Shown here piece after piece: positions 1-37,113 of a stretch of DNA of 37,113 nucleotides. Each line of letters begins with the position of its first letter. Position 1 is the stretch's first letter. The DNA comes from Planctomycetia bacterium. GTDB lineage: Bacteria; Planctomycetota; Phycisphaerae; Phycisphaerales; SM1A02. The notes beneath the pieces were generated by a model. That model worked only from the letters and a program-made list of their open reading frames with translations. It was not told the origin of the DNA and did no database searches. The translations under genes and the position numbers were made by a program. The stretch lies in NCBI GenBank assembly GCA_005790565.1, contig SXUJ01000046.1:1-37113 (forward strand), read 5' to 3'.

Positions 1-74
1 AAGAAGAAGAAGAAGAAGAAGAGTCCGAGGACAACGAGGACGAGGGCGAATCAGAGTCCGACACCGCGCCCTAA
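1..74 (+). CDS. 3' end of an unknown gene with an acidic C-terminal tail (partial)
   Basis: Reading from base 3, the frame gives seven Glu codons and then an Asp/Glu/Ser-rich stretch ending in ...DTAP before the TAA at 72-74. The DNA is an uninterrupted AAG/GAA repeat at bases 1-22. Only the last 23 residues are present, so the protein cannot be identified. Acidic low-complexity tails occur on many ribosome- or nucleic-acid-associated and chaperone proteins, but nothing here selects one. The window beginning inside a trinucleotide repeat suggests the assembly broke there. Confidence 0.55.
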   Translation, partial: EEEEEEESEDNEDEGESESDTAP

Positions 75-101
75 CGCGCTTGCGCCAAGGCCCACAATCG
101 G

Positions 102-458
102 ATGCGGCGTTCGCGCATCGCAGGCAACTTTCAGAACGATGTCGGCATTGGCACTTTTGAGTACGGAGTGGCTTCACTTGGCGTACACACGGAATGCGGC
201 GCGGTGGGCGCAATGTTTTCGGGTTATGCACTCCCTGGACACATGCCCTCCTTCGTGGATGCGATCAAGCCCGCACTTGCCGGATTGCCGAAGGACGCGA
301 GCGTCTCCGACGCCGAGATTGCCAATGTCAGCTGGCAGGCAGCCGAACTCGTCAAGCCAAGCGACATGCTCAGCAAAGCAACGGCTCTCCGCGCGCTCGG
401 CGGATTGAGGCAGAACGAGTCGCTCGATCCGCGAAGCGGAGAGAGTCGTCGACGGTGA
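102..458 (+). pseudogene. Remnant of a beta-class carbonic anhydrase
   Basis: Beta-carbonic anhydrases hydrate CO2 using zinc held by a Cys of an N-terminal CxDxR motif and by the His and Cys of a later HxxC motif. Here the middle of the family is readable: RIAGNF (usual RxAGN), GTFEYGVASLG (usual SLEYxVxxLG), HTECGAVGA (HxxCGAV) and GHMPSFVDAIKPAL. The N-terminal 60 or so residues with the first zinc Cys are missing. The hydrophobic strand of about seven residues normally between the LG and the HxxC motif is deleted (…SLGV-HTECG…), and the C-terminal strand that usually ends near a YDxxTG motif is lost. An in-frame stop at 72-74 lies just upstream. I read this as a decayed gene, not a working short enzyme. 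It ends one base before the stop of the convergent transporter gene. Loss through assembly error is an alternative. Confidence 0.7.
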
Positions 459-1982
459 TCAGAAGAGGAGCGCCGCCATCGACACGATGACGAGGATTGC
501 AACGACATCGAGCACGATGCCCGCGCGCATCATGTCGCCCGCGCGAACGTGTCCGGAGGCGTAGATCAATGCGTTTGGCGGAGTACCGACAGGCAACGCG
601 AAAGCCCAACTCGCAGCGAACGCGGCAGGAATGACAAGTGTTTCCGGCGCGACACCAAGTCCCGGCGCCAGCGCCCCAACGATTGGCACCGCCATCGCCG
701 TCAAGGTCGTGTTCGAGGCGACTTCACTCGCAATCACGAGCGTTGCGACGAGGATGATCAGTAGGCCGATCTGCGGGAGTGTCCCCGCCTGCGCAATCAT
801 CGCGCCTAGCGCGGATGAGAGACCCGAGCGCGACATCGCCTCCGCGAGACACAACCCGCCACCGAACAACATCAAGACGCGCCATGGCACCTTGCTGAGC
901 ACACTCGCGTCCAGAATCGGAACGCCGCGTCGAGTCGCACTCGGGATGAAGAACAGCGCCGCTGCAGCCGCCACCGCGACGGTTCCGTCCTTGACCTGCG
1001 GAAACGCCTTCGTATATAGCGGCTGCGTCACCCAGAGCAGCACGGCCAACGCGAACACACCGAGCGCGCAGTAGCCATCACGACCAATCGCCGACTTGGT
1101 CACGCGCAGTTCCACATCGGCAAGTTCACGCGCAGGAAAGAGCCACAGCCCAAGTATCGCGATCGCGAGCGGGAGGAACACCAATGTCGTTGGCACGCTG
1201 AAGTACAGCCAATCATTGAAGGTGAAGTCCACGCCATTGTCGCGCAACCAGTTCACCGCGATGGGATTGGGTGGGCTTCCGATGATCGTGAGCGCGCCAC
1301 CGATACTCGACGCGAATGCGACACCCAAGAGCAGTGATGTGAAGAACCGCCCCGCTGCGGCGCGTTGCGCGCCATTCGTCGCTGCACTCGTCGCTTGACC
1401 ACCGAGGGCGATTGCGAGTGGCAACATCGTCGCCGCCGTTGCAAGGTTCGACACGAACGCGCTGAGTATTGCGGTGCTCATCATGAGCGCGGCAAGCACG
1501 CGAAAGGGAGAACTCCCCGCGAAGCCAACAAGCGTCGCGGCGAATCGCTGCGAAACCGCGGTGCGTTCAAGTGCGAATGCCAGGAGCGCGCTGCCTCCGA
1601 ACAGGAACATCACATCATTCGCGTACGGCGCGGCGATTTCCGCGGGCGTTCCAACGCCGAGGACCGCGAGGACGACGAATGGGAGCAGACCAGTGACCGC
1701 TGGATCGACCGCGAGCGTCACCCACCATGTCGCCATCAACGCGAGCAGGCCGAGCACACACGATGCGGCGTCCGTCAATCCGCCCATGCCTGCCAACGCT
1801 GGGTGCGTCAAACCAACCATGAGGACTGCAAGGATCGGTCCGACAAACAACCCAATGCGTTTCGCGCGGACGGACCCTTCGTCGAGATCGATATCAACCT
1901 CCGACGGTGCGATAGTCGCGTCCGCCGCCGAACATTCGCCTGCGCGGTCTGAGGTCGATGGCTCCTTGGATGCATTCGTCAT
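459..1982 (-). CDS. DASS/SLC13-type sodium:anion symporter
   Basis: This is a predicted inner-membrane carrier that couples Na+ to uptake of a dicarboxylate, sulfate or similar divalent anion. The 507-residue length fits the DASS (SLC13) family. Both family repeats are visible: SNLATAATMLP with GSPPNPIAV in the first half, and SNTTLTAMAVPI with GTPPNALIYASG in the second. These Ser-Asn-Thr-like and Pro-Pro-Asn segments form the sodium and substrate sites. The first repeat has SNL where SNT is usual. About eleven or more hydrophobic segments follow a hydrophilic N-terminus of about 40 residues. The substrate cannot be told from sequence. A TATTCT box lies 7 nt before the ATG and there is no Shine-Dalgarno, which suggests a leaderless message. 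The adjacent carbonic anhydrase remnant hints that the pair may once have served inorganic carbon or C4-acid uptake, but that is speculation. Confidence 0.88.
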   Translation of the reverse strand: MTNASKEPSTSDRAGECSAADATIAPSEVDIDLDEGSVRAKRIGLFVGPILAVLMVGLTHPALAGMGGLTDAASCVLGLLALMATWWVTLAVDPAVTGLLPFVVLAVLGVGTPAEIAAPYANDVMFLFGGSALLAFALERTAVSQRFAATLVGFAGSSPFRVLAALMMSTAILSAFVSNLATAATMLPLAIALGGQATSAATNGAQRAAAGRFFTSLLLGVAFASSIGGALTIIGSPPNPIAVNWLRDNGVDFTFNDWLYFSVPTTLVFLPLAIAILGLWLFPARELADVELRVTKSAIGRDGYCALGVFALAVLLWVTQPLYTKAFPQVKDGTVAVAAAAALFFIPSATRRGVPILDASVLSKVPWRVLMLFGGGLCLAEAMSRSGLSSALGAMIAQAGTLPQIGLLIILVATLVIASEVASNTTLTAMAVPIVGALAPGLGVAPETLVIPAAFAASWAFALPVGTPPNALIYASGHVRAGDMMRAGIVLDVVAILVIVSMAALLF

Positions 1983-1989
1983 CCCCCAG

Positions 1990-1995
1990 AGAATA
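1990..1995 (-). promoter_or_regulatory. Putative -10 box TATTCT of the DASS gene
   Basis: On the minus strand TATTCT ends 7 nt before the ATG at 1982, so transcription would start at or within a base of the start codon. The hexamer fits the TANNCT pattern seen at the same distance before seven other genes of the window. No clear TTGACA-like -35 is visible. Confidence 0.5.
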
Positions 1996-2004
1996 CCGAA
2001 TGCG

Positions 2005-2021
2005 CGGTAAACGCACGGTAA
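2005..2021. promoter_or_regulatory. Direct repeat CGGTAA with 11-bp period, candidate operator
   Basis: CGGTAA occurs at 2005-2010 and again at 2016-2021 inside similar flanks (GCGCGGTAAAC then GCACGGTAAGG). The repeats are one helical turn apart and lie 10-26 bp upstream of the TATTCT box, where a -35 or an activator/repressor site would be. On the transcribed strand they read TTACCG. This is a two-copy pattern only. Confidence 0.3.
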
Positions 2022-2044
2022 GGCGGACGCGAGCGTGCGTCATG

Positions 2045-2070
2045 TGAGCCATGGTTGTTGACGAGGCTCA
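2045..2070. repeat. Short inverted repeat TGAGCC/GGCTCA in a divergent promoter region
   Basis: The 6-bp arms at 2045-2050 and 2065-2070 are perfect and separated by 14 bp. They lie between the divergently transcribed transporter and deoxyhypusine-synthase-like genes. It could be an operator or chance. Confidence 0.2.
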
Positions 2071-2124
2071 TTCCCTTCCTTCGACCGCGCGCCTCACGCC
2101 CTTCCTGCTATACATCCTCATCCT

Positions 2125-3174
2125 ATGGCTCAAGGCTCGCTTCCAATTCTCGAGTTTGTTGTTCGCAACTACAAGAATTTCAACGCTCGCGCGACTCGCG
2201 ATGCGCTGTTTGCCTACTGGGATCACATCGGGGGCGGCGGAAAGATGTACTGGGCCGTTGCGGGCGCGATGAGTTCCGCGCAACTGGGCATCACCCTCGC
2301 CCCCGCGATCCGCGCCGGGCTTGTCCACGGCCTCTCCGTCACCGGCGCCAACCTCGAAGAGTCGCTCTTCCGACTCGTCGCCCATCACGGCTACAAAGAC
2401 TTTCCCGACTACCGCTACTTCACCAAAGAAGACGACACGAAGATTCTCCAACAGCGCATGCGCCGCGTCACGGACACGAGCATTCCCGAGGATGAAGCCT
2501 TTCGCGCCGTCGAGAAAATCCTCGTCCCCATGTGGCATAAGGCGACGACCAACGGCGATCGTCGATTCTGGCACGAATACTTCTACGATCTCGTGCTGTC
2601 GATTCCCAAGAAGCACTTCCAAGGAAATCCCGATGAGTGCTGGTTGCTCGCGGCTGCGAAGGCGAAGCTACCGATGGTCGTGCCCGGCCACGAGGACTCG
2701 ACTTTCGGCAACATCTTTGCGTCGCATGTGAAATTTAACGAATGCAGCGCGAGCATTGTGAAGAGCGGCATTGAGTACATGGCGAATCTGTACGACGATT
2801 ACAAACTGCTCTCCAAAGGCAAGGGCGTGGGCTTCTTCCAAATCGGTGGCGGTATCTCGGGAGACTTCCCAATCTGCGTCGTGCCATCCATCAAGTACGA
2901 CCTTCAACAATCCGTCAAGCCATGGGCGTACTTCTGCCAGATTTCTGACTCGACGACTTCATATGGTTCGTACTCGGGCGCCACGCCCAACGAGAAAATC
3001 ACTTGGGACAAGTTGACGGAAGACACGCCCATGTTTGTCATCGAGTCTGATGCGACAGTCGTCGCGCCGCTCATGCTGAGTGCATTGATGGAGTGCAGGG
3101 AGCAGCCGAAGCGAGCCAACGCAATCATCAAGGCCTGCCGAAGCGTGACGCGAAAATCTTTGGCCCGAACCTAG
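2125..3174 (+). CDS. Deoxyhypusine-synthase-like protein
   Basis: Eukaryotic and archaeal deoxyhypusine synthase uses NAD and spermidine to modify a lysine of eIF5A. Bacterial homologues act on other polyamine chemistry or are uncharacterised. The protein shows the family fold signatures: ANLEESLF near residue 70, a central region with SIPKKH and GHEDSTFGNIFASH, then FFQIGGGISGDFPICVVP, a QISDSTTSYGSYSGATPNEKITW segment corresponding to the GS-x-SGA-x-P-x-E-x-x-SWGK block, and a DAT-VAPLM end. By eye, the catalytic Lys of the eukaryotic GGGxxKxH loop is replaced: the loop here reads GGGISGDF. The protein is therefore probably not a canonical deoxyhypusine synthase. Length is 349 residues. A TATACA box at 2109-2114 suggests a very short leader. 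The stop codon overlaps the stop of convergent asnB within CTAG. Confidence 0.82.
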   Translation: MAQGSLPILEFVVRNYKNFNARATRDALFAYWDHIGGGGKMYWAVAGAMSSAQLGITLAPAIRAGLVHGLSVTGANLEESLFRLVAHHGYKDFPDYRYFTKEDDTKILQQRMRRVTDTSIPEDEAFRAVEKILVPMWHKATTNGDRRFWHEYFYDLVLSIPKKHFQGNPDECWLLAAAKAKLPMVVPGHEDSTFGNIFASHVKFNECSASIVKSGIEYMANLYDDYKLLSKGKGVGFFQIGGGISGDFPICVVPSIKYDLQQSVKPWAYFCQISDSTTSYGSYSGATPNEKITWDKLTEDTPMFVIESDATVVAPLMLSALMECREQPKRANAIIKACRSVTRKSLART

Positions 3175-5006
3175 GCTCTTGCTCTCAGCCAGAGTTCCAG
3201 AATCAGCATCGGCCAGAGTCGATAGATAGAGAAGTGATTCGGATCGCGCTGCTCGAGGACGAATCGAGTGAGGGCATCGCCATCGAGGTGGTTGCGAAGG
3301 GCTGCATCACGCCCGAGGGAGTCCTCCGCGAGCTTCAGCAACTCCGATTGCGACCAGCAATCCGACGGAAGACCGAAACCCATCTTGCGTCGTTCCATCC
3401 ATTCGCGCGGAAGGTACTCGGCGGCGAGTTCTTTCAGAATTCGCTTCGTTCCAAGCGGTGGCTCCCACAGCATCGAATCTGGAAGCGTCGCCGCAAACGC
3501 GCCAAGTTCATGATCAAGAAGCGGACAGCGCACTTCGAGCGAGCATTGCATGCTCATGCGATCAACCTTCGGCAAGACCGCCCCTGGCATATAGGTGTAC
3601 GCATCGAGCGCTCGCATGCGCTGCATCGGCGTGCGCGACTCGTCTTCGAGCAGCTCGCGCCAATCAGAAAGATGACGCGCGGCCTCTGAGGGAATCGGCG
3701 TACCGAGAAGTTCAGTCACTCGCTCGGGCTGAAACATGAGCCACCGAGGGCCGAGATATCGATCCGCAACCGAAGTCGCGCGCTCGCCTTGCGCGAGAAG
3801 TTTTAGCCGTGCTAGGTATCCGCCCACATCCGCCGCCGTTTCATTGAGCGTGTCCTTGTAGCGACCGTAGCCACCGAACAATTCGTCTCCGCCGTCGCCG
3901 CTGAGTGCAACCGTCACGAATTGCCGAGTGAACCGCGAGAGCAAGAGCGTGGGAAGGCAGGAGGAATCGCCGTTGGGTTCATCGAGTCGCGCCGCAATGT
4001 CCGGAAGCATGCGCATCGCGTCCGGCGTGAGGACATCGTCGCGGTGATTCGTCCCGAGCATGCGCGCCGTCTCGCGCGCGAACAAATGTTCCGTCGCGTT
4101 GGGATCGTCAAATCCCATGGAAAAGGTGTCCACCTTCTTTCCGAAGTCCTTGGCCATCATCGCCACCACGAGCGAACTGTCCACCCCTCCCGAAAGAAAC
4201 GCGCCGAGAGGAACATCGCTCTCGAGCCGCTTCTCGACAGCGCGCCTCACGAGTCGACGCAGTTCGTTCTTCACTTCCGTGGGCGAGCGTTTGGTCTCGA
4301 TGCTGCGGCGCGGCGAGAAACGATAAAAGCGCTCGGTCTGACGCTTGCCAGTCGCGAGGTTGATGGACATCGCGTGACCGGGCGGAAGTTTGTGGAGACC
4401 CTCGTAAATACCAAGCTCGACGGGCATGTACTGGACGAGGAGGTACGCCGCGATCGCATCGCGCGAAACTCGACGATTGAGAAAGGGCAGCGTTTCGAGT
4501 GCGCGAAGCTCGCTCGCGAAGGCGAGGAAGCCTGCACCGTCGGCGATGTAGAGAGGCTTCTTCCCAAACGGGTCGCGTGCGAGCACGAGGGTTTGCTCCC
4601 GCGCGTTGTACGCCGCGAATGCGAACATGCCATCGAGACTCTTGCACTGGTCTAGTCGCGTCTCTTCAAACATGTGCACGAGCACTTCGGTATCGCTGTT
4701 GGAACGAAAGGCGTGCCCGTTCGCTTCAAGCGCCGCGCGGAGATCGTGATGGTTGTAAATCTCACCATTGAAAACGACCTGCACAGAGCCGTCCTCATTC
4801 GCCATCGGCTGACGGCCATGCGCACGAAGATCAATGATGGAAAGTCGCCGATGCGCGAGCGCAACGCGACCATCGTCCGAGACCCACGACGAACCGTCGT
4901 CCGGCCCGCGATGCGTCATGGAGTCGCGCATACGCGTGGCGAGACGCGCGATTTCGTCCCGACCGAGGCCGATTCCAATGTCGATGATTCCGGCGATGCC
5001 ACACAC
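3171..5006 (-). CDS. asnB: Glutamine-hydrolysing asparagine synthase (AsnB family)
   Basis: The enzyme transfers ammonia from glutamine to an AMP-activated carboxylate, classically aspartate to asparagine. Homologues in glycan clusters can amidate other acids. The start is GTG at 5006, fixed by the need for Cys at position 2 (MCGIAG), the nucleophile of the class II glutaminase domain. That domain continues with HRGPDD, HRRLSIIDL, NGEIYNH and SDTEV. The synthetase domain has the PP-loop FLSGGVDSS, then SMGFDD, ALSGDGGDELFGGY and a C-terminal RKMGFGLP segment. At 611 residues it is full length. It follows the small membrane protein gene by 36 bp on the same strand and is likely cotranscribed with it. 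Its place beside glycosyltransferase and Wzt-like genes suggests a role in glycan or peptidoglycan decoration as much as in asparagine supply. Confidence 0.93.
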   Translation of the reverse strand: MCGIAGIIDIGIGLGRDEIARLATRMRDSMTHRGPDDGSSWVSDDGRVALAHRRLSIIDLRAHGRQPMANEDGSVQVVFNGEIYNHHDLRAALEANGHAFRSNSDTEVLVHMFEETRLDQCKSLDGMFAFAAYNAREQTLVLARDPFGKKPLYIADGAGFLAFASELRALETLPFLNRRVSRDAIAAYLLVQYMPVELGIYEGLHKLPPGHAMSINLATGKRQTERFYRFSPRRSIETKRSPTEVKNELRRLVRRAVEKRLESDVPLGAFLSGGVDSSLVVAMMAKDFGKKVDTFSMGFDDPNATEHLFARETARMLGTNHRDDVLTPDAMRMLPDIAARLDEPNGDSSCLPTLLLSRFTRQFVTVALSGDGGDELFGGYGRYKDTLNETAADVGGYLARLKLLAQGERATSVADRYLGPRWLMFQPERVTELLGTPIPSEAARHLSDWRELLEDESRTPMQRMRALDAYTYMPGAVLPKVDRMSMQCSLEVRCPLLDHELGAFAATLPDSMLWEPPLGTKRILKELAAEYLPREWMERRKMGFGLPSDCWSQSELLKLAEDSLGRDAALRNHLDGDALTRFVLEQRDPNHFSIYRLWPMLILELWLRARA

Positions 5007-5042
5007 GCGCCGCGCAGAGTATGCGATTCACCGCACGCGGAT

Positions 5043-5426
5043 TCACTCAGCGCGGGGATTCCGCGCCCAAATGGAGGCGACCGCGAGGACCCAGCTCGGG
5101 AAGATCCCCACAAAGGGAATCGCCTCAGCCACGGTTGCGAACAGGAGTTCGACGCGGAAGCCAAGAATAGCGAAGAGGACAAAACCAACGCATAGGTCAA
5201 AGACGATCACGCCAAGCTCGCCAAATGGAACGCCAAGCGTATCCGCGAACGATGCGACGCCGAGCGCAAGCACGAGTCGCAACATGGACAACCCCGCGGC
5301 GTTCGCGACTGACGCGGTGACTGGAGTTGGAGGCGGTGGCGGTGGCGGAGGACTCGGGTCGGCAATTGCAGCTGGCGGAGGCGAGATCTCTATCGAGTTT
5401 TCGTCAGGTTGGTTCGTTTCAGCCAT
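5043..5426 (-). CDS. Small Pro-rich membrane protein, unknown function
   Basis: I do not recognise a family. The start at 5426 is chosen because GGAGG lies 5 nt upstream (minus-strand ggaggcgaaATG) and because the frame further upstream looks non-coding. The 127-residue product begins with an acidic, Pro-rich cytoplasmic-looking segment carrying eight consecutive prolines near residues 25-32 (a GGTGGC-like repeat in the DNA at about 5331-5350). Two to three hydrophobic segments follow, including LMLRLVLALGVA-like and VIVFDLCVGFVLFAILG-like stretches. The polyproline run would be expected to need EF-P for smooth translation. It heads an operon with asnB (36 bp gap). Convincing as a gene from its ribosome binding site and spacing, not from homology. 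Confidence 0.6.
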   Translation of the reverse strand: MAETNQPDENSIEISPPPAAIADPSPPPPPPPPTPVTASVANAAGLSMLRLVLALGVASFADTLGVPFGELGVIVFDLCVGFVLFAILGFRVELLFATVAEAIPFVGIFPSWVLAVASIWARNPRAE

Positions 5427-5462
5427 TTCGCCTCCAAGAAAACTCCGCGCGGCGGATCGACC

Positions 5463-5474
5463 ACTGCATGCAGT
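5463..5474. promoter_or_regulatory. Perfect 12-bp palindrome ACTGCATGCAGT
   Basis: The palindrome lies in the 126-bp gap between the asnB operon and the divergent methyltransferase gene. It is downstream of the TATCCT box proposed for the asnB operon, so it would sit in that operon's leader or serve as an operator. A dyad of this length suggests a dimeric protein site, but no regulator can be named. Confidence 0.3.
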
Positions 5475-5501
5475 TCGATTCGCCATCTATACCTAGGATG
5501 C

Positions 5502-5507
5502 AGGATA
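5502..5507 (-). promoter_or_regulatory. Putative -10 box TATCCT of the small membrane protein-asnB operon
   Basis: On the minus strand this TANNCT hexamer would give a leader of about 70 nt that carries the GGAGG site before the ATG at 5426. It is an example of the motif at a gene that does have a leader and a Shine-Dalgarno. Confidence 0.3.
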
Positions 5508-5539
5508 CCGACCGACAGCGCGGCGCGGTGTTGTCCTGC

Positions 5540-5545
5540 TACGCT
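5540..5545 (+). promoter_or_regulatory. Putative -10 box TACGCT of the methyltransferase gene
   Basis: TACGCT ends 7 nt before the ATG at 5553, with no Shine-Dalgarno in the intervening gcgccat. It fits the leaderless TANNCT pattern. Confidence 0.45.
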
Positions 5546-5552
5546 GCGCCAT

Positions 5553-6728
5553 ATGTCGAGTGCTCCCGTTGTTGAAGATCCCGCCGAGTCCAAGGGACTC
5601 GATGAGTCGCTACGGTTTGGATTCGGACGAAACTGGTCGGAGTTTATTGATCAGCACTTTTCAGAGTCGCGCGTCGACTCGAGTCGTGAGCACCTGCTCA
5701 CGGCTCTTCGCCTGAAGTCCCTCGCGGGGCTCTCCTTTCTCGACATTGGTTGCGGGAGCGGGCTGCATTCACTCGCCGCACTGCGCTCGGGTGCCGCCAG
5801 TGTCGTGAGCTTTGACTACGACGCCAACGCGGTTGCGACGAGCCTCAAGGTTCGGGAAATGGCGGCGGCCAATGACGCGCGCTGGAGCGTTGAGCGAGGG
5901 TCCGTACTCGATGCCGCGCGAATGCACGCGCTTCCGAAGTTCGACATTGTGTACTCCTGGGGCGTGCTTCATCACACGGGCGAACTCTGGACCGCGATGG
6001 ACAACGCCATTATTCCTCGCAAACCCGACAGCGTCGTCTACCTCGCGTTGTATTCGAGCGATCAGTATGTCGAGCCTCCCACGGGCGAATGGGTGAAAGT
6101 GAAGCGCGAGTACAACCAACGCGGCGCGCTGGGAAAACGAATCATGGAGTGGAAGCACGCTCTCGGGCTCTTCCGCGGTGGCTGGCGACAGAAAGAGTGG
6201 CCGTGGGAGGTTGTCCGAAAGTACAACACCCGCGGCATGGACTTCTGGACGGACATCAAGGATTGGCTCGGCGGTTGGCCGATCGAGTTTGCGTCCTACG
6301 CGGAAGTCGAAGCGTGGGGGAAGCGTCACGGACTGACCATTGTGAATGCCATCCTCGGTGAAGGGTGCACGGAATACATACTCGCAGACCCTCGACACAA
6401 CCAACAATGGGCGGCCGAAGAGGCGCGCCGACTCGCGTCTCGCAAGTCGCTTCCCACCCCATTCGTGCAGCGTGATGGCTTGTCGTGGTCCGCGCAACTA
6501 CCCGAACTCGTTGGCCAATGCGACCAGTGCTTGCCACCGCGCGGTTCGCGACTGATGCTGTACGACGGCGATCGGCCGATTGGATTGACCCACTTCATGC
6601 ACGCGCACATCGTGCAGTACGGAAACGGTCGGTTTGCACATTGGCAGGACTATGTGCTGTTCTCGACGACCGACGGGCGTGATCCCAACGCAAACGCGGG
6701 TCGCTACTCGTACATCGCAGACTACTAA
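5553..6728 (+). CDS. SAM-dependent methyltransferase in a glycan cluster
   Basis: This is a class I methyltransferase using S-adenosylmethionine. The SAM-binding motif I is FLDIGCGSGLHSLAAL near residue 65, followed by an acidic SFDYD segment (motif II), a GSVLDAARM segment and DIVYSWGVLHHTGELW (motif IV region), as in UbiE/UbiG-like and many glycan methyltransferases. The frame is open further upstream, but I place the start at 5553 because the upstream part looks non-coding and a TACGCT box lies 7 nt before this ATG. The last third (about residues 290-391), with conserved-looking Trp and Cys residues (QCDQC, HWQDYVLFSTTDG), is not part of the methyltransferase core and may bind the acceptor. 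The Wzt-like gene follows after 17 bp, so the two are probably cotranscribed and the acceptor is probably a saccharide. Acceptor inferred only from context. Confidence 0.8.
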   Translation: MSSAPVVEDPAESKGLDESLRFGFGRNWSEFIDQHFSESRVDSSREHLLTALRLKSLAGLSFLDIGCGSGLHSLAALRSGAASVVSFDYDANAVATSLKVREMAAANDARWSVERGSVLDAARMHALPKFDIVYSWGVLHHTGELWTAMDNAIIPRKPDSVVYLALYSSDQYVEPPTGEWVKVKREYNQRGALGKRIMEWKHALGLFRGGWRQKEWPWEVVRKYNTRGMDFWTDIKDWLGGWPIEFASYAEVEAWGKRHGLTIVNAILGEGCTEYILADPRHNQQWAAEEARRLASRKSLPTPFVQRDGLSWSAQLPELVGQCDQCLPPRGSRLMLYDGDRPIGLTHFMHAHIVQYGNGRFAHWQDYVLFSTTDGRDPNANAGRYSYIADY

Positions 6729-6745
6729 GGCGAGAGAAGGTCGAC

Positions 6746-8020
6746 ATGCAACTCGAGCGTCCCGCACTTCGCATTTCAAATGTCTCGAAGCAGTTCGAGA
6801 TCTTTGCGTCGCCCGCGCAGATGCTGCTCGAACTCATGGGCTTTGGAAAGCGCCACGAAAAGTTTTCCGCGCTCACGGAGATCAGCCTCGACATCTCGCG
6901 CGGCGAAGTGGTTGGCGTCATCGGGCGCAACGGTGCTGGGAAGTCGACCCTACTCAAAGTGATCGCCGGCACGCTCGCAGCCGATCAAGGAACCGTCGAA
7001 GTCGACGGCAGAATCTCCGCAATTCTCGAACTCGGCACGGGATTTCATCCAGACTACACCGGGCGCGAAAACATCATCATGGGCGGTCTGTGCCTCGGAA
7101 TGTCGCGCAAGGAGATCCTCGCCAAGCAGGACGAGGTCGCCGCGTTTAGCGAACTTGGCGAGTTCATCGATCGGCCATTCCGAACCTACTCAAGCGGCAT
7201 GCAGGCGCGCCTGTGCTTCTCCACCGCCCTTGCATGCGAACCGACCATTCTCATCATCGATGAGGCGCTCGCCGTAGGCGATGTGCGATTTCAACGCAAA
7301 TGCTTTGCGCACTTTGAAGCACTCCGCGCGCGCGGCACGACCATCCTGCTCGTCTCGCACGAAATGAATGCTGTGGCGCAATTCTGCGATCGAGCAGTTT
7401 GGCTTGAGCGCGGGCGTGTCCTCGCGACGGGAAGTGCGAAGGAAGTGTCGGAGAGTTACCTTCGCGCGATGCTCGGTGACGCGACCGCCGCTGCGGCTGC
7501 GAGTGCCGCCCCCGCGCCAAGTGCACCGAGTCCATCCAAGACGCTCGGCGGCGACATCGCTCCCGAGATGCGCTACGGATCTGGCGCCGCACTGATTGAG
7601 CATGTCGAAATTGTGGGAAGCGACGGGAACGCGGTGCAGATGCTTGTGCCCAATAGGGCATATTCGATTCGCGCGAGTGTGCGTGCGGTGCAACCGATCG
7701 AAGATCTCCATGTCGGATTCTCCATTCGCACGGTCCGCGGTGTCGAGGTGTTCTCCATCAACCCCCGCCCTCAACAGGTCTCCCCTGTGCCGCTCGCGCC
7801 ACACGAGCGCGTCACTGCGGAGGTCGCCTTCACGAATCACCTCGCGCCCGGCGATTACTTCCTCACCGTCGGGGCGTGGGGACTGCAAGCGGATGCCCAC
7901 TTTGATCGCCGTGTCGATGTGCTGCAGATTCGAGTGACCGGCGATATCGGCGCACTCCCTCAATCACTGGTCAATCTCGACGCGAAGTACCGTTTTCAAC
8001 CGGTTCTCTCGGCGACCTGA
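6746..8020 (+). CDS. ABC transporter ATPase of the Wzt type (polysaccharide export)
   Basis: This is the predicted ATP-hydrolysing subunit of a polysaccharide exporter. The nucleotide-binding domain (about residues 1-235) has the Walker A GRNGAGKST at 60-68, the signature YSSGMQARL, Walker B LIIDEALAVGD and an H-loop LVSHE. An Ala/Pro-rich linker (about 245-270) leads to a C-terminal beta-sandwich domain (about 275-420) like the O-antigen-binding domain of Wzt, with SIRASVRAVQ and HLAPGDYFLTVG. In Escherichia coli O8/O9a that domain recognises the finished, capped glycan. A GAGAAGG ribosome site precedes the start. The partner permease (Wzm) is not in the window. The preceding methyltransferase is reminiscent of systems in which a methylated chain end is recognised by Wzt, but that link is inference. 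Confidence 0.9.
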   Translation: MQLERPALRISNVSKQFEIFASPAQMLLELMGFGKRHEKFSALTEISLDISRGEVVGVIGRNGAGKSTLLKVIAGTLAADQGTVEVDGRISAILELGTGFHPDYTGRENIIMGGLCLGMSRKEILAKQDEVAAFSELGEFIDRPFRTYSSGMQARLCFSTALACEPTILIIDEALAVGDVRFQRKCFAHFEALRARGTTILLVSHEMNAVAQFCDRAVWLERGRVLATGSAKEVSESYLRAMLGDATAAAAASAAPAPSAPSPSKTLGGDIAPEMRYGSGAALIEHVEIVGSDGNAVQMLVPNRAYSIRASVRAVQPIEDLHVGFSIRTVRGVEVFSINPRPQQVSPVPLAPHERVTAEVAFTNHLAPGDYFLTVGAWGLQADAHFDRRVDVLQIRVTGDIGALPQSLVNLDAKYRFQPVLSAT

Positions 8021-8026
8021 CTGAGG

Positions 8027-10684
8027 CTAGGCCGAGTGGTAGAGCGCGTTTGTTAGGCGCACCATCCGTTCAAGATCGAATCGCTCAAGCGCGAATGCGC
8101 GCGCGGCCTGAGAGAACCTCTTTCGAAGCGCGTCATCGGAGCAGAGCCGCGCCAAACTCGATGCCATGCCATCGACATCCTCGCATTCGTGCAAGAAGCC
8201 TGTCTCTCCGTCAAGAAATGTCTCGCGTGCCCCACCTGCGTCACTCGAAACAACCGGGCAGCCAAGGAACTGTGCTTCCATCAGGACATTGGGGAATCCC
8301 TCCACGCGCGAGCAGAGGAGCGTGGCATTCGCCGCTGCGTACATCGTCGAGACATCCGTGCGGCGGCCAAGCAGTGTGAATGAGTCGCGGATGTCCTCGG
8401 TTGCTCGCTCCATCTCTTCGCGCATCGGGCCATCGCCGCTGATGACTATGCGCGCGTTGGGAACGCGACGAAGCAACCGCCTCGCGATTTCGATGAACTG
8501 ATGCGGCCGTTTCTCTTCGACGAGTCGAAAGGCGCCCACAAGGAGTGGTCGACCGGTCGCGCGGAGCTCCGCGCGCAGGCGCGCGACACATCCCGGGTCG
8601 GTGTCGGTGAACTGCGCGGGATCGACCCCGTTGTTGATCACCGCGATGCGCGATGCGTCGATCCCAATCCAACGCGCGTAATCTCGCGCACCGTGCTCTG
8701 AATTCGCCACAAATCGCACGCGCGGACTTGTCGACAGGGCTTGATACCACGAGTGCATCCAGTCGCCATACCACGCGGGAAAGTTTGGCGGAGAAACCGA
8801 CCGCAGCGAAAACACCACGCGATCGATCCCGAGTGCAAGGGCGGCGATGCCAGCGAGAACGTTGCTGTGATCGAGCCAGGTGTGCACGACATGCGCGCGT
8901 GTCGAGAGAATCGCGGAAATGAACGCGATCGGTTCAGGCCCGAGTTCTGGCGGAATGGCGCAGAGCCGTGCGCGCAACCGATGATCCGTGCGTAGTCTCT
9001 CGAGTGCCAGCGCTGTGGAAGGACCCGCCAACGCGCGAACATCCACTCCCGCTTCCGCGAGAAGGGGGCGGAAAAAAGCCCCAGGCCCGACCGCCGGATG
9101 AAAGGTCACGACCGTGTGGGAGGCAAGCCTACGCGTATGCGCCACCGAGGCGTAGGTCGCGAGTTGGCGTTCCGCCCCGCCGGGAGTCAGGCACCCGATT
9201 ACATGCACGACTCGGGGGCGCTTCGGAATCGCCACCCGCGTGCACCCTCGCGGCGCCTCAAGCAGCGGCAACGCGTCCATCGCGGGGCGCGTCACTCGGA
9301 CGCACTTTTCATACGGCACAACCCTCTCATAGCACTCGAGCGACCTGCTCACCATCGTCTCGAGCGCGAAGTTGCGCTCGACAAACTTCTGTGCTCGTGC
9401 CGACATCCGAGCGCGCATTGGTCGATTGGCGAGCAATTGGATCGTTCGAGATGCGAGCCCCTCCGCATCGCCGATGGGCAACAGAAAGCCGGTCAGCTCA
9501 TCGAGCACTGCGTCAACCGTCCCGCCGCCTGCAGTAGCGACCACCGGACAGCCAAGCGCCTGCGCTTCAAGCAGCGCATTCGGCGTGCCCTCCCTGCGTG
9601 AAGTGTGCATCACGACATCGGCGATTGACAGCAACGCGGCCACATCGTCGCGCCTGCCGAGCAATCGAAAGCGCGAGGGGTCCATCGATTGTGCATGCTT
9701 CTCCACCTCCCCTCGCATAGGCCCATCCCCCGCAAGCAGCACGCACGAATCGGGCATTCTGCTGAGCACAATCCTCGCCGCGCGGACAAAGTCGAGAGGT
9801 TCCTTCTCCTCAGAGAGGCGAAAGACGCCGAGCACCAAGCGTTTCCCATCCACCTGCAGGTCGCGGCGCAGTTGCGCGCTCTGCGCTTGGTTTGGGATAT
9901 CCATCACACTCTTGTCGATCCCGTTCGGAATCACCGAAAAGCGAGAGAGTTTGACACCAGCCCAGTGGGAGTAGTCCGCTGCTCCAACGCGAGAGTTTGC
10001 GAGGAATTGAACTCGAGCACAAGCCGCGAGTTTTCGATACCACGCGAGGAGGTACGGTGAGTAGAGGTTTGGGAAATTGGAGGGATTGACATTCCGAACG
10101 GACAGCACAATGTTCGGGACACCCGAGATCAGCGCCGCAATCCCACTCCAAACATTCGCGTGATCAAGCCACGCATGCACCACATCCGGCTGCAGTCGTC
10201 GAAACTCGCACGCGAGTTCTGTGACATACGCTTGGTATCGCGGATCAACCAATCCAAGTCGACGCTGGAAATCGTGGTCGATGCAAAGTGCATCGCGGGT
10301 CTGCTCGTCGCAAGTCTCCCCAGCGACCTCCACTGTGACGCCTCCCGCTTGGGCGAGTGGGAGATAGTGCGCGGCGCTGCCCGTGAGTGGATTCGTCAGG
10401 AGGATTCTCGCTTCGATACCGCCCCGTCGCAGAGACTCTCGCGCGAGGTAGACGAGTTGGCGTTCGGCTCCTCCCGGACCGAGACTCCCGATGACATGCA
10501 CAACGCGAGCCCGTGAGCGATTTGGAGTTGCGCATGGTTGCAACGCGAGGAGTTCCCGCGCCAAATCATCCTCTTCTTCGCCTCTCACTGATGCAACTCG
10601 CACTGTGGCCTCCTCGCGGCGAGAAGACTCGATTGCCCCGCGAAGAAAACGCAGTCGCTGAAATTCGCTCGTGTAACAACCCAT
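8027..10684 (-). CDS. Tandem fusion of two GT4 glycosyltransferases
   Basis: Two complete GT-B fold, GT4-family glycosyltransferases lie in one 885-residue chain, predicted to transfer sugars from nucleotide-sugars onto a growing glycan at the cytoplasmic face of the membrane. Copy 1 (about residues 61-470) and copy 2 (about 492-885) each start with VVHVIGxLxPGGAERQL, share a WLDHxNVxxGIAAL block and a PPNFP-like block, have the donor-loop GDGPMR(G/E)E and end with the EGxPNxLxEAQxLGCPVV motif, whose two Glu contact the donor. The similarity between halves suggests internal duplication with fusion, not joining of unrelated enzymes. An Arg/Glu-rich stretch of about 55 residues precedes copy 1. 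It lies 102 bp downstream of the hybrid kinase gene on the same strand and converges on the Wzt-like gene with a 6-bp gap. Confidence 0.92.
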   Translation of the reverse strand: MGCYTSEFQRLRFLRGAIESSRREEATVRVASVRGEEEDDLARELLALQPCATPNRSRARVVHVIGSLGPGGAERQLVYLARESLRRGGIEARILLTNPLTGSAAHYLPLAQAGGVTVEVAGETCDEQTRDALCIDHDFQRRLGLVDPRYQAYVTELACEFRRLQPDVVHAWLDHANVWSGIAALISGVPNIVLSVRNVNPSNFPNLYSPYLLAWYRKLAACARVQFLANSRVGAADYSHWAGVKLSRFSVIPNGIDKSVMDIPNQAQSAQLRRDLQVDGKRLVLGVFRLSEEKEPLDFVRAARIVLSRMPDSCVLLAGDGPMRGEVEKHAQSMDPSRFRLLGRRDDVAALLSIADVVMHTSRREGTPNALLEAQALGCPVVATAGGGTVDAVLDELTGFLLPIGDAEGLASRTIQLLANRPMRARMSARAQKFVERNFALETMVSRSLECYERVVPYEKCVRVTRPAMDALPLLEAPRGCTRVAIPKRPRVVHVIGCLTPGGAERQLATYASVAHTRRLASHTVVTFHPAVGPGAFFRPLLAEAGVDVRALAGPSTALALERLRTDHRLRARLCAIPPELGPEPIAFISAILSTRAHVVHTWLDHSNVLAGIAALALGIDRVVFSLRSVSPPNFPAWYGDWMHSWYQALSTSPRVRFVANSEHGARDYARWIGIDASRIAVINNGVDPAQFTDTDPGCVARLRAELRATGRPLLVGAFRLVEEKRPHQFIEIARRLLRRVPNARIVISGDGPMREEMERATEDIRDSFTLLGRRTDVSTMYAAANATLLCSRVEGFPNVLMEAQFLGCPVVSSDAGGARETFLDGETGFLHECEDVDGMASSLARLCSDDALRKRFSQAARAFALERFDLERMVRLTNALYHSA

Positions 10685-10768
10685 AGCATGTCGGAAGAGA
10701 TTGGCCGATCAAACCAAACTCGAAGTCGCCGTCATCCTAACGGATCAACGGCCGAGAACGGACCCCAA

Positions 10769-10783
10769 GCGGGAGGTGCCCGC
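10769..10783 (-). terminator. Weak hairpin after the hybrid kinase gene
   Basis: GCGGG-AGGTG-CCCGC forms a 5-bp stem with a 5-nt loop just beyond the kinase stop at 10787. The following minus-strand sequence has no convincing T-tract, so termination would be weak. It may merely separate kinase and glycosyltransferase expression. Confidence 0.2.
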
Positions 10784-10786
10784 GCT

Positions 10787-13036
10787 TCAATTCTGTGATG
10801 CGTACTCCGCAACCACCCGCGCAAGGACTTCCCCAAGCGCGTTTGGATCCACCGGCTTGGAGAGATGCGCCGCGAAGCCAACCTGTTCACTTCTCGCTAA
10901 CGACGGCGCATCCGCGAGAGCGCTCAATGCGACCATTGGGCCACCGTACCCGCACTTTCGCAGCGCCTCCGCAGTCTGATGCCCGCTCAGGCCTGGCATC
11001 TGAAGGTCGAGCAGTACGCAATCGACCTCCAGTCCGCAATGCACTGCCTCCAAGAGGTCGGTCCCAGAAACGAAGGTCGAAACCGTCGCGCCGAGGCCGC
11101 GAAGAAGATGTCCCGTGATCTCGCGCGCCTCCGCGTAATCATCCGCGAAGGCCACTCTCACTCCGAGCAATCGTTGCGTCAGAGTGCCTGCGCCACTCGA
11201 GTCTGGGACGGACATCGATTGCACCGCAACCGATTGATCCGTGTCGACCCATCGTTTCGCAGGAATGCGAACCGCAAAGACGGACCCCTTGCCAACCTCA
11301 CTCGTGAGTTGAATGCTTCCTCCAAGCGCGCCAACGATCGTATTGACGACCGCAAGACCAAGCCCGGTTCCGGAACGGGGCGCACCCTCCGCTCGCTTCT
11401 CCCTATAGAACGGAGCGAACACCTTTGATTGAGCCTCTGGGGAGATGCCAATGCCTGTGTCGGAAACCGAAATCTCAATCTCCTCCTTCGATCCCTCGGG
11501 AATCCAAAGCGACAGCGCAACCGATCCGTGGTCGGTGTAGCGCACGGCATTGCCTACGAGGTTCTGAACAATCTGCCGAATGCGAGTCGGATCACCAAGG
11601 ATCTGAAGGCGTTCGATGCCAGGATGCGAGAAGAAGAAGGTAAGTCCCTTCGTTCGCGCCTCGATGGAGTAGAGATCCATGCACTCTTCGCAGATGACAA
11701 GCACATCCGTGAATCGTGACTCCACCGACAGCCTCCCCATCGTCGCGCTGCGGAGGTCGAGGAGGTGATCGGTGAGGCGAAGGATAAAATTGCAACTTCG
11801 CTTGATGGCCTCAAAGGCGTTGTCGCGAAGCGCACCAGCGTCACCATAGGCTGGGTCAGTCCGAACCAATTCAGCAAAACCGACAATCGCGCCGAGCGGG
11901 CCTCGAATGTCGTGACTCACGCCTGAAATGAGCCGGTTTCGTTCGGCGACGGCTTCATCCGCCGCGGCACGGACCGCGAGATTCGCTTCGACCAACCTTC
12001 GGCGAGCCACGATTCCCACCACAAGAGCAGCGACTCCGCCGAATAGGACTCCAAAAACGACTCCTGACGAAAGCAAGCGCCCCGAGACTCCCGACGGAGT
12101 TCGTTGGATCGCAGGTGAATTCGGATTCGCGCAAAACATGAGCGAAGTGACCCAACTTCCCCTCTCACTCAACTGATCGAGCGGCACCAACACGAGGAGC
12201 TGTCGCCCTGACGCCATGAGTAGTCCATGCTCCGCGTCGAAGGACACTGCGGACAGCGCCCCGAGTGTCTCAAGCGGGGGCTGCTCCCAGTTTGCTGTCG
12301 GCTGCATCCTCCCATCGTGGATCACTTCACTGTTCCAGTTCAGGAGCGAGAGGTTGTACACGCCGCGGCCCGCCTGATTGGCAGTGGAGAGAAGTGACTC
12401 AATGGCCTCCAACTCCCAAAGAATCATGAGAACGCCCCTCGGCGCAGTCGCGACTGATCGAACCGGCGAGCACCCGACAAGCAGGTTCTTTGCGTCGCTC
12501 GTCGGTCCTTCGTCCGCACAGCTAGGCATCACTGCGATCCACGCGCGTGCGTCTGCCGCGAGCGCGTCGTTCACGAACTCCTCTCTGCATTCTCGCGTAC
12601 CGAGCTCCAAGGGTGATCGCGGGTCCGGCTGCACCTCTCCGATAGCGTCAAAGTGAAGCATCGCAATCGGCACTCCAAAAGTGTCGTAGGCGACCACCCG
12701 GCAATTGACCGCTTGACCCGAGAACTTCGACAGTGCCTCAATCACCTGAACACGATCAGCACGACCCAACGCTTCCGCCACCGCGAAATCCGCAGCCATA
12801 GCATCGCGCACCTGCTGCAATGGCGAGAGCACAGAGGCAAGTTGATCCCTCCACTGCGCCCCTACCCCGAGCAAGTACTCAAAGGAAGTGGCGCCTGCGC
12901 TCGCCCGCGCCTCGCCGTCGCGCTGCGGCATCGCGAATGAGCGCGTCGTGATTGAACACACGCCAAGCACGGCCGTCACTGCAAACCGCCTCAAGACGCG
13001 GCGAAGAGACGAAACACCGAGACGACCCATGCTCAA
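10787..13036 (-). CDS. Hybrid histidine kinase with C-terminal receiver
   Basis: This is a membrane sensor kinase of a phosphorelay. Domain order over 749 residues: N-terminal membrane/signal segment (about 18-36), a periplasmic-looking sensor of about 280 residues with several Cys, a second membrane helix (about 323-345), HisKA with SGVSHDIRGPLGAI (phospho-acceptor His375), HATPase with DPTRIRQIVQNLVGNAVRYTD, DTGIGIS and GTGLGLAVV, then a receiver with the FADD acidic pair, phospho-acceptor Asp677 in LLDLQMPG and Lys727 in LSKPVD. All catalytic residues are present. No DNA-binding or other output domain and no separate response regulator lies nearby, so an Hpt protein and regulator elsewhere are expected. 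The ATG overlaps the stop of the MASE1-CHASE-PAS gene by 4 nt (ATGA), which implies translational coupling and probably a joint sensor. Confidence 0.93.
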   Translation of the reverse strand: MSMGRLGVSSLRRVLRRFAVTAVLGVCSITTRSFAMPQRDGEARASAGATSFEYLLGVGAQWRDQLASVLSPLQQVRDAMAADFAVAEALGRADRVQVIEALSKFSGQAVNCRVVAYDTFGVPIAMLHFDAIGEVQPDPRSPLELGTRECREEFVNDALAADARAWIAVMPSCADEGPTSDAKNLLVGCSPVRSVATAPRGVLMILWELEAIESLLSTANQAGRGVYNLSLLNWNSEVIHDGRMQPTANWEQPPLETLGALSAVSFDAEHGLLMASGRQLLVLVPLDQLSERGSWVTSLMFCANPNSPAIQRTPSGVSGRLLSSGVVFGVLFGGVAALVVGIVARRRLVEANLAVRAAADEAVAERNRLISGVSHDIRGPLGAIVGFAELVRTDPAYGDAGALRDNAFEAIKRSCNFILRLTDHLLDLRSATMGRLSVESRFTDVLVICEECMDLYSIEARTKGLTFFFSHPGIERLQILGDPTRIRQIVQNLVGNAVRYTDHGSVALSLWIPEGSKEEIEISVSDTGIGISPEAQSKVFAPFYREKRAEGAPRSGTGLGLAVVNTIVGALGGSIQLTSEVGKGSVFAVRIPAKRWVDTDQSVAVQSMSVPDSSGAGTLTQRLLGVRVAFADDYAEAREITGHLLRGLGATVSTFVSGTDLLEAVHCGLEVDCVLLDLQMPGLSGHQTAEALRKCGYGGPMVALSALADAPSLARSEQVGFAAHLSKPVDPNALGEVLARVVAEYASQN

Positions 13037-15021
13037 GCCGTACCTCCGCGCGGGAAGGGAGGCGAATCATGGAACGCGACAATCGTCAATTGTGACCCGT
13101 CCATGGTAGAGGTCGTGGACTGCCTGACAATTAGGCTCAGGCGCGCGCCTTGCGCCGTCGTGCAATGCAAGATCCTTGGCAGACCCCCGTCATGCTCACG
13201 GAGTTCCACAACATCGGGTACGACACTCTCTCCGCCATCACGACTTTGAGTGAGCAGTATGTTTGGAGAGTGCCCCAGCAACTGATGTTGCGCGTACCCA
13301 AAGAGTTCAACCGCACGACGGTTGGCCATGACGATGCTTCCTCGAGCACTCACTGCAAGGAGCGCGGTCGGAGCACCATCCACGAGTTGACGCATACGGT
13401 CGTGCGCCCTTTGCAACTCAGCACTTCGCTCTCGAACCTCAGCGTCGACGAGTAAATCTCTGCCGGATGTATAGAGCTGCCCCGCCACGAGGAGCGCCGT
13501 CAAAAGCGCGAACGCTCCATACTGTGCAAAGAACTCCCACGGACTCCGCCCCGCTAGGTACACATCCGAGGAGACGGCCTCTGCGCGCCACCGTCGTCCG
13601 ACGAATGCGATCTCTTGCGCCTCTCGGAGCGTTGCTTTCGTTTCCGAACTCGAGTCTTCCGAATCCAGGGTTGAGTAGAGGAGCCTGTGCGAGGAGGGCG
13701 CTTCGAGATCAGTCACGCTCAGTTGAACACCCTCTTGCTTGAGGGACTCGCCCACCCGCGCGCACAACTTGGTCGCATCGACAATGACGCTGATGAACCC
13801 CATCAACTCCCCAGTGGAGTTTGACAAAATCGGCGCGAAGAGAAGTACGCTCGGCGCACTGCGCGCCGGAGCGAGTCGAAGCGGCTCGGTCGCAGTCACC
13901 CGTCCCGTCTGACGCGCGCGGAACATGGCGCTCCGCCGAGCGCCTTCGGAAAAGGAATCGAATCCCAGCGAGATCTGATTCCCCGCGAGCGGTTCGATGA
14001 AGAGAACAGGGAAGTACTCCTCGCGCTCGCCCGCTGTGAACTTTTGCCCATCGTCAGCCCGCTCCGTGATTCGGTATCCACCGAGTCCCTCAGCGATCGC
14101 AGCGGCTTCGAACGCGGCTCTTTCTGCCCGTCGAACGCGCGGCTGCCAAGTAACCGCTTGTACATCAGGCGCGCGAGCGAGGAGTTCACCGACGAAACTC
14201 TCGAACTCCGAGCGCTCCACGAGGTTGCTCGATGCGTAGAACGCCGTCACGGCGCTCGCGATCATCTCGTAATTCGCTCGTTCGAGTTCGAGCTCCGCGA
14301 CGGCGTCTGTGATTAGGGAGCGGAACTCCGCCTCCCTCGCATTCCGCATGCTTCCTCCAACGGCCGTTGCGCCCCAAACCACACCGAAGTAGATCACAGG
14401 AAGGAAAATCACCATGGACTTCCGACGCTGCCATACATCGCGTGGTGATCCAAGCACGAGGAGTACGAGCACGGATGATGTGATCGAGCCGAGCGTGGTG
14501 CTCACAAACTCCGCACAGAGAACTTGCCACGCCGGTTCCGCGGAGCCTGTCTCCAAGAGGCGCACCGTGAGGTAGTCCCAACCTGTCCCACCTAGGCTGC
14601 CAGCTGGGAGGATCACCCAAATGAACAGCACAATCTCGCGTGGACGCAACAGCGTGATGGGTGATGAAAGTCGGGTCCGCGCAATCCAATACACCACAAG
14701 GGCATTGAGCAAATCAGCGAATCCCAACGAAAGATTCGTGAGGACGAAGTGTGAGTCGATGCTCGAAAGTGATGTGCCGCGCTCAAACGAGATCAGCGCG
14801 TCTGCGACTGCCGTACCCAGCCAAATCCCAGGCCACGCGCGCAGGCCGCGGGCGAGCAGCCAACCGGCACCGATCCCGGCCAACGGATGAAAAATGCCGG
14901 TCTCTGTCCCTGAACCCAAGAGCCGCATTCCAACGATCTGAACAGCCACGATCAGAGTGGCGAGGAGCAAGCACTCGCCGGCGGACTTCTGGAACGAGGT
15001 CGGGATAGGTGGACCGCCCAT
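13033..15021 (-). CDS. MASE1-CHASE-PAS membrane sensor without a kinase domain
   Basis: The protein has an N-terminal MASE1-like membrane module (about residues 15-225, with roughly eight hydrophobic segments and a GIFHPLAGIGAGWLLARGLR signature), a CHASE extracytoplasmic ligand-binding domain (about 250-420, VQAVTWQPRV, FEAAAIAEG, PVLFIEPLAGN, GFISVIVDATKL), another membrane helix (about 500-517), a short coiled linker and a PAS domain (about 545-650, MRQLVDGAPTALLAVSARGSIVMANRRAVELFGY). This architecture normally continues into a histidine kinase or a GGDEF domain. Here it stops after PAS at residue 662, and the next gene, overlapping by ATGA, supplies kinase and receiver. A stop-codon split of a longer ancestral sensor is one explanation, but the kinase has its own membrane anchor and sensor, which argues for two subunits. 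A TAGACT box lies 7 nt before the ATG. Confidence 0.88.
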   Translation of the reverse strand: MGGPPIPTSFQKSAGECLLLATLIVAVQIVGMRLLGSGTETGIFHPLAGIGAGWLLARGLRAWPGIWLGTAVADALISFERGTSLSSIDSHFVLTNLSLGFADLLNALVVYWIARTRLSSPITLLRPREIVLFIWVILPAGSLGGTGWDYLTVRLLETGSAEPAWQVLCAEFVSTTLGSITSSVLVLLVLGSPRDVWQRRKSMVIFLPVIYFGVVWGATAVGGSMRNAREAEFRSLITDAVAELELERANYEMIASAVTAFYASSNLVERSEFESFVGELLARAPDVQAVTWQPRVRRAERAAFEAAAIAEGLGGYRITERADDGQKFTAGEREEYFPVLFIEPLAGNQISLGFDSFSEGARRSAMFRARQTGRVTATEPLRLAPARSAPSVLLFAPILSNSTGELMGFISVIVDATKLCARVGESLKQEGVQLSVTDLEAPSSHRLLYSTLDSEDSSSETKATLREAQEIAFVGRRWRAEAVSSDVYLAGRSPWEFFAQYGAFALLTALLVAGQLYTSGRDLLVDAEVRERSAELQRAHDRMRQLVDGAPTALLAVSARGSIVMANRRAVELFGYAQHQLLGHSPNILLTQSRDGGESVVPDVVELREHDGGLPRILHCTTAQGARLSLIVRQSTTSTMDGSQLTIVAFHDSPPFPRGGTA

Positions 15022-15028
15022 GGAGCCA

Positions 15029-15034
15029 AGTCTA
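15029..15034 (-). promoter_or_regulatory. Putative -10 box TAGACT of the MASE1-CHASE-PAS gene
   Basis: On the minus strand TAGACT ends 7 nt before the ATG at 15021, inside the 15-bp gap after the small upstream gene. It would give a leaderless message for the sensor operon in addition to any read-through. Confidence 0.45.
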
Positions 15035-15036
15035 CC

Positions 15037-15357
15037 TCACACCTTCGGCATGCGGTCGGTTCGCGATGCGCCGAAGTACTTGTCGCTGCGATATCGCAGC
15101 CACACTCGCAGCGCCTGCGGCACCATCCCGCGCTGTTCCGCAGAAAGAGTCTCGTACAACTGGATTGCCTTTAAGCGCTCTCCCCGGCATGCAGCGTTGT
15201 TGTGAGCATCCCACAAGGTTCGCGCGGCGCGGATTCGACGACAAACTTCCTTGACGAGCGGTACGCCGGTCAGCGGCTGGCTCGAGTTTTTGTTCGATTT
15301 CCTCTTCGCGGGCACGAGGCGCATTAGACTCGCTCTCGCAGCCTCGTAAATGCCCAT
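15037..15357 (-). CDS. Small basic protein of unknown function
   Basis: I do not recognise this gene. From ATG 15357 it encodes 106 residues, with a basic N-terminal third (RLVPAKRKSNKNS) and an ordered, helical-looking core with regularly spaced Arg and Trp (KEVCRRIRAARTLWDAH, ERLKAIQLYETLSAEQR, ALRVWLRYRSDKYFG). The composition and helix pattern look coding, unlike the opposite frames. A shorter start at 15324 (95 residues) is possible. Neither start has a clear Shine-Dalgarno or TANNCT box. The longer start overlaps the start of the divergent VF530-like gene within CATG. It ends 15 bp before the MASE1-CHASE-PAS gene on the same strand and may be cotranscribed with it. The basic charge would allow nucleic-acid binding, but no domain supports that. 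Confidence 0.55.
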   Translation of the reverse strand: MGIYEAARASLMRLVPAKRKSNKNSSQPLTGVPLVKEVCRRIRAARTLWDAHNNAACRGERLKAIQLYETLSAEQRGMVPQALRVWLRYRSDKYFGASRTDRMPKV

Positions 15358-15586
15358 GGAACACAATCCGCGCGATCCACTCCACGGCCTGACACTCGAA
15401 GTCATCCTCACCACCCTCGTGGAGCGACATGGTTGGGAGATACTGAGCAAACGGATCAACATCCGCTGCTTCACTTCGAACCCGAGCATCAAGTCGAGCC
15501 TCTCGTTTCTTCGAAAGACTCCTTGGGCTCGACAGAAGGTGGAGGCGTGGTACCTGCACGACCTCCGGAACGGGCATCGTCGCTGA
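15350..15586 (+). CDS. VF530-like (DUF2132) DNA-binding protein
   Basis: This is a small single-domain protein of the VF530 family, whose members have a SAP-like helical fold and are reported to bind DNA. Nearly the whole 78-residue chain matches the family pattern: DPLHGLTLEVILTTLVERHGW, then RINIRCF, then PSIKSSLSFLRKTPWARQKVE and W/LYL at the end. Two in-frame ATGs occur (15350 and 15356) and neither has a good ribosome site. A TAGACT box at 15325-15330 could start a message about 10-15 nt before 15350. The second ATG forms a CATG palindrome with the start codon of the divergent small gene. It ends 8 bp from the convergent MuiA-family gene. Cellular role unknown. Confidence 0.88.
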   Translation: MPMEHNPRDPLHGLTLEVILTTLVERHGWEILSKRINIRCFTSNPSIKSSLSFLRKTPWARQKVEAWYLHDLRNGHRR

Positions 15587-15594
15587 GGGCGGCG

Positions 15595-17415
15595 TCAATC
15601 CGGGAAACTGGTCGTCTGTGCTCCCTTCGGCTTGGTCACCGTGACCGACCACGCGATGGACTTCGTCGCGGGCTTTCCGGCGACAGTCGCGGCGGGGATC
15701 TCAACGAGCCACTTCAGGAGGCCCTGAGGCTTTTCATCGGCGACATAGCTGGCGTCGGTTGCCAATGGCGCACCGCCCTGCGTGACCTCGCACACGAAGT
15801 CCACTTGGATCTGCTCGTCGCGGGAGACAGGCACGCGATCAAGCACTTCCATCAGCACCGGAGCTGGCTCGGTGGACGCGAGGTCGATGCGATAGTCCCA
15901 CCGCGTCACATCCGACTTGCCAAACACCCCCTTCTCGCTTGAATCCTTCTTGACCAACACTCGCTTTGCTTGAAGGCGTCGATCGGTTCCGAGCCAAAAT
16001 GTCATCTCCGCACCAGGGGCGAGATCGCCTAGCGCCGTTGAACCAACAGAATCAGCACCGAGAAACACGGTGGCAGGGCCCGCGAGGAACTGGTAGTTCG
16101 ATGCGTTCGCCGCCACCGCCTTCAAGTACACCGCACTCTCCACCAGGGGCCTTGCGACATGCACGAATGTCGGCTTTGTTTCAATCGTCGCAATCCGCAG
16201 TTTTCGTGATCTCGCGGCATCGCTTGGAATCGTCGTCGCCCGAGCCATCGGATAGGTGACCACTGTGCCCGTCCGCGCTGCGGCTGCATCTTCGTAGAGC
16301 AACTTGAGTCCGAGGTTGACCTCCGACGCTGCGCCCGCTCGATCCGCATCCATGCCAGCGGGCTTCCGATCGAACAATCCTCCGGAGGGACGACCGGGCA
16401 TCTTGCTGTCGCCTTGGCGCGCACCTTCCCATTCGGCGAGCGTCGGCGCGGGCGATCCGGGTGCCATAGGTGGCTCCGGAACATAGAGATCAACGAACAC
16501 TGGTGCAATGCTCCATGGTGTTGCTCGTTGCGTGGGCTGCGCAGTCGAGAGCACCAACCGCACATCGTTCCAATCCTCGCCGCTCGCCTGGCGTATCTCC
16601 GCGTCGTACTCGATCGTCAGCGCACGGGCTTCGAGGTCCGCTCGAATCGCGTAACGCGGAGCCCATCCAGCATCGCGCACGAGATAACGCAGCGTCACTT
16701 GCGCGGGGGTCGCGCTCGACTTCCCGACCGTGACGACCGCTGCACGCTCTGTCTTCGTGACACCGCCAAGCGACTGCACCTTGGCCTGGAGCGCGTTGAC
16801 GGCTGCGGTGTTCGCGCGAACTGCCGCATCGAGCTTGACGCGGTCTTCAATGAGACGAGCTTGCTCCTGATCCAAGAATTCGATTTGCGCCCGCAGCGCC
16901 TCCGGCACGAGCTCGCGCGTACCGAGTTCCTTCGCGGTTTCCGTCGCCGTCTTCTGTCTGATGGCCGCGAGAAACGCATGGCGATCCGTGATCGCTGTCA
17001 TCTCCATGCCGTGGCGCTCCGCAACCCGAGTGGCCGCCTCCAGCGCGTCGATCGCCGCGCGCAATTCGGGATTGTTCGTCACGGTTGCCGCGGTCACCTT
17101 TTCTTCATACCGAACATCGAGCAACTTCGCGCCGCCCTGCGGGGCGAGGACAGTCGCCTGCAGCGAATCTGGTTCAAGCGTTGCGGGAAGTCCTTCAAAG
17201 CGAACCTCCATCGTCCCCTCACGCGCTGGTGCGTCACTCGTTCGCGCAACCATCGCCCTTCCCTGATAGAGCGTCACCTCCACAATCAATCGCTCCGCGA
17301 TCACCGTCTCCGTGACGGGAACCTCGTCTTCAGGAACATGCGCGAAAGCCGATTGCGGCATCGCGAGGGCGCAAAGGAAGATGCTTGCAACGATGCAGGG
17401 AAATGGGAGTCGCAT
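15595..17415 (-). CDS. Exported MuiA-family protein (DUF4140/DUF4139)
   Basis: The family is named after Azotobacter MuiA, a mucoidy inhibitor, but its biochemical function is unknown. The start at 17415 gives a good signal peptide (MRLPFPCIVASIFLCALAMP, cleavage near AFA-HVPE). Upstream codons in the frame look non-coding, and a TACGCT box lies 6 nt before this ATG. The N-terminal DUF4140-like part has VTLYQGRAMVAR and EGLPATLEPDSLQA. A coiled coil follows at about 100-220 (long Ala/Glu/Lys heptads). The DUF4139-like C-terminal half has YLVRDAGWAPRYAIRADLEARAL, ASGEDWNDVRLVLSTAQP and WDYRIDL. At 606 residues it is full length. A location in the periplasm or on the surface is likely. Proximity to the glycan island fits an envelope-polysaccharide role, but that is inference. 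Confidence 0.85.
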   Translation of the reverse strand: MRLPFPCIVASIFLCALAMPQSAFAHVPEDEVPVTETVIAERLIVEVTLYQGRAMVARTSDAPAREGTMEVRFEGLPATLEPDSLQATVLAPQGGAKLLDVRYEEKVTAATVTNNPELRAAIDALEAATRVAERHGMEMTAITDRHAFLAAIRQKTATETAKELGTRELVPEALRAQIEFLDQEQARLIEDRVKLDAAVRANTAAVNALQAKVQSLGGVTKTERAAVVTVGKSSATPAQVTLRYLVRDAGWAPRYAIRADLEARALTIEYDAEIRQASGEDWNDVRLVLSTAQPTQRATPWSIAPVFVDLYVPEPPMAPGSPAPTLAEWEGARQGDSKMPGRPSGGLFDRKPAGMDADRAGAASEVNLGLKLLYEDAAAARTGTVVTYPMARATTIPSDAARSRKLRIATIETKPTFVHVARPLVESAVYLKAVAANASNYQFLAGPATVFLGADSVGSTALGDLAPGAEMTFWLGTDRRLQAKRVLVKKDSSEKGVFGKSDVTRWDYRIDLASTEPAPVLMEVLDRVPVSRDEQIQVDFVCEVTQGGAPLATDASYVADEKPQGLLKWLVEIPAATVAGKPATKSIAWSVTVTKPKGAQTTSFPD

Positions 17416-17421
17416 GCCGCA

Positions 17422-17427
17422 AGCGTA
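17422..17427 (-). promoter_or_regulatory. Putative -10 box TACGCT of the MuiA-family gene
   Basis: TACGCT ends 6 nt before the ATG at 17415 on the minus strand and no Shine-Dalgarno intervenes. It also supports the choice of this start. Confidence 0.45.
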
Positions 17428-17478
17428 TTCCAAGTGAGCCGCCACGGGCGATGGGGCAGGCATGACGCGGAGCGCAAA

Positions 17479-18489
17479 TCAAGCCGGAAGCGAATCGTCC
17501 ACAGGGACCGGCGCGACACCTTGCCTCACTTCGAGCGCGCTCATCGCCGCAACCCTGAGCGACACATCTGCGGCGCACTTGAGTTCCAAACTCCGCGCCA
17601 CGCGTTGATGCCGAGGTGGCGTGATGTCCTTCGCTAGGCCAACGAGTCCGAGTGCGAGAATGAGGTAGTAGGTCACATCAATCTCCCACCATCGGTGCTG
17701 ATTGCTCGCACTCGCCGGATCATGGTGATGGTTGTTGTGCCAACCTTCACCCGACGCAAGGATGGCGACAAGCCAGTTGTTTCGACTCTGGTCGCCGGTG
17801 CCGTAGTTGGCATAACCAAACATGTGCGTGAGCGAATTCACACTCCAAGTGATGTGCCATACGACAACGGTCCGGACAAAGACCCCCCAGACGAGGAGGC
17901 TCATGCCCATCTCAAGACTAAAGCACGCGCCGATCGCGAAGTACAGCGCCGCATGGGCGAGATAAATCCACACCCAGAACGACGACTTCTCCAACTTGAA
18001 GTAGAACGGATCCTCAAGCACATCGCGCGCGTACTTCTGATAGGTCCCGATGTTGTGGGTCGCAGGGTTGTAGATGAACAGCCACCCGACATGTGCCCAA
18101 AGGAAATTCACGAGCGGGCTGTGCGGATCAGGATGCTCATCAGAGTGGGCATGATGGAATCGGTGTGTCGCAACCCATCTTCCCGGCGTGTCCTCAAGAC
18201 TGCAGAGCGCAACGACCACGAGGCATCGTTCAAACCACTTCGGCACCGTCGCGCATCGATGCGTCAGCAAGCGGTGATAGCAGAGCGTGATGCCCTGCCC
18301 GAAGACAAACACCCCCGCGAGCATCGCTCCGACGCCTGTCCAACTGAACCAAGCGGGAACGATGGCGAGCACCGCGAGTAGGTGCAGCACGACGATTGGC
18401 ACGAGGTACACCCAATCGATCTTTCCCAACACAACGGTGTCTGGGAGGGACAGGCGTCCGTCGTTCGAAGTCGAGGACGCATCATGCAT
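17479..18489 (-). CDS. Acyl-CoA (delta-9 type) fatty acid desaturase
   Basis: This is an integral membrane di-iron enzyme that puts a cis double bond into saturated acyl chains, affecting membrane fluidity. All three His boxes are present: HRLLTH (about residue 81), HRFHHAHSDEHPD (about 120) and HNNHHHDP (about 260). Four hydrophobic membrane-spanning stretches surround them, e.g. VYLVPIVVLHLLAVLAIVPA and WVWIYLAHAALYFAIG. The ATG at 18489 fits the family N-terminus, and a TACAAT box ends 6 nt before it. At 336 residues it is full length. A C-terminal tail beyond the usual end (after GLAKDITPP) is hydrophilic. A decayed second desaturase lies at 22775-23056. Confidence 0.93.
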   Translation of the reverse strand: MHDASSTSNDGRLSLPDTVVLGKIDWVYLVPIVVLHLLAVLAIVPAWFSWTGVGAMLAGVFVFGQGITLCYHRLLTHRCATVPKWFERCLVVVALCSLEDTPGRWVATHRFHHAHSDEHPDPHSPLVNFLWAHVGWLFIYNPATHNIGTYQKYARDVLEDPFYFKLEKSSFWVWIYLAHAALYFAIGACFSLEMGMSLLVWGVFVRTVVVWHITWSVNSLTHMFGYANYGTGDQSRNNWLVAILASGEGWHNNHHHDPASASNQHRWWEIDVTYYLILALGLVGLAKDITPPRHQRVARSLELKCAADVSLRVAAMSALEVRQGVAPVPVDDSLPA

Positions 18490-18495
18490 CCGCTT

Positions 18496-18501
18496 ATTGT
18501 A
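18496..18501 (-). promoter_or_regulatory. Putative -10 box TACAAT of the desaturase gene
   Basis: TACAAT, closest in the set to the classical TATAAT, ends 6 nt before the ATG at 18489 with no Shine-Dalgarno in the spacer. It differs from TANNCT only at the fifth base. Confidence 0.45.
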
Positions 18502-18565
18502 CTGCACGCCAGATTCGCCAACCTGCGTGCCGCAGCCGAGGAACCTCTGATGCGCTGCTGAACTC

Positions 18566-19306
18566 CTACCGCTCCCACACAACCTTGACCTGCACACCTG
18601 GCTGCAATGCGCTCTGCAACGCGGATTGCAAAAGGGCTTCGATTCTGGGCGCCGCTTCCGCTTCAACCTCGCGCAGGTACGCATTCCCGCTCGCCTGCTC
18701 GATCACCTTGCCGCGAATCGCATGCTTCGCTTCATCCACTCCGTCGCCCTGCCAGAAGAAGACATTCGACAGCCATTGATCGTCCACTTCAGCCTCGATC
18801 TTCGTGGGGTCGGTTTGTACTGAAACCATCTTCGTGTCGACCACTGGTGAGGGCACATGCACAAGCAACACTCCCCCATGCTCATTGCCAACGAACTCCC
18901 AGGCGCGCTCCTCGGTAAGTTCGCGCAGCGGAACGATGTACTGCGCGAGATTGCCGAGCACTTTCACCTTCGTCACGGTCGTACCGACATTGAGACCGAT
19001 CCAAGTCGTTTCACGCGTGCGCTCCACGATCGTATCAATCTCCCGTTCGCCGACCTTCAGTTCGAACTTCCGATCCAGTGCGCCAACCGCGAAGGAAATG
19101 GCCTCATTCACGGTGACCTTGGGTTGGAACGCCTGCCCCAGTCCACCCGCGGCCGCGCTCACGATTCGCACCGGCAGGTCGATGCAACTCTTCACCACAA
19201 CCACAGAGGAAACGGCTGCGGCAACCATCGCGACGGAGAGGACAATGGCCGTCGTGGAAAGAAGTGCCTTCGCAGGACGAGCGGTAGGGAGCGTCGAGTT
19301 TTGCAT
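18566..19306 (-). CDS. Membrane-anchored DUF4230-like protein
   Basis: One N-terminal membrane helix (about residues 15-40, TAIVLSVAMVAAAVSSVVVV) is followed by an extracytoplasmic domain. The pattern TTWIGLNVGTTVTKVKVLGNLAQYIVPLREL, then VPSPVVDTKMVSVQTDPTKIEAEVDD, resembles DUF4230 proteins, which have a beta-rich domain of unknown function, then an amphipathic helix near the C-terminus (YLREVEAEAAPRIEALLQSAL). The assignment is by eye from the layout and these motifs. The start at 19306 is supported by a TATGCT box 6 nt upstream. It is divergent from the transglutaminase-like gene with only 31 bp between starts, and 76 bp upstream of the desaturase on the same strand. Confidence 0.6.
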   Translation of the reverse strand: MQNSTLPTARPAKALLSTTAIVLSVAMVAAAVSSVVVVKSCIDLPVRIVSAAAGGLGQAFQPKVTVNEAISFAVGALDRKFELKVGEREIDTIVERTRETTWIGLNVGTTVTKVKVLGNLAQYIVPLRELTEERAWEFVGNEHGGVLLVHVPSPVVDTKMVSVQTDPTKIEAEVDDQWLSNVFFWQGDGVDEAKHAIRGKVIEQASGNAYLREVEAEAAPRIEALLQSALQSALQPGVQVKVVWER

Positions 19307-19312
19307 GAACGA

Positions 19313-19318
19313 AGCATA
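19313..19318 (-). promoter_or_regulatory. Putative -10 box TATGCT of the DUF4230-like gene
   Basis: It ends 6 nt before the ATG at 19306 on the minus strand (ggTATGCTtcgttcATG). It mirrors the TAAACT box of the divergent gene, and the two hexamers are only 7 bp apart. Confidence 0.5.
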
Positions 19319-19325
19319 CCTTCGC

Positions 19326-19331
19326 TAAACT
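19326..19331 (+). promoter_or_regulatory. Putative -10 box TAAACT of the transglutaminase-like gene
   Basis: TAAACT ends 6 nt before the ATG at 19338 (TAAACTtggcgaATG). There is no room for a leader or a Shine-Dalgarno. A TTGCAT at 19301-19306 could act as a poor -35 with 19-bp spacing, and it overlaps the start codon of the opposite gene. Confidence 0.5.
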
Positions 19332-19337
19332 TGGCGA

Positions 19338-21194
19338 ATGCACCTCGTCGCTCGCACGTTGCTTCTCACGCTCGCCCTCGTCAGCACTGTCGCATTCTCC
19401 GCGGCAGAGCCCCCGCTACGTCTCACCACGACCGCGCTTGAGAACGAACCCTGCGAGAGCGCGAGATCCGGTTCCCTCGACGCATACTTCGTCCGCCTCG
19501 ACGCGGCGTTGCATGAGACTCTTGATGGCAAGACGCCGACCGTTGCGATCAAGCGCGTGACAGGCGACGCTGGCGCACTCGCCCTGCTGCAGTGGCGCCT
19601 CCTGTCGCGCTTGGATGCCGCGAGTCGCACGGCGATCAATGCTTCGCATGCGGAATCCATGTGTTGGCTCCTCACCCATCGCGAGCCGTTGGAATTGCTC
19701 CTCGATTCGGGCGATATCGAAGGGAACCGCTGGAGCGAGGCGACGCGCATTCTGTGCGAGATCCTCGACCGTGATCCATCGGCTCGCGCAGGCATTGGGC
19801 TTCGTATCGCGGCTGCGACGGCGCTTGTTTTCGCAACACCCGTACCCGCCATGGCGAGTGGCGCGAACATCGACCCATTCGATCGATACGCGGCGTTCAA
19901 ACAATGGGACAGCGACGGCGTGCTTTTTCAATCCTTTCGTGATCTCAGTACCTGGGAGCTTCGATATGTGGTCGGCAGCTGGTCGACAAACGAGGATCTG
20001 GTTTGGGCGCGCGCCAATATCAAGCCAGAACTGAAGCAGCGCGACAGAGTCGGCGATGGCGCGCACATGCTTGCATACAACCTTGTCAACAAGAATGGCG
20101 TGAGCGTGCAGGAGGGCGGCAAGTTCTATGACAACAAGCCGATGACGCTCGCGATCATGCTCGAGTACGGCGGCGTCTGCGGCGCGGTGTCACGATTTGG
20201 AACCTCTATGTCGCAAGCGTTTGGCGTTCCCGCGATGCCCGTTGGCCAGCCTGGGCATTGCGCGTTTCTTTGGCAGAAGGAACCGCATACATGGTCCATC
20301 AACAACGACATCTCTGGATGGGCCGAGAGTGGTTGCCATAGTGGAATTCACATGACATGGGGGTCCCAAGCATGGTTCATTCCCCTCATGCAACAGGCAC
20401 AGGACAGCGGCGGATGGCGTGAAGCCGAAGCGCTGCGCGCGTGCGCGAGTTTCGCCGTGGGAAATGCTCGAACTGCCATTCTTGCGGAGGCCTGCGCGAA
20501 GTGTCCACAAGACTTCGCCGCTTGGCAAGAGCGAGTTGCGGAGATGGGGAAAGACAGCATGGGAAACACAAGCGCGCAATGGAAAGATCTCATGAAGCAG
20601 ATGGCGAGCGGGCTCGCGAAACACCCGATGGCGTTTGGGGCCTTGCTTGCGACGGCAGAGCCCGCGCTTGTCCAAGCGAACGCCACGCCCTCCGCGCGAA
20701 AGAGTTTTGCGACCAAGTACGCCCGCGTGCTTGCCGTCATGGCGAGCAACGGTGCGGATGCGGGACTGATTTCATACGCGCATCGCAACCTCCTCGTGAT
20801 GGAGGCAGAGGCCATCGCGCCCAAAGACAAACAGGCCGCGCGCGCCCTCGTGTCTGGGATGGACGCAAAGAGTGCGGTGCTTTCGCCAGAACTCGCAAGC
20901 GACATCATCGATATGGCTCTTGCGTCAACCAACGCGCTTGATGTCGCGCCCACGGGAAGTGCACACAGCGCATGGAGCGCGGCGATGCAACGACTCATTT
21001 CTGGCATCGCGTGGCAGCCGCCACTCCGCAAGGACGGGCTTCGGAGAGTCCAAAGGATTATCGCGAGCCTGATGAAGTCCAATCGCGCCGCAGACGGTCG
21101 AGGCCTCGCGGATTTCATGGTCCAAGCCGCGAAGGCAACGCAGGACCCGAAGTTTGAAGCGGAAGCCGTGGCCTATCGTGGCACCCTGCAGTGA
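19338..21194 (+). CDS. Exported transglutaminase-like cysteine protein
   Basis: A signal peptide (MHLVARTLLLTLALVSTVAFSAA) leads to a 618-residue exported protein. Around residues 275-325 the transglutaminase-like core appears: YGGVCGAVSRFGTSMSQAFGVPAMPVG with the nucleophile Cys, QPGHCAFLW with the His, and SINNDISGW, where an Asp/Asn would complete the triad. Such domains act as cysteine proteases, peptide crosslinkers or deamidases. Upstream, about 250 residues of helical sequence include a second Ala-rich hydrophobic stretch (about 158-172) that could be a membrane segment. Downstream, Ala-rich helical repeats (about 370-610) look like a scaffold. Substrate unknown. It starts with a TAAACT box 6 nt before the ATG and ends 45 bp before the metallo-beta-lactamase gene. 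Confidence 0.75.
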   Translation: MHLVARTLLLTLALVSTVAFSAAEPPLRLTTTALENEPCESARSGSLDAYFVRLDAALHETLDGKTPTVAIKRVTGDAGALALLQWRLLSRLDAASRTAINASHAESMCWLLTHREPLELLLDSGDIEGNRWSEATRILCEILDRDPSARAGIGLRIAAATALVFATPVPAMASGANIDPFDRYAAFKQWDSDGVLFQSFRDLSTWELRYVVGSWSTNEDLVWARANIKPELKQRDRVGDGAHMLAYNLVNKNGVSVQEGGKFYDNKPMTLAIMLEYGGVCGAVSRFGTSMSQAFGVPAMPVGQPGHCAFLWQKEPHTWSINNDISGWAESGCHSGIHMTWGSQAWFIPLMQQAQDSGGWREAEALRACASFAVGNARTAILAEACAKCPQDFAAWQERVAEMGKDSMGNTSAQWKDLMKQMASGLAKHPMAFGALLATAEPALVQANATPSARKSFATKYARVLAVMASNGADAGLISYAHRNLLVMEAEAIAPKDKQAARALVSGMDAKSAVLSPELASDIIDMALASTNALDVAPTGSAHSAWSAAMQRLISGIAWQPPLRKDGLRRVQRIIASLMKSNRAADGRGLADFMVQAAKATQDPKFEAEAVAYRGTLQ

Positions 21195-21200
21195 CCGCCC

Positions 21201-21206
21201 TACACT
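21201..21206 (+). promoter_or_regulatory. Putative -10 box TACACT of the MBL-rhodanese gene
   Basis: TACACT lies 33 nt before the ATG at 21240. It would give a leader of about 27 nt that includes the AGGAG ribosome site at about 21227-21231. Here the same hexamer is used with a leader. Confidence 0.35.
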
Positions 21207-21239
21207 GCGAGCGAACCTCAAGCGTCAGGAGTACTTCCT

Positions 21240-22685
21240 ATGTTTTTCAGACAGCTCTACGACGAAAAACTCGCCGCCGCGTCCTATCTGATTGGTTGCC
21301 AGAAGTCGGGCGATGCGATCGTCTTCGATCCGCAGCGCGACATCGATCGGTACGAGAAGCTCGCCGCCGCGAATGGCCTGCGCATCATCGCCGCCGCCGA
21401 AACGCACATCCACGCGGACTTCATCTCGGGTGCGCGAGAGTTTGCGCACAAAGGCGTGAAGATCTTCGTCTCCGATGAAGGTGGCGCAGACTGGAAATCG
21501 GAGTGGCTCGCGCGCACGCTCGATGGCGACTCGTATGCGCACCAACTCTTGAAAGACGGAGACATCTTTCGAATCGGCGGCATCGAGTTCGCGGTGATCC
21601 ACACACCCGGCCACACTCCGGAGCACATTTGCTACACGGTGACTGATCTCGGGGGCGGTGCGAGTAAGCCGATGGGAGTACTCACGGGAGATTTCATTTT
21701 CGTGGGCGATCTCGGTCGACCGGATCTTCTCGAATCCGCAACAGGGTTCGCCGGGAAGGCGCTTCCTTCTGCCCAAAAACTCTTTCAAAGCGTCAAGAAG
21801 TTTCTCTCGTGGAGTGATTACCTCCAAGTTTGGCCCGCGCACGGGGCAGGCAGCGCGTGCGGCAAGGCGCTGGGCGCAGTACCGCAGAGCACCGTTGGAT
21901 ACGAAAAGTTGTTCAACCCGGCAATTCTCGCAGCGACCGATGAAGCAGCCTTCACGGCTTACATCCTCGATGGTCAACCGGAGCCCCCGCTCTACTTCGC
22001 CCAGATGAAGCGAGACAACAAGATTGGGCCTCGAGTCCTCAATGGGGTTCCGCACCCTCGGAAACTCAGCATCGAAGCCATGCACACCGTGGTGCAAAAG
22101 CGCGGGCTCGTCATCGACACTCGCGCGTGGGCCGCCTTCAAGACTTCACACATTCCGGCTTCGCTCTACCTGCCGTTGACCAACTCGTTCAATACTGACG
22201 CCGGTTCGTTCGTTCGAGATACCGATGTCATTCACCTTGTGGTTGAGCCAAGTTTCGTGGACGAAGCAGTGCGGAACCTCATCCGCATCGGACTGGATCG
22301 ATTTTGCGGATGGTTTGATGCGAATGCGATCAATGCGTTCGCAGCCTATGAGTCGACACACGAGGGCGGGCTCACACCAACTCCCGAAGTAAGCGTCGAC
22401 GACGCACGCACCTTGCTCGATCAGGGAAGCGTGTTCGCGTTGGATGTTCGTCGTGCGGGAGAGTTCCAAACGGGACACATCCCAGGCGCCGTGAACATCG
22501 CGCACACTCGCTTGCTTGATCATCTCGCGGAACTTCCGAAGGACCGCATGATCCTCGTCAATTGCCATAGTGGCGGCCGATCCGCTCGCGCTTGCTCGCT
22601 CTTGCAGCGCCACGGCTTTGATGTGTGCAACCTCGCCGGAGGAATGACAGCATGGAAACAGTCGAGCGAACCTGTCGCGCACTAA
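21240..22685 (+). CDS. Metallo-beta-lactamase/double rhodanese protein (persulfide dioxygenase-like)
   Basis: The first half (about residues 1-250) is a metallo-beta-lactamase fold of the ETHE1/persulfide dioxygenase group, which oxidises persulfides to sulfite: ETHIHADFISG (His56, His58, Asp60, with Phe where HxHxDH has His), HTPGHTPEHICY, TGDFIFVGDLGRPDL and VWPAHGAGSACG. Two rhodanese domains follow. The first (about 270-365) keeps IDTRAWAAFKTSHIPAS but has no Cys in its active loop (VVEPSFVDEA). The second (about 385-480) is complete, with LDVRRAGEFQTGHIPGA and the persulfide Cys in NCHSGGRSARA. The layout matches CstB-like and related sulfur-detoxification proteins. It probably joins sulfur oxidation and sulfur transfer in one cytoplasmic chain. 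AGGAG lies 8 nt before the ATG. Confidence 0.88.
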   Translation: MFFRQLYDEKLAAASYLIGCQKSGDAIVFDPQRDIDRYEKLAAANGLRIIAAAETHIHADFISGAREFAHKGVKIFVSDEGGADWKSEWLARTLDGDSYAHQLLKDGDIFRIGGIEFAVIHTPGHTPEHICYTVTDLGGGASKPMGVLTGDFIFVGDLGRPDLLESATGFAGKALPSAQKLFQSVKKFLSWSDYLQVWPAHGAGSACGKALGAVPQSTVGYEKLFNPAILAATDEAAFTAYILDGQPEPPLYFAQMKRDNKIGPRVLNGVPHPRKLSIEAMHTVVQKRGLVIDTRAWAAFKTSHIPASLYLPLTNSFNTDAGSFVRDTDVIHLVVEPSFVDEAVRNLIRIGLDRFCGWFDANAINAFAAYESTHEGGLTPTPEVSVDDARTLLDQGSVFALDVRRAGEFQTGHIPGAVNIAHTRLLDHLAELPKDRMILVNCHSGGRSARACSLLQRHGFDVCNLAGGMTAWKQSSEPVAH

Positions 22686-22774
22686 ACGAAAGAGGCTCCC
22701 TTGCAGCAGCTCGCCACCACATCCGGCTTCGCGGACCTGTGGCGCTGGATCTTGCGCGAACTGAAGTCGTTCCC

Positions 22775-23056
22775 CTACGCGCGACGCGCCGCGAGGCGAT
22801 CGGGAGAAGGCAGACGGACCTTCTTCGCGAGCCCGAGCCGTTCCAATGAACGAATGATGAGCCAACTCATATCAAGTTGCCACCAACGAAGCCCGTGTCG
22901 CGCGCTCGCGGGAAACGCGTGATGGTTGCTATGCCAACCCTCGCCGAACGCGAGCATCCCAAAGATCGGATTGTTGCGGCTGTGGTCGCCGGAGGAGTAC
23001 TCGCGCGCGCCCCAGATATGGCGCACAGAGTTGATGCTCCACGTCACCTGGTGAAG
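22775..23056 (-). pseudogene. C-terminal remnant of a second acyl-CoA desaturase
   Basis: The frame encodes only the last third of a delta-9-type desaturase: LHQVTWSINSVRHIWG, GDHSRNNPIFGMLAFGEGWHSNHHAFP with the third His box, and GLRWWQLDMSWLIIRSLERLGLAKKVRLPSPD. The two N-terminal His boxes and the membrane region are absent, and the sequence to the right in all frames shows no match to them. It cannot hold the di-iron centre. This part looks closer to actinobacterial-type desaturases than to the intact gene at 17479-18489, so it is probably not a recent copy of that gene. N-terminal deletion is the simplest reading. Confidence 0.75.
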
Positions 23057-23328
23057 ATCCGCGTGGCGAAGACCGGCCGCAGGAGCGCTGCACCGTCGTC
23101 CAATGGGCTCGGTGGCTCGTGACACCTCTGGGCCGGCTTCACAGCTCCATCATCAGTCGTCGCGATGTCAAGGGTCTGCAGGATGGAGTCGTCGAGCGTG
23201 AAAGCGGATGGAGCGGGAATCGAATGCGGCAAGAAAACTCCAGAGCACAAAGGGTCGAGCGGGCGATCGAAGCAGTCTAGCCACAATCCGTGCTGCGTTG
23301 CCGCCGTTCACTCGGCACATCACGCCCA
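23057..23328. other. Intergenic sequence right of the desaturase remnant
   Basis: With the remnant, this is part of a 643-bp stretch (22686-23328) that holds no intact gene. An open minus-strand frame crosses it, but its codons do not read like a known protein and do not restore the desaturase N-terminus. I see no tRNA, inverted-repeat boundary or target-site duplication that would explain the deletion. Confidence 0.4.
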
Positions 23329-24372
23329 TCACGGATGTGATTGTTTGAGGTGCGCGCGCAGCGGATCGCCTCCAAAATTCTCGTTTGGATCACTCCAAAC
23401 GCAATGCACATGATTTGGATCTTGATTCGTGCAGTCGTATTCAATGGTGAAGCACGGCGAAGTGAGGCGGTAGTAGTGTGGCTTCGCCAAATCCGCGTCT
23501 CCGACAAATCCGAAGGCGAGTTGATCGGGGTACTTCTTTCGCCACTCCCTCAACTGGTTGGACGCAATCTCCTCATCGAGCAGGGATGCATGCGCCGCAA
23601 GTAACTTATCGACGAGTTGTTGTTGCACCGGCGTCATGGAGGCGCGCGTCACGCCACGCATGTCTGGCGCTTTCGCATCGGCGCCCACCGCAAACAGGAC
23701 ATCCGCCGGGGTACCGTCGAGGATGCGTGCCGTTGCTCGCTGTGATTCGTCCAACGACGCCACGAGTGCAAACGCTGCTTCGACGGCGGCGCCGAGAGGT
23801 CGCTTTCCGGCGTCTGGCCCACTCGCCACTGCCACCGGAAACGCTCCGGTAAACGCCGGAGTAACCGTCACGACTCCATCACAGCCGGCGATATTGAGGA
23901 CAAAGTGATGACCCTCGAATTGCATTGCGAACGCCCGCTCGCCTCGAGTAGTGAAAAGGATGACGCTGTACAGGTCCGCTCCGTAAGTTGGCGGCGTGAC
24001 TCCGGCGTTGGCCTCTCCCTGCGCATTCAGCGCCTCAATCACGCGGATCAATCTCCACTGCTCGCGCCCAGCCTCCGACAAGCAGCACTCGACGACCTTC
24101 AGCGCCGCTTCGCGCGTTGTGGCATCCATGTCTCGGAGGAGGAGTCCCGGGCGCGGACCTCGCGCGAACTGCCACTGTGTTCGCTCGGGATCTTCGAGCG
24201 TTCGAATCGCGGCAGAACGCTCACTCTCCGACAGCGTCTTTCCGAATGCCGTCACGGCGGCGGCCTGCTCGGTTTCGCGCAGCGGCTCTGCGCGAGCAGC
24301 AAGCAGAATCAAGAATCCCGCGATCGAGAGTGCGGCGAAAGTTCCCACGGTGCACAGAGGTCGAAAACGCAT
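23329..24372 (-). CDS. Exported DUF3500-family protein
   Basis: A signal peptide or N-terminal anchor (about residues 8-27, TVGTFAALSIAGFLILLAARA) precedes a 347-residue DUF3500 protein. Family features are the GLLLRDMDATTREAALKVVECCLSEAG segment, YSVILFT, the FAMQFEGHHFVLNIAGCDGVVTVTPAFTGAFP core, an R-P-L-G segment, and a C-terminal FTIEYDCTNQDPNHVHCVWSDPNENFGGDPLRAHL block whose clustered His, Asp and Cys look like a metal or catalytic site. The function of the family is unknown; many members are exported in Planctomycetota and Bacteroidota. No TANNCT box or Shine-Dalgarno is evident before the ATG, and a terminator lies just upstream, so its promoter is unclear. Confidence 0.85.
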   Translation of the reverse strand: MRFRPLCTVGTFAALSIAGFLILLAARAEPLRETEQAAAVTAFGKTLSESERSAAIRTLEDPERTQWQFARGPRPGLLLRDMDATTREAALKVVECCLSEAGREQWRLIRVIEALNAQGEANAGVTPPTYGADLYSVILFTTRGERAFAMQFEGHHFVLNIAGCDGVVTVTPAFTGAFPVAVASGPDAGKRPLGAAVEAAFALVASLDESQRATARILDGTPADVLFAVGADAKAPDMRGVTRASMTPVQQQLVDKLLAAHASLLDEEIASNQLREWRKKYPDQLAFGFVGDADLAKPHYYRLTSPCFTIEYDCTNQDPNHVHCVWSDPNENFGGDPLRAHLKQSHP

Positions 24373-24390
24373 CGGCGCATGATGACAGAA

Positions 24391-24416
24391 AACGCGCCGA
24401 GCAAGCTCGGCGCGTT
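24391..24416 (-). terminator. Perfect 12-bp inverted-repeat terminator of the DUF1579 gene
   Basis: AACGCGCCGAGC and GCTCGGCGCGTT pair perfectly with a 2-nt spacer (in practice an 11-bp stem with a CAAG or CTTG loop). On the minus strand the stem is followed by TTCTGTC after the closing TT, a modest U-tract. It lies 49 bp past the DUF1579 stop at 24465 and before the DUF3500 start. Confidence 0.7.
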
Positions 24417-24464
24417 CTTGACGATTATTGAATCCAATCGCTCAGCGAATCACTTCAAGGGCGG

Positions 24465-25187
24465 TCAATGCGCGTTGTCCTTGCCATCCGTGTGCGTTGC
24501 GTGCGTGGGGGGCGTGTGCGTTCGCGCGTAAATCGTCTCCATCATCTTGTACTCTTCGCCGGTTTCGGCGGAAGCGCCCCACAGACGCATGGTCTTGGTG
24601 CCATTGTCGTTGCGGGTGTAAGACTGGCGGAACGCGCAGTTCTTTTTCGACATTGGGCAGTAGTAGGTGTAGTTGATCGTGAGCACCTTCTTGTCAGACG
24701 AGAGAGAGCCCGTCCCGTACATCATGCCCGTGCCCATGCTGTCTGCCCAGGTTGCTTGGAACTCGCCCTTCGCGTTGTCAAACCCAACCATCCCAAATCC
24801 TTCGAAGAGTCCCCACTCTCCCATGTCGCCCTTTGCTTCTTGGTGAATGAACCGGCCGCCGAGCACCGAGCGGACATTCATCGATGACTTGCTGGTCGTC
24901 GGAGTCGCGTTCGGCGACATCCACATGGAGCATGCGCCGACCCACTCTCCAATATCTTCGCAAAGATATGCTTGCATCGGGCCGGGAGTCGCGGCTTCCA
25001 TCATCTGTTGCATCATCTCCGGCGTCATGCCTGGAGGAAGTTGCGATTCAGGCGGAGTTGCGGCCTGCGCGGGCGTGGCGGTTGGTGGAGGAGTATGATT
25101 TTTTTTGGTGTCCTGCGCGAGAAGCGCGGCAGTACACAGTGCGAGCGAACCGAGTGCGATGCTGCAAACAAGGCGCGTGCGATGCAT
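24465..25187 (-). CDS. Exported DUF1579-family protein with His-rich tail
   Basis: The start at 25187 has AGGAG 8 nt upstream and opens a signal peptide (MHRTRLVCSIALGSLALCTAALLA). A Pro/Thr/Ala- and Met-rich linker (about 27-70, MTPEMMQQMM) leads to a DUF1579 domain (about 75-225), a lipocalin-like beta-barrel of unknown function: GEWVGACSMWMSPNATP, RSVLGGRFIHQEAKGDM, FEGFGMVGFDNAKGEFQATWADSMGTGMMYGTG. Two Cys in YYCPMSKKNCAF and a C-terminal tail with alternating His and Thr (ARTHTPPTHATHTDGKDNAH) could bind metal, though this is only composition. Length 240 residues. A TACACT box lies about 50 nt upstream and a strong terminator follows, so it is probably monocistronic. Confidence 0.83.
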   Translation of the reverse strand: MHRTRLVCSIALGSLALCTAALLAQDTKKNHTPPPTATPAQAATPPESQLPPGMTPEMMQQMMEAATPGPMQAYLCEDIGEWVGACSMWMSPNATPTTSKSSMNVRSVLGGRFIHQEAKGDMGEWGLFEGFGMVGFDNAKGEFQATWADSMGTGMMYGTGSLSSDKKVLTINYTYYCPMSKKNCAFRQSYTRNDNGTKTMRLWGASAETGEEYKMMETIYARTHTPPTHATHTDGKDNAH

Positions 25188-25237
25188 GGGCGGTCTCCTA
25201 TGAAGGACAGTGTTCGAAGACGAAAGGACGGGACACC

Positions 25238-25243
25238 AGTGTA
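25238..25243 (-). promoter_or_regulatory. Putative -10 box TACACT of the DUF1579 gene
   Basis: On the minus strand TACACT would give a leader of about 44 nt containing the AGGAG site before ATG 25187. It is another leadered use of the TANNCT hexamer. Confidence 0.3.
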
Positions 25244-25334
25244 ACCACCCTCCGCGTTCCGGACGCCGGATCGAAGCCATTGCACGCGCCGTGCCCGCTG
25301 TATTCCGCTGCAAACGGGGTTCGCACCCTACCGA

Positions 25335-25340
25335 TATCCT
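25335..25340 (+). promoter_or_regulatory. Possible -10 box TATCCT of the glyS gene
   Basis: TATCCT lies 33 nt before the ATG at 25374. No T-box leader features (specifier stem, T-box sequence, terminator) are seen in the 186-bp gap, so I infer simple constitutive expression. Confidence 0.25.
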
Positions 25341-25373
25341 CCTCGGCCTCTGTCCGAAAGCGAGTTCTCCAAC

Positions 25374-26930
25374 ATGGCCGACGCAGCACCTTCTTCAGAT
25401 TCAGCTTCCACCCCAAAGAAGATGGAAGACATCGTCGCGCTCTGCCGACGGCGAGGATTCATTTTCCAATCCTCCGAAATCTACGGCGGCATCAACGGCT
25501 TTTGGGACTACGGCCCGCTCGGTACGTCGCTCAAGCGCAATCTCAAGAACGCCTGGTGGAACGATGTTGTCGAGCGCGAACTGATTGGCCCAGATGGCAC
25601 TGCGATCGACATCGTGGGACTTGATTCCACCATCATCATGAATCCGAAGACATGGGTCGCATCGGGGCATGTTGGCGGCTTCAACGACCCGATGGTGGAT
25701 TGCAAAGAGAGCAAGTCGCGATATCGAGCCGATCACCTCGTCGTGCTCGGCTCCATGGCGGAGGGAGCACGCCTCTACGCGGTGGTGCAAGGTGATGAAG
25801 GGCAACTCGCCACCGCCACCAAGGCCTTGGCGCGATACGAGAAGCGCGACGCACTCGACCCCGCAGTGCATCTCCTTCGCTCGTTTCCCGTCCTGACAGC
25901 AGAAGAACGTGCGCGCACGATGGGGCCGCACGCCAAAGAAGTCGGCACCCTCACGGAGCCGCGCCAATTCAATCTGATGTTCGAAACGCATTGCGGCGCG
26001 ATTCGCGACGAAAACTCACTCGCGTACCTTCGTCCCGAAACCGCGCAGGGAATCTTTGCGAACTTCTGGAATGTCTGCGACTCGACCCGCGTGCGAGTTC
26101 CCTTCGGCATCGCGCAGATCGGGAAGGCGTTTCGCAATGAAGTGACGCCACGGAACTTCACCTTCCGAAGCCGGGAGTTTGAACAGATGGAGATTGAATT
26201 CTTCATCCGACCAGAGAGCGCGAACGAGTGGTACAAGTGGTGGCGCGACTGGCGCTTCGCCTGGTGGCAGAAGATCGGACTCAAAGGCGAGAATCTAATC
26301 CTGCGTGAGCACGACCGCGATGAGTTGGCGCACTACGCGAAAGTGGGCGCGGGCACGAGTGATATTGAGTATCGCTTCCCATTCACCGCTCCCGGTTACG
26401 GCGAACTCGAAGGCATCGCGCATCGGGCGGACTTTGACCTCAAGGCGCACGCGACACACTGTGGCAAGGGCGACAAGATGCGCTACTTCGATCAAGAGAA
26501 GAATGAGCGCTACTTCCCCCATGTCATCGAGCCTTCCGCGGGCGCGGATCGCGGAGCGCTCGCGCTCCTCTGCGAGGCATACACCGCCGATGCTTCGCGG
26601 GCGTCGGGAGTGTTCATGAGATTCGATCCACGCATCGCGCCCGTGAAGGCTGGCGTCTTTCCACTCGTGAACAAGGATGGGCTTCCGGAGATTGCGGAGC
26701 GAGTCTTCCGCGAACTGCGCAAGAGCCACTCGGTGGAGTTTGACGAGAAACAATCCATCGGCAAGCGGTATGCGCGAATGGATGAAGCAGGAACACCATT
26801 CTGCATCACGATCGATCACGAGGGCGCGGCGGACGGGACCGCGACCGTGCGACATCGCGACACGCAAGCGCAGGAGCGTGTCTCCCTCGATCAAATCTCA
26901 CGATTCGTTGCCGAGCGCGTTGGCGGTTAG
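25374..26930 (+). CDS. glyS: Glycyl-tRNA synthetase, dimeric (eukaryote/archaea-like) type
   Basis: The class II enzyme charges tRNA-Gly in the cytoplasm. The 518-residue single-chain type is recognised from RRRGFIFQSSEIYGGINGFWDYGPLG (motif 1 region), NDPMVDCKESKSRYRADH, RPETAQGIFANFWNV, GIAQIGKAFRNEVTPRNFTFRSREFEQMEIEFF (motif 2 region with its Arg), GYGELEGIAHRADFDL, EPSAGADRGALALLCEAYT (motif 3), and an anticodon-binding domain near the C-terminus (FPLVNKDG, GKRYARMDEAGTPFCITID, VRHRDT). It is not the bacterial alpha2beta2 type. The first 17 residues are a low-complexity Ala/Ser/Pro lead, so MEDIVAL could be the true start. Its stop overlaps the stop of the convergent peptidase fusion gene by 4 bp. 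Confidence 0.96.
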   Translation: MADAAPSSDSASTPKKMEDIVALCRRRGFIFQSSEIYGGINGFWDYGPLGTSLKRNLKNAWWNDVVERELIGPDGTAIDIVGLDSTIIMNPKTWVASGHVGGFNDPMVDCKESKSRYRADHLVVLGSMAEGARLYAVVQGDEGQLATATKALARYEKRDALDPAVHLLRSFPVLTAEERARTMGPHAKEVGTLTEPRQFNLMFETHCGAIRDENSLAYLRPETAQGIFANFWNVCDSTRVRVPFGIAQIGKAFRNEVTPRNFTFRSREFEQMEIEFFIRPESANEWYKWWRDWRFAWWQKIGLKGENLILREHDRDELAHYAKVGAGTSDIEYRFPFTAPGYGELEGIAHRADFDLKAHATHCGKGDKMRYFDQEKNERYFPHVIEPSAGADRGALALLCEAYTADASRASGVFMRFDPRIAPVKAGVFPLVNKDGLPEIAERVFRELRKSHSVEFDEKQSIGKRYARMDEAGTPFCITIDHEGAADGTATVRHRDTQAQERVSLDQISRFVAERVGG

Positions 26931-29383
26931 TCCACGCAAACGCCAGTGCAGAGGTCGTTTCCGAACGCAGTCCAATCGTCGAGCGTCCACACGACGCGCT
27001 TACCGCGCGTGACCTCGATCATTTGCGGTTGGCCTTGCCCCGCGTGTGTGTTCCCAAAGACAATGTTGCCGTTGGGCATGACTTGCAGCGTGGTTACCCA
27101 GCAGAGATGAATCGGCTGTCCATCCGGCCGGCGCAACTCATCCCGCTCAATCGACCACACGGTTTCCTTCTTCGCGTTTACTTCGAAGACGCGATTGTTG
27201 TTTCCTCCGGCAATCAAGGTATTCCCGCTCTTCAGCCGAATCGCATTGAAGACGCTCGTGCCGTGCCCGTCGTGACCACCCGTTGCTGGTTGCTCATGGA
27301 GGTCGAGTTTGTACTCCCAGAGGATGACGCCATTCTCGTCGTACTCCCGCACGAGTCCGAGGCCCTCATGACAAACGAGGTAGGTTCCCGCGTCCGTCTT
27401 GCGAACCCGGCGCGTGTCGCGATGCGCGTCTGGGCGTTCGACCGTGAGCGGAACACTCTTCACGATCGCTCCCTGCGCGTTTACCTCGAGAATCCGGAGA
27501 TTTCCCGTCTCGGCGATGAGCGTGTTTCCGTTCGCGAGTCGCTGAAAGGCGTGGATCTCCACGCGCCCTGCGTAAGGCGCAACGGGTGCACTCTTCCACT
27601 CCCAAACGACTTCCTTTGCTGGCGTCACTTCGAAGATTCGATCGGGCGCAGGATGCATCAGCACATTCCCGTTCGCGAGGAGCGCAAGATCATGCGAGTT
27701 GTGTTGACACTCGAACTCCCACGCGATGCTGCCAGAAACCTCACGGATCGCAACTCGCCCCTTGTCCTGGCCGATCACGCGGTGCTCAATGAATCCGTAC
27801 TTGGAGCGGATCTTCGCGAGCGTCCCGTCCGCTTCCATCCCGATGACTTCCTGCGAGATGCGCGCAGCGATCGGTGCGTCATGCTTGCGCAATGCAAACA
27901 CGCTTGGCATCGCCTCGAAGAGGAGCGCTTGGCAGGTCGGATCCCGATTCGCTCGCACGACCGCTGCGCCGTAGTCCATGATGATGGCGTCGAGACTGTC
28001 CTGCGTGAGCGCAGTCACGAGCGCTCCTATCGCGGAAGTGGAGTCGCTGCGGGTTGCCTTCGGTAGTTGCGCCTCCGTCCACTCCTCAAAGACACTGCGC
28101 CCCGTGGTAAAGATTCGTGCTCCGTCAAGCGTCGCCCTCGTCCACGGCATTCCCGACTTGATGAGTGCGCCAATGCCGTCCCCACGAAGATACGGAGTCG
28201 TGCACGCAAACTCCGCGCTTCGCGCCTCGAACCCAAAGAATCCATCGGCGATCACATCGATCTCGCCGTTCTGCAAGGCGACCTCCTCGTCGGCGGTTGC
28301 CACGAACTTGAATTCAACCGTCCATCCGGTGCGCTTCGAGATCTCGGCCCACACTTCCGCGTCAAGACCTCGGTCGCGCTGTCTTCGCGACGACGCATTC
28401 CAGAAGGGCGCGGCCTCGCGAGGCCGCCCCAAGCGCAGCGCACGAGTTTGCGCGTCGAGCGCCCTCGCGTCAATCGGAGCTTTGTCGAAGCGTGGCGCCA
28501 TCTCCTTCGCATAGACACGGACGGCACTTGTCACAAGCGTGGCAACTTTCGCGGCCAATGCACAGTCCGCGAGCGCGGCTTCATCTGTGACCTTGTGATA
28601 ATCCTCATGATCCTCGCAACTAAAGAGCACGGCGGGAATGCCTGCGGCGAGGAAGACCCCCTGATCACTCCGTTGCAACCAATCCGCGTGTGTATCGACA
28701 ACCATCGGCAATTGCGCATCCGCCGCAAGGCGCGTCAACAAATCGACGAGCACTTTCCCGGTCGGTCCACCGTCGAGGCGGATCGCACCATCCGCCGCGC
28801 GCGAAATCATGTCCATGTTGAAAACTGCGCGAATACGCGCGAGTGGGAGAATCTCCTCCTCAACAAATGCAGTGCTTCCGACGAGCCCCGCTTCCTCACC
28901 CGTGAATGCAACAAACACGACGCCGACATCGAGCGCGTCCTTCTGCATCGCCTCGGCCACCGCAATCATGCCGCACACTCCACTGGCGTTGTCATCCGCG
29001 CCGTTATAGATCCGGTCCCCCCCGCTCTTGGCATTCGGCAAGTGGTCGTAGTGCGCCGTCACAAGAATGAACTCGTTCGTTGCGGTGCTCGAGGTGACGC
29101 GCGGCGGAAACCACGCGGCAACATTGGGGCTCGCGTCCGGAATGCGCGCGACCGGAATCAGCATCGTGTCGCGACCGGCGAGAGGCTTTGCGCCAGCGGC
29201 GGTAAACTTCGCTGCCACCCAAGCAGCGGCGCGCTTGCCGTCCTCACTGCGAAACGACCGACCGTTCATTTCGTCGCTTGCGAGCTCGGCGAGGTCTGCA
29301 CAGATACGCGCAGAGTCGGGCGGCGTCGCCAGCGCTGACGATGGGGAGAGAAAGAGAGCCGCGCACGCAAGAAACTGCAGCAT
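26927..29383 (-). CDS. Exported fusion: M28 zinc peptidase, family 3 solute-binding domain, beta-propeller
   Basis: An 818-residue single frame with a signal peptide (MLQFLACAALFLSPSSALA). Domain 1 (about 20-295) is an M28 aminopeptidase with an apparently complete zinc centre: His111 in AHYDHL, Asp130/131 in GADDNASG, catalytic Glu163 and ligand Glu164 in GEEAG, Asp191 in NMDM, His263 in DYH. Domain 2 (about 318-535) is a periplasmic amino-acid-binding (SBP_bac_3) domain: APFWNASS, GLDAEVWAEISKRTG, ALQNGEIDVIAD, LDAIIMDYGAAV, DGTLAKIRSKYGF. Domain 3 (about 540-818) is a beta-propeller of PQQ/arylsulfotransferase-like repeats (LANGNTLIAE, LKSGNTLIAGG, MPNGNIVFGN, with RIxEV and VVWEW strands). 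The joins contain no frameshift. One reading is peptide cleavage, amino-acid capture and a scaffold in one periplasmic chain. A TATGCT box lies 6 nt before the ATG. I know of no described family with this order. Confidence 0.85.
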   Translation of the reverse strand: MLQFLACAALFLSPSSALATPPDSARICADLAELASDEMNGRSFRSEDGKRAAAWVAAKFTAAGAKPLAGRDTMLIPVARIPDASPNVAAWFPPRVTSSTATNEFILVTAHYDHLPNAKSGGDRIYNGADDNASGVCGMIAVAEAMQKDALDVGVVFVAFTGEEAGLVGSTAFVEEEILPLARIRAVFNMDMISRAADGAIRLDGGPTGKVLVDLLTRLAADAQLPMVVDTHADWLQRSDQGVFLAAGIPAVLFSCEDHEDYHKVTDEAALADCALAAKVATLVTSAVRVYAKEMAPRFDKAPIDARALDAQTRALRLGRPREAAPFWNASSRRQRDRGLDAEVWAEISKRTGWTVEFKFVATADEEVALQNGEIDVIADGFFGFEARSAEFACTTPYLRGDGIGALIKSGMPWTRATLDGARIFTTGRSVFEEWTEAQLPKATRSDSTSAIGALVTALTQDSLDAIIMDYGAAVVRANRDPTCQALLFEAMPSVFALRKHDAPIAARISQEVIGMEADGTLAKIRSKYGFIEHRVIGQDKGRVAIREVSGSIAWEFECQHNSHDLALLANGNVLMHPAPDRIFEVTPAKEVVWEWKSAPVAPYAGRVEIHAFQRLANGNTLIAETGNLRILEVNAQGAIVKSVPLTVERPDAHRDTRRVRKTDAGTYLVCHEGLGLVREYDENGVILWEYKLDLHEQPATGGHDGHGTSVFNAIRLKSGNTLIAGGNNNRVFEVNAKKETVWSIERDELRRPDGQPIHLCWVTTLQVMPNGNIVFGNTHAGQGQPQMIEVTRGKRVVWTLDDWTAFGNDLCTGVCVD

Positions 29384-29389
29384 TTCCGC

Positions 29390-29395
29390 AGCATA
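29390..29395 (-). promoter_or_regulatory. Putative -10 box TATGCT of the M28 fusion gene
   Basis: On the minus strand cgTATGCTgcggaaATG places the box 6 nt before the ATG at 29383, identical in sequence and spacing to the box of the DUF4230-like gene. It lies in the 53-bp gap after the MFS gene. Confidence 0.5.
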
Positions 29396-29436
29396 CGAAA
29401 CTCTTCATCCATAAGCGCTGACAGTTCGCGCGCGGC

Positions 29437-30900
29437 TCACGACTCCACTTCCTTCCAGATTTTGTGCTTGTGCGTTTCCTTCAGAAAGATCGAGCCAATC
29501 ACAAAGGTCAATGCCGCGACCGCCATCGGGTAATAGAGTCCCGCATAGATGTCGCCTGTGGTCGCCACAATTGTGAGTCCGATCAACGGAAGCAACCCGC
29601 CGAAGATTCCGTTTCCGATGTGATAGGGGAGGGAGAGCGCGGTGTAGCGAATCCGTGCGGGAAACGCCTCCACGAGATACGCCGCGATTGGACCATAGAC
29701 CATCGCCACGAAGATGAGTTGCACGAAGATCAGCGCAATCAACAGCCACGCGGAGGGTGTTTCCAAGAGCGCTCCGAGTCCGTGATAGGGCAATACTTCC
29801 AAGGCATTGACAAGCCCGCCGTCCACCATCGACTGTGGAGTCAAACTCACCGCACCCGTAACGGCGTTGCGCGCCGAGACAACGCTTACGACATTCGAGC
29901 CCGCGGCCCACTGCATGCCGTGATAAACCGGAATGTAGAAAAGCACGGCAAGCAAACACCCCGACATCATGATCCGCTTGCGTCCGATGCGATCCGAGAG
30001 ACTTCCGAACAGCACGAACAGTGGCATTCCAAAGATGAGTGCAATCGCGACGATGCAATTCGCGCTCGTCGAATGGACTTTGAGAATGGTCTGCAAGTAG
30101 AAGAGCGCGTAGAACTGCCCCGTGTACCAAACCACGCCTTGACCCGCGGTTGCGCCAAAGAGTGAGATGAGCACGCGCTTGAGGTTTTCCCATTGCGTGA
30201 ACGCCTCCTTCAACGGCGCGCTCGAAGTCATCCCCTTGGACTTGAGGTGCTCCAGAATCGGAGACTCTTTCATTCGCATGCGGATGTAGAGCGAGACGCC
30301 GACGAGGAAAATGGAAATCAGAAACGGAACACGCCAACCCCATGCGCGGAAGGCTTCCGGTCCGAGCATGGCCTGCACCAAGAAGATGACTGCGAGCGAG
30401 ACAAAGAGTCCGAGTGATGCAGTGATCTGAATGAAACTTGTGTAAAAGCCGCGCTTGCTATCTGGCACATGCTCCGCGACATACACGGCGGCGCCACCGT
30501 ATTCCCCGCCGAGCGCAAATCCCTGCGCCACCCGAATCAGCAAGAGCGCGACAGGCGCCGCGTATCCGATGGTCGCAAAGGTCGGAAGCACGCCGACAAT
30601 CGCCGTGGCTCCACCCATCACCACGAGTGTGACGAGGAACGCATACTTGCGACCGACGACATCGCCGATGCGCCCGAAGACGAGTGCGCCAAACGGTCGT
30701 ACGACAAATCCCACGGCGAAGGTTGAGAGATAAGCGATGAGCGCCCAAGTGTCATTGCCGCTCGGGTAGAAGAGCGGCGCGATGATGGTCGCAAGACTTC
30801 CAAAGATGTAGAAGTCGTACCACTCGATCATCGTGCCAACGGACGATGCCGCGATGACCTGCCAAAGACGCGCGCGAGAAATCGTGGATTCAGCGGGCAT
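29437..30900 (-). CDS. MFS transporter, metabolite:H+ symporter (MHS/ProP-like) family
   Basis: This is a twelve-helix inner-membrane carrier likely importing an organic acid or osmolyte with protons. Family marks are GTMIEWYDFYIFG in helix 1, RPFGALVFGRIGDVVGRKYA in loop 2-3, GFALGGEYGGAAVYVAEHVP in helix 4, RVPFLISIFLVGVSLYIRMRMKESP after helix 6, and GSLSDRIGRKRIM in loop 8-9. The ATG at 30900 is preferred over upstream ATGs of the same frame because it starts at a normal family N-terminus and has a TACACT box 8 nt upstream. Product 487 residues. Substrate not determinable: shikimate, citrate, alpha-ketoglutarate and proline/betaine carriers share these motifs. An extra loop (about 310-370, with SNVVSVVSARNAVTGAVSLTPQ) is longer than usual. 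Confidence 0.9.
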   Translation of the reverse strand: MPAESTISRARLWQVIAASSVGTMIEWYDFYIFGSLATIIAPLFYPSGNDTWALIAYLSTFAVGFVVRPFGALVFGRIGDVVGRKYAFLVTLVVMGGATAIVGVLPTFATIGYAAPVALLLIRVAQGFALGGEYGGAAVYVAEHVPDSKRGFYTSFIQITASLGLFVSLAVIFLVQAMLGPEAFRAWGWRVPFLISIFLVGVSLYIRMRMKESPILEHLKSKGMTSSAPLKEAFTQWENLKRVLISLFGATAGQGVVWYTGQFYALFYLQTILKVHSTSANCIVAIALIFGMPLFVLFGSLSDRIGRKRIMMSGCLLAVLFYIPVYHGMQWAAGSNVVSVVSARNAVTGAVSLTPQSMVDGGLVNALEVLPYHGLGALLETPSAWLLIALIFVQLIFVAMVYGPIAAYLVEAFPARIRYTALSLPYHIGNGIFGGLLPLIGLTIVATTGDIYAGLYYPMAVAALTFVIGSIFLKETHKHKIWKEVES

Positions 30901-30908
30901 GCGCGGCG

Positions 30909-30914
30909 AGTGTA
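30909..30914 (-). promoter_or_regulatory. Putative -10 box TACACT of the MFS gene
   Basis: TACACT ends 8 nt before the ATG at 30900 on the minus strand, inside the 75-bp gap after the secreted dockerin-like protein gene. No Shine-Dalgarno is present. Confidence 0.4.
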
Positions 30915-30975
30915 AGGGCATGCCGTGCGATGCTTGAGTGCGCGAAATCATTGGCCGCGCATGCAACACGCCGCC

Positions 30976-32553
30976 TTACGGACAAGGTCCCCAGTTTCCG
31001 AGCAGGCTCGCAAGATCCGAGGCGTCCACGACTCCGTTGCAATCCAGATCGCCAAGACAGGGAGCTGCCACGCACTCGCCCCAGTTTCCGAGAACGACCG
31101 ACAGGTCCGCCGCGGCCACCATGCCGTCACCATCGATGTCCCCAACGCAAGAATCCGCCACTGGAATGAGGACAAACGCGAACCCAGGTTCCCACTCATT
31201 TGGCGCACTGGTCGCGACGATCCAACCACTCGCGTTGACACCGTGCGCTTGTGTGAGATTGAGACCTCTTTCCTCGAGCAATTCGTCAAGCGCGACGCCA
31301 CTCCAGATACCCGTAACCGGCGAGAGTTGCCATCGAACGGCCCGGCGTCGGGACACCGAACCTTGCTCAGATTCCGTGAGTGTCCCGACCGCAGTTTCGA
31401 CCCAATCCGCTGGATTGGCTCTGGCATCCGCAACGCGCGACGCCCCCTGCACCGTGCTCGCTTCGTGTTCCCATCCGCTCGCGACAGGAAGATGCCCAAG
31501 GTAGATCGGGACACTGCCGAGCGAGTGCCATACGGTTGCGTAGTCTTCGCACTGATCACAATTCCCAGAATTGATGTCGCATCCCGCCGGCCAAGGCCCT
31601 CCAAAGGGGTTCAATGATCCACCTTGCGCGTGCCCGTACAAGAGATTCAGCGAGCGTGCGAACACTGCGACACCGCGTGGCGTGTCGAGTTTTCCGCCGC
31701 CACATCTTGACCAGCGCCCATGCGGCACGATTGGGTATGGCTCCCCGCCGTGAAAGATCAACCCCCACTCTGCGTCGAAGCACATCGATTGCGTGAAGTC
31801 CTCGAAGTGGCAGAGATAAGGGGAAGTACAGCGGTACGAGTGGCCAATGCCTGCGGCGTGGAGATTTGACGCACCCGAGAGTAGTTCCGCAGTCGTCGCT
31901 GCGTTCTCGGAGAACTTTGACTGCTCGCTGTCGAGTCGCTGGGCCGAGCCGATCGCGAGTGGAGCGTCGTCCGTCAAGAGGATCCACTTTGTTCCGCGCC
32001 GTGAGAAACTCACACCGCACTCCCAAGGGCATGTTCCAAAAATCGTTCTTCCATCGTCGGCGATAGAAAACGCAGCACTCCTCGTCTCCGAAGCGAGCGT
32101 GGCCGTCCATCCCTCTGCGCCGCGCCATGCCGCGGCCATTGACGCGCTACTTGTGTGGGACACGCCGACATATCCAGCGACGACCGGATCGATACCCTCC
32201 GAAAGATCGCATGAAGTCGTACTCAATCCGTTCGCAGTCAACGGGATCCTGAGCGGGTATGTCACGCCACAAGCATCCGCGGATGGAAACCAAATCATCG
32301 CAAAGGGATTCCCCGCCTCATCCACCGCGTTGCCCGAAACAATTCCCTGATCGTTGATCGCGAACCTTCCCTGTTCCATTCCAAACTCACTGTGGTACGC
32401 CGCCTGTTCAAGCGCCGCGCCCAATTCGACAACTCGATACCGAACTTCTGCAAGTGCTCCGTTTGCGGATGCGAGGGCAGCAGCGCCAACGGTCATCGCT
32501 GTGATCCAATCGCAACGGCAGGAGAAAACAACAATCGGAGTTCGATTAGCCAC
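30976..32553 (-). CDS. Secreted HAF/propeller-like protein with two dockerin-like repeats
   Basis: A GTG start at 32553 with AAGGA 10 nt upstream gives a signal-like N-terminus ending near ALASANGALA-EVRY. The body (about residues 35-455) has repeated short strands of the HAF type (FAINDQGIVSGNAVDEAGNPFAMIW, AFSIADDGRTIFGTCP, GVNASGWIVATSA), typical of extracellular beta-propellers, and many Cys. The C-terminus carries two EF-hand/dockerin-like calcium motifs, GDIDGDGMVAAADLSVVLGNWGEC and GDLDCNGVVDASDLASLLGNWGPC, which in Phycisphaerae end exported proteins and may serve surface sorting or attachment. A longer frame reaches 32745 right after the cvfB stop, but its extra 64 codons do not look like a gene. 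Start uncertain; function unknown, probably cell-surface. Confidence 0.75.
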   Translation of the reverse strand: MANRTPIVVFSCRCDWITAMTVGAAALASANGALAEVRYRVVELGAALEQAAYHSEFGMEQGRFAINDQGIVSGNAVDEAGNPFAMIWFPSADACGVTYPLRIPLTANGLSTTSCDLSEGIDPVVAGYVGVSHTSSASMAAAWRGAEGWTATLASETRSAAFSIADDGRTIFGTCPWECGVSFSRRGTKWILLTDDAPLAIGSAQRLDSEQSKFSENAATTAELLSGASNLHAAGIGHSYRCTSPYLCHFEDFTQSMCFDAEWGLIFHGGEPYPIVPHGRWSRCGGGKLDTPRGVAVFARSLNLLYGHAQGGSLNPFGGPWPAGCDINSGNCDQCEDYATVWHSLGSVPIYLGHLPVASGWEHEASTVQGASRVADARANPADWVETAVGTLTESEQGSVSRRRAVRWQLSPVTGIWSGVALDELLEERGLNLTQAHGVNASGWIVATSAPNEWEPGFAFVLIPVADSCVGDIDGDGMVAAADLSVVLGNWGECVAAPCLGDLDCNGVVDASDLASLLGNWGPCP

Positions 32554-32745
32554 GCGAGACCATCCTTCTTGATTGGAATCTGAGAGCAGAAGTTTTGAGT
32601 CGCCAACTCTGAAGTTTGCGCGCGTCCTTGCGGCGCCGGACTCGACACGGCTGTCACTGTCGCGACTTGGGGCCAGAGCGCAAGTGAAAAGTTCCTGTAT
32701 TGACGAGAATTCATCTCGTCGCGCGTGTCGCACGCGCACAACCAT
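32554..32745. other. Intergenic gap between cvfB-like gene and secreted protein gene
   Basis: The 192-bp gap is open in the minus-strand frame of the secreted protein, but reads as low-quality coding sequence. I see no TANNCT box near the GTG start. A ribosome site AAGGA is at 32564-32568. Promoter position unknown; read-through from the cvfB-like gene is possible. Confidence 0.3.
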
Positions 32746-33591
32746 TCAGCTGCGCGAAGGAGTCAACTCAATGCCCGGGCTTAGGAAGGTGATCTTGCGC
32801 GCTTTGAAGAGTGCGCCGAGCGCCTGCTTGAAGGCTTTTTTGCTCGTGCCGAAACGCGCGCGAATTGCGTCAGGCGCGCTGCTGTCATCGAAATTCAACC
32901 GCCCGCCTGCCTTCGCGAGTTCTTGCAGAATCAACTCGGTGAGCGGTGCAACTCGCTCGTAACCAGCCTTGTCGAGTCGCAGGTCGATCTTTCCGTCCTC
33001 ACGCACTTCTTGCACGAAACCGCGCACTCGCGTTCCGATTGGGAGCGGTGAAGCAAGATTCGATTTGTAAATCAGTCCCCGATGCGCGTGCTCGACAATC
33101 ACGCCGAAACCGAGCGGGGACTCTTCAAAGACAAGAAGATCCACCTCCTGATCGACCACATACGGGGGCTTCGTCTTGCTGAAGTGTTGCGTGATCAACG
33201 CGGTCGCAATGACTCGATCGGTTTCCTTGTCATGCATTACCTTGACAACGACCTTCTGCCCAACCTCGACATGCGGCCGCTGCTCGCGATAGGGCAAGAG
33301 CAAATCCTTCGACAGCCCCCAATCCAAAAAAGCCCCCGCGCGCTCGTGAATGTCCTTCACACGCATACATGCGAACTCGTCAACGCATGCAAGTGGCGTT
33401 TCGGTTGTCGCCACAAGTCGATCCTCCGAATCTCGATACACAAAGACTTCAATCGTGTCGCGAATTCGAAGCGTGCGTGGGATGAATCTGCCAGGAAGCA
33501 GAATCTCCCCAAGCGGTCCTCCATCGAGATAAACGCCGGGTTGTGCCTCGCGGACGGCGGTGAGGGTATTGCGTCGACCAAGGCGAGCCAT
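32746..33591 (-). CDS. CvfB-like S1-domain RNA-binding protein
   Basis: The CvfB/YitL family has tandem S1-type OB folds and a C-terminal winged helix; Staphylococcus aureus CvfB binds RNA and affects virulence gene expression. The 281-residue product begins MARLGRRNTL and shows GVYLDGGPLGEILLPGRFIP, IEVFVYRDSEDRLVATTETP, GAFLDWGLSKDLLLPYREQ (an S1-type domain with the family's DLLLPYxEQ), VVKVMHDKETDRVIAT, FGVIVEHAHRGLIYKSN and VRGFVQEVREDGKIDLRL (another S1-like), then a winged helix (LTELILQELAKAGGRLNFDDSS, ARFGTSKKAFKQALGALFKARKI). The ATG at 33591 is fixed by homology and a TACCCT box 9 nt upstream. Cytoplasmic, probably post-transcriptional regulator. Divergent from the sdh operon. Confidence 0.87.
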   Translation of the reverse strand: MARLGRRNTLTAVREAQPGVYLDGGPLGEILLPGRFIPRTLRIRDTIEVFVYRDSEDRLVATTETPLACVDEFACMRVKDIHERAGAFLDWGLSKDLLLPYREQRPHVEVGQKVVVKVMHDKETDRVIATALITQHFSKTKPPYVVDQEVDLLVFEESPLGFGVIVEHAHRGLIYKSNLASPLPIGTRVRGFVQEVREDGKIDLRLDKAGYERVAPLTELILQELAKAGGRLNFDDSSAPDAIRARFGTSKKAFKQALGALFKARKITFLSPGIELTPSRS

Positions 33592-33600
33592 AATGCACCT

Positions 33601-33606
33601 AGGGTA
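33601..33606 (-). promoter_or_regulatory. Putative -10 box TACCCT of the cvfB-like gene
   Basis: TACCCT ends 9 nt before the ATG at 33591 on the minus strand, giving a leader of only two or three bases. It belongs to the same TANNCT set with slightly longer spacing. Confidence 0.35.
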
Positions 33607-33684
33607 CGAGAATTCACCGCTCTTCCCCACACGGGTCGTTTCTAGCACAGAGTTCGGCGAGCGCATGGGTGCTCGATATCGCGC

Positions 33685-33690
33685 TATGCT
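33685..33690 (+). promoter_or_regulatory. Putative -10 box TATGCT of the sdhCAB operon
   Basis: TATGCT lies 34 bp before the ATG at 33725. The leader would hold GAGGTAG repeats (GCGAGGTAGACGAGGTAG), the second of which ends 4 nt before the ATG and can act as a Shine-Dalgarno. Confidence 0.35.
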
Positions 33691-33724
33691 CCTACCCCTC
33701 TCAGCGAGGTAGACGAGGTAGTTC

Positions 33725-34570
33725 ATGACGAAGATTTCACTTCCCCAAGCTCGTGGATTTCTGCAAACCAATCGGCGCGACCTCTGGTGGCTTCAACCGC
33801 TCGTGGTGCTCCTCGGTTTTGGCGCATTCATCGTCTACTCCACCTGGGCCGCACTCCAAGGGAATCACTACTTCATTGGCGGCCCGAGCCAGCCTGGCGC
33901 GCAACAGTTGCTCTCGCCCTTCTACTCTCCCGTCGTGTGGGATGCCGCTGGTCTTCAGTCCGGCCACGCATGGTTCGCGGGGCTTCCGGCATGGTGGCCG
34001 GCATGGATGCTCTTCTCCCCCGCGCTGTTGATCCTTCCCTTTCCTGGCCTCTTCCGTTTCACCTGCTACTACTACCGCGGCGCGTACTACAAAGCGTTCT
34101 GGGGAGACCCCGTCAGCTGCGCCGTTGGCGAGCCGAAACTTCGGGGCGAAAACTATCGCGGCGAAGAAAAGTTCCCTCTCATCTTTCAGAACATCCACCG
34201 CTACGCGCTGTACATCGCCATTGTCTTCATCTTTCTGCTCGCGTTTGATGCGTGGACATCACTCTGGAACATGGACGCCAATGGCGCGAAGCACTTTGGC
34301 GTGAGCGTCGGATCACTCGTCCTCACCATGAATGTGGTGCTGCTTGGCGGGTACACCTTTGGTTGTCACTGCTGGCGCCACTTGGTAGGCGGAAAGCATG
34401 ACTGTATGTCGTGCAGCAAGATGCGGCAAAACGTCTATTCGCGCGTCAGTTGGCTCAACGCTCGACACATGCTCTTCGCATGGATGAGCCTCTTCTGGGT
34501 TGGCTTCACCGATGTCTATGTGCGGCTCTGCTCCATGGGAGTCTGGACGGACTACAGGATTTTCTCATGA
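33725..34570 (+). CDS. sdhC: Succinate dehydrogenase membrane subunit, Sdh1/class F-like
   Basis: This is the predicted quinone-reducing membrane anchor of the SdhCAB complex. The 281-residue protein has about five hydrophobic helices (about 21-42, 92-112, 158-178, 195-212, 248-268), longer than the usual three-helix SdhC. The size and position match the SdhC of mycobacterial Sdh1-type complexes. A loop after the fourth helix holds C214-H-C216-x2-H219-x7-C227-x2-C230 and further His and Cys residues nearby. Mycobacterial Sdh1 is reported to carry a membrane-embedded Rieske-type iron-sulfur cluster instead of haem, and this Cys/His cluster could be the counterpart; the exact ligand match is my inference. 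The stop overlaps the sdhA start by ATGA, so the two are translationally coupled. Confidence 0.82.
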   Translation: MTKISLPQARGFLQTNRRDLWWLQPLVVLLGFGAFIVYSTWAALQGNHYFIGGPSQPGAQQLLSPFYSPVVWDAAGLQSGHAWFAGLPAWWPAWMLFSPALLILPFPGLFRFTCYYYRGAYYKAFWGDPVSCAVGEPKLRGENYRGEEKFPLIFQNIHRYALYIAIVFIFLLAFDAWTSLWNMDANGAKHFGVSVGSLVLTMNVVLLGGYTFGCHCWRHLVGGKHDCMSCSKMRQNVYSRVSWLNARHMLFAWMSLFWVGFTDVYVRLCSMGVWTDYRIFS

Positions 34571-36387
34571 GCGCACTCGATAAATACATTGTCACGGATC
34601 ACGATGTCCTCGTCATCGGCGCGGGCGGAGCGGGCTTGCGCGCAGCGATCGAGTCGAGCGCACACGGTGCGCGCACGGCGGTGATCTGCAAGTCGCTGCT
34701 GGGCAAGGCGCATACGGTCATGGCGGAAGGCGGTATGGCCGCCGCAATGGGTAATGTCGATGACCGTGACAATTGGGAAGTGCACTTCTCAGACACGATG
34801 CGCGGCGGCGGCTACCTCAACAATCCCGTTATGGCTGAGCACCATGCTCGCGAGGCACCGGCACGAGTTCGCGAACTTGAAGCGTGGGGCGCAGTCTTTG
34901 ATCGCACGAAGGATGGCAAGATCCTCCAGCGCAACTTCGGTGGCCACCGCTATCCGCGCCTCGCGCACGTCGGCGATCGCACCGGCCTCGAGATGATCCG
35001 CACACTCCAGGATCACGGGGTGCATCAGGGACTCGACATCTTCATGGAGATGACGGTCGTCGCGTTGCTGACGAGTGGCGGTCGCGTGGTCGGCGCACTC
35101 GGGTACGACCGCGAGCGCGGACGCATGCGCGTCTGGCGAGCGGGCGCTGTGGTGCTCGCGACTGGCGGTATTGGCAAGGCGTTTCGCATCACTAGCAATT
35201 CGTGGGAGTACACCGGTGATGGGCAATCGCTCGCGTACCACGCGGGCGCGGCGCTCATGGATATGGAGTTCGTGCAAGTCCATCCCACCGGCATGGTGTG
35301 GCCACCAAGCGTCCGAGGCATTCTTGTGACCGAGGGCGTGCGAGGCGAAGGCGGCGTTCTTCGCAACAGCGAGGGTCGTCGCTTCATGTTCGACGACATT
35401 CCCGATCTGTACAAAAACCAAGTTGCGAAAGATGAAGAGGAAGGCTGGCGCTATGTGTGCGGAGACAAGCACGCACAAAGACCGCCCGAACTCCTCACCC
35501 GCGACCATGTCGCGCGCTGCATCAACCGAGAAATCAAGGCCGGCCGCGGCTCCCCGCACGGCGGCGTCTTCCTTGACATTGGCTGGATCAAGGAACGCCT
35601 TCCCAACGCGCGCGAGCACATCAAGAAAAAACTGCCCAGCATGTACCACCAGTTCATGCAACTCGCGGGCGTCGACATCACGACCGAAGCGATGGAGGTC
35701 GGACCGACCACGCACTATGTCATGGGCGGCGTCCGCGTCGATGGCCACACACAGATGTCCAATGTCCCAGGCCTCTTCGCGGCGGGAGAAGTTGCGGCGG
35801 GCCTTCACGGTGCAAATCGACTCGGGGGGAACTCTCTTAGTGACCTCATCGTCTTTGGGCAGCGCGCGGGCGAGCACGCCGCGAAGTTCGCGAAGGATGC
35901 GCCAAGTCGCGAGGTCGATGTTGGTCAGGTCGAAGCGGAAACGCGCCGCGCCCTTGAATCGTTCGATCGGCCGCAGGGCGAAAACCCCTACGCCATCCAG
36001 TCGGATCTCCAGGACACGATGCAAGACCTCGTCGGCATCGTTCGCACCCAGAAGGAAATGGAACTTGCCCTGGAAAGACTCGCGGCGCTCCGAGCGCGCG
36101 CGGCAAAGGCTGGTGTCGCGGGCCATCGTGAATACAACCCCGGTTGGCACACGGCGATTGATCTACGCAATCTGCTCACGGTCAGCGAGGCCGTGGCGCG
36201 CTGCGCGCTTGAGCGGAAAGAAAGTCGCGGCGCGCAGTTCCGCGAGGACTTCCCGAACAAGTCCGACGAGTGTTCGAAGTACAACAATGTTGTCCGCAAG
36301 GGCGCGGATGGATCCATGATCCTCGAGCGAGAACTCCTTCCCCCAATGCGTTCGGATCTCAAGGCCATCATCGAGAAAATGAAGTAA
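34567..36387 (+). CDS. sdhA: Succinate dehydrogenase flavoprotein subunit
   Basis: The subunit oxidises succinate to fumarate with covalently bound FAD. The start at 34567 is chosen for its ATGA overlap with sdhC and the family N-terminus; the frame upstream lies inside sdhC. Residues 13-34 form the Rossmann motif DVLVIGAGGAGLRAAIES. His49 in GKAHTVMAEGG is the covalent FAD site. HPTGMVWPP, RNSEGRRFMFDDIP and the HGANRLGGNSLSDLIVFG segment near residue 420 carry substrate-binding His and Arg residues, and the C-terminal helical domain has YNPGWHTAIDLRNLLTVSEAVARCALERKESRGAQFRED. At 606 residues it is full length. The last bases and 24 nt after the stop are part of an exact 59-bp repeat found again at the window end. 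Confidence 0.95.
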   Translation: MSALDKYIVTDHDVLVIGAGGAGLRAAIESSAHGARTAVICKSLLGKAHTVMAEGGMAAAMGNVDDRDNWEVHFSDTMRGGGYLNNPVMAEHHAREAPARVRELEAWGAVFDRTKDGKILQRNFGGHRYPRLAHVGDRTGLEMIRTLQDHGVHQGLDIFMEMTVVALLTSGGRVVGALGYDRERGRMRVWRAGAVVLATGGIGKAFRITSNSWEYTGDGQSLAYHAGAALMDMEFVQVHPTGMVWPPSVRGILVTEGVRGEGGVLRNSEGRRFMFDDIPDLYKNQVAKDEEEGWRYVCGDKHAQRPPELLTRDHVARCINREIKAGRGSPHGGVFLDIGWIKERLPNAREHIKKKLPSMYHQFMQLAGVDITTEAMEVGPTTHYVMGGVRVDGHTQMSNVPGLFAAGEVAAGLHGANRLGGNSLSDLIVFGQRAGEHAAKFAKDAPSREVDVGQVEAETRRALESFDRPQGENPYAIQSDLQDTMQDLVGIVRTQKEMELALERLAALRARAAKAGVAGHREYNPGWHTAIDLRNLLTVSEAVARCALERKESRGAQFREDFPNKSDECSKYNNVVRKGADGSMILERELLPPMRSDLKAIIEKMK

Positions 36388-36411
36388 GCAGCCGATAGAA
36401 GATGCGCACGC
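36353..36411 (+). repeat. 59-bp exact repeat, copy 1 (3' end of sdhA and spacer)
   Basis: From CGGATCTCAAGG to GATGCGCACGC the sequence equals 37055-37113 base for base. Copy 1 covers the last codons of sdhA, its TAA and the first 24 nt of the spacer. The base before each copy differs (t versus g). Confidence 0.95.
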
Positions 36412-36450
36412 CATCGTGCGCGCGTCCACCGAAGTTAGGAGTCGCTCCCC

Positions 36451-37089
36451 ATGTCTTCCGCTCCCCAAACCACCACCACCAACGAAACCCGCATGATGAA
36501 CTTCCGCGTCTGGCGCGGCGACGCGAATGGCGGGGCATTCGTGGAGTACTCCGTCGAAGTCACACCGGGGATGGTCGTCTTGGATTGCATTCACAAGATT
36601 CAAGCCGAGCAGGCGCAAGATCTCGCGTGCCGGTGGAACTGCAAGGCCGGCAAATGCGGTTCCTGCTCCGCGGAAATCAATGGCAAACCAAGCCTCATGT
36701 GCATGACGCGGATGGACACGCTTCCTAAGGATGAGACCGTGATGGTCGAACCCATGCAGGCGTTTCCGATCCTGCGCGACCTCGTGACGGATGTTTCGTG
36801 GAACTACGAAGTCAAGAAGAAGATCAAGCCGTTCAAGCCACGAGCGCCCGACAATGCGGATGGGACTTGGACGACCTATCAAGTCGATGTCGAACGGGCG
36901 CAAGAGTTCCGCAAATGCATCGAGTGCTTTCTCTGCCAAGATGTGTGCCATGTCCTGCGCGATCACCACAAGCACGACGAATTCATTGGGCCTCGATTCC
37001 TGGTGTTTACGGCGGCGCTCGAGATGAATCCGCTCGACACCGAAGATCGCATCGCGGATCTCAAGGCCATCATCGAGAAAATGAAGTAA
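36451..37089 (+). CDS. sdhB: Succinate dehydrogenase iron-sulfur subunit, C-terminus replaced
   Basis: The subunit passes electrons from FAD to the membrane subunit through three iron-sulfur clusters. AGGAG lies 9 nt before the ATG. The plant-type ferredoxin domain has the [2Fe-2S] ligands C64, C69, C72 and C84 (NCKAGKCGSC…C). The first bacterial-ferredoxin motif C156-x2-C159-x2-C162-x3-C166 is present. The second Cys motif (normally about ten to twenty residues further, in a C-N-x-x-K-C-C-x-x-x-C-P block) is missing, although it is needed for the [3Fe-4S] and [4Fe-4S] clusters. Instead, after EMNPLDTEDRIA the chain ends DLKAIIEKMK, identical to the SdhA C-terminus and encoded in the terminal 59-bp repeat. 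The stop at 37087-37089 is therefore probably an assembly artefact and the real gene longer by about 35-40 codons. Confidence 0.85.
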   Translation: MSSAPQTTTTNETRMMNFRVWRGDANGGAFVEYSVEVTPGMVVLDCIHKIQAEQAQDLACRWNCKAGKCGSCSAEINGKPSLMCMTRMDTLPKDETVMVEPMQAFPILRDLVTDVSWNYEVKKKIKPFKPRAPDNADGTWTTYQVDVERAQEFRKCIECFLCQDVCHVLRDHHKHDEFIGPRFLVFTAALEMNPLDTEDRIADLKAIIEKMK

Positions 37090-37113
37090 GCAGCCGATAG
37101 AAGATGCGCACGC
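37055..37113 (+). repeat. 59-bp exact repeat, copy 2 (window end)
   Basis: The second copy ends at the last base of the window and supplies the apparent C-terminus, stop and downstream sequence of sdhB. Identity continuing through a stop codon and non-coding bases is not explained by protein homology and points to a misjoined contig end. Confidence 0.95.

Follow-up and report, generated by a model that had tools for sequence, protein, structure and literature searches.

Domain organization of the fusion protein and its locus

The window, that is the whole 37,113-nucleotide stretch of DNA analysed, carries on its minus strand an open reading frame (26927-29383) that starts with ATG and encodes an 818-residue protein without an internal stop (26930..29383, followed by the stop codon at 26927-26929). 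It had been described in a first-pass annotation as a single uninterrupted, exported frame joining three domains, and this was borne out, as all three domains scored above their curated Pfam cut-offs and each part of the structural model matched solved folds. The protein comprises a putative Sec signal peptide identified by inspection of the sequence (residues ~1-20, 29324..29383), an M28 zinc aminopeptidase domain (residues 21-300, about 20-300; 28484..29323), a family-3 solute-binding protein (SBP) or Venus-flytrap domain (residues 309-540, about 310-535; 27764..28459) and a six-bladed beta-propeller (residues 536-818, 26930..27778), all on the minus strand. The first two domains were delimited by Pfam, alignment and fold matches, and the propeller by Pfam and the fold matches of the propeller modelled alone. 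The N-terminus resembles a Sec signal peptide, as proposed earlier, suggesting that the protein is apparently exported.

An MFS transporter gene (29437..30969, minus strand) lies 53 bp upstream on the same strand, as had been noted, and was present there in 4/4 genomes of the window's genus and only in that genus; no match to it was found at the loci of genus g52 that were examined. Its best NCBIfam model was TIGR00883 (metabolite/H+ symporter), at 354.6 bits and below the cut-off of 443.45. On the other side, a convergent class II tRNA synthetase gene, presumably glycyl (25374..26930, plus strand), overlaps the end of the fusion frame by 4 bases. Both genes are neighbours only. A promoter and terminator scan gave nothing beyond the level of shuffled sequence, and none of the 28 plasmid records with partial matches reached 80% of the query.

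The AlphaFold2 model of the chain had a pLDDT of 78.6 and a pTM of 0.63, at which the relative placement of the domains is not confident, and the loops of the M28 site and SBP residues 327-334 had pLDDT values below 50. Comparison of the model part by part, using Foldseek and VIA-align, matched LapB aminopeptidase (Z 27.4), the glutamate-bound two-lobe SBP 5eyf (Z 22.2) and the propeller 3no2 (Z 28.6). The propeller was also modelled alone, because M28 entries made up most of the VIA-align matches to the full chain, with few propeller rows among them.

Pfam Peptidase_M28 covered residues 100-285 (E 1.1e-34, 120.3 bits against a cut-off of 21.3) and was found in 17/17 aligned members, a set selected for its presence. 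For its co-catalytic zinc site and general base the domain has the expected series of His, Asp, Glu-Glu, Asp and His. These residues, H111, D131, E163, E164, D191 and H263, which we take to correspond to the catalytic and zinc positions of 1amp, were unbroken wherever a row covered them (between 14 and 17 of the 17 rows, depending on the position). The earlier description of the zinc site as intact thus holds for all covering rows, and together with the fold these residues suggest that the domain is catalytically active.

Distribution and origin of the fusion

The three domains were found in one chain in 13 genomes, from two genera of one family of uncultured Planctomycetota, either on one contig (10 genomes) or split by contig ends (3 genomes). 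The same joins recurred in independent assemblies and all three parts (M28, SBP and propeller) were under purifying selection, which ruled out a false fusion caused by assembly or sequencing error at the domain joins. Four further genomes had M28-SBP chains without a propeller. In G285 the propeller was encoded as a separate gene, and the propeller profile found nothing at E<=1e-25 in G061 (97% complete) or G209 (88%); the contig of L038 stops ~200 bp past the stop codon, so that a separate propeller beyond it would lie outside view. The absence of a match at this threshold in G061 and G209 led us to reject an obligate propeller-peptidase partnership. On this gene content, the propeller comes and goes among M28-SBP chains, and the suggestion that it presents amino acids to a partner is unlikely as a general function.

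In the tree, the M28 domains of the 16 fused rows all fell into one clade (support 100/100), so the M28-SBP join would most simply have arisen once. The M28 tree was built from the 45 closest among 108 rows, which gave 42 rows after removal of duplicates; duplicate records of one genome were excluded from the trees, as were matches shorter than ~200 query residues or containing stops. Alignment A1 left out L006, with an interrupted frame, as well as L039 and L145, whose M28 is cut by the end of the contig, and L134 was excluded at alignment A4. The relatives were the top 80 among 593 or more related stretches, and the genome surveys, whose samples overlapped, took no more than two candidates from each genome and reported matches at or below an E of 1e-45 or 1e-85. 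Weak SBP-profile matches (E 1e-12 to 1e-19) were seen in other genera. In the open-licence library searched we found no paper on an M28 peptidase joined to a solute-binding domain, and a term search of the main text of PMC6461901, which names the metagenome-assembled genome (MAG) of L034, found neither aminopeptidase, solute-binding nor propeller.

Genes for S46 dipeptidyl peptidases were above the cut-off in 7/13 genomes of g52, the second genus with the fusion, and in 7/7 of these the next same-strand gene started with an M28 domain of the fusion type; the fusion could be traced further in six, the contig of G194 ending before that. No S46 gene was found in the four g1 genomes or in the fused G078, G106 and G179, and none above the cut-off in G285, G061 or G209, which gives no support to S46 as a fixed partner. 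In G395 (genus g25), S46 was on a different contig from the propeller.

Ligand pocket and evolution of the solute-binding domain

Pfam SBP_bac_3 matched residues 319-529 (E 3.1e-16, 59.8 bits against a cut-off of 26.4), and the nearest folds were binding proteins whose solved structures hold Arg, Glu or Gln. In GlnH and HisJ, a Thr/Ser, an Arg and an Asp hold the alpha-amino acid. When the fusions were aligned with E. coli GlnH, HisJ and ArgT, the Thr70/Ser72 position was Thr/Ser in 3/17, the Arg75/77 position Arg in 8/17 (the alignment is least sure around this residue) and the Asp157/161 position Asp in 16/17, and the full clamp was present in 0/17. The window's protein has Phe, R388 and D470 at these positions, and in L140 neither the Arg nor the Asp is left. 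The description of this part as an amino-acid-binding periplasmic domain is therefore upheld for fold and family, while the usual amino-acid clamp is incomplete throughout. Because the pocket residues differ among orthologues, a ligand common to all of them is unlikely.

The SBP part had a dN 2.2-4.4 times that of M28 in 9/9 chosen pairs, and in 9/9 its dN also exceeded that of the propeller. These nine pairs were chosen among ten sequences (45 possible pairs), and since dS was near saturation in several, the dN comparisons were relied on. The SBP dN/dS was 0.12-0.43 in the chosen pairs, with one ratio undefined, indicating that the domain has been kept as coding sequence. Twenty alignment positions were invariant, including R333, R334, R338 and W328 (window residue = alignment position + 308). 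An insertion was present in L155, L157 and L146, and in G002 the SBP frame was interrupted by a 149-nt tandem duplication, which could reflect relaxed constraint on the domain.

The window's genome (177 contigs, listed as 100% complete) had no match to TIGR01726, the HisM/GlnP-type permease, in a search in which 11/14 controls were positive. This made a role of the SBP domain as an ABC receptor less likely, and that candidate was downgraded. The only other SBP_bac_3 match in the genome was an ORF for a GluR0-like channel, named by motif, which would be another non-transport use of the domain.

These data bear on two alternative readings. The SBP domain might bind a peptide substrate or product and raise its local concentration for M28 or a neighbouring uptake system, without allostery. 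The nearest folds, the retention of the Asp470 position and, in 8/17, of the Arg388 position, the MFS gene in the window's genus and the S46 gene upstream in part of g52 all favour this, whereas the incomplete clamp, the lack of a TIGR01726 match and the lack of a match to the window's MFS gene at the g52 loci speak against it, and we regard it as rather unlikely. The related proposal of the first-pass annotation, that released amino acids are captured and handed over, is weakened by the clamp, the missing permease match and the fast change of the SBP. Alternatively, the domain could be a degenerate spacer that no longer binds a ligand and acts as a linker or as a surface for interactions, leaving the work to the peptidase and propeller. 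The fast change relative to M28, the variable ligand positions with L140 as the extreme, the G002 interruption and the insertion fit this reading; however, dN/dS stays at or below 0.43, 20 positions are invariant and the SBP is retained in the four chains without a propeller, so that we consider a spacer doubtful to a similar degree.

The propeller and a possible ligand-regulated peptidase

Pfam PF22701 (Mala_s_1-like propeller) matched residues 586-778 (E 2.3e-11, 44.2 bits against a cut-off of 27.5). Modelled alone, the propeller was nearest to 3no2 (BACCAC_01654; Z 29.4 over 256 residues), a six-bladed protein of unknown function that clearly shares only H654 of five conserved His residues in the profile alignment. 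These residues (H564, H611, H654, H672 and H780) were conserved in 19/19 close propellers (14 fused, 5 separate) and in 7-8 of 8 distant ones, and a downstream paralogue lacked four of the five in 7/7. Further structural neighbours were the sulfotransferase Cpz4 (Z 22.6), ASST (Z 20.9) and NHL and designed propellers (Z 19-21). The window's propeller scored 21.1 bits against Arylsulfotran_2 (PF14269; cut-off 27) and gave no Arylsulfotrans (PF05935) row; PF14269 matched 12/17 members at E<=0.001, and the separate relatives L148 and L151 exceeded the cut-off (34.4 and 37.1 bits). A profile comparison using 5/6 ASST-like loci gave E 2e-18 with five sequences and 1.2e-9 with two, in single comparisons whose alignment slips blade register. 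The catalytic residue of E. coli ASST is His436 (PMC13426309), and this shift in register, brought about by the repeats, kept it from being mapped onto the propeller. The genomic context of stand-alone propellers gave no clear clue with a simple gene picker that missed genes there. Least likely among the alternatives is a propeller with catalytic activity of its own, resembling ASST or a lyase and with His residues lining its centre, which would make the protein a bifunctional exoenzyme: the conserved His residues, the absence of four of them from the paralogue, Cpz4, ASST and the profile match point towards it, but the nearest structure has no assigned function, NHL and designed propellers score equal to ASST, and the slipping register keeps the catalytic His from being mapped.

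We tentatively prefer, as a possibility rather short of even, a reading in which a repurposed Venus-flytrap domain controls or supplies an exported exopeptidase, the propeller being optional. Of the two ideas put forward in the first-pass annotation, a ligand-regulated peptidase is the better. The M28 enzyme would trim short peptides outside the cytoplasm, and the attached domain, its transporter-receptor role given up, would close on a small ligand (a peptide product, an amino-acid derivative or another small acid or amine). Closure would alter access to, or the activity of, the adjoining M28 site, as the SBP module does in MltF, and the propeller would be a separable or absent accessory for binding, positioning or a second activity. 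In favour of this reading are the unbroken M28 residues, the aminopeptidase folds, the single M28 clade, the fast yet constrained SBP, the lack of a TIGR01726 permease, the GluR0-like ORF, the S46 gene upstream in part of g52 and the MltF precedent; the gating, the identity of the ligand and the role of the propeller are inferred, as are export and catalytic activity. The uncertain domain placement, the variable pocket, the G002 interruption and the patchy S46 weigh against it, as does the fast SBP change, which fits a spacer or capture module too. In a more speculative form, which we think rather improbable, a receptor for amino acids gave rise once, in an uncultured lineage of planctomycetes, to a flytrap domain that switches an exported M28 enzyme; the cleft of this domain would be adjusted from one species to the next, with enzyme and propeller nearly constant, and the propeller would be a mobile third module entering and leaving the chain. 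Natural variants, in which the propeller is fused, separate or absent and the canonical Arg present or absent, make the domain roles testable.

The fusion shares its M28 fold (Z 26-27) and all six catalytic and zinc residues with the aminopeptidases of Aeromonas/Vibrio (1amp), Legionella (LapA/LapB) and B. subtilis (BSAP), and we know of none of these with an attached SBP or propeller. Its SBP has the fold and Asp position of GlnH, HisJ and ArgT (PDB 6det, 5eyf, 4zv1) and in part their Arg, but differs in being enzyme-linked, with an incomplete clamp and no TIGR01726 permease found. GluR0-type receptor channels likewise use SBP_bac_3 as a sensor outside transport, although there the partner is a channel and here an enzyme. 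A further parallel is MltF, an extracytoplasmic enzyme with a family-3 SBP in the same chain (SBP_bac_3 + SLT in E. coli), and in P. aeruginosa MltF the N-terminal domain is reported to switch the enzyme upon muropeptide binding (PMC10746161). The catalytic domain of MltF is SLT and C-terminal, whereas that of the fusion is M28 and N-terminal, with a propeller in addition; no SLT match was found in the fusion at E<=1 (Pfam), so the likeness is one of working principle only, and gating in the fusion would be by analogy. If the flytrap domain does control the enzyme, the fusion would be a self-contained peptidase that senses its chemical surroundings and, beside MltF, another case of a transporter-type receptor turned into an on-board enzyme switch.

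The fusion frame, its members and its reach

The gene at 26927-29383 of the window (minus strand) is a single open frame, as the first-pass annotation had claimed; it has 818 codons and runs from ATG to stop without an internal stop. Pfam analysis placed three domains over their cut-offs in the encoded protein: Peptidase_M28 (residues 100-285), the family-3 solute-binding or Venus-flytrap domain SBP_bac_3 (residues 319-529), and a Mala_s_1-like propeller (residues 586-778). No NCBIfam model was at or over its own cut-off. In the same segments a phmmer search against PDB sequences found similarity to aminopeptidases, to amino-acid binding proteins and to propeller 3no2, respectively. The AlphaFold2 model (input, 17 family members) had a mean pLDDT of 78.6 and a pTM of 0.63; single domains were mostly good, their relative placement was poor, and pLDDT fell below 50 in the loops of the M28 site and in residues 327-334 of the SBP. 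When the whole model was compared with solved structures using VIA-align and Foldseek, each of its parts was matched; the VIA-align Z was 28.6 for 3no2, 27.4 for LapB, 26.7 for 1amp and 22.2 for 5eyf. The propeller modelled alone reached a pLDDT of 92.5, and its closest solved structure was 3no2 (Z 29.4), followed by the sulfotransferase Cpz4 (Z 22.6); ASST (Z 20.9) equalled NHL and designed propellers.

The three-domain fusion is real and not an artefact. The complete frame was found on one contig in 10 independent genomes (the window's, G003 (locus L033), G001, G241, G351 (L034), G078, G106 (L035), G185, G089 and G339 (L037)), and in three more (G331, G179 and G194) contig ends divide it but leave the join between SBP and propeller unbroken. 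All three domains also occur in G002, where the SBP part carries a 149-nt tandem duplication and the two gene halves are out of frame with each other. In this same-genus orthologue the duplication, whether genuine or made by assembly, lies at L006:1410-1707; the copies are 99% identical and 149 nt is not a multiple of three. In G285, G209, G061 and locus L038 the M28-SBP chain is closed by a stop and has no propeller. The orthologous propeller of G285 is a separate 352-aa frame on a different contig, a propeller profile found no match at E<=1e-25 in G061 and G209, and at L038 the contig ends soon after the stop, so that a separate propeller cannot be judged. Among 17 aligned members, all picked for carrying M28 and SBP, Pfam found M28 in 17, SBP_bac_3 in 17 and the Mala_s_1-like domain in 13. 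The named members are uncultured MAGs, the majority labelled Planctomycetota.

Among 400 genomes sampled from the order, M28-SBP chains were confined to the window's genus (g1) and a second genus of its family (g52). When 301 genomes were searched with an SBP profile, strong matches (E<=8e-40) were limited to these two genera, and those outside them were weak (1e-12 to 1e-19); the 22 matches include no genome of genus g25, of which only G027 is named among the genomes searched. Genus g25 has a stand-alone related M28 (46-54% identity) and a stand-alone propeller (65-72%), both present in G270, G329 and G391, and some of its propellers start lipobox-like by inspection. Beyond g1, g52 and g25, wider sampling at E<=1e-85 (397 genomes from the class, 392 from the phylum; the order, class and phylum samples share genomes, and no more than two candidates per genome were scored) returned propeller-only matches of 53-57% in frames of 335-582 aa. 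The architecture combines three known families and occurs, within the searched samples, in only two genera of one planctomycete family.

Module history and conserved sites

The 16 fused rows group together in the M28 tree as a single clade (support 100/100), neighboured by M28 proteins of g25 and g55 that are single-domain by length. Because the fused M28 rows form one clade, the M28-SBP fusion is most simply given a single origin. The propeller has probably entered or dropped out of the chain on more than one occasion, since the fused propellers do not form one group, starred branches require at least two changes, and the separate G285 propeller sits within the fused ones (97/87).

The M28 set H111, D131, E163, E164, D191 and H263 is intact in every row covering it. 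The fusion SBPs were compared by alignment with GlnH, HisJ and ArgT of E. coli at pocket positions that have ligand roles in such proteins. Asp is mostly kept (16/17 at GlnH/HisJ 157/161), Arg occurs in 8/17 at 75/77, where the alignment is weakest and some members have insertions, and Thr or Ser in 3/17 (GlnH Thr70/HisJ Ser72), whereas the complete set is found in 0/17. The window's SBP has Phe, Arg and Asp there, and the GlnH Phe13 aromatic is retained in 2/17. Twenty other SBP positions are invariant in 17/17, including W328, R333, R334 and R338. The SBPs of L155, L157 and L146, one g52 subgroup, are 21-23 residues longer than the window's, owing to a low-complexity insertion close to the cleft Arg; their propellers are the least similar among the fused ones.

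In nine chosen pairs SBP dN was 2.2-4.4 times the M28 value and 1.7-10.8 times the propeller value, with SBP dN/dS of 0.12-0.43 (dS near saturation in several). The SBP is therefore retained as a protein, yet it evolves quickly. We read it as a module with a ligand or partner that varies from species to species; the rival reading of the fast change is relaxed constraint.

Five propeller histidines (H564, H611, H654, H672 and H780) are retained in 19/19 close propellers (14 fused, 5 separate) and in 7-8 of 8 distant ones; a paralogue downstream in g52 retains H654 alone. These residues could mark an active or metal site. The propeller profile gave a significant alignment to a profile of five ASST-like proteins from related genomes (hhalign E 2e-18), but the blades shift out of register in it, and the catalytic residue of ASST, His436 in the E. 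coli enzyme (PMC13426309), therefore cannot be placed on the propeller.

Genomic neighbourhood

In 4/4 g1 genomes the gene immediately upstream of the fusion encodes an MFS protein; the spacing, counted from sequence, is 53 bases in the window, as first annotated, 54 in L033 and about 21 in L005 and L006. The best model for the MFS gene is the metabolite/H+ symporter TIGR00883, scoring below cut-off. Downstream in g1 genomes is a convergent class II tRNA synthetase gene, presumably glycyl. The upstream gene in g52 differs from the MFS gene of g1. An S46 dipeptidyl peptidase over cut-off was found in 7/13 g52 genomes (G089, G185, G194, G241, G331, G339 and G351), in each case with this M28 coming next on that strand; the contig ends thereafter in G194 and G331, and in G351 only the S46 end is on the contig. 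No S46 over cut-off was found in the fused G078, G106 and G179, the two-domain G285, G061 and G209, or the 4 g1 genomes, and one g25 genome, G395, has an S46 that is not near its propeller. In some g52 genomes the S46 gene immediately precedes the fusion (for example L155:5237-7447), and in G089, G331 and G339 it is itself preceded on the opposite strand by an asparagine-synthase-like gene, named by inspection. In seven g52 genomes (G241, G351, G078, G106, G185, G089 and G331) the gene directly downstream of the fusion encodes a second, diverged propeller, as at L139:5943-7028 and L140:3229-4254; it was not found in G339, G194 and G179.

The HisM/GlnP-type permease model TIGR01726 had no match in the window's genome. 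The single further SBP_bac_3 match there is a 386-aa ORF (L114:1372-2532, contig C13) with a GYGD channel-filter-like motif, assigned to the GluR0 type by inspection. Elsewhere in the window, a 589-aa ORF at 30979-32745 (minus strand) has no Pfam match at E<=0.001 and, by eye, two C-terminal dockerin-like calcium motifs; a copy 59% identical lies near the fusion in L033. Two stretches of an 885-aa frame at 8030-10684 (minus strand) match glycosyltransferase domains (PF00534).

Proposed working and comparison with MltF

The observation made in the first-pass annotation was confirmed, and its interpretation, that the chain releases, captures and presents amino acids through the propeller or is a ligand-regulated peptidase, was supported in part only. 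A putative exported M28 exopeptidase would be the working enzyme and the propeller an optional part. We favour control of M28 by the flytrap domain over the less favoured reading, in which that domain holds the M28 substrate or product. For flytrap control, the closest mechanism on record is that of MltF: in P. aeruginosa its SBP module switches the enzyme upon muropeptide binding (PMC10746161). We confirmed that E. coli MltF has SBP_bac_3 in the same chain as the enzyme. This arrangement is common to MltF and the fusion protein, whereas the SLT lytic transglycosylase domain is present in MltF and not in the fusion. The fusion protein, having no SLT domain, is not a member of the MltF family, and it may work like MltF.
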